NCBI GenBank assembly: GCA_021805545.1
Contig: JAJZFB010000001.1
Span: forward strand, 1 to 32,321
Direction of reading: 5' to 3'
Length of the DNA stretch: 32,321 bases
From: Pseudomonadota bacterium
GTDB lineage: Bacteria > Pseudomonadota > Alphaproteobacteria > Acetobacterales > Acetobacteraceae
Part shown: positions 1-32,321 of the stretch, one piece after another
How positions within the stretch are numbered: the first letter of the stretch is position 1
How the letters are laid out: each line of letters starts with the position of its first letter
The notes under the pieces: model-generated
Database searches by the model: none
Told to the model about the DNA's origin: nothing
The model's input: the letters and a program-made list of their open reading frames with translations, nothing else
Program-made: the position numbers and the translations under genes

Positions 1-304
1 TGAAGCCCTCCGCCGCACCCCGCTTGTAACCAGCCCGTTCAGCTACGTTGTGGTGCCCGGTTTTGTGCCGCGCCAGGCCGCCCAGGCCATGCGCCAGGAC
101 TTCCCCGAAATCCCCTACCCTGGCCTGCTGCCGCTGGAGGCAACCTCGCCCGGCCCGGCGCTTACCGCCTGCCTGGCCGAAAAATTCGGGCTGGACCTGG
201 CCGGCCGCGCCATAATTGTGGCGCTGCGCAGCGTATTCTGGCGGGAAAGCCGCAATATATTACGCGCAGCAACCCACCGCCGGGGGCTGCGGTGTGTGCG
301 TTGA
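1..304 (+). pseudogene. Truncated 2OG-Fe(II) oxygenase-like gene remnant
   Basis: The frame is open from base 2 to a TGA at 302-304, so the true start lies outside the window. The first part (TPLVTSPFSYVVVPGFV, then DFPEIPYPG) resembles the N-terminus of alphaproteobacterial 2OG-Fe(II) oxygenase-like proteins, followed by a stretch like EKFGLDLAGR. From memory of that family, about a dozen residues appear to be missing between PLEATS and GPALTA. After AGR the protein turns into an arginine-rich tail with no HxD iron-binding motif before the stop. It therefore looks like a decayed or truncated gene and probably has no activity. The family assignment is by eye and moderately weak. An unrelated short protein cannot be excluded. 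Confidence 0.45.
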
Positions 305-342
305 GATAAAGGCTCTTCCATAATTTCTCACATCTCGCCGCG

Positions 343-408
343 TTGAGCATTTTACGCGCCCCATAATATTTGTTAAGAATTGTAAAAAACTACCCAGAAA
401 CAGGAGGG
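343..408 (+). promoter_or_regulatory. Candidate promoter and strong RBS for the Hint protein
   Basis: The 109-base gap before the Hint gene is AT-rich compared with its surroundings. TTGAGC at 343-348 and TAATAT at 364-369 could be -35 and -10 elements, although the 15-base spacer is short. AGGAGG at 402-407 lies six bases before the GTG at 414 and fixes that start. The RBS is convincing; the promoter is only a candidate. Confidence 0.35.
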
Positions 409-413
409 CTGTC

Positions 414-2987
414 GTGTCACAGACGATTTCCGGCTACCATAACACCACGCAGACCCTGAGTTCTGGGACAGTCAACGTAACCATAACTGGCACCGTCAAC
501 GCCTATGGGACTGGCGGGGTCTATACAATCCACAATCACGGCACGCCCGCGCCTGAGACCATTTCCGCGGCCGTATTTGGCCCGGCGGGTGCCAATTTCA
601 CCCTCGACAATACCGGCCTGATTGAATCTCACGGCACCAATACAAGTAACCCTTTCGACGTGGGGATACTGCTCGGCTCGCCAGGCACCGTGACAAATAG
701 TGGCACCGTTGAGGGCGGCAGCGGGATCGCCATATTCAGCAATTCGAACAGCAGCGCCTCCGTTATCAACAACAGCAATCTCATCGAAGGCTCCCTGGGC
801 GTTGGAATTTACGTCAGTTCCGCGGCAACGGTGGTTAACGCCGGCAGCATTTCCGGCGCGCAAACCGGCGTGAATCTGAGCCGCACGGCAGCCTCGTATC
901 TAAGCAACGCCAGCACGGGCACGATAACGGCCGGTGCTAATTATGCGGTGCAGCTGTATAATGGCATCGTGAAGAATGCCGGGCTGCTTGCAGGCAACGC
1001 TGGCGGTGTTCAGCTCTATGCGCACGGCTCTATCTTTAATAGCGGAATAATCGAGGCAACCGGAACATCCCCGGGCACCAACAGCTCCTATGCCGGCATC
1101 GAAATCCAGCAGGGCGGCAATGTGTATAACAGCCTCAACGGCTCCATCACCGGGCTAACTGGTGTCCGGCTCCAGGGCAGCACCGCCAGCTATATCGACA
1201 ATGCGGGCCATATCTCTGGCACCAAAACCAGCGGCATCGTCAGCAGCGCCGCCTTCACAATCAAAAACACCGGCAGCATCTCTGGCACCGATCATGGCAT
1301 TGCCAGCTACAATCCTGGCGGCTCCAGCACGGTCAATAATTACGGGGTGATTATTGCGACCGGCACCAGTTTCACCACCGGCACCGCCACACTCGCCGCC
1401 AGCGGCGTCTCCCTGGCCGCGGGGGGCAGCATCGGCAATCATGCCGCAGGGCAAATTACGGGTAACCTCGGCGTTTATCTCAGCGGCGGCAGCGGCAACG
1501 CCACTGTTTATCTGGATAATCTCGGCACAATCACCGGCACGGCTGCAAACGGCGTTAACCTCGGAACCTCTGGCAAAATCTACAATGCCGGCAATATCAC
1601 CGGTGCTGCCGATGGCGTGGATCTCTTAAACGGCGGCAAGGTTGTCAATGCCGGCACCATAACGGGTCATAACGGTATCGCGGTGAACTTCAGCGGCACC
1701 GCGGGAACCAGCAGCCAGCTTGGGGTCGACCCCGGCGCTGTGTTCAACGGCACCGTCGAAGTTACCGATGGCACAGGCACGCTGAAACTCTCCTCAGCCA
1801 GTACGGCCGGCACAATTTCCGGACTCGGCACCAGTTTTCAGAATTTCGAAACCATCGATATTCAGAGCGGTGCTTCCTGGCTGGCCGAAGGCTCGATCAG
1901 CGGGCTTGCTTCCGGTCAAACCATCGCTGGGTTTGCCAATACCGATACCATCATTCTGGACGGCTTCACCGCGACGGGCAAATCTTATGTTTCCGGCGTT
2001 GGCCTTGAACTCTCGAATGGCACCAGCACGGAAACGCTCGGCATCACTGGTGCCTTCAACACGGCAGATTTCTCGATCAGCAGCAATGCGAATGGCACGG
2101 TCATCAAAGACGTGACTTGCTATGCAAGGGGCACGAGAATCACCACCGCGCGGGGCGAAATTGCCGTGGAGGATTTGAAAATCGGCGATGCGGTGCAGAC
2201 AATGCATGCCGGACCGCAAAAGATAAAATGGATTGGCGTGCGCAGCTACGCCGCGCCTTTTGCCAACCATGCCAAGGTGCTGCCGGTCCACATTAAAGCC
2301 GGAGCGCTTGCAGAAAACATCCCAGCCCGCGACCTGTTCGTCTCGCCAGGCCATGCCATCTGTCTCGATGGGGTGCTGGTCCACGCCGCCCGGCTGGTCA
2401 ATGGCGTGTCGATCACGCAACTCCCCCGCGTGGAAGAAATCGTCTATTATCACATCGAACTCGACAACCACGAAATCATTTTCGCCGAAAACTGCCCGGC
2501 CGAAACTTTCATGGGTGAGTATTTCCGGCCGCAATTCCATAACGCGGAAAGTTTTCACAGGCTCTATCCGCAAGACAATGCCCCAGAGCATATGTGCTTA
2601 CCCCGTCTCGATGGCGGATTTCAGCTTAATGCCATACAACAACGCCTCAAGCTGCGTGCTGGACTCCCCTGCGCGCCAACTGGCGGCACAGGCCCTCTAC
2701 GCGGTTATATCGACCAGCTTACCGCGCAAATAATTTCCGGCTGGGCGCAAAATATTTCCTCGCCCGAGGCCCCCATATGCCTGGATATTTACTGCGATGA
2801 GCGCCGCATTGGCCGTGTCCTCGCCGATATGTACCGCGAGGATGTGCGCGATGCCGGTTATGGCAGTGGTTTTCATGGGTTCGAATTCGCACTTCCCCAG
2901 GGCGTAACCGGCTCCATTACCGTCCGCCGCAGCACTGACCAGGCCATGCTTATGCCTGCCAGCGCGGCAATGGCAAGCGCGGCGTGA
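414..2987 (+). CDS. Beta-solenoid repeat protein with Hint autoprocessing domain
   Basis: This is an 857-residue protein starting at GTG 414 behind AGGAGG. Residues 1 to about 560 are low-complexity repeats rich in Gly, Asn, Thr and Ser with many variants of 'NAGTITG'. This is the pattern of autotransporter-like beta-solenoids. A Hint domain (Hint_2 type) runs from about 569 to 705. It begins CYARGTRI with the nucleophile Cys569, followed by a GEIAVEDLKIGDAV block, and has the conserved SPGHAI motif with His647. The last part (about 760-845) carries a 'GYID..ISGWA' domain that I recognise from Acetobacteraceae surface and glycosyltransferase proteins. No Sec signal peptide is visible, so export, if it occurs, may use a type I route. 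Hint domains cleave their own backbone, so release of the solenoid from the C-terminal part is a reasonable inference. The target of the protein is unknown. Confidence 0.85.
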   Translation: MSQTISGYHNTTQTLSSGTVNVTITGTVNAYGTGGVYTIHNHGTPAPETISAAVFGPAGANFTLDNTGLIESHGTNTSNPFDVGILLGSPGTVTNSGTVEGGSGIAIFSNSNSSASVINNSNLIEGSLGVGIYVSSAATVVNAGSISGAQTGVNLSRTAASYLSNASTGTITAGANYAVQLYNGIVKNAGLLAGNAGGVQLYAHGSIFNSGIIEATGTSPGTNSSYAGIEIQQGGNVYNSLNGSITGLTGVRLQGSTASYIDNAGHISGTKTSGIVSSAAFTIKNTGSISGTDHGIASYNPGGSSTVNNYGVIIATGTSFTTGTATLAASGVSLAAGGSIGNHAAGQITGNLGVYLSGGSGNATVYLDNLGTITGTAANGVNLGTSGKIYNAGNITGAADGVDLLNGGKVVNAGTITGHNGIAVNFSGTAGTSSQLGVDPGAVFNGTVEVTDGTGTLKLSSASTAGTISGLGTSFQNFETIDIQSGASWLAEGSISGLASGQTIAGFANTDTIILDGFTATGKSYVSGVGLELSNGTSTETLGITGAFNTADFSISSNANGTVIKDVTCYARGTRITTARGEIAVEDLKIGDAVQTMHAGPQKIKWIGVRSYAAPFANHAKVLPVHIKAGALAENIPARDLFVSPGHAICLDGVLVHAARLVNGVSITQLPRVEEIVYYHIELDNHEIIFAENCPAETFMGEYFRPQFHNAESFHRLYPQDNAPEHMCLPRLDGGFQLNAIQQRLKLRAGLPCAPTGGTGPLRGYIDQLTAQIISGWAQNISSPEAPICLDIYCDERRIGRVLADMYREDVRDAGYGSGFHGFEFALPQGVTGSITVRRSTDQAMLMPASAAMASAA

Positions 2988-3020
2988 TGGTGCCTGGCCA
3001 TCCGCGGGAGGCTTGCCCTG

Positions 3021-3038
3021 TGCGTGATTGTGCACGCA
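3021..3038. terminator. Hairpin between convergent Hint gene and metF
   Basis: TGCGTG and CACGCA form a perfect 6-bp stem around a 6-base loop, with G.U closing pairs possible below. The hairpin lies in the 53-base gap between two converging genes, just past the metF stop. There is no real T-tract on either side, so it is a weak terminator candidate. Confidence 0.35.
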
Positions 3039-3040
3039 TG

Positions 3041-4000
3041 TTATTGAACGGGCACGGGCGCGTGGTAAAGCGCGCGGTTAAGCGCGGTATCGTTGCCCGC
3101 CGCTGCCCGCCGCCCGAGCATGTGGCACAGCGCCTGAGTCATTGGCGCGCGGTTAAGCGTATAGAAATGAAATTGCCGCACGCCCGCAGCATAAAGCGAC
3201 TGGCATAACGCCCCCGCCACCATGGCCGCCACCAGCGGGCGCATCTCTGGCCGGTCATCAAGCTGTTCGAGCAGATGGGCCAATTTTGGCGGTATGCTCG
3301 CCCCGCACGCGGCGGCAAATTTCTGCGCCTGCGCCGCATTGGCAATGGGTAAAATGCCCGGCACCAGCTCCGCCTTTATGCCAGAGGCCGCCACACGGTC
3401 GCGGAAGCGCAAAAATATTTCAGGCGCAAAAAAAAATTGCGTCAGCACGCGGTCGGCACCCGCATCGATCTTGGCTTTTAGGTTATCAATATCCGCCTGG
3501 GGCGATACGGAATCCGGATGGTACTCCGGATAGCCGGCGACAGAAATCTCGAACGGCGCCAGCCGCTTCAGCGCCGCTGTCAGTGCCGCCGCATTTTCAA
3601 AACCGTCAGGGTGTGGCGTAAACCTGCCGCCTCCCGCTGGGGGGTCGCCGCGCAAGGCCACAATATGGCGCACGCCAGCGGCCCAATAGGCTTGGGCAAT
3701 TTCCAGAATCCCGGTCCGGCTGGCGCCCACGCAGGTAAGGTGCGCTGCGGCATCCAGCGCGGTTTCATTAACAATTCGTTGTACCGTGGCATGGGTGCGC
3801 TGGCGCGTGGTACCACCCGCGCCGTAGGTTACTGAAACAAAACGAGGCGCATAAGGCGCCAGCGCTGTCACCGTGTCCCACAGCTCAGCTTCCATCTTCT
3901 CCGTCTTGGGCGGAAAAAACTCGAAGGACAATTCCACGTCACCGGCGGGCAGCGCCGCTGCAATGTCACCGGCGGGCAGCGCCGCTGCAATCTCGTTCAT
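3041..4000 (-). CDS. metF: 5,10-methylenetetrahydrofolate reductase
   Basis: A 319-residue cytosolic flavoprotein that reduces 5,10-methylene-THF to 5-methyl-THF, the methyl donor for methionine synthesis. The family signature FEFFPPKT is present with the catalytic Glu at about 27. It is followed by VTYGAGGTTR (57-66), ALRGDPP (115-121, FAD site) and SVAGYPEYHP (153-162). The YTLNRA motif lies near the C-terminus, with an extra tail of about 30 residues that repeats LNRA. The N-terminus is odd: residues 4-12 and 13-21 are identical (IAAALPAGD) because of a perfect 27-bp tandem duplication. The gene starts 13 bases after the stop of the ArsR-methyltransferase gene, and a GAGGA ribosome site overlaps that stop, so the two are probably one operon. 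It would supply 5-methyl-THF to MetE encoded nearby. Confidence 0.95.
   Translation of the reverse strand: MNEIAAALPAGDIAAALPAGDVELSFEFFPPKTEKMEAELWDTVTALAPYAPRFVSVTYGAGGTTRQRTHATVQRIVNETALDAAAHLTCVGASRTGILEIAQAYWAAGVRHIVALRGDPPAGGGRFTPHPDGFENAAALTAALKRLAPFEISVAGYPEYHPDSVSPQADIDNLKAKIDAGADRVLTQFFFAPEIFLRFRDRVAASGIKAELVPGILPIANAAQAQKFAAACGASIPPKLAHLLEQLDDRPEMRPLVAAMVAGALCQSLYAAGVRQFHFYTLNRAPMTQALCHMLGRRAAAGNDTALNRALYHAPVPVQ
3938..3991 (-). repeat. 27-bp x2 in-frame tandem repeat in metF
   Basis: Two perfect 27-bp copies (3938-3964 and 3965-3991) encode IAAALPAGD twice, directly before the conserved FEFFPPKT core. The unit is nine codons, so the frame is kept. The repeat lies outside the catalytic barrel and should be tolerated. 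Confidence 0.9.
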
Positions 4001-4013
4001 GTGTCAAATTTCC

Positions 4014-4955
4014 TCAACCGGCAGGGCGTTTGCGGCCGAGCCATAGTTTTACCGTTAATTCGCCATCCGCCAGCGCGCGGCTGTTTTCCATCGCCAGCCC
4101 GGCGGTGCTCAGCCAGCCTTCCATCTGCTCGTCCGAGAATCCCAGCCGCGCATGGGCATGGCGGGTACGCAGCTCTTCGCGCTCATGCGGCGCGAAATCC
4201 GCCACCACCAGCCGTCCGCCCGGCGCCAGCAGGCGGGCGGCCTCGCGCAGCATGGCCTCTGGCAGATGGGCGTAATGCAGCACCTGGTGCAGCAACACCG
4301 TATCGGCACACCCGCCGGGCAGCGGCAGCGCGTACAGGTCACCTTGGCGTAAATCCACCTGGTCCAGCCCGGCGGCGGCCAGCTTGGCACGGGCAAAACG
4401 CAGCATTTCCGGGCTACGGTCTATGCCCAGCGCACGCTCCGCTTGCGGCGCGAACAACGCCAGCATCCGCCCCGTGCCGGTGCCAAGGTCCACCAGCCGC
4501 CCCAGCCGTGTGCCCGCCAGCATCTCGGCCATGGCGGCTTCTACCTCGCTATCGGCCACACAGAGCGTGCGCAGCTCATCCCACGCCCCGGCATTGGCGT
4601 TGAAATAGGTCTCCGCCGCCCGCGCCCTGTCCGCCTGCACGGCGGAAAGCCGCGCCTGGTCGGCCACCGCCCACGGGTCTGGCCCGGCATGCTGCGCCCA
4701 GCCGTCCAGTGCCGCCAGTAACGGGCCTATCCGCGCCGCATCGCCCAGCCCCAGAAACACCCAGGCGCCTTCCTTGCGGCGCGCAACCAGCCCGGCATCA
4801 GCTAATATTTTGATATGCCGCGAGATTCTTGGCTGGCTTTGTACCAATACCTGCGCCAGCTCGCCCACGGAAAGCTCCATCCGCCGCAGCAGCGCAACAA
4901 TGCGCAGCCGCGTGGGGTCGGAAAGCGCGCGGAAAATGGTGAGCGGCAGGTCCAT
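4014..4955 (-). CDS. ArsR-family regulator fused to SAM-dependent methyltransferase
   Basis: A 313-residue two-domain protein. Residues 1 to about 80 form an ArsR-type winged helix (LSDPTRLRIVALL, then LAQVLVQSQPRISRHIKIL). The rest is a class I methyltransferase with motif I VDLGTGTG (155-162), an acidic strand end at GIDRS (177-181) and APGGRLVVADF. No cysteine metal site typical of ArsR or SmtB is seen in the HTH. Fusions of this kind commonly sit beside metF in alphaproteobacteria. By analogy with SahR-type ArsR regulators of the SAM cycle, it may sense SAM or S-adenosylhomocysteine through the methyltransferase fold; that is inference. There is no clear Shine-Dalgarno before ATG 4955. 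The 57-base gap to metR holds a palindrome that could be its own operator. It probably forms an operon with metF. Confidence 0.85.
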   Translation of the reverse strand: MDLPLTIFRALSDPTRLRIVALLRRMELSVGELAQVLVQSQPRISRHIKILADAGLVARRKEGAWVFLGLGDAARIGPLLAALDGWAQHAGPDPWAVADQARLSAVQADRARAAETYFNANAGAWDELRTLCVADSEVEAAMAEMLAGTRLGRLVDLGTGTGRMLALFAPQAERALGIDRSPEMLRFARAKLAAAGLDQVDLRQGDLYALPLPGGCADTVLLHQVLHYAHLPEAMLREAARLLAPGGRLVVADFAPHEREELRTRHAHARLGFSDEQMEGWLSTAGLAMENSRALADGELTVKLWLGRKRPAG

Positions 4956-4969
4956 AAGCTAGATAAATC

Positions 4970-4983
4970 ACATAAGGATATGT
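4970..4983 (-). promoter_or_regulatory. ACATA-N4-TATGT palindrome, candidate ArsR operator
   Basis: ACATAAGGATATGT is a perfect 5-4-5 inverted repeat located 15 bases upstream of the ArsR-methyltransferase start. It lies in a short AT-rich island between metR and that gene. Size, symmetry and position fit autoregulation by an ArsR-family dimer. The binding protein is inferred. Confidence 0.4.
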
Positions 4984-5012
4984 TTATGTCCATATATAAA
5001 ATTACCATATCA

Positions 5013-5912
5013 TCACGCCACTGTCTGGCTTGCCGCCGCCATTTCCACAAAAGCGCGCATATAGCCCACATCTGCATCCGTCTCGCGCATTCCCAAAAAT
5101 ATCTGCTTGGCCACCCCGCCATGCCCCAGCCTTACCGGGTGCAGTCTGAAGCGCGGCGCGTATTCCTCCACCAGCCAGCGGGGCAAAGCCGCCACCCCGC
5201 GCCCATGCGCCACCATCAGCAGCATAATATCCGTGGTCTCAATCGGCTTGTGCTGGCGCGGGCTTATGCCGGCGGGCAGCAGAAACTGGGTGTAAATATC
5301 CAGCCGCTCGGCGGGCACCGGGTAGGTAATCAGCACCTCACCGGCCAATTCCCCGGGCAGCACATACTCCGCCTCCCGCAGCCGGTGCTCCGGCCCCACC
5401 GCCAGCACCTGCTCGTAATCGAACACCGGCGTAAAGCGCAGCCCGGGTTTGAACAGCGGGTCCGGCGTTACCAGCATGTCAATCTCGTGCCCAAACAGCG
5501 CGCCTATGCCGCCAAACTGGAATTTCTGCCGCACATCCACATCCACTTCCGGCCATAGGTCCAAATATGGCGCCACAATTTTCAGCAGCCATTGGTAGCA
5601 AGGGTGGCATTCCATCCCAATCCGCAGCTTGCCCCGCTCGCCCGTTGCAAATTGCCGCAGCCTGTCCTCGGCATGGGTGAATTGCGGCAGCAGCCGGTTG
5701 GCCACGGCCAGCAGCCATTCTCCAGCCTGGGTGGGCTGCAGGCTGCGCCCCTCGCGCCGCCATATTTCCACCCCAAGCTGGGCTTCCAGCTTGCGTATGG
5801 CATGGCTCAAGGCAGGCTGGGTCAGGTGCAACCGTGCCGCCGCCGCGGTCAGCGAGCCCTCACGCGCCACCTCCTGGATAATCGTCAAATGAATGCGCTC
5901 CAGAACCACCAC
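5013..5912 (-). CDS. metR: LysR-family regulator of methionine synthesis, MetR-like
   Basis: A 299-residue LysR-type activator. The N-terminal helix-turn-helix is clear at about 14-60 (EGSLTAAAARLHLTQPALS, then IRKLEAQLG). The effector domain contains RIGMECHPCYQWLL, FDYEQVLAVGPEHRL, and then YPV..RLD with FLLPAGISP. These match the pattern of enterobacterial MetR (IECHSCIQWL, FDYE, RLDVW.HFLQPAG), which responds to homocysteine. The gene is divergent from metE across a 110-base region holding an inverted repeat, as in the classic metR-metE pair. The start is GTG 5912 or the adjacent GTG 5909. It lies in tandem with the ArsR-methyltransferase and metF, so its transcript may continue into them. 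Confidence 0.88.
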   Translation of the reverse strand: MVVLERIHLTIIQEVAREGSLTAAAARLHLTQPALSHAIRKLEAQLGVEIWRREGRSLQPTQAGEWLLAVANRLLPQFTHAEDRLRQFATGERGKLRIGMECHPCYQWLLKIVAPYLDLWPEVDVDVRQKFQFGGIGALFGHEIDMLVTPDPLFKPGLRFTPVFDYEQVLAVGPEHRLREAEYVLPGELAGEVLITYPVPAERLDIYTQFLLPAGISPRQHKPIETTDIMLLMVAHGRGVAALPRWLVEEYAPRFRLHPVRLGHGGVAKQIFLGMRETDADVGYMRAFVEMAAASQTVA

Positions 5913-5919
5913 ACACCCC

Positions 5920-5967
5920 CATGAATAAAATTTATCGTATCATAAAAACATATCATTTTTATTCATG
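5920..5967. promoter_or_regulatory. metR-metE divergent control region with 11-bp inverted repeat
   Basis: CATGAATAAAA (5920-5930) and TTTTATTCATG (5957-5967) are perfect inverted arms 26 bases apart in the metR-metE gap. Within this, TGAA-N5-TTTA at 5922-5934 differs at one base from the enterobacterial MetR site TGAA-N5-TTCA. The position is right for a MetR operator controlling both genes. Confidence 0.5.
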
Positions 5968-6022
5968 AGTTCAACATTCTAAGTATCGCGCCAGTTCTTC
6001 CCTCCATTTTTGGTGAGTCTTC

Positions 6023-8317
6023 ATGGTCACAACGCATAATCTCGGCTTTCCGCGCATCGGCGCCCGGCGCGAGCTGAAATTCGCCCTCGAATCCTATTGG
6101 AAGGGCCAATCCTCGCGCGAGGATTTGCAGCACACCGGCGCCGGTCTGCGCGCGCGCCACTGGCGCAGCCAAGCCACGCTCACCCTGGTGCCGGTGGGCG
6201 ATTTTTCATTTTACGACCAGATGCTGGATATGAGTTTCACGCTCGGCAATTTGCCCGCCCGTGTGCGCGGCTTCCATGGCGATGCGCTGGATAATTACTT
6301 CCGCGTCGCGCGTGGCCGCTCCGCCGCCGGGGCCGAGGAGCATGCTGGCTGCTGCGGCGGCGTGGCGGCGGGCGAGATGACCAAATGGTTCGACACGAAT
6401 TACCATTACATAGTGCCGGAATTCAGCGAGGAAACCACCTTCACCCTCGATGCCGCGCGCCTGCTCTCGCACCTTGCCGAGGCAAAGGCGCAGAATGTTA
6501 GCGCCAAACCGGTCATTATCGGCCCCATCACCTATCTGGCCCTCGGCAAGGCCAGGGATGGCGCGGACAAGCTCACCTTGCTGCCCCGCCTGCTGCCTGT
6601 TTATGCCCAGTTGCTCGCCACTCTGGCGGAGGCTGGCGCGGAATGGGTGCAGATCGACGAGCCGGCTCTTGTTACGGAACTGGACGCGGCCTGGCGAAAC
6701 GCCTTCACCCAGGCCTACCAGGCCCTAAGCACAGGCACGGTAAAATTGCTGCTGGCCACTTATTTTGGCCCGCTGCGCGAAAATCTGCCGTTGCTCAGCG
6801 CCCTGCCCGTGCAGGGCGTGCATCTCGATGCCATCAACGCGCGCGATGAAGCCGCCAGCCTGATTGAGACAAGCCCGCCAGAGCGCATCATCTCGCTCGG
6901 TGTGGTCAATGGCCGCAATATCTGGAAGACCGATCTCGAAGCCACGCTGGACTGGCTGGAGCCGGTTGCGAACAGGCTGGGAGACCGCCTGTGGCTGGCT
7001 CCCTCGTGCTCGCTGCTGCATGTGCCAGCAGACCTTGCCAGCGAGCAGAAAATGGATACTGAAATCCGTTCCTGGCTCGCCTTCGCCGTGCAGAAGCTGG
7101 AGGAAATAACGCTTCTGGCCACGGCCCTCAGCCAAGGCCGTGCCGCCGTGGCGGCCGGGCTTGCCGCCAACCGCGCCGCCCTGGCCGCGCGCAGCGCCTC
7201 GCCGCGCGTGAACAACGCGGCGGTGAACCAGGCGGTTGCCGGCATTACCAGCGCCCTTGGCCGCCGCAACAGCCCGTTTGCCGTACGCGCCGCCAAGCAG
7301 GCCGCCTTGCTCAACCTGCCGCTCTATCCCACAACCACCATCGGCTCTTTTCCGCAAACCAAGGAAATCCGCCTTGCCCGCAGCGCCTTCAAGGCCGGAA
7401 CAATCGATGAAGCCGCCTACAAGCATGCCATGCGCCTTGAGATTGAACGCAGCGTGCGTATCCAGGAAAGGCTGGGGCTGGACGTGCTGGTGCATGGCGA
7501 GGCCGAGCGCAACGATATGGTGGAATATTTCGGTGAGCAATTGGAAGGCTACGTGTTCAGCCAGAATGGCTGGGTGCAATCCTACGGCTCGCGCTGCGTC
7601 AAACCGCCCATCCTGTTCGGCAGCATCAGCCGCCCCAAACCAATGACCGTGGAATGGATCAAATACGCTGCCGCGCTCACGGCCAAGCCCCTGAAAGGCA
7701 TGCTCACCGGGCCGGTCACCATCCTCAACTGGTCCTTCGTGCGCGATGACCAGCCCCGCGCCACAACCTGCTACCAGCTGGCCCTGGCCATGCGCGAGGA
7801 GGTGCTCGATCTCGAAAAAGCCGGCATCCGTGTCATCCAAATCGATGAAGCGGCGCTGCGCGAGGGGCTGCCGCTGCGTAAATCGCAATGGCAGGATTAT
7901 CTGCGCTGGGCGGTGGAGTCATTCCGCATCACCGCCAATGGTGTTGCCGATGAAACGCAGATTCATACCCATATGTGCTATTCCGAGTTCAACGACATCA
8001 TCGCCGCCATCGCGGACATGGACGCTGATGTCATCACCATCGAAACATCACGCTCGGACATGGAGCTGCTGGATGCGTTCGACCACTTCAACTACCCCAA
8101 CCAGATCGGCCCCGGCGTTTACGACATCCACGCGCCCAATATCCCGGATGAGGCCCAGATTGTGTCGCTTATGCAAAAAGCCGCCAGGCGCATCCCACCC
8201 GCGCGCCTGTGGGTAAACCCTGATTGCGGACTGAAAACAAGGCAATGGGCCGAGGTGGTTCCCGCCCTCACCAATATGGTTAACGCGGCCCGCACCTTAC
8301 GTGCCAGCGCCGCCTGA
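6023..8317 (+). CDS. metE: Cobalamin-independent methionine synthase
   Basis: A 764-residue zinc enzyme that transfers the methyl group of 5-methyl-THF (triglutamate) to homocysteine. Both halves of the family are present. The N-terminal half has [17 protein letters not shown] and [12 protein letters not shown]; the C-terminal barrel starts near [10 protein letters not shown]. The zinc ligands are all visible: His650 and Cys652 ([11 protein letters not shown]), Glu674 (TIETSRSD) and Cys735 (NPDCGLKT). Their spacing equals that of E. coli MetE. Two local differences are a short Gly/Cys-rich insertion ([10 protein letters not shown]) before EMTKWF and Ala in place of Pro in IDEPALREG. Neither touches the metal site. 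The GGTGAG before ATG 6023 is a modest ribosome site. Expression is probably controlled by the divergent metR. The stop codon lies inside a hairpin. Confidence 0.97.
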
Positions 8318-8326
8318 TTCTCAGGC
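8312..8326 (+). terminator. Hairpin enclosing the metE stop codon
   Basis: GCCTGA, TTC and TCAGGC form a perfect 6-bp stem with a 3-base loop. The metE TGA is part of the 5' arm. It is followed by TTGT only, so it is either a weak intrinsic terminator or a 3'-end stabiliser. A second hairpin, CGCGC-CAAT-GCGCG at 8381-8394, lies closer to the ftsH stop. Confidence 0.45.
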
Positions 8327-8403
8327 TTGTGCCCCGCCCCGCGCATGGACCAGCGCCAGCATGACGAAAAGCATGCGGGGCGCGCCAATGCGCGGGGTAA
8401 CGC

Positions 8404-10239
8404 TCAAACCGCCGCGCCCCCGGCGCGCACCTTTGCTTCCAAAGCCGCCAGCCGCTGGCCCGCCAGCGTCTCCTCGCGCAGCAATTCAGCGGCGCCCTCG
8501 CGCAGCACGGCCATATTCGCCTGTAAAACCGCCCGCGCCCGCATAAACGCCTCATCCACCAGCCCGCGTATGGCGGCATCAATCGCCGCTGCTGTTTGCT
8601 CGCTATATTGGCGTGGCCGCCATTCCGGCCGGCTGCCCAGAAATTGCGAGCCTTCCGGCTCGTATGTCACCTGGCCCAGCTTCGCATCCATGCCGTAGCG
8701 TACCACCATGGCCCGCGCCAAATCGGTCGCCCGCACAAGGTCATCCGCCGCACCCGTGGATATATCGGGAAAAACCAGTGATTCCGCGGCCCGCCCGCCC
8801 AGCAGTACCGTCATGTTCGCCAGCAGCTCGCCACGCGTCATGATAAACCGGTCCTGGCTTGGCCGCTGAATGGTATACCCCAGCGCCGCGATGCCATGCG
8901 GAATAATAGAGATTTTCTGTACCTTGTCCGCGCCTGGCAGCGCCATGGCGGTAATGGCATGGCCCATCTCGTGGTGCGCCACCACCTCGCGCTCCTTGGG
9001 CGCCAGCAGCCGGTTATGCTTCTCCAGCCCGGCGATGATGCGCTCCACGGCATTGGAGAAATCCTCAAGCATCACCGCCTGGGCATTGCGCCTTGTTGCC
9101 AGAAGTGCTGCCTCGTTCACCAAATTTGCCAGGTCCGCCCCGGTAAATCCGGGGGTTAGCATGGCGATTTCCTCCGCCGTCACCTCTGGCGCCAGCTTCA
9201 CCTTGTGCATGTGCAGCGCCAGAATCTGTTCGCGCCCGGCGCGGTCCGGCCGGTCCACCAGCACTTGCCGGTCGAAGCGCCCGGCGCGCAGCAAGGCGGG
9301 GTCCAGTATCTCCGGCCTGTTGGTCGCCGCCAGCAGCACAACACCAACGGAAGGATCAAACCCGTCCATCTCCGCCAGCAACTGGTTCAGCGTCTGCTCC
9401 TTCTCGTCGTTGGCGCCGCCCGGAAGTGCTGCGTTGCGCGCGCGCCCCAGCGCGTCCAGCTCATCGATGAAAATGATGGCTGGCGCCTGCGCCCGCGCCT
9501 GCTCGAACAAATCGCGTACCCTGGCAGCGCCCACGCCCACGAACATTTCCACGAATTCCGAGCCGGAGATGGAAAAAAACGCCACCCCAGCCTCGCCCGC
9601 CACGGCGCGCGCCAACAGTGTTTTGCCCGTGCCTGGCGGCCCCACCAGCAGCACGCCCTTGGGAATATGCGCGCCAAGCCGCCCGTAAGCGGCGGGGTCT
9701 TTCAAAAAATCCACCACCTCCTTCAGCTCCGCCTTGGCCTCTTCCACCCCGGCCACATCCTTAAAGCGCACCGGAACGGAACTTTCGGCATAAACCCGCG
9801 CCTTGGCTTTGCCGGCGGCCAGCACACCGCCACCCACCCCGCCCATGCGCCCGCCCAGCAGCAGGTACCAAAACCCCGCCAGCAGCAGCAGCGGTAAAAG
9901 CCATCCCAAAAGCCCGCTCAGCATTCCTGGCGGCGGCGTGCCAGAGAAAGTAACCTTCGCCTTGGCCAAATCCCGCGCCAGTGCGGGGTCTACCCGGTTG
10001 GTGGCAAAGCGCGCGGGCTGGCCCGCAGCCGTTTTCAGCGTGCCCGTAATCTCATCATCCGAGACGGTAAGGTCATTCACCTGGCCCTGTTTGAGCAATG
10101 CCTGAAACGCGCTGTAGGGTATGGTTTTAACAGCCTCATTCTCCTGCGGCATCAGCAGGCTCAGCAGCAGCACCCCAACCGCCAGCATGGCAAATACAAA
10201 GCCGATGCCTGTACCCTGCCACTTGCCCTTTACCGCCAC
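8404..10239 (-). CDS. ftsH: ATP-dependent zinc metalloprotease, FtsH family
   Basis: A membrane-anchored AAA+ protease that degrades misfolded and regulatory membrane proteins. With the start chosen here it has 611 residues. Two membrane segments (about 10-30 and 105-127) flank a small periplasmic domain. Then come Walker A GPPGTGKT (200-207), Walker B AIIFIDE, the second region of homology ([18 protein letters not shown]) and the zinc motif HEMGH (423-427), with Met where most FtsH have Ala. The glutamate-rich C-terminal tail of E. coli FtsH is absent. GTG 10239 is preferred over the in-frame ATG 10269 because GGGGAG lies seven to eight bases before it and the protein then begins with a typical short cytoplasmic stub. 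An FNR-type box lies upstream. Alphaproteobacteria usually have an ftsH next to tilS. This isolated gene may be a second, condition-specific copy. Confidence 0.93.
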
Positions 10240-10264
10240 ATCATTTCTCCCCAACCTTGGCGCG

Positions 10265-10306
10265 AGCATAGCAACGGCGCGCGGGCAGTGGCTTGACCCG
10301 GATCAA
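10265..10306 (-). promoter_or_regulatory. FNR/FixK-type box with -10 element upstream of ftsH
   Basis: On the minus strand, TTGATCCGGGTCAA (10306-10293) matches the FNR consensus TTGAT-N4-ATCAA at nine of ten positions. TATGCT (10270-10265) downstream is a plausible -10. A start site seven bases past it (10258) places the box centre at -41.5, the standard class II activator position. The ftsH GTG would then be 19 bases into the message. Confidence 0.55.
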
Positions 10307-10325
10307 TCCACCCCTGGCCGGCGTG

Positions 10326-10676
10326 CTATATTTGCGTGCCCAGCCACACAAACGCCAGGCACAGCCCGGCGGAAGACAGCACATACATAGCCGCGCGCAA
10401 CAATTTTCCGCCCCGCGCCAGCTCCAGGGTCTGCAGGCTGAAGGACGAGAACGTGGTGAACCCGCCACATATGCCCACCATCACAAACGCTTTCATGCCC
10501 AGCGATGCATGTAGCGTGGCGAACAGGCCGATGATGAACGACCCGGTTACGTTGATGAGCAGCGTGCCCCAGGGAAAAGCCGGGCCTGTGAGCGCCGCTA
10601 CCATCGCCGCGAGCCCGTAGCGCGCCATGCTGCCCAATGCGCCGCCCAGCGCAACCAGCGGATAGGCCTCGTTCAT
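10326..10676 (-). CDS. crcB: Fluoride channel CrcB/Fluc (second copy in operon)
   Basis: A 116-residue, four-helix inner-membrane protein of the Fluc family, which works as a dual-topology dimer and lets fluoride leave the cell. Family motifs are GGALGSMARY near the start, GTLLINVTGSFIIG in the middle and GICGGFTTFSSFS. The Phe-box residues and the TTFSS break in helix 3, which line the pores, are present. It is the third gene of the riboswitch-led unit crcB-usp-crcB, 75 bases after usp. It differs clearly in sequence from the first copy, so the pair could act as homodimers or as a heterodimer. GGGAG lies 11 bases before ATG 10676, a loose ribosome site. Confidence 0.93.
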   Translation of the reverse strand: MNEAYPLVALGGALGSMARYGLAAMVAALTGPAFPWGTLLINVTGSFIIGLFATLHASLGMKAFVMVGICGGFTTFSSFSLQTLELARGGKLLRAAMYVLSSAGLCLAFVWLGTQI

Positions 10677-10751
10677 GGCAACTCAACTCCCTGGCCATGA
10701 TGGCCCTGGCGCAAGAGACTCCAAGTGAATGGCCGCATCTTTACATTCTCC

Positions 10752-11567
10752 TCAATGGCGCATCAGTACTGGAATATCCGCATGGGCCAGCATGTATTTT
10801 GTTACGCCGCCAAACAGCCTGTTATGCCAGGCGTTGTGTGCAAACGCGCCCATCACCAGCATGCCGGCATTCAGCTCATGCGCCTTGGCCAGCAGCAGCG
10901 CGCCGAATATATCCTTGCCCACAGGCAATTCGTGCCCCGTTACCGTCACGCCATGCTCGGCCAGCACCGCCGGAATCCGCGGTGGCGGCGCATCCGCGCG
11001 GCGGCCCATCAGCACATGAATATCCGCCGTCCGTGGAATGCAATGCAACACAGACATTACCGCGTGCAGCGTGAATTTATCGTCCCTCCAGGCCACGGCC
11101 ACGGTTTCTCCAAATTCCGTGCCTGCATGCGCCGGCACCATCAGCACGGGGCGCCCCGAGGCAAACAGCGCCGCATGCAGGGCCTCGTGCTCGGCCCGGG
11201 CGCCATGCTCCAGGGGCTGGCCAACAACAATGTAATCGGCCCTCCCGCCCCATTCCTTCACCAATGTTTCCGCCACCCCTTCTTCGTCAATCCAGCGCGG
11301 TCCGGCCTCACCCGCCTGCCCCGCTGCCCAGGCGCCAAAACTGCGGCGCAGCGCGGCGGCGCGCCCGGCCTCGTGGCTGCGTATCGTCTGCTCCTGTTCC
11401 TTCGTCAGCACTTCCTCGGTCACCAGAATGGTCGAGACCGGCGGCACGCGCATCACCAGCACCTCAAACCGCGCGCCACCCGCCAGCGTGCCCAGCCGCG
11501 TGGCGGCCGCCAACACCGTGGCCGCGGAGTCCGTGCGGGTTAAAATCACCAGAATCACGTTGGACAT
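10752..11567 (-). CDS. Universal stress protein family protein
   Basis: A 271-residue cytosolic protein with two alpha/beta UspA-like halves. The N-terminal half begins MSNVILVILTRTD. The C-terminal half ends with LLAKAHELNAGMLVMGAF and a GG-VT loop followed by MLAHADIPVLMRH, typical of Usp domains. In the ATP loop the second glycine of the G-2x-G-9x-G(S/T) pattern is replaced (GAFAHNAWHNRLFGGVT), so nucleotide binding is uncertain. ATG 11567 follows GGGAGGT and overlaps the stop of the upstream crcB as TAATG, which indicates translational coupling. Lying between two fluoride channels, it probably belongs to the fluoride response, but a specific role cannot be read from the sequence. Confidence 0.85.
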   Translation of the reverse strand: MSNVILVILTRTDSAATVLAAATRLGTLAGGARFEVLVMRVPPVSTILVTEEVLTKEQEQTIRSHEAGRAAALRRSFGAWAAGQAGEAGPRWIDEEGVAETLVKEWGGRADYIVVGQPLEHGARAEHEALHAALFASGRPVLMVPAHAGTEFGETVAVAWRDDKFTLHAVMSVLHCIPRTADIHVLMGRRADAPPPRIPAVLAEHGVTVTGHELPVGKDIFGALLLAKAHELNAGMLVMGAFAHNAWHNRLFGGVTKYMLAHADIPVLMRH

Positions 11568-12001
11568 TATACCTCCCAATCCTCTGTGGCCGGCGCCGAG
11601 AGGCGCGAAACCCCAACCAGCCATACGCCAAGCGTAACGGCAAGCAGGCAGCCCAGCACGGAGGCCAGGACATAAATCAAGGACAAACCCGCACCGCCCG
11701 TATGGGCCAGAACCAGCGCCCCCAGGCTGAACGATGAGAAGGTGGTGAACCCGCCGCAAATGCCCACAATCACAAAATTTCGTGTTTCCGGCTCCACTTT
11801 CAACAAGCCCTTGGCCCCCGTGGCCTCGGCAAAAAAGCCGATGACAAAGCAGCCCAGCCAGTTGACCCATAAAATACCCCAGGGAAACGAGCTGTGCATG
11901 AGAACAGGGCCAATATCGCCCAGCCAGAAGCGGGCCATGCTGCCCAGCGCGCCACCAGCGCCAATAACAAGGTAATTTCTAATGCCCAAGGCGTTCAACA
12001 T
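11567..12001 (-). CDS. crcB: Fluoride channel CrcB/Fluc (first copy in operon)
   Basis: A 144-residue four-helix membrane protein. Fluc motifs are GGALGSMARFWL, WGILWVNWLGCFVIGF and VGICGGFTTFSSFS. It is about 20 residues longer than most family members, mostly in the loop before helix 3 and at the C-terminus. ATG 12001 is chosen because MLNALGIRNYLVIGAGGALGS gives a normal N-terminus and GAAGG lies five bases upstream. That ATG sits inside the last codons of a 51-codon hydrophobic ORF (ATGTTGA overlap). The region upstream holds a fluoride aptamer, so the substrate assignment is supported independently. Its stop is coupled to usp. Confidence 0.93.
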   Translation of the reverse strand: MLNALGIRNYLVIGAGGALGSMARFWLGDIGPVLMHSSFPWGILWVNWLGCFVIGFFAEATGAKGLLKVEPETRNFVIVGICGGFTTFSSFSLGALVLAHTGGAGLSLIYVLASVLGCLLAVTLGVWLVGVSRLSAPATEDWEV

Positions 12002-12150
12002 AGCGCCCTTCTGGAAGAAAATAACGGTGAGTGGAATAACGGGAGCCATACCGATAATCCCGCTACCCGTGCAAACAGCGCCCGGCAGCTTCCGCGGGCG
12101 GGCAGCGTTATCCACAAAGCGGAAAAAACAAAAAACCACGCGGCAGACAC
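11995..12150 (-). CDS. Hydrophobic 51-codon leader ORF upstream of crcB
   Basis: GTG 12150 lies nine bases after AGGAGGAG (12167-12160), the best ribosome site in the leader. TTG 12156 in the same frame is an alternative start. The frame runs 51 codons to a TGA at 11997-11995 that overlaps the crcB ATG (12001-11999). The first 17 or so residues (SAAWFFVFSALWITLPA) could span a membrane; the rest is Arg- and Leu-rich and unlike any family I know. Its main role may be to carry ribosomes from the riboswitch-controlled site to crcB. It might also be a real small membrane protein or a chance frame. Evidence is the ribosome site, the exact overlap and the position after the aptamer. No homology is claimed. 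Confidence 0.35.
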   Translation of the reverse strand: MSAAWFFVFSALWITLPARGSCRALFARVAGLSVWLPLFHSPLFSSRRALC

Positions 12151-12154
12151 GCGC
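12123..12154 (-). terminator. Possible intrinsic terminator in the fluoride leader
   Basis: Minus-strand GCGCG and CGCGT can pair around a 7-base loop, followed after GG by six Ts, a G and six more Ts. This could be a transcriptional expression platform. The same bases are the first codons of the leader ORF, and the stem is short, so the ribosome-site sequestering model fits better. The two are not exclusive. Confidence 0.3.
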
Positions 12155-12167
12155 AACAACTCCTCCT

Positions 12168-12231
12168 GACGATCAGGTCCAAAGACGATCAGGTCCAAAG
12201 ACGATCAGGTCCAAAGACGATCAGGTCCAAA
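12168..12231 (-). repeat. 16-bp x4 perfect tandem repeat in the fluoride leader
   Basis: Four identical copies of TTTGGACCTGATCGTC (minus strand) fill 12231-12168 exactly. They start directly after the last bases of the fluoride aptamer and end at the CAGGAGGAG ribosome site. Sixteen is not a multiple of three, so they are not conserved coding repeats. There are no spacers, so it is not a CRISPR array. Copy number may vary between strains. Confidence 0.95.
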
Positions 12232-12280
12232 CAGGAGTTATCAGCCCCAAGGGCGGTTACACGGCGAACCCCATCGCCAA
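12232..12280 (-). promoter_or_regulatory. Fluoride riboswitch (crcB motif aptamer)
   Basis: On the minus strand the sequence GGCGATGGGGTTCGCC (12278-12263) is followed by AACCGCCC-TT-GGGGCTGATAACTCCTG. This follows the crcB RNA layout: a GGCGA/TCGCC stem, an AACCGCCC/GGGCTGAT hairpin and a closing AACUCCU. The long-range pseudoknot pairs GGGGUU in the first loop with AACUCC, allowing one G.U. It lies upstream of crcB with no other gene between except the leader ORF. The likely expression platform is 7-bp pairing of AACUCCU (12239-12233) with AGGAGUU (12164-12158), which covers the leader ribosome site when fluoride is absent. The promoter is not clear. A TTGACA at 12320-12315 overlaps the gntR stop but lacks a well-spaced -10. 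Confidence 0.9.
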
Positions 12281-12316
12281 ACCTTATGGTATACCAGCCG
12301 ATTCAACGCCAATATG

Positions 12317-13069
12317 TCAAGGTTGCCCAAGCCGCTTGGGCGGGGCGCCGCGCAAGCCCTGGGCGCGGTCACGCACCGCGTTACGCACGGTGTCCGATAC
12401 AACGAGGATACGGCTCTCATGCGAATGGCGGATATGCCGCCGGATTGCGTCTTCCGCGCGTGCCGGGTCGCGGGCGCGGATGGCATCCACAATCTCCACA
12501 TGCTCGGCCAGCGCGTCTTCTATGCGCCCAGGGGCGTTATAGGTGGTGGGGCCAAGCAGGGGCACGAAGTTGAGCAGCGATTGCAGGCTTTTCAGTAAAA
12601 ACCGGTTGCGTGCCGCACGGTAGATCTGCTCGTGAAACACTTGGTTTTCGCGGGCATGGGCACGGGCATCGCGCGGCAGGGCGCGCATCGCATCCAGCGT
12701 CGCGGCAAGGATGCGTATTTCAGTTTCATCCGCGTTGCGCGCGGCCAGGGCGGCGGCAGTGCCTTCCAGGCTCTCGCGCATGGCGTAAAATTCGTCGATG
12801 GCGCGCAGATCGTACAGCACCACGGACATGCCGCCGCCCGCCGCATGCTCCAGCATGCCCTCGGCCTGCAGGCGGCGCATGGCCTCGCGCACCGGGGTTC
12901 GGCTCATTTTCAGCCAGGCGGAAACCTCCATCTCCATCAGGCGCTGCCCAGGCGCGATCGTGCCTTCGCGGATCGCATCGTGCAGCATCTCGTAGGCCCA
13001 GGCGGCGCGGCCGCCACCGGCCTCGCCCATGGGGTCCGCACGTTTATGCTCCGGATCGGTCACATTCAT
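12317..13069 (-). CDS. GntR-family regulator, FadR/FCD subfamily
   Basis: A 250-residue DNA-binding regulator starting at ATG 13069. The winged helix spans about 20-80 (AYEMLHDAIREGTIAPGQRL, then MSRTPVREAMRRLQAEGML). It is followed by an all-helical FCD effector domain, recognisable from MRESLEGTAAALAARNA, ENQVFHEQIYRAARN, ALAEHVEIVDAIRARD and AIRRHIRHSHE. The Asp/His residues that bind a metal and a carboxylate ligand in this subfamily appear to be present. Regulators of this kind usually repress neighbouring genes for organic-acid or sugar-acid use. It follows the epimerase gene by 44 bases on the same strand. A TGTATACA palindrome upstream of the flavoprotein dehydrogenase is a candidate operator. 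The ligand is unknown. Confidence 0.88.
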   Translation of the reverse strand: MNVTDPEHKRADPMGEAGGGRAAWAYEMLHDAIREGTIAPGQRLMEMEVSAWLKMSRTPVREAMRRLQAEGMLEHAAGGGMSVVLYDLRAIDEFYAMRESLEGTAAALAARNADETEIRILAATLDAMRALPRDARAHARENQVFHEQIYRAARNRFLLKSLQSLLNFVPLLGPTTYNAPGRIEDALAEHVEIVDAIRARDPARAEDAIRRHIRHSHESRILVVSDTVRNAVRDRAQGLRGAPPKRLGQP

Positions 13070-13113
13070 GGGTAAAACCCTAGCCGCCGCGCCTTGCCGC
13101 CACAAGCAGAGGC

Positions 13114-14106
13114 TTAGCCCCGGCGCGCATCACGCCACGCCACGTAGCGGCGCAGCCCCTCGCGCAAATCCACGCGCGCGGACCAGGAAATCTTCTCCTT
13201 GGCTTTGGCCGGGCTGAAGCCAAGATGGTTGCCGCCAGCGGTTTTAATCTGCCGGGAATCCGCAACGTAAACCGGCTCAACGCCCGCAACCCCGCAAACC
13301 TCCAGCAGCGTACGCGCCACGTTGGTCAGCGTGCTGTCCACCCCTGTCACCAGGTTCAGCACATTCCCGCCCGTGCCATTCAGCATGGCGGCCACGCAGC
13401 CCGCGGCCACATCGGCCACATGGATGTAATCATGCACCTCCTGGCCGTCGCCCGCGATCACCGGCGCCTCGCCACGGCGGATTGCCTCATACATCGCGGC
13501 AATGCCATTGGCATTGATGGCCCGCTCATGCTGGCGCTCGCCATACACCGACGAAAAACGCAGCGCGTTGAACTCCACGCCGAATTTCTGCTGGTAGAAC
13601 AAGCCGAGATTCTCGCCCATCAGCTTGCTGGTGCCATAGATGGCGGAAAGCGGCGCGGCATTGGCAAAGGTTGCAGGCGCGTCCTCACTCAGCACATCCG
13701 CCAGCGTGCCGCCATAGGCAGCCACCGACGAGGAGAAAACGACGCGCCGCACCCTGGCGATGCGCGCGGCTTCCAGCGTGTTCACCATGCCGGTGGTGTT
13801 CACCGCCACACCCAGCGGCATTTGCGTGGCCATGGGAATGGTGAGAAACCCGGCCAGGGCAAAAACACCATCCACGCCCTGGGCGGCGTCGATAATCTCA
13901 TTCAACCGCAGAATATCGCCACGCAGCCGTTGCACGCGCGGCTCGTTCTCCAGATGCGCGATGGTCTCCGGCGTGCCGAGCGAGAAATTATCCAGCAGCC
14001 GCACCCCGGCCGCGCCCTGGGCCAGCAGCGCATCGGTAATATGCGAGCCGATAAGGCTCGCCCCGCCGGTGATGAGATAGGATTTGCCCCTGCAATCATG
14101 GCTCAT
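13114..14106 (-). CDS. NAD-dependent epimerase/dehydratase (extended SDR)
   Basis: A 330-residue extended short-chain dehydrogenase of the UDP-glucose 4-epimerase superfamily. The Rossmann glycine motif is TGGASLIGSH (13-22). It continues with LLDNFSLG, a GDI acidic block, SSSVAAYG and the catalytic pair YGTSK (Tyr157, Lys161). RFSSVYGERQ and DYIHVADVA follow and match sugar-nucleotide epimerases. The gene lies 29 bases after the flavoprotein dehydrogenase and before gntR, so it probably belongs to that operon rather than to polysaccharide synthesis. The substrate could be a sugar nucleotide or a free sugar acid; sequence alone does not decide. Confidence 0.88.
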   Translation of the reverse strand: MSHDCRGKSYLITGGASLIGSHITDALLAQGAAGVRLLDNFSLGTPETIAHLENEPRVQRLRGDILRLNEIIDAAQGVDGVFALAGFLTIPMATQMPLGVAVNTTGMVNTLEAARIARVRRVVFSSSVAAYGGTLADVLSEDAPATFANAAPLSAIYGTSKLMGENLGLFYQQKFGVEFNALRFSSVYGERQHERAINANGIAAMYEAIRRGEAPVIAGDGQEVHDYIHVADVAAGCVAAMLNGTGGNVLNLVTGVDSTLTNVARTLLEVCGVAGVEPVYVADSRQIKTAGGNHLGFSPAKAKEKISWSARVDLREGLRRYVAWRDARRG

Positions 14107-14135
14107 TCTTGAAAACCCCTTTTATGATTTGGCCC

Positions 14136-15758
14136 TTATGGAACCCAGGAAGTTTCCACCAGCGTATTGCCTGGGGCTTGCGGGGCGGTTTCCAGCACCT
14201 TGTTGGTTGCCGCCGCCATACGGCCTGGCAAGGCTTCCGGCGCGGTCACCGCCTTGGTGAGGTTCGCGCCCTTGCTGGCGGCGGTGCGCCCGGCAATGCG
14301 GCCAAACGTGGCGCCGGAAACCAGGCCCGTACCGGCGGGATAGTTATCATAGTACAGCCCGCCCACCATTTCGCCGCACGCCAGCAAGCCGGGGATCGGG
14401 CGCCAGTCGGTGCCGATCACACGCGCATGCTCGTCAATTTTGATGCCGCCAAAGGTGAAGGTGATGCCGCCCGTGGCGGTGTAGGCATAAAACGGGGCCT
14501 TTTCCAGCTTCAGCGCCCAGTTGGTCTTTTCCAGCGCCAGGCCTTCGGTCGCAAGCCCATCCTTCTGGGTGGGGTCGAACCCATCTGCGGCGGATCTGGC
14601 GGCGGCGTTGTACTCGGCCAGCGTGCGCAGCGCCTGCGCCTTGTCGTCCAGGTCCAGCTGCGCGATCAGCGCCTCCAGCGTATCGGCCACGATAGGCTGG
14701 CTGGTGCCATAGCGCGGCTCCAGCAGGTGCACGGTCTGGCTGTCGAAAATCTGGTAGGCCTTGGCCCCTGGCTCGGCCAGCACGGCGCGGCCATATTTGG
14801 CGTAGGTGAACATGGCGCCGTCCTCGCCCTCATTCACAAAACGCTTGCCGTTGCGGTTAATCATCACGCCATACAAATAGCTCAGGCGGTTGGAGCGGTC
14901 GGTAAGCTCACGCGGCGCGTAATTGCCCCAATCGGCGGAAATGGGGGTGGCGTGGCAGCCGCTCCACTGGCCCCAGGGCATGGCGCCGGCATCGTTCATG
15001 GCCATGCGCAGCCCGTCGCCCTGGTTATAGGGCGTGCCACGCACCTTGGCGCCACCCACCAGCGGGCCGATATGCTGCGTACGCATCTGCACATTCGCCT
15101 CAAACCCGCCGCAGCCCAGAATCACGGCGTCACCGGCAATTTCCTCCATGCCGTTCTCGCCGCGCATTTTCACGCCGCACACGGCACCATCTTCGTTAAT
15201 CAGCAGCGTGGTCACGGCGGCACTATAACGGATTTCCACGCCCATCTGCTCAGCCGTGGCAAACCAGGCGGCGGAAAGCCCAACGCCTTCGTGCTCGGCA
15301 CGCACCACCAGGCCACGCGCCCAGATAATTTTATTGCCCTTGCGCACGCCGGTAAGAGAGACGGAAGGCTCCATCGGAATCTTGCCGGTGTCATGCATCC
15401 AGAACACAGTGTCCTTGGAATTATCAACCAGCACGCGCGAGAGCACAGGGTCGGTCTGGCCATTCGTCACGCGCATCAAATCGCCATGGAAATCTGCCTT
15501 GGTATAAGGCTGGATGCCCTCGTAGAAATTCTCGAACTGCTCCTCAGCCCCGGGCAGAAGCGGGCCGATCTCGCGCGGATCGTCAAAGGCGAAGCGCAGC
15601 ACGCCGCCGGACCAATGCGTGTTGCCGCCACGCATCTCGCGCGGGGCCTTTTCCAGCACCAGCACACGGGCCGCGCCATTCTCCTTGGCGGATACGGCGG
15701 CGGCCAGGGCGGCATTGCCGGCGCCGACGACGATGACGTCATATTGTGCGGTGGCCAT
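14136..15758 (-). CDS. FAD-dependent dehydrogenase, tricarballylate dehydrogenase/fumarate reductase type
   Basis: A 540-residue flavoprotein of the succinate dehydrogenase/fumarate reductase superfamily. The FAD-binding motif is VVGAGNAALAAA (10-21), followed by an acidic strand end LEKAP, then GGNTHWSGGVLR. Further motifs are ILGCGGFEAN, NRNGKRFVNEGED, ATGGITFTFGGI and the C-terminal FAD loop GLYYDNYPAGTGLVSGATFGRIAG. The overall pattern resembles TcuA (tricarballylate dehydrogenase) and related alpha-hydroxy or dicarboxylate oxidising enzymes. The real substrate is unknown. GAGGAA lies seven bases before ATG 15758. A 102-base leader region upstream carries a TGTATACA palindrome. It is probably co-transcribed with the epimerase and gntR as a catabolic unit. 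Confidence 0.85.
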   Translation of the reverse strand: MATAQYDVIVVGAGNAALAAAVSAKENGAARVLVLEKAPREMRGGNTHWSGGVLRFAFDDPREIGPLLPGAEEQFENFYEGIQPYTKADFHGDLMRVTNGQTDPVLSRVLVDNSKDTVFWMHDTGKIPMEPSVSLTGVRKGNKIIWARGLVVRAEHEGVGLSAAWFATAEQMGVEIRYSAAVTTLLINEDGAVCGVKMRGENGMEEIAGDAVILGCGGFEANVQMRTQHIGPLVGGAKVRGTPYNQGDGLRMAMNDAGAMPWGQWSGCHATPISADWGNYAPRELTDRSNRLSYLYGVMINRNGKRFVNEGEDGAMFTYAKYGRAVLAEPGAKAYQIFDSQTVHLLEPRYGTSQPIVADTLEALIAQLDLDDKAQALRTLAEYNAAARSAADGFDPTQKDGLATEGLALEKTNWALKLEKAPFYAYTATGGITFTFGGIKIDEHARVIGTDWRPIPGLLACGEMVGGLYYDNYPAGTGLVSGATFGRIAGRTAASKGANLTKAVTAPEALPGRMAAATNKVLETAPQAPGNTLVETSWVP

Positions 15759-15824
15759 GTTTTGTTCCTCGTCAGTTTGCAGGCCCGGCGGACCAGGGGA
15801 TGGATGATGGCGACACGCATAATC

Positions 15825-15834
15825 GTGTATACAA
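15825..15834 (-). promoter_or_regulatory. TGTATACA palindrome, candidate GntR operator
   Basis: TTGTATACAC (minus strand) has a perfect 8-bp palindromic core. It lies 67 bases upstream of the flavoprotein dehydrogenase start in an AT-rich patch flanked by ATAAT on both sides. FCD-type GntR regulators often bind short palindromes of this kind, and a gntR gene is in the same cluster. Confidence 0.35.
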
Positions 15835-15860
15835 TAATGTGCAAGAGCCAGGTGGCCCGC

Positions 15861-16262
15861 TCATGCAAGCCGGGCTGCGGCTTCCGCCATCAAGGGCACC
15901 AGTTTTTCTTGCGCGATGAAGGCGTTGTAATGCTCGGCCACCGCGGCAATCTTCCCGTCGCGGATGCGGAACACGAACACGTAAGTATTGCTGTATGGTT
16001 CGCCATTCACCAGCACCCCATCCGATACGGCTTCCGCCACCACGCGGTCCTCATCGGCGGTGAGAGAAAGAATGGTAAAGCGCAGCGGCCCGGCACACAT
16101 GGCCGCCAGAAGTTTTATCAGGCGTTGATAGGCGGTCTTGCTCATGGTGCCGTTGGTTGTAATCCAGCCGGTCATGTCCTCCGTCAGCAGGGCATCGGGC
16201 AACGCGCCATTGCTCACGGCGGTAAAATACGCGCGCGCTATCTGGTAATTTTGTTCTTTCAT
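15861..16262 (-). CDS. SnoaL-like (NTF2-fold) protein
   Basis: A 133-residue protein with the cone-like NTF2/SnoaL fold pattern: an N-terminal helix (NYQIARAYFTAVSNG), then a small central domain and alternating strands ending NTYVFVFRIRDGKIAAVAEHYNAFIAQ. Members include polyketide cyclases, dehydratases, isomerases and many uncharacterised small-molecule binders. ATG 16262 follows GGAGGA by three bases, which rules out the longer upstream reading. It is divergent from the GMC oxidoreductase across 102 bases and 102 bases ahead of the flavoprotein dehydrogenase. This suggests a role in the same pathway, but no reaction can be assigned. Confidence 0.75.
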   Translation of the reverse strand: MKEQNYQIARAYFTAVSNGALPDALLTEDMTGWITTNGTMSKTAYQRLIKLLAAMCAGPLRFTILSLTADEDRVVAEAVSDGVLVNGEPYSNTYVFVFRIRDGKIAAVAEHYNAFIAQEKLVPLMAEAAARLA

Positions 16263-16364
16263 GGGTCCTCCAGAACCGCATATTAGCCCAGACAGCCATG
16301 TCATGAACACACTCTTCCGTAATCCCGCCGCCACTGGCAATCTGTGCGCGGCGAGGAGAGGCAG

Positions 16365-17957
16365 ATGCAGCCAGCGGCGGATTTCGGCACTTACGACTAC
16401 ATCGTCATCGGCGCCGGCAGCGCCGGCTGCGTGCTGGCCAACCGGCTCAGCGCCAACCCGCGCCATTCCGTGCTGCTGCTGGAAGCCGGCGGGCGCGACG
16501 ATTATCTCTGGATCAAAATCCCCGTTGGCTATCTCTACTGCATCGGCAACCCGCGCACCGATTGGTGCTTCTCCACCACGCCCGAGCCGGGGCTTAACGG
16601 GCGGCGCATCTCCTACCCGCGCGGCCTGGGCCTGGGCGGCAGCTCGTCCATCAACGGCATGATTTATATGCGCGGCCAGGCGCGCGATTACGATTTATGG
16701 CGCCAGGCCGGGCATACGGGCTGGGGCTGGGATGATGTTCTACCTTATTTCAAAAAAGCCGAAGACCATTTCGGCGGCGCCACCACCGCGCATGGCGCGG
16801 GCGGCGGGCTGCGCGTGGAGCGGCAGCGCTTGCGCTGGGCAATATTGGACGCCTTCCGCGATGCCGCCGCGCAATACGGCATCGCCAAGATTGATGATTT
16901 CAACACTGGCGATAATGAAGGCTCCAGTTATTTTCAGGTCACGCAAAAACGCGGGCGGCGCTGGAGCGCGGCGGATGCCTTCCTGCGCCCGGCATCGCGG
17001 CGGCCCAATTTGCGGGTGCAAACCGGCGCCCTGGCGGACCGCCTGCAAATTGAAAACAACGAGGCGCGCGGCGTGCTGTTTTCCCTCGGCGGCACGCCGT
17101 ATCTCGCCACGGCGCGCGCCGAAATCCTGCTCACCGGCGGCGCCATCGGCTCGCCCGTGCTGTTGCAACGCTCCGGCATTGGCGATGCGCCCGCATTGCA
17201 AGCGGCGGGTATTGCGCCCATCCGCCATTTGCCCGGCGTGGGCGCCAATCTGCACGACCATCTGCAAATACGCTGCGCCTACAAGGTGCAAGGCGCCACC
17301 ACGCTCAACCAGCGCGCCAGCTCCTGGCACGGCAAAAGCCTTATCGGCCTGGAATACGCGCTCAACCGTTCCGGCCCCATGGCCATGGCACCCAGCCAGC
17401 TCGGCGTCTTCACCCGCTCCCATCCGGGTTTTGCAACCGCGAACCTGGAATACCATGTCCAGCCCCTCAGCCTCGCCGCGTTCGGCGGCGCGCTGGACCC
17501 ATTTCCCGCCTTCACCGCCAGCGTATGCAACCTACGCCCCACCAGCCGCGGCTTTGTCCGCATCACCTCGCCAGATCCGCGCGCAGCGCCCATCATCCAC
17601 CCCAACTACCTGCACACGCAAGACGACAAGCAGGTGGCGCTGGACGCCGTGAGCCTCACCCGCAAAATCATCGCCCAGCCAGCCCTGGCCCGCTACACGC
17701 CACAGGAATTCCGCCCTGGAAACACCAATAACGATGCCGAATTGCTGCAAGCCATCGGCAATATCTCCAGCAGCATCTTCCACCCTGTTGGCACCGCCGC
17801 CATGGGCAGCGTGGTGGATGCTGAGCTACGCGTAAACGGCATCAACCGCCTGCGCATCGCCGATGCCGCCATCATGCCCAGCATCACCTCCGGCAACACC
17901 AACGCCCCGGTCATGATGATCGCCGAGAAAGCCGCCGCCATCATCCTTGGCGGATGA
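16365..17957 (+). CDS. GMC-family FAD oxidoreductase (choline dehydrogenase-like)
   Basis: A 530-residue flavoenzyme that oxidises an alcohol. The N-terminal ADP-binding motif is [18 protein letters not shown] with LLEAGG following. GMC signature 1 is at [21 protein letters not shown]. Signature 2 is at [18 protein letters not shown]. The active-site base lies in [13 protein letters not shown], with the partner Asn in [18 protein letters not shown]. The length is typical of choline dehydrogenase-like proteins, but substrate use in this family is broad. ATG 16365 is preferred over GTG 16344 because GAGGAG (16353-16358) lies six bases before it. It is divergent from the SnoaL-like gene, so it probably shares the control region at 16263-16364. 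Confidence 0.92.
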
Positions 17958-17964
17958 AGGGGCC

Positions 17965-17984
17965 GGGAAGGCCGAAGCCTCCCC
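17965..17984. terminator. Hairpin between GMC oxidoreductase and thiolase
   Basis: GGGAAGGC, loop CGAA, GCCTCCCC pairs at seven of eight positions. It lies between the ends of two convergent genes and is followed on the plus strand by GTTGTT. It may terminate either transcript; there is no long T-tract. Confidence 0.4.
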
Positions 17985-18014
17985 GTTGTTAAACCCGCTG
18001 TTGTTAAACCCGCT
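17985..18014 (-). repeat. 15-bp x2 tandem repeat at the thiolase stop
   Basis: Two perfect copies of GTTGTTAAACCCGCT (17985-17999 and 18000-18014) span the last codons and stop of the thiolase gene. The second TAA copy lies beyond the used stop, so the protein is unchanged. Confidence 0.9.
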
Positions 18015-19254
18015 CAATAATAATGGCAGGCCCCATGCCGCCCGCAGCACACATGGTAATCAGCGCGCGCTTCTGGCCGCGGCGTTCCAGCTCATCCAGC
18101 GCGGTGCCTATCAGTATGGCCCCGGTCGCGCCAATCGGGTGGCCCAGCGCAATGGCGCCGCCATTCACGTTTATCGTCTCACGGTCAATGTTCAGGTCGC
18201 GGATGAATTTCTCCACCACGGCGGCAAACGCCTCGTTCACCTCGAACAGATCGATATCGGCAATGCTCAGCCCCGCCCGCGCCAGCACTTTCTTCGCGGC
18301 GGGCACGGGGGCATTCAGCATCAGTGTGGGGTCGTCGCCCACATTGGCGGTGGCCACAATGCGCGCACGCGGCTTCCAGCCTTGCTTCCTGGCATATTCG
18401 CCCGAGGCCAGCAGCAGCGCGGCGGCGCCATCCACCACGCCAGAGGAATTGCCCGCATGATGGACCGGCTCAATCTTCAGCCCTGGATAACGCTTCAGAA
18501 CCAGCTCGCCGAATGTTACCCCGCTCTCATCGGCGGGTGCGTCGAGGAACTTGGCGAAGCTCGGCTTCAACGCCGCCAGCCCCTCGGCTGTGGTATCCGG
18601 GCGCGGGTGCTCGTCATGGTCCAGAATCAGCTTTCCCTCGTCATCCACAACCGGGACAATGGATTTTGCAAACCGCCCCTCGGCAATGGCCCGCGCAGCA
18701 CGGCGCTGGCTTTCCAGCGCCAGCGCGTCCACATCGGCACGGGTAATGCCTTCCAGTGCTGCAATGGCATCCGCCGCCACACCCTGGTTGGTTTGCGGGT
18801 GCCGCGCCTGCAGCCGGGCATTCCCGCCCAAACTGCCCTTCTTAATCCCGGCGGCGGCCTGCTCCATGCCGTACTGGGTGATGTAGGACATCATCTCCGT
18901 CCCGCCGGCAATCAGCAAATCCTCCATGCCAGACATAATCTGCGCGGCGGCCAGGCTGGTGGCGGTCAGGCCGGAGCCGCAAAACCGGTCCAGCGTCACG
19001 CCGCTCACCTTTACGTCATACCCCGCATCCAGCGCCGCCATGCGGCCCATATCGCCGCCCTGCAGGCCAAATTGCGCGCTGGTGCCCCAGATCACGTCAT
19101 CCACCTCGGCGGTGTTGATATGATTGCGCTCTTTCAGCGCCTTAAGCACCGTAGCGGCCAGGTGCTGCGGGTGCATGTGCGAGAGCGCGCCCTTGCCGGG
19201 CTTACCGGTCCCGCGCGGGGTCCGAACTGCGTCGATTATAAAGGCGTCGGCCAT
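18004..19254 (-). CDS. Acetyl-CoA acetyltransferase family thiolase
   Basis: A 416-residue thiolase that condenses or cleaves acyl-CoA thioesters. Catalytic residues are Cys92 (DRFCGSGL), His372 (GHPIGATGA) and Cys402 (MCAAGGMG). The start IIDAVRTPRGTGKPGKGALSHMHP is typical of a degradative or acetoacetyl-CoA thiolase subgroup and is longer than PhaA-type enzymes. It could serve fatty-acid or side-chain oxidation; a role in PHA precursor supply is also possible because phaC lies elsewhere in the window. GGAG lies nine bases before ATG 19254. A strong hairpin separates it from the upstream icd gene, so it probably has its own promoter in the AT-rich bases at about 19262-19293. Confidence 0.93.
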   Translation of the reverse strand: MADAFIIDAVRTPRGTGKPGKGALSHMHPQHLAATVLKALKERNHINTAEVDDVIWGTSAQFGLQGGDMGRMAALDAGYDVKVSGVTLDRFCGSGLTATSLAAAQIMSGMEDLLIAGGTEMMSYITQYGMEQAAAGIKKGSLGGNARLQARHPQTNQGVAADAIAALEGITRADVDALALESQRRAARAIAEGRFAKSIVPVVDDEGKLILDHDEHPRPDTTAEGLAALKPSFAKFLDAPADESGVTFGELVLKRYPGLKIEPVHHAGNSSGVVDGAAALLLASGEYARKQGWKPRARIVATANVGDDPTLMLNAPVPAAKKVLARAGLSIADIDLFEVNEAFAAVVEKFIRDLNIDRETINVNGGAIALGHPIGATGAILIGTALDELERRGQKRALITMCAAGGMGPAIIIERV

Positions 19255-19312
19255 AAGGGTTCACTCCAAAACCGTTTTCTTGTCATTTATTGGCCCGGAG
19301 CGGCCCCGGCAA

Positions 19313-19339
19313 GCCACCCCGCGCCTTTCGCGGGGCGGC
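19313..19339 (-). terminator. Strong GC hairpin downstream of icd
   Basis: On the minus strand GCCGCCCCGCG, loop AAAGG, CGCGGGGTGGC gives an 11-bp stem with one G.U pair. On the plus strand the same position is an A.C mismatch, so the minus-strand RNA is the better folder. It follows the icd stop by about 20 bases. It lacks a T-tract. Confidence 0.5.
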
Positions 19340-19358
19340 CATGTGCCTGTGGGGGCGC

Positions 19359-20828
19359 TTACCCCTCGCCCTGCGGCCGCTCAAACGCGTCTTTGCCGTC
19401 AAAGCGCTGCAGTTTCTCGATATGCATCCAGGTAAATTTCGCCCCAATGCGCTGCACCAGGTAGGAAATCTCCGGCTGCCCTTCCGATTTGCTGGCCAGC
19501 AGGGGAATCGGGGTCTTCAGCATAAAGCGGCAGGCAAAATGGTCCACAAGGAAAGTCTGCCCGCCCGTGGGCGGATAAACTGTCACGCCGCGGTTGGAAA
19601 TGGAGGCAAGTTTGAACGGCGTATCCGCAGCGATACCCTCCAAAGCCTGGCCCAGCTCCTCGGCGCGCAAATCTGTTTCCAGAAACACGTCAATCCCCAC
19701 CAGCTCGCGCGTATCCGGCTCCATATGCGCCGTCAGCTCCGGCCAGGTTTTCAGCTCCAGTTTTTGGTAGGCGCGCGAAGGCATGGTGGAAAACCGGCCC
19801 AGATTATCAATCACCTGCCCGGTGAACGCATCCGTCCCCACCCCATGCCCGCGCGGCGCCAGATCGCCGGTCAGGTTCTTGCCTTCGGCCAGGGTGATGA
19901 ACAGCGCCTGCTCCACGGTCTGCGCCACTTCAAACGCGCCAATATGCCGCAGCAGCATAATGGCGGCACTCAGCAGCGCGGTCGGGTTCGCCAGCCCCTT
20001 GCCGGCAATATCGGGTGCCGAGCCATGCACCGCCTCGAACATCGCCGCATGGTCGCCGAGGTTAGAGGATGGCGCGATGCCCAGCCCCCCCACAAGCCCG
20101 GCGGCAAGGTCGGAAATAATATCGCCATTCATGTTCGAGGTCACAATCACATCGAACGCTTCCGGCTTGATGACGAGCTGATGCGCGCAATTATCGATAA
20201 TGATATGCCCCGCCTTAATCTCGGAGAATTCCGGCGCCACTTTTTCGCCCATGCGCTTCATCATGCCTTCGGTCAGCTTCATGATGTTCGCCTTGGTCGC
20301 CACGGTCACGCTCTTGCGCCCTTCCGCCTGCGCCAGCCCGTAGGCGGCGCGGATAATGCGCTCGCACCCCGGCGCCGTCATCAGCTTCAAACATTGGGCG
20401 ACAGTGGTGGTCTGCATATGCTCGATACCGGCATACACATCCTCCACATTCTCGCGCACAATCACCATATCTATCCCGCGCCCGGTAAACGGCGTCTGGA
20501 TGCCCGGCAGCTCGCGCACCGGGCGGATATTGGCGTAAAGCTCGAAATATTTGCGCATCGTCACATTGGCCGATTTGCCGCCATACCCAACCGGCGTCTC
20601 CAGCGGGCTTTTCAGCGCCAGCCCGTTGGCGGCTATGCTGTCCAGCGTCTCGCGCGGCACGCCGGTTACCGAGCCTTTCTTGAACACTTCCGCCCCGGCC
20701 TCGGCCACCTCCCATTCAATGGGCGCATCCGCGGCGGCGAGAATCTTCATGGCCGCGGCCATCACTTCCGGCCCAATCCCGTCTCCTGGCAGAGCTGTGA
20801 CCTTGGTCTTTGCGGCGGTGGTGCTCAT
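19359..20828 (-). CDS. icd: Isocitrate dehydrogenase, Thermus-type, probably NAD-dependent
   Basis: A 489-residue TCA-cycle enzyme that oxidises isocitrate to 2-oxoglutarate. The core is shared with isopropylmalate dehydrogenase: LPGDGIGPEV, IRPVRELPG, VIVRENVEDVYAGIEH, NMNGDIISDLAAGLVGGLG and FEAVHGSAPDIAG. The C-terminal 150 residues (VGIDVFLETDLRAEELGQAL, ISNRGVTVYPPTGGQTFLVDH, FTWMHIEKLQRFDG) closely match the extra domain of the Thermus thermophilus enzyme. At the coenzyme-specificity position this protein has Asp273-Ile274, where E. coli and Thermus have Lys-Tyr. Asp-Ile is typical of NAD-dependent members, so NAD use is inferred. ATG 20828 is listed; ATG 20837, three codons upstream, is equally possible. 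It is divergent from the SnoaL-like gene at 21010. Confidence 0.93.
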   Translation of the reverse strand: MSTTAAKTKVTALPGDGIGPEVMAAAMKILAAADAPIEWEVAEAGAEVFKKGSVTGVPRETLDSIAANGLALKSPLETPVGYGGKSANVTMRKYFELYANIRPVRELPGIQTPFTGRGIDMVIVRENVEDVYAGIEHMQTTTVAQCLKLMTAPGCERIIRAAYGLAQAEGRKSVTVATKANIMKLTEGMMKRMGEKVAPEFSEIKAGHIIIDNCAHQLVIKPEAFDVIVTSNMNGDIISDLAAGLVGGLGIAPSSNLGDHAAMFEAVHGSAPDIAGKGLANPTALLSAAIMLLRHIGAFEVAQTVEQALFITLAEGKNLTGDLAPRGHGVGTDAFTGQVIDNLGRFSTMPSRAYQKLELKTWPELTAHMEPDTRELVGIDVFLETDLRAEELGQALEGIAADTPFKLASISNRGVTVYPPTGGQTFLVDHFACRFMLKTPIPLLASKSEGQPEISYLVQRIGAKFTWMHIEKLQRFDGKDAFERPQGEG

Positions 20829-21009
20829 CCTGTGCATCCTGTGCTGTGAGAGGTACCCGGTTTATAACAAGCCCGGCCGTAACCGCCTATACACGGCCCT
20901 GGCCCCGGCCATGTGTTGCGGCCTATTGCCAGCAAATTTCCTCACACCCGGTTAACGCCTTGCCCGGCTGCGGCACCGCCCCCTACCATGGCGCCCAAGG
21001 AGGAGCATA

Positions 21010-21456
21010 ATGACCCAAGACGAAGCCCTGGCCCACACCGCCATCCGCGACCGGCTTGCCCGCTACAACATGGCCGGAGACCGCCTGCGCGTGGATGATT
21101 TCATCGCCTGCTTCACCCCGGACGGCGTGCTGGAAACCGCCGCCTACTCGCTTAAGGGCCAAGCCGAAATCCGCGCCTGGATGACCGGCATGCGCCCCGC
21201 CGGCGGCCTCTCCGCCAAACCCAGCCGCATTCCCCGCTTCGTCCGCCACCACCTCGCCACCTGCCAGATAGACCTGACCGGCCCCGGTACCGCCAGCGCC
21301 CGCACCTATTGGATGGTACTGACCGATATCGGCCCCGACCATGCCGGCCTGTATATGGATCGTTTGCGCCAGGAAGACGGAAACTGGCTCATCGCCCACC
21401 GCAAAACCCGCACGGAATGGTTCGCGGTGGAGAGCTATTTCGCACCGGCAGAATAA
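21010..21456 (+). CDS. SnoaL-like (NTF2-fold) protein
   Basis: A 148-residue protein of the SnoaL_4 type. It has an N-terminal helix (ALAHTAIRDRLARYNMAGDR), the typical VDDFIACFTPDGVLET strand-helix, then RHHLATCQIDLTGPGTASARTYWMVLTDIG and a C-terminal DGNWLIAHRKTRTEWFAVES strand. This pattern is frequent in proteins acting on aromatic or steroid-like compounds (dehydratase or isomerase type), but no substrate can be named. AAGGAGGAG ends three bases before the ATG, an excellent ribosome site. It stands alone, divergent from icd and convergent with ppk. Confidence 0.8.
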   Translation: MTQDEALAHTAIRDRLARYNMAGDRLRVDDFIACFTPDGVLETAAYSLKGQAEIRAWMTGMRPAGGLSAKPSRIPRFVRHHLATCQIDLTGPGTASARTYWMVLTDIGPDHAGLYMDRLRQEDGNWLIAHRKTRTEWFAVESYFAPAE

Positions 21457-21495
21457 CCCGCCCTCGTCCACGCGCGCGGCTCAAGTCATCGCGCC

Positions 21496-23652
21496 TTAAT
21501 CCACCCGGCGCTTATATTTGGGTTTTACGCGGTCCACCGAGAGGCCTCCATGCAAGGCCGAGCCACGGCCAGAAAGCGATGGGTTGGTCATGAAATACTC
21601 ATGCGCCGAAGCTGGCGGATCGCCCGGGGTAACGCGCTCCCATGTGCCATCGGCGTGCAAAATGGAGCTTTGCGCGTCGTCGCGCAAATTCACGACCATG
21701 ATCTGGTCGAGGATTTGCGCGTGCACCGTGGGGTTATGGATGGGCACCAGCGTCTCCACCCGGTAATCCATGTTGCGCGCCATCCAGTCGGCCGAGGACA
21801 TGAACACCTTGGCATCGCGCGAGGGCAGCGCGTGGCCATCGGCGAACACGCAGATACGCGCATGCTCCAAAAAGCGCCCGACAATGGATTTGACCTTGAT
21901 ATTATCCGAAAGCCCCAGAACGCCTGGGCGCAGGCAGCAAATGCCGCGCACCACGATGGAGATGGGCACACCAGCCTGGCTGGCCGCGTAGAGCTGGTCG
22001 ATAAGCCGGTCATCGACCAGCGAGTTCATCTTCAGCCAAATGCCAGAGGGCTGGCCGGCGCGGGCATGGGCAATCTCGTTATCGATCAGCGTATCAATGG
22101 TCTTGCGCGTGGTCAGCGGCGAAAAGGCGAGCTGCTCCATCTTCTCCGGGCGGGCATAGCCGGTCATGTAGTTGAACAGCCGCGCGGCATCGCGCGCCAA
22201 TGCGGGGTCGCATGTGAAGAATGAGAGGTCGGTGTAAATGCGCGCGGTAATCGGGTGGTAGTTGCCAGTGCCGAAATGCACATAGGCACGCAGGTTATTG
22301 GCCTCGCGCCGCACCACATAGCTCACCTTGGCGTGGGTTTTTAAGCCGGCAAAACCGAACACCACCTGCACCCCGGCGGCTTCCAGCGCGCGAGAGAGGC
22401 GGATATTCGCCTCTTCATCGAAACGCGCGCGCAGCTCCACCATGGCGGTGACGGATTTGCCCGCCTCGGCGGCCTCGATCAGCGCTTTCACGATGGGGCT
22501 GTCGCTGCTGGTGCGGTAGAGCGTCTGCTTTATGGCCACCACGGCGGGGTCGGCGGCGGCCTGGCGGAGGAATTGCACCACCACGTCAAAACTCTCGAAC
22601 GGGTGGTGAACGAGAATATCCTTGGCGCGGATGGCGGCAAAGCAATCGCCGCCGAAATCGCGGATACGCTCGGGGAAACGCGCCGTATAGGGCGGAAACA
22701 GCAGGTCCGGGCGGTCATCAGCGATGAGCTGCTTCACATCGCCCATGCCAATCATGCCGGTTTCCAGGTGCACATGCCCAAAGGGCGCCTCAATGGCGTC
22801 GGTCACCAGCTCACGCAAATCGGCGGGCATATTGGCCTCGATGGTGAGCACCACGGCAATGCCCCGGCGGCGGCGCTTCAGCGCGCTCTCGTAAGAGCGG
22901 ACGAGGTCTTCCGCCTCTTCCTCAAACTCCACATCCGTATCGCGGATAACGCGGAACAGGCCGGAGCCATGCACGGTGAAGCCCGGGAAGAGCCGCCCCA
23001 TATTCATGGCCACAAGCTCTTCCAGCATGATGAAGCGTATCGGCACATCGCCCGCCGGCAAGCGCACGAAACGCTCCACCTGGGCGGGTAGCGGAATCAG
23101 CGCGGACATCTGGCCACGGTCGTCATTGCGCGTGAGCGAGAGCGCCATGACCAGCCCCATATTGGGGATGAAGGGGAATGGATGCGCCGGGTCCACCGCC
23201 AGCGGGGTGAGCACGGGGAACACGCGCTCCATGAAATAGGAGTCGAGAAAAGCGGCATCGTCCGAGGTGAGTTCAGCCGCTGCGCAGATGACGATGCCCG
23301 CACGCGCGAGCAGACCGCGCAGCTCCATGAAGGCGGCCTGCTGGGCGGCAACAAGCTCCTTGGCGCGGGCGTTGATGGCGGTAAGCTGCTGGGCGGTGGT
23401 CAGCCCATCCGCCGAGCGCTCCAGAATCCCGGCACGCTCCTGGCCAATCAGCCCGGCCACGCGCACGGAATAAAATTCATCGAGGTTGGAAGCGGAAATG
23501 GAAACAAAACGCAGCCGCTCCAGCAGCGGGTGGCGCGGGTTGCGCGCCTCGCCGACAACGCGGAAATTGAAATCGAGCCAGGACAGCTCGCGGTTGATAA
23601 AGCGGGCGGGGTCGTCCTTGGCCAGGAACGGGGCGTTGGCAAGCTGGTCCAT
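21496..23652 (-). CDS. ppk: Polyphosphate kinase 1
   Basis: A 718-residue enzyme that makes inorganic polyphosphate from ATP. Domain order is as in the family: N-terminal [16 protein letters not shown], head domain, then two phospholipase D-like halves. The phosphorylated histidine is His440 in [15 protein letters not shown], close to E. coli His435. [22 protein letters not shown] and the second His in [10 protein letters not shown] are present. ATG 23652 is chosen because GAGG lies five bases before it. A longer start at ATG 23715 would overlap hda by 11 bases and lacks a ribosome site, although it cannot be excluded. It is the last gene of the AI-2E permease-hda-ppk unit, an order known in Rhodospirillales. 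Confidence 0.95.
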
Positions 23653-23704
23653 CGCCCCCTCTATAGCAGCCCCCGTGCGGGCAAGGTGTGATGAATCTGT
23701 AACA

Positions 23705-24364
23705 TTATCCTTCATCCGCGGTTAGCCCGGCGATAATTTCCAGCGCCAGGGCGCGGGTTATGCGCGTATTGCGGTCCAGCGCCGCGCGGTCGAGCCGGGC
23801 CACGGCCTCGCGGTAAAAGGCAGGCGCCCGGGGCAGATGCAGCAGCAGCGCGTTGCGCACGGGTATGCTCAGCGCAAGCTGGCGCTGCGCGGCAAGTTTG
23901 GTGAGGAGCTGGGCCAGCAGCTCGTCCTCCGGCGGGCGTATCTCCACCGCGCTCGCGGCGCGCAGGCGTGAGGTAAGATCGGCCAGCTTATAGGCCATGC
24001 GCGCGGACGGCAGGCGTGCGGCCATCAGCACGGGCTGCCCGGCCTCGGCGGCCATGTTCAGCAAATGCAGCAATGCCACAGGGCTGGGGGCCAAATCGGC
24101 ATCGTCCAGGGCTATGGGGCGGGTAATGCGGTGCAGCCCGGCCAGGGCGAAACTTTGCAGAATTTCCGCGCCATGGGCCTGGGCCCAGATATGCAGCAGA
24201 TGCGTTTTGCCGCAGCCTGCCTCGCCCCATAGCAGCAGCCGGCCGTTATTCCAGCGCTCGGTCCGCAGCAGCCATTCGCGCGCCGCGGCATTGGACGGCG
24301 CAGGGCAAAAATCCTCGGCCGCGTAATGCAGTGTCTCGGCAAAGGGTAGCGCCAGCTGCTTCAT
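23705..24364 (-). CDS. hdaA: DnaA-related replication regulator, Hda/HdaA-like
   Basis: A 219-residue AAA+ protein related to DnaA domain III. The N-terminus QLALPF (3-8) is a sliding-clamp binding motif, as in E. coli Hda and Caulobacter HdaA. Walker A is GEAGCGKTH (47-55) and Walker B is IALDDAD (84-90). The Arg/Leu-rich C-terminal lid ([20 protein letters not shown]) is typical. Its known job is to bind the loaded clamp and stimulate ATP hydrolysis by DnaA after initiation, preventing over-replication. ATG 24364 lies seven bases after the stop of the permease gene, and AAGG overlaps that stop, which suggests coupled translation. Confidence 0.9.
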
Positions 24365-24371
24365 CCGCGCC

Positions 24372-25475
24372 TTAGGCTTCCGGCATGTCTTTATAAAGGG
24401 GCGATTGCAGGTAGCGGCGCAGCCAGTAGCGCGCCAGAACACCCAGCGTGGCGGTTACCGGCACGGCCAGCATGATGCCGAGGAAACCAAACGCGGCGGC
24501 ACCGGCGAACAAGGAAAAAATAACCCACACCGCTGGCAGCCCGACACGGTCGCCCAAAAAACGCGGCTGGATGACGTAATCGTTGAGCATCTGCCCGAAG
24601 GCGAACACGATGGAAACCTGAATAACCCCGCTCCAGCCCGGGTTTTGCGTGAGCGACAGCAAGATGGAGGTGATGACGCCCAGCAGCGTGCCAACATAGG
24701 GAATAAAGGAGAGCAGCCCGGCCACCAGCCCGATGGTGAGGCCGAAATTCAGCCCTATAATGGTCAGCCCGCCCGCATACACCGCCGCCAGCACCAGGCA
24801 GCAAATGGCTTGCCCGCGCAGCCATGCGGCCAAAATGCGGTTAATCTCTCCCGCCTGCTCGCGAATCGCGCCCTCGTACCGGCGGGGCAGCCAGCTATCG
24901 ATATGCGCGACGATGCCCGGCCAATCGCGCAGGAAATAGAAGGTGACGATGGGGGTGATGATGAGCAGGGTGAGCACATTCACCAGGGCAAAGCCGGAGC
25001 CGATGATATTGCTGGCCGCGCTGCCCGCGAAAGAGACGATTTCGCCCGCCTGGTTGGCGGCGATGTCGCGCAGCTTGGTGCTCACCATCCCTGGCCCGAC
25101 ACGCCGCTCCAAATCGCTGACGAGATGCGCGAAATCGCGCTGCGCTGTGGTGATGTAGGAAGGCAGGTTATGCGCCAGGGCAATCGTCTGGTCCGAAATA
25201 ACGGGGTAGAGCAGCAGCGCGAACAGGGTAAGCGCGACCCCCACGGCCGCCAGAATCAGCAACACCCCCACAGAACGGCGCACGCCGATACGGGCCATCC
25301 GCCCCACCGCCGGGTCGAGAAAATAAGCCAGCCCCGCCGCCACCACAAAGGGCGTGAGGATGGACGAAAACAGCCGCAGGAACAGCCATAGCGCCACCAG
25401 CAGCGCGGCCAGCAGCGCCAAGCGCTGCCATTGCAGCCGCCTGGCTTCTGATATGTCTGGGCGCGTATTGCTCAT
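24372..25475 (-). CDS. AI-2E family transporter (PerM/TqsA-like permease)
   Basis: A 367-residue inner-membrane protein with about eight hydrophobic helices in the arrangement of the AI-2E (UPF0118) family. It has a paired N-terminal hairpin ([20 protein letters not shown]) and a soluble insertion ([20 protein letters not shown]). Downstream are the conserved [18 protein letters not shown] block, then [14 protein letters not shown] and [19 protein letters not shown]. Members export small molecules such as AI-2 or act as Na+/H+ antiporters; the substrate here is unknown. The start is peculiar: three perfect 11-bp repeats each carry ATGAGCAATAC, and only the third ATG (25475) opens the gene. 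No good Shine-Dalgarno precedes any of them. It is the first gene of a probable unit with hdaA and ppk and is divergent from purM. Confidence 0.9.
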
Positions 25476-25498
25476 GTATTGCTCATGTATTGCTCATG
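25466..25498 (-). repeat. 11-bp x3 tandem repeat at the permease start
   Basis: Three perfect copies of CATGAGCAATA (minus strand). The first two ATGs (25497 and 25486) read MSNT then TGA, and each TGA overlaps the next ATG as ATGA. The third ATG is the gene start. Confidence 0.95.
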
Positions 25499-25610
25499 CC
25501 GCCACGGCCAGCGATTGCGCGCCATACGCGGCTATGGTGAAACGCGCCAGGATTGTATCTGCAGCAGCGGACAGGGCCATGATGCATGGCTTAGCGCATC
25601 GGGGGTAGGA

Positions 25611-26639
25611 ATGACTAGCGTGACGTACCGGGATGCCGGGGTGGATATTGAGGCGGGCGATGCGCTGGTGGAGGCCATCAAGCCGCTGGCCAAGGCCACC
25701 AGCCGCGCGGGCGTTATGGGCGGGCTGGGCGGATTCGGCGCGCTGTTCGACCTGAAAGCGGCGGGATTCAACGACCCGGTGCTGGTTTCCACCACCGATG
25801 GCGTGGGCACAAAGCTGAAAATCGCCATCGAGACCGGGATTCACGATTATGTGGGCCAGGATCTGGTGGCCATGTGCGTGAACGACCTTGTGGTGCAGGG
25901 CGCGGCACCTTTATTTTTCCTGGATTATTTTGCCACCGGCGCGCTGGATGTGAATGCCGCGAAAAAAGTGATCGCGGGCATTGCCGAAGGCTGCAAGCTG
26001 GCCGGTTGCGCCCTGGTGGGCGGCGAAACGGCGGAAATGCCCGGCATGTACGCCAAGGGCGATTACGATCTGGCCGGATTTTCGGTGGGGGCCGCCGAGC
26101 GCGAGGCGCTGCTGCCCGCCAATGTGCGGCCCGGCGATGCGATTCTCGCCTTGCCCTCCTCCGGCGTGCATTCCAACGGGTTTTCGCTGGTGCGCCGGAT
26201 TTTCGCCGATGCCGGGCTGAGCTGGGATTCGGAAATCCTGGGACGCCGCGCGGCGGATGTGCTGATGGTGCCCACGCGCATCTATGTACAGCCCATGCTG
26301 GCGCTGCATAAGAAAAAATTACTGAACGCCGCCGCGCATATTACCGGCGGCGGGCTGCCGGGCAATTTGCCCCGCGTGCTGCCAGAAGGCTGCGGCGCCA
26401 GGCTGGCCGGGCCGTGGCCCATGCCGGAGATTTTCCGCTTTTTGGCCCGCACCGCCAATGTGGCGCCGGAAGAAATGCTGCGCGTGTTTAATTGCGGCGT
26501 GGGCATGTGCCTGGTGGTGAGCGATGCCGGAGCCGCCATGGCGGCGTTGCGGGCAGAGGGTGAGGAGCCCTTCCTGCTCGGGCAGGTGACCAATACGTCA
26601 GGCATTGTCATCGAAGGTGCGGAAACCCTGTTCGCATGA
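25611..26639 (+). CDS. purM: Phosphoribosylformylglycinamidine cyclo-ligase (AIR synthetase)
   Basis: A 342-residue cytosolic enzyme of purine synthesis that converts FGAM and ATP to AIR. Family blocks are [15 protein letters not shown] at the start, [23 protein letters not shown] (ATP binding), [39 protein letters not shown] and [19 protein letters not shown] 25611 is chosen because it gives the normal family N-terminus; GGGGGTAGGA lies directly before it. It overlaps purN by four bases (ATGA), so the two are translated together. In E. coli the same pair forms purMN. Confidence 0.97.
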
Positions 26640-27241
26640 GCAAAATGCGGGTTGCGGTGCTGATCTCCGGGCGCGGCTCGAATATGGAGGCGCTGATAAA
26701 GGCCGCGCGGGCGCCGGATTACCCGGCGGAGATTGTGCTTGTGCTCTCCAACAAGCCGGATGCGGCAGGGCTGGAGATTGCGCGCGGCCTGGGCGTGCAG
26801 GCAGAAGCCGTGCCAGCCAAACCATTTGGTAAGGACCGTGCGGCGCATGAGCTGGCGCTGGATGAGCGGCTACGGGCGGCAGGCGTGGAGATTGTGTGCC
26901 TGGCCGGGTATATGCGGCTGCTCACCCCCTACCTTGTGGGGCGCTGGGCCGGGCGGATGTTGAATATCCACCCCTCCCTGCTGCCGGCCTACCCTGGGCT
27001 GGATACACATGCGCGCGCCCTGGCGGCGGGCGAGACCAAACATGGTTGCACGGTGCATCTGGTAACCGAGGGCATGGATGAGGGGCCGGTTATAGCCCAG
27101 GCCGAGGTGCCCGTGCTGCCGGGCGATACGGAAGAGGCGCTAGCGGCCCGCGTGCTGGCGCAGGAACACCGCATCTACCCCGCCGCGCTGGCGCGGCTGG
27201 CAGAAAAAATCCGCTTGCGGGAAGAGGCGCCGCGCCGCTAA
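26636..27241 (+). CDS. purN: Phosphoribosylglycinamide formyltransferase (GAR transformylase)
   Basis: A 201-residue folate enzyme that transfers a formyl group from 10-formyl-THF to GAR. The N-terminus [16 protein letters not shown] binds the phosphate. The catalytic triad is Asn110, His112 ([18 protein letters not shown]) and Asp148 ([11 protein letters not shown]), with the same spacing as E. coli Asn106, His108 and Asp144. The start overlaps the purM stop as ATGA. ATG 26645 three codons later would also fit the family. It is followed after 37 bases by a tiny membrane-protein gene. Confidence 0.97.
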
Positions 27242-27278
27242 ATCCAGGGCAACAATATCGGGGCGAGGGGATTTTAAG

Positions 27279-27440
27279 ATGGCAGCGCATGCCCAGCATG
27301 GCACAAACGTGACGGAACCGGTGGATTTTGACGATCCGGCCCGGAAAGGCTGGGCTTTTTTCACCAAATTCCTGCTGTGGAATATCATCAGCTGCGTGAC
27401 GATCCTGATTTTTATCGGGCTGCTGACGGTTTGGAGCTGA
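27279..27440 (+). CDS. Small one-helix protein resembling aa3 oxidase subunit IV
   Basis: A 53-residue ORF with its own ribosome site (GAGGGG, eight bases before ATG 27279). About 23 polar residues (with the acidic stretch EPVDFDDP) are followed by ARKGWAFFTKF and a single membrane helix LLWNIISCVTILIFIGLLTVWS to the C-terminus. This layout, with a basic-aromatic stretch before one helix and almost no tail, is that of bacterial aa3-type cytochrome c oxidase subunit IV. The match is by pattern only, and no oxidase genes are in the window. It lies 37 bases after purN on the same strand and may be co-transcribed. It could instead be an unrelated small membrane protein. Confidence 0.6.
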   Translation: MAAHAQHGTNVTEPVDFDDPARKGWAFFTKFLLWNIISCVTILIFIGLLTVWS

Positions 27441-27448
27441 GGCGGCAT

Positions 27449-27464
27449 CCGCCCGCAAGGGCGG
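27449..27464. terminator. Hairpin with GCAA tetraloop between convergent units
   Basis: CCGCCC, GCAA, GGGCGG is a perfect 6-bp stem with a GNRA loop. It lies nine bases after the small-protein stop and 22 bases before the CobW gene end on the other strand. No T-tract follows, so termination would be weak or factor-assisted. Confidence 0.45.
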
Positions 27465-27485
27465 TGTTGCCTTGCCTGCGCCGCT

Positions 27486-28448
27486 CTACCCCGCCGCGCA
27501 GCTCTCGAATCCGCGCCGCAACTGCGGGCGGTTCAAATCGCGGCCAATGAAGACGATGCGGCTGGTGCGTTTTTCATCCGGTTTCCAGGGTGCCAGGAAG
27601 TCACCATCGGCGATCATGTGCACGGCCTGGAAGGCGAAGCGGCGGTCCTCGTTCTGGTAGCTGAGGATACCCTTGGTGCGTAGAATGTTCTGGCCCTGGG
27701 TTTGCAGGATATGGCCGATCCAGGCCTGGAATTTCTCGGCGGCCAGGGGGGCATCGGTCGAGAGGCTGATGCTGGTGAGATGCTCGTTATGGGTGTGGCT
27801 GTCGTCCTCCAGGAAGTCCGGCACGTTTTCCAGCACGCGCTTCAGGTCGAAGGCGTTGAGGCCGAGTAATTCCTCGGGCGGGACATCGCCGCGCGTGGCG
27901 TGGTGGATAATGGCGTAGGGGTTGATCGCCTTGATCTTGGCCTCGACGGCGGCAAGCTCTTCCGGCGTCACCAGGTCCAGCTTGTTCAGCACCACCACAT
28001 CGGCGAAGGCGAGCTGGTCGGCGGCTTCGGGCGCATCCTCCAGCCGTGCGGGCAGGTGCTTGGCATCCACCACGGTCACGATGGCGTCCAGCCGGGTTTT
28101 GGCTTTCACGTCTTCATCGACGAAAAAGGTCTGCGCCACGGGGGCCGGGTTGGCGAGCCCGGTGGTCTCGACGATGATGCCGTCGAACTTGCCGGAACGC
28201 TTCATCAGGCCGCTGATGATGCGGATGAGGTCACCGCGCACCGTGCAACAGATGCAGCCGTTATTCATCTCGAACACTTCCTCGTCGGAATCCACGACGA
28301 GGTCGTTATCCACGCCCAGCTCACCGAACTCGTTAATGACAACGGCGTATTTTTTGCCGTGCGTGCCAGTGAGGATGTGGTTGAGCAAGGTGGTTTTACC
28401 GGCGCCGAGATAGCCGGTGAGAACGGTGACAGGAATCTGGTCAGGCAT
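27486..28448 (-). CDS. CobW/COG0523-family zinc-binding GTPase
   Basis: A 320-residue G3E-family GTPase. Walker A is GYLGAGKT (12-19). The metal-binding motif GCICC (64-68), a CxCC site, is intact. It is followed by VETTGLANPAPV and the base-specificity motif NKLD. A His-rich stretch (HTHNEH) and the C-terminal CobW_C domain ending in VFIGRDLNRPQLRRGFESC complete the family picture. Members deliver or insert metal, often zinc or cobalt; the client is unknown here. No Zur box or cobalamin genes are nearby. ATG 28448 overlaps the stop of the upstream O-antigen ligase-like gene by eight bases, so it is expressed with the polysaccharide genes. Confidence 0.92.
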   Translation of the reverse strand: MPDQIPVTVLTGYLGAGKTTLLNHILTGTHGKKYAVVINEFGELGVDNDLVVDSDEEVFEMNNGCICCTVRGDLIRIISGLMKRSGKFDGIIVETTGLANPAPVAQTFFVDEDVKAKTRLDAIVTVVDAKHLPARLEDAPEAADQLAFADVVVLNKLDLVTPEELAAVEAKIKAINPYAIIHHATRGDVPPEELLGLNAFDLKRVLENVPDFLEDDSHTHNEHLTSISLSTDAPLAAEKFQAWIGHILQTQGQNILRTKGILSYQNEDRRFAFQAVHMIADGDFLAPWKPDEKRTSRIVFIGRDLNRPQLRRGFESCAAG

Positions 28449-29727
28449 TGTTTTCCGTTTCCGCAAAAATTGGCTTGGGTGCCGCATCCGCGCAGGCGAA
28501 GGCGAGGCCCGCGAAGAAGAAGAACCAGCCCAGCATATAAAGGGTGGGGAATTCATCCGTCGAGGCTATGGGCCATGTAAAGGTGGCGATGCCAATAAGC
28601 AGGCCTACGCGCAACGGGTCTGGGTTGCGCCAAAGGCCGCGCAGGGCAAGCCAGGTCCAATAGGCCATCCAGATTGTAAAGAGGATAAGGCCGGGATAAC
28701 CGGCATCGGAGAAGGCCTGGATATAGAAATTTTGCGGATGCAGATTACAGGCGCCCAGGCTTTGCTGCGTGGGCGGAATGCCCAGCGCGGGCAGGCCGGT
28801 GTTGAATTTGGGCTTCATGCAATCCACCCGGTAGGAGCGGTAGCCCCAGCCATGCCAGGGCGATTGCGTGCCCATATTGGTGGCAACGGTGAATATCTCG
28901 CCATAGGGGCTTTGGCTGAAATTGTGGAAATTGCGTTCCGTCTCGCCCACCAGCTTGCCATGGGTGGGGGGCGAGATATAGGGCGTGGCCACAAGCACCA
29001 CGGCAGAGGCGGCAAGCGCCGCGATGAGGGGTAAACGCAGGCGCGGCAGGTAGAAGGCGGCGATGACAAGCCCCATGCCAGCCAGCGCCACGCACATGCG
29101 CTGGCCAATAAGCACCGCGGTGACCATGCCCAGCAGGGTGAGCAAAACGCCCGCCGCGCGCGGCAGCCAGCCTGGGCGGGCGAGCAGCGCCATGACCGGC
29201 GGCAGCATGGCGATGAAAAGCAGATGCGCGTAGAGCGGCCCGGAGCGGGGCTTCCAGAACGGGCCGGTGAGCGAGCCGTCGCCCCAGCGCGGATTGCCGA
29301 AGATGTTATGGCCGGTGAGATATTGCTGCCAGCATTCCACCCCAATCCATAGGCAGGAAAGCGCCAGCATGAGCCAGCCCCAGTGCCGCGCCTTGGGGGT
29401 GGTGAACACCCAGACCTGCAGCGCCATGGTGAAGAGAATAAGGCGCATGATGACAAGAACTTGAATAAGGCCGCTTACGCCGTCATCGCCAAACCCGTAT
29501 TGCGGAAAGGGCAAAGAGGCAAAAAGCAGCCAGGCCCACCAGATGCTGGCCAGGATGAACCAGGGCTTGCGCGCCCAGGACCAGTTACGCCTGAGCGCGG
29601 AGTCGACCAGGAACAGCCCGTTGGTGACGCCTATGCAGACCTCCGCGAGCGGGAAGGCGTGCAGCAGCCCGAGCGGCGCGATAAGGACCGCGATGAAGGC
29701 AATTTGCCAGCGCCGGTCTGCATTCAT
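28441..29727 (-). CDS. O-antigen ligase/polymerase-like membrane protein
   Basis: A 428-residue inner-membrane protein with ten or more hydrophobic segments. The large periplasmic loop is at about 260-340 and ends HPQNFYIQAFSDAGYPGLILF, which matches the H-x-N-x(7)-G-x-x-G block of the Wzy_C/WaaL family. Members join or polymerise lipid-linked glycans at the outer face of the membrane. Ligase and polymerase cannot be told apart from sequence alone. It overlaps the GT4 gene upstream by four bases (ATGA) and CobW downstream by eight, so the run is one operon. Confidence 0.82.
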   Translation of the reverse strand: MNADRRWQIAFIAVLIAPLGLLHAFPLAEVCIGVTNGLFLVDSALRRNWSWARKPWFILASIWWAWLLFASLPFPQYGFGDDGVSGLIQVLVIMRLILFTMALQVWVFTTPKARHWGWLMLALSCLWIGVECWQQYLTGHNIFGNPRWGDGSLTGPFWKPRSGPLYAHLLFIAMLPPVMALLARPGWLPRAAGVLLTLLGMVTAVLIGQRMCVALAGMGLVIAAFYLPRLRLPLIAALAASAVVLVATPYISPPTHGKLVGETERNFHNFSQSPYGEIFTVATNMGTQSPWHGWGYRSYRVDCMKPKFNTGLPALGIPPTQQSLGACNLHPQNFYIQAFSDAGYPGLILFTIWMAYWTWLALRGLWRNPDPLRVGLLIGIATFTWPIASTDEFPTLYMLGWFFFFAGLAFACADAAPKPIFAETENNA

Positions 29728-30761
29728 GAGGCTGACTCCAGTATGTGGTGATAGGTTTCCAGCATTTTTTGGGTGATCGCCGCGCGGGTGAAGCTGGCGA
29801 GATATTCGGCATGGCCAGTGGCCGCGATGGTGCGGCGCAGATCTTCGTTGCCCAGTACGGTGGCGATGGCGCCGGTGAGCGCGGCAGGATTATCCGCCGG
29901 GACGAGCATGCCGTTCTCGCCGTTGCGGATATAGGCGCTGGGGCCATCGGATTCGCAGGAGATGAAGGGGGTGGACATGCTCCAGGCATCGAGGATGACG
30001 GTGCCGAACGGCTCGTAGCGCGAGGGCAGCAGGCAAATATCAGCCGCGCGCAGCAGGGCGCCGCGGTCGGTACGCCAGCCGAGGAAGCGCACGCGCGCCG
30101 CCACGCCCAAACTGGCGGCCAGGGCGCGGAGATTGGCTTCCTCCGGGCCGTCTCCGGCAATCCACAGGTAACAATCCGGCAGGGCGGCCAGGGATTGGAT
30201 GGCGGTGTCCAGCCCCTTTACCTTGTGCAGGCGCGAGAGGGTGAGCAGCACCTTGGCGCCGGGCGGTGTGTCCAGCGTGGCGCGGTCCAGGGCCGGGGCG
30301 TCTTCCACCGAAGGGAAAGTGGGCACGTAGAAGGCGGTGCCGGGCTTGGCGCCGTGGGCGTAGGCATGGCGGGCGAGGTCTGGCGTGACGCCGATGAAAT
30401 GGGTGCAGTGGGAAAAATATTTCTCCTGCTCCTCGTAATCGCCATACCAGCCGATAATGGCGCGAGCGGCGCCGGCGGGGACGAGGCTGGCGGCGCGGCG
30501 CATCCAGCAATGGATGATGTCTGGCTTATAGGCGGCGATGAGGCGGCCCATGCGGTGGCTTTGCCAGGGGCGCACCGGGACGGCGAGGATTTGTGTGGCC
30601 ACGCGCAGGCCCGCGCTGGCGAGTTCGGCGGCGCGGGGGGCGGCTTGGTGCAGCACGGCGCATTGGTCCAGCCCAGCCTGGTGCAGGCTCAGCATGATGT
30701 CGGTGGAGTATAGCTCGGCGCCGCCGTTGCGCTTACCCGCCATCACCTGAAGAACGCGCAT
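29724..30761 (-). CDS. Glycosyltransferase family 4
   Basis: A 345-residue GT-B enzyme that transfers a sugar from a nucleotide donor to a glycan or lipid acceptor at the cytoplasmic face. The N-terminal half starts VLQVMAGKRNGGAELY, the acceptor-side glycine loop. The C-terminal half has LLTLSRLHKVKGLDTAI, LWIAGDGPEEANLRALA, RVRFLGWR and the donor-binding LLPSRYEPFGTVILDAWSM (E-x7-E type). GAGG lies four bases before ATG 30761. It is followed by the O-antigen ligase-like gene with an ATGA overlap. The glycan product is probably LPS or exopolysaccharide. Confidence 0.92.
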   Translation of the reverse strand: MRVLQVMAGKRNGGAELYSTDIMLSLHQAGLDQCAVLHQAAPRAAELASAGLRVATQILAVPVRPWQSHRMGRLIAAYKPDIIHCWMRRAASLVPAGAARAIIGWYGDYEEQEKYFSHCTHFIGVTPDLARHAYAHGAKPGTAFYVPTFPSVEDAPALDRATLDTPPGAKVLLTLSRLHKVKGLDTAIQSLAALPDCYLWIAGDGPEEANLRALAASLGVAARVRFLGWRTDRGALLRAADICLLPSRYEPFGTVILDAWSMSTPFISCESDGPSAYIRNGENGMLVPADNPAALTGAIATVLGNEDLRRTIAATGHAEYLASFTRAAITQKMLETYHHILESAS

Positions 30762-30843
30762 CTCACCTCGAAACCGGTTGCACCTGCCCTGCGCCCGCAG
30801 GCTGGGCGGGCTGGTCTCCCTTATCGCAGCCGGGCAGGGGATG

Positions 30844-31620
30844 CTAGCGGGCGCGGTCCCGCAGGCAGGCGGCGGCGTAGTAAAGCCGCTTAAAAATACT
30901 GTTACGAAGCGTATAAATTGGGTGCAGCAGGCGGAAAGCGAGTTTCTCCACGCCTGTTACGTGCAGGCGGCCCGAGAAGCGCGCATCGCCGATGCCCGAG
31001 TCAAAGCGCGGATCTTGCCAAGCCACCTTGGGATGGACCGTGAGGACGCCGAGATGGGTTTTCCAGGGCTGGCCCATCAAGATGTCGATGGGCGTGGAGG
31101 TGTGGGCGAGCGCACGGGCCATGTTGCGGGCGGCATGCTGGTTGAGCAGGTAGCAATGCGCCTCGCCCGGCGAGGTGCCGATGCGGACCAGGGAGAAACC
31201 GGGAATGAGCGGCGCGATTTTATGGTGACGGCGGCGCTCATGCTTCTCGTTGCCAAAAAACCGGACGAGGCTCCAGAGCCTGGGGCGTGCCATGAGGGCG
31301 TTGATGATGGCGGGGAACTCCTCGCACACCACGCAATCATCCTCCATGATGATGGCATTGGGGAGGTTTTCCGCCACCAGCTTCTCGATAAGGCGCTTGT
31401 GGCTGAGCATGCAGGCGATTTCGGCGCCGTACAGGTCTTTGCCCAGGGCCAGGCGGCGGCGGCGGGAATTATAGAAGGCCGTGTCCGCCGGACTCATCGA
31501 ATCTTTGCGCGTGGCCGGGAAGAATTCATACCTGAAGCCGAAGCGGCCAAGCTGAGCGGCGATTTGCGCCTGGCGTTGCACCTCGTGCGGCAGAGAGATG
31601 ATGAAGACTGGCGGCAGCAT
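30844..31620 (-). CDS. Glycosyltransferase family 25 (LPS-type)
   Basis: A 258-residue protein of the GT25 family, which includes LPS and lipooligosaccharide galactosyltransferases. It starts PPVFIISLPHEVQRQAQIAAQL. LGKDLYGAEIACMLSHKRLIEKL and AIIMEDDCVV (the acidic donor motif) follow, and SPGEAHCYLLNQHAARNMA lies further on. These blocks are in the usual order. The C-terminal tail (RLLHPIYTLRNSIFKRLYYAA) is basic and amphipathic and may bind membrane. It leads the minus-strand run GT25-GT4-ligase-CobW, 82 bases ahead of GT4. The ribosome site is weak. Confidence 0.9.
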   Translation of the reverse strand: MLPPVFIISLPHEVQRQAQIAAQLGRFGFRYEFFPATRKDSMSPADTAFYNSRRRRLALGKDLYGAEIACMLSHKRLIEKLVAENLPNAIIMEDDCVVCEEFPAIINALMARPRLWSLVRFFGNEKHERRRHHKIAPLIPGFSLVRIGTSPGEAHCYLLNQHAARNMARALAHTSTPIDILMGQPWKTHLGVLTVHPKVAWQDPRFDSGIGDARFSGRLHVTGVEKLAFRLLHPIYTLRNSIFKRLYYAAACLRDRAR

Positions 31621-31709
31621 CCCGTTCGTGTGGATTGAACGCCCCGCGAAGTCAAACCCAGGGCGCCAAATTGTAAAGGCGCGGGCACGGCTCTCGTAAA
31701 AACCCGCCC

Positions 31710-32321
31710 TTACGCCCTCACCCGCACGTAAGACCCGGGCGCATCCTCGATGGCCTTAATGCCCCGCGCCTTGCCCGGCACGCGGGCCGGTACTTTTTCG
31801 GGCGAGAGGCTGGTAACCCAGCGCTGCCAATCCGGCCACCAGGAACCGGCGATTTCGGTGGCGCTTTCCAGCCAGTCCTCGGGGCGTTCGGGCAGGGTAT
31901 CGTTGATGAAGTGGTTGTATTTGCCGCCTTCAGGCGGGTTGATAACACCGGCGATGTGGCCCGAAGCGGCGAGAACGAAACGCACCGGGGCGGCGGTGAA
32001 GCAGCGCGCGCCCTTATAGGTGCTGATCCAGGGGGCGATATGGTCCTCGCGGCAAGAGAGGAAGTAGAGCGGCACCTTGACTTTGCCCAGGTCGATAGCC
32101 TCGCCCTTCATGCTGATGCCGCCGGGCGTGGCGAGCAGGTTACGCTGGTACATGTTGCGGAGATAGAATGAGTGCATCGCCCGCGGCATGCGCGTGGCAT
32201 CCGAATTCCAGTAGAGCAGATCGAAGGGAAACGGCTCCTTGCCGAGCAGGTAGTTGTTGACCACGAAGCTCCAGATGAGGTCGTTGGCGCGGAGCATGTT
32301 GAAGGTGGTGGCCATCTCATT
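31710..32321 (-). CDS. phaC: Poly(3-hydroxyalkanoate) synthase, C-terminal part
   Basis: The 5' end lies beyond the window; 203 codons plus the stop are present. The fragment has FNMLRANDLIWSFVVNNYLLG, PFPFDLLYWNSDATRMP and FYLRNMYQRNLL. Two members of the catalytic triad are visible: the Asp in SCREDHIAPW and the His in ASGHIAGVINPP. These match class I synthases such as the Ralstonia enzyme, which polymerises 3-hydroxyacyl-CoA onto storage granules. The active-site Cys is outside the window. The tail ends SYVRVRA. An 89-base gap without any clear gene separates it from GT25. Confidence 0.96.
   Translation of the reverse strand, partial: NEMATTFNMLRANDLIWSFVVNNYLLGKEPFPFDLLYWNSDATRMPRAMHSFYLRNMYQRNLLATPGGISMKGEAIDLGKVKVPLYFLSCREDHIAPWISTYKGARCFTAAPVRFVLAASGHIAGVINPPEGGKYNHFINDTLPERPEDWLESATEIAGSWWPDWQRWVTSLSPEKVPARVPGKARGIKAIEDAPGSYVRVRA

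Follow-up and report, generated by a model that had tools for sequence, protein, structure and literature searches.

What does a perfect tandem repeat do inside the expression platform of a riboswitch? The DNA that we analyzed (the window) is a 32,321-nt stretch from a bacterium of the Acetobacteraceae, with 62.7% GC and one fluoride riboswitch. The initial annotation had placed a crcB-type aptamer on the minus strand, and a search with the Rfam crcB covariance model agrees: minus-strand positions 12287–12225 match all of RF01734 (model positions 1–64 of 64) with 52.2 bits, above the gathering score of 34 (E = 7e-12). The host assembly (2.79 Mb, 97.75% completeness) has no other match at E ≤ 0.001. 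Judged by its sequence, the aptamer is an unremarkable representative of RF01734, and it is predicted to bind fluoride. The P1 loop pairs with the 3' strand in a pseudoknot of six pairs, including one G-U (GGGGUU at 12272–12267 with AACUCC at 12239–12234, from the sequence and its alignment to the Rfam consensus). All of the features of this locus that we describe below are on the minus strand.

Downstream of the aptamer is a gene for the fluoride channel CrcB (11567–12001; Pfam CRCB, PF02537, 88.3 bits). A second crcB gene lies further downstream (10326–10676; Pfam CRCB, 99.1 bits), with a Usp-domain ORF (Usp, 31.4 bits) between the two. The two crcB genes differ from each other, and the cluster (10326–12001) is followed on the same strand by an FtsH-like gene. 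We read the locus as a fluoride riboswitch that controls a crcB gene; its control probably extends to the crcB-usp-crcB cluster, and we infer that fluoride turns expression on. Just upstream of the aptamer we noticed, by eye, a TTGACA (12315–12320) that is also present in a relative (see below) and might be a promoter -35 element. A promoter scan listed nothing, so this assignment is tentative.

The repeat lies immediately beyond the aptamer. After the pseudoknot strand come one G, four copies of TTTGGACCTGATCGTC (12231–12168), and then AGGAGGAGUUGUU. A repeat scan reports a period of 16, 4.0 copies, and 100% matches, so the four copies are perfect, as had been claimed. The initial annotation had also pointed out that AACUCCU (12239–12233) is the exact complement of AGGAGUU (12164–12158), and both the coordinates and the pairing are correct. 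It had described the array as exactly filling the loop between these strands, which is nearly but not quite right: the spacer is 68 nt and comprises G12232, the 64-nt array, and AGG (12167–12165).

The array is beyond chance. Its 12-mer core, GACCTGATCGTC, occurs exactly at four places in the 2.79-Mb assembly, all of them in the array, and there are 15 places elsewhere with one mismatch; we therefore reject a dispersed repeat family in the host assembly. A 24-nt pattern (one and a half units) had no matches in viral contigs. The four-copy state is seen in one assembly, but single short reads are typically long enough to span 64 bp, which makes an assembly artefact unlikely. Four perfect copies imply a recent origin or homogenization. 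(Elsewhere in the window, at 25465–25498, there are three copies of an 11-nt unit, GTATTGCTCAT.)

How did the array arise? We searched 37 other genomes of the genus with the leader, and one of them (G214) aligned across both flanks of the array. Over the stretch of 400 nt that we compared, G214 does not differ from the corresponding contig of the named metagenome-assembled genome ZJ7.bin6 (L059), and its CrcB is 85% identical to the window's. The aptamer, the strand that competes for the pseudoknot, a T tract, and crcB are placed as in the window, but where the window has four units, the loop of G214 has a single 16-nt unit, CTTGAACCTGAGTTTC, which is identical to the window's unit at 11 of 16 positions in register (74 of 100,000 shuffles do as well). 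A comparison of copy number among relatives, which had been suggested at the outset, thus gives one unit versus four. Since the closest relative that we found has one unit in this loop, the array is best read, from these two sequences, as a tandem expansion of a pre-existing 16-nt loop from one to four units. According to the alignment, the window and G214 share CAGGAGGAGTTGTTGCGCGTGTCTGCC and most of the T tract, and the leader beyond them has many indels. The pseudoknot itself has shifted: GGGGUU/AACUCC in the window, with the G-U pair inside, corresponds to GGAGUU/GACUCC in G214, with a U-G pair at the end (positions 12239 and 12270). The comparison of platforms rests on these two species. 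Eight other aptamers in the genus score above the cut-off, namely the one in G214 and seven that have a different short platform near the start of crcB; three weaker matches, which are below the cut-off and outside our regular expression, were left out. A further locus whose CrcB is 61% identical (L060) has no aptamer that is recognized by the regular expression or that scores above the gathering score.

The initial annotation had called a tandem array in a riboswitch loop unusual, and a wider survey bears this out. We pooled 156 loci from genome searches and a protein search, including 40 further fetched places; some of these loci repeat one another and several have no riboswitch. A regular expression recognized 92 distinct aptamers with enough downstream sequence, and aptamers that were outside the expression or near a contig end were dropped. 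Just one of the 92, the window's, has an exact tandem array of at least 24 nt within 200 nt downstream, and one other (L020) has such an array upstream. The array in L020 (1567–1680; 114 nt) repeats a 7-nt unit perfectly about sixteen times and is directly upstream of the aptamer, between it and a TTGACA-like promoter region. We also scanned another 60 riboswitch places in their entirety and found exact arrays of at least 24 nt in three of them; by coordinates, the array is downstream of the aptamer in L186 and upstream of it in L192 and L204. The only leader array among these 60 loci (L186) is shorter than the window's. Whole-locus scans of the earlier loci also showed exact arrays in L023, L027, L056, L072, and L138; by coordinates, those in L023, L027, and L056 are far from the aptamer match and that in L138 is upstream of the aptamer.

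L186 and its relative L187, which are from two genomes of one other genus, have a degenerate, A-rich, 15-nt tandem repeat between the fluoride aptamer and crcB (320–354 in L186, minus orientation). We counted, by eye, about five copies in L186, where the exact part spans 35 nt, and about three in L187; again by eye, the repeats sit outside the switching hairpin. At least one other fluoride riboswitch leader, then, has tandem repeats that differ in copy number.

Of the 92 loci, 30 have, within 70 nt, a stretch of 6 nt or more that is complementary to the pseudoknot region. Linker lengths vary freely among the surveyed loci; the window's linker, at 68 nt, is the longest of these 30, the next being 49 nt (seven longer values in the survey look like chance matches). 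Overall, the sensor is ordinary and the repeat expansion is unusual.

What does the platform do? In minimum-energy folds, the 3' end of the aptamer, which includes the pseudoknot strand (GAUAACUCCU, 12242–12233), is predicted to pair in the fluoride-free state with a downstream switching strand, AGGAGUUGUU (12164–12155), by ten pairs; in G214, where the switching strand is identical, there are 10 or 11 pairs. The array is predicted to fold on itself as one long, imperfect arm that caps this helix. The earlier suggestion that the pseudoknot strand re-pairs with a downstream strand is therefore upheld as a prediction, with the array in the loop of a 10-bp helix. The fold of a 178-nt segment is modestly better than those of shuffled sequences (z = -2.16; matched by 7 of 200), while a 308-nt segment (z = -1.05) and a partial stretch (z = 0.34) are not better than their shuffles. 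We also considered a longer, colinear anti-aptamer strand that extends beyond the pseudoknot strand. It is attractive by eye, but weak when compared to shuffles: complementarity equal to that of the whole duplex was reached by 64 and 46 of 1,000 dinucleotide shuffles, and for the part without AGGAGGAG the corresponding numbers were 41 and 171 of 1,000. By eye, the last unit and the start of AGGAGGAG (12178–12165) can also pair locally, as CCUGA-UCG-UCAGG, which might form a third state, and G214 keeps the CCUGA/UCAGG stem with another loop.

The switching helix overlaps AGGAGGAG (12167–12160), a Shine-Dalgarno-like sequence that the initial annotation had proposed as the ribosome site of crcB, to be freed by fluoride. 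This hinges on where crcB starts. ATG 12001 is the most likely start and is strongly suggested by comparing the two species. The crcB frame of the window stays open upstream of this ATG, with an in-frame ATG at 12050 and GTG at 12139. In G214, however, the alignment shows a TAG 9 nt before the ATG that corresponds to 12001, so a longer CrcB, with an N-terminal extension to GTG 12139 or ATG 12050, is unlikely. AGGAGGAG is 158 nt from ATG 12001, 109 nt from ATG 12050, and 20 nt from GTG 12139, and all of these distances are outside the usual Shine-Dalgarno spacing. AGGAGGAG is therefore probably not the ribosome site of crcB itself, and the Shine-Dalgarno sequence that would be sequestered here probably does not belong to the controlled gene, as it would in a direct translational switch. 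Occlusion of AGGAGGAG as a direct control of crcB translation, perhaps with a longer CrcB, would account for the exact complementarity of AACUCCU and AGGAGUU, and such sites do exist elsewhere: the complement is 8 nt before an ATG in L065 and 4 nt before one in L143. In all, 8 of the 30 loci with a complement were scored as having it 0–16 nt before the ATG of a long ORF, in a crude count based on the first long ATG frame, by which at least L063 is misclassified. But most members of the family share the pseudoknot strand, so anything complementary to it will automatically resemble a Shine-Dalgarno sequence, and given the distances and the TAG in G214 (the upstream frame is open in the window alone) we consider direct control of crcB translation very improbable.

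A different output is suggested by what follows the switching strand. About 20 nt beyond it is TTTTTTGTTTTTT (T6GT6; 12135–12123), a putative U tract of an intrinsic terminator. It is the only 13-mer in the window, on either strand, with at least 12 T, and it aligns with TTTTTGTTTT in G214. Just before it is a potential hairpin, CGCGUG-UCUGC-CGCGUG (12153–12137; -6.9 kcal/mol), whose counterpart in G214 has one mismatch (-6.0 kcal/mol). A terminator scan listed this hairpin and T tract in the window and did not list the G214 hairpin; the number of terminator-like sites in such scans was not above chance (3 versus 2.3 expected, and 2 versus 0.9 in another scan). Furthermore, the aptamer core could pair with the strand that immediately precedes the T tract: AACCGC (12258–12253) has a candidate partner in GUGGUU (12139–12134), which would form the base of the fluoride-free terminator structure. 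This pairing with AACCGC(C) has 6 pairs in the window and 7 in G214. An uninterrupted run of 6 or more pairs with AACCGCC, with a T tract after it, was found at 3 of 89 loci (the window, G214, and L065), versus 0.2 expected from mononucleotide shuffles, where the 89 are the 92 without three loci whose core strand was not recognized, and two of the three positives (the window and G214) are homologous. Once bound to fluoride, the aptamer should deny AACCGC(C) to the strand before the T tract. This base stem is possible, but it is absent from the minimum-energy structure predicted for the transcript that starts at 12300, and forcing it costs 7.0 kcal/mol relative to the minimum in the window and 4.6 kcal/mol in G214. 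The local CGCGUG hairpin is compatible with the aptamer, so a block of termination by fluoride would have to rest on the wider structure.

We propose that the output is transcription attenuation. With fluoride, AACUCC would be kept in the aptamer's pseudoknot. Without fluoride, AGGAGUUGUU would capture GAUAACUCCU, and the array-capped hairpin would stack beside the CGCGUG hairpin directly before T6GT6, possibly closed by AACCGC/GUGGUU, so that transcription would end at the T tract. We favor this fluoride ON switch, with its array-capped, fluoride-free hairpin, over translation of a leader, and we give it about an even chance of being right.

The main competitor is a translational switch in which fluoride frees AGGAGGAG for a short leader ORF, with crcB translated by coupling or shielded from Rho. 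A possible ORF at 12150–11995 would start at GTG 12150 or at TTG 12156 or 12159, and its TGA overlaps the ATG of crcB (ATGTTGA). AGGAGGAG is a strong Shine-Dalgarno-like sequence with these GTG and TTG codons nearby, and it is identical in G214; the frame is open in both species and ends with ATGTTGA at crcB in each. There is also a precedent, in that an excerpt of PMC11260477 describes a B12 riboswitch upstream of M. tuberculosis ppe2 with a translated uORF that is coupled to ppe2. Against this, the frame is open by chance in 25% (window) or 43% (G214) of dinucleotide shuffles, the codon scores are negative (-0.61 and -0.64), and the peptide is scrambled by indels between the species. With openness at the level of chance and codons that look non-coding, a leader peptide under selection finds no support. 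In folds with four copies, the site is just modestly freer in the fluoride-bound model (0.23–0.41 versus 0.19), and by eye crcB has its own Shine-Dalgarno-like letters before 12001. Leader translation thus seems possible but doubtful. It and termination are not strictly exclusive.

If the array caps the switching helix, does the number of copies matter? The initial annotation had suggested that copy number tunes the switch by changing the loop length. In folds of the isolated segment, however, the energy for closing the switching helix is nearly flat: 10.45 kcal/mol with one copy, 11.81 with four, and 11.32 with ten, and it stays within 10.45–11.81 kcal/mol for 1–10 copies. Another computation gave 10.1 with no unit, 7.3 with one, 8.3 with four, and 7.8 with eight, which is also nearly flat from one unit up, but its "fluoride-bound" constraint let the aptamer unfold and we prefer the first set. 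A thermodynamic tuning by copy number therefore finds no support. Since each unit is able to pair with other units, the arm grows as copies are added and the switching helix is not weakened. Shuffled 64-nt linkers had a mean closure of 7.71, and 12 of 200 reached the observed value; arrays of four shuffled units had a mean of 9.24, and 28 of 200 reached it; for shuffled single units, 70 of 200 reached the one-unit closure. In these models, repeating a modestly self-pairing unit is sufficient for the observed closure, and the balance between the two states seems to shift very little with expansion.

Because closure is so flat, copy number would act, if at all, through timing. Each copy would delay the synthesis of the competing strand by 16 nt, so going from one unit to four adds 48 nt. 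Transcription proceeds at tens of nucleotides per second, and at such speeds the 48-nt delay is on the order of a second. An analogy comes from the pbuE adenine switch: according to part of PMC7707468, induction changes when the helix that nucleates strand exchange is made longer and a hexauridine tract is retained. By this analogy, in which induction changes with the length of the nucleating helix, a kinetic effect of copy number is plausible.

A neutral array fits the data equally well. The repeat could be a slippage product in an apical loop that tolerates it, with the switch unaffected, and this would be compatible with either output. Closure barely shifts with copy number, the arm's stability is unremarkable (115 of 200 arrays of four copies of a shuffled unit are at least as stable), and linkers vary freely at other loci. 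For the array taken alone, we consider neutrality slightly more probable than not. The most adventurous reading is that the array is a contingency element, with slippage altering the number of units and each unit delaying the competing strand by 16 nt, while the stability of both states is roughly kept. If so, the array would be a tunable timer and not a tunable helix, and populations would carry fluoride switches with graded thresholds that are set by kinetics alone; we consider this improbable.

To our knowledge, most studies of how a delay between ligand binding and synthesis of the competing strand affects a riboswitch's threshold have used engineered variants. The two loci compared here are natural versions of one switch, with one unit and with four, and the predicted stability of the helix is nearly constant between them, which could allow a direct distinction between kinetic and thermodynamic control. 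Even if the array is neutral, the locus shows that the loop of an expression platform can expand in modular steps.

In the titles and beginnings of abstracts of the open-licence literature on riboswitch repeats and linkers, we found no mention of a naturally occurring tandem array within an expression platform. The closest published cases, as far as the excerpted text of these articles describes them, are a triple-tandem c-di-GMP riboswitch (PMC4759541) and a variable-number element in Bordetella, for which that text names no riboswitch as the carrier (PMC3110155). The M. tuberculosis ppe2 B12 riboswitch would share the logic of this locus if the doubtful leader ORF is translated, but it has a different aptamer and is an OFF switch (PMC11260477). 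The closer parallel is to transcriptional fluoride riboswitches of the Bacillus cereus type, in which, as partial texts describe them, a fluoride-free hairpin uses the pseudoknot strand as part of the terminator stem and is followed by a U tract (PMC11077080, PMC13273304). Published sequences with a predicted terminator average 98 nt, according to a part of PMC13273304, whereas the window has about 150 nt to its T tract, 48 nt more than G214, and its termination is a prediction. Compared to RF01734 riboswitches in general, the window shares an aptamer that matches the full model, a downstream crcB, and a competing partner for the pseudoknot strand; it differs in having a perfect array of 64 nt as the loop of the competing hairpin, within a linker longer than those of the other surveyed loci with such a partner within 70 nt.
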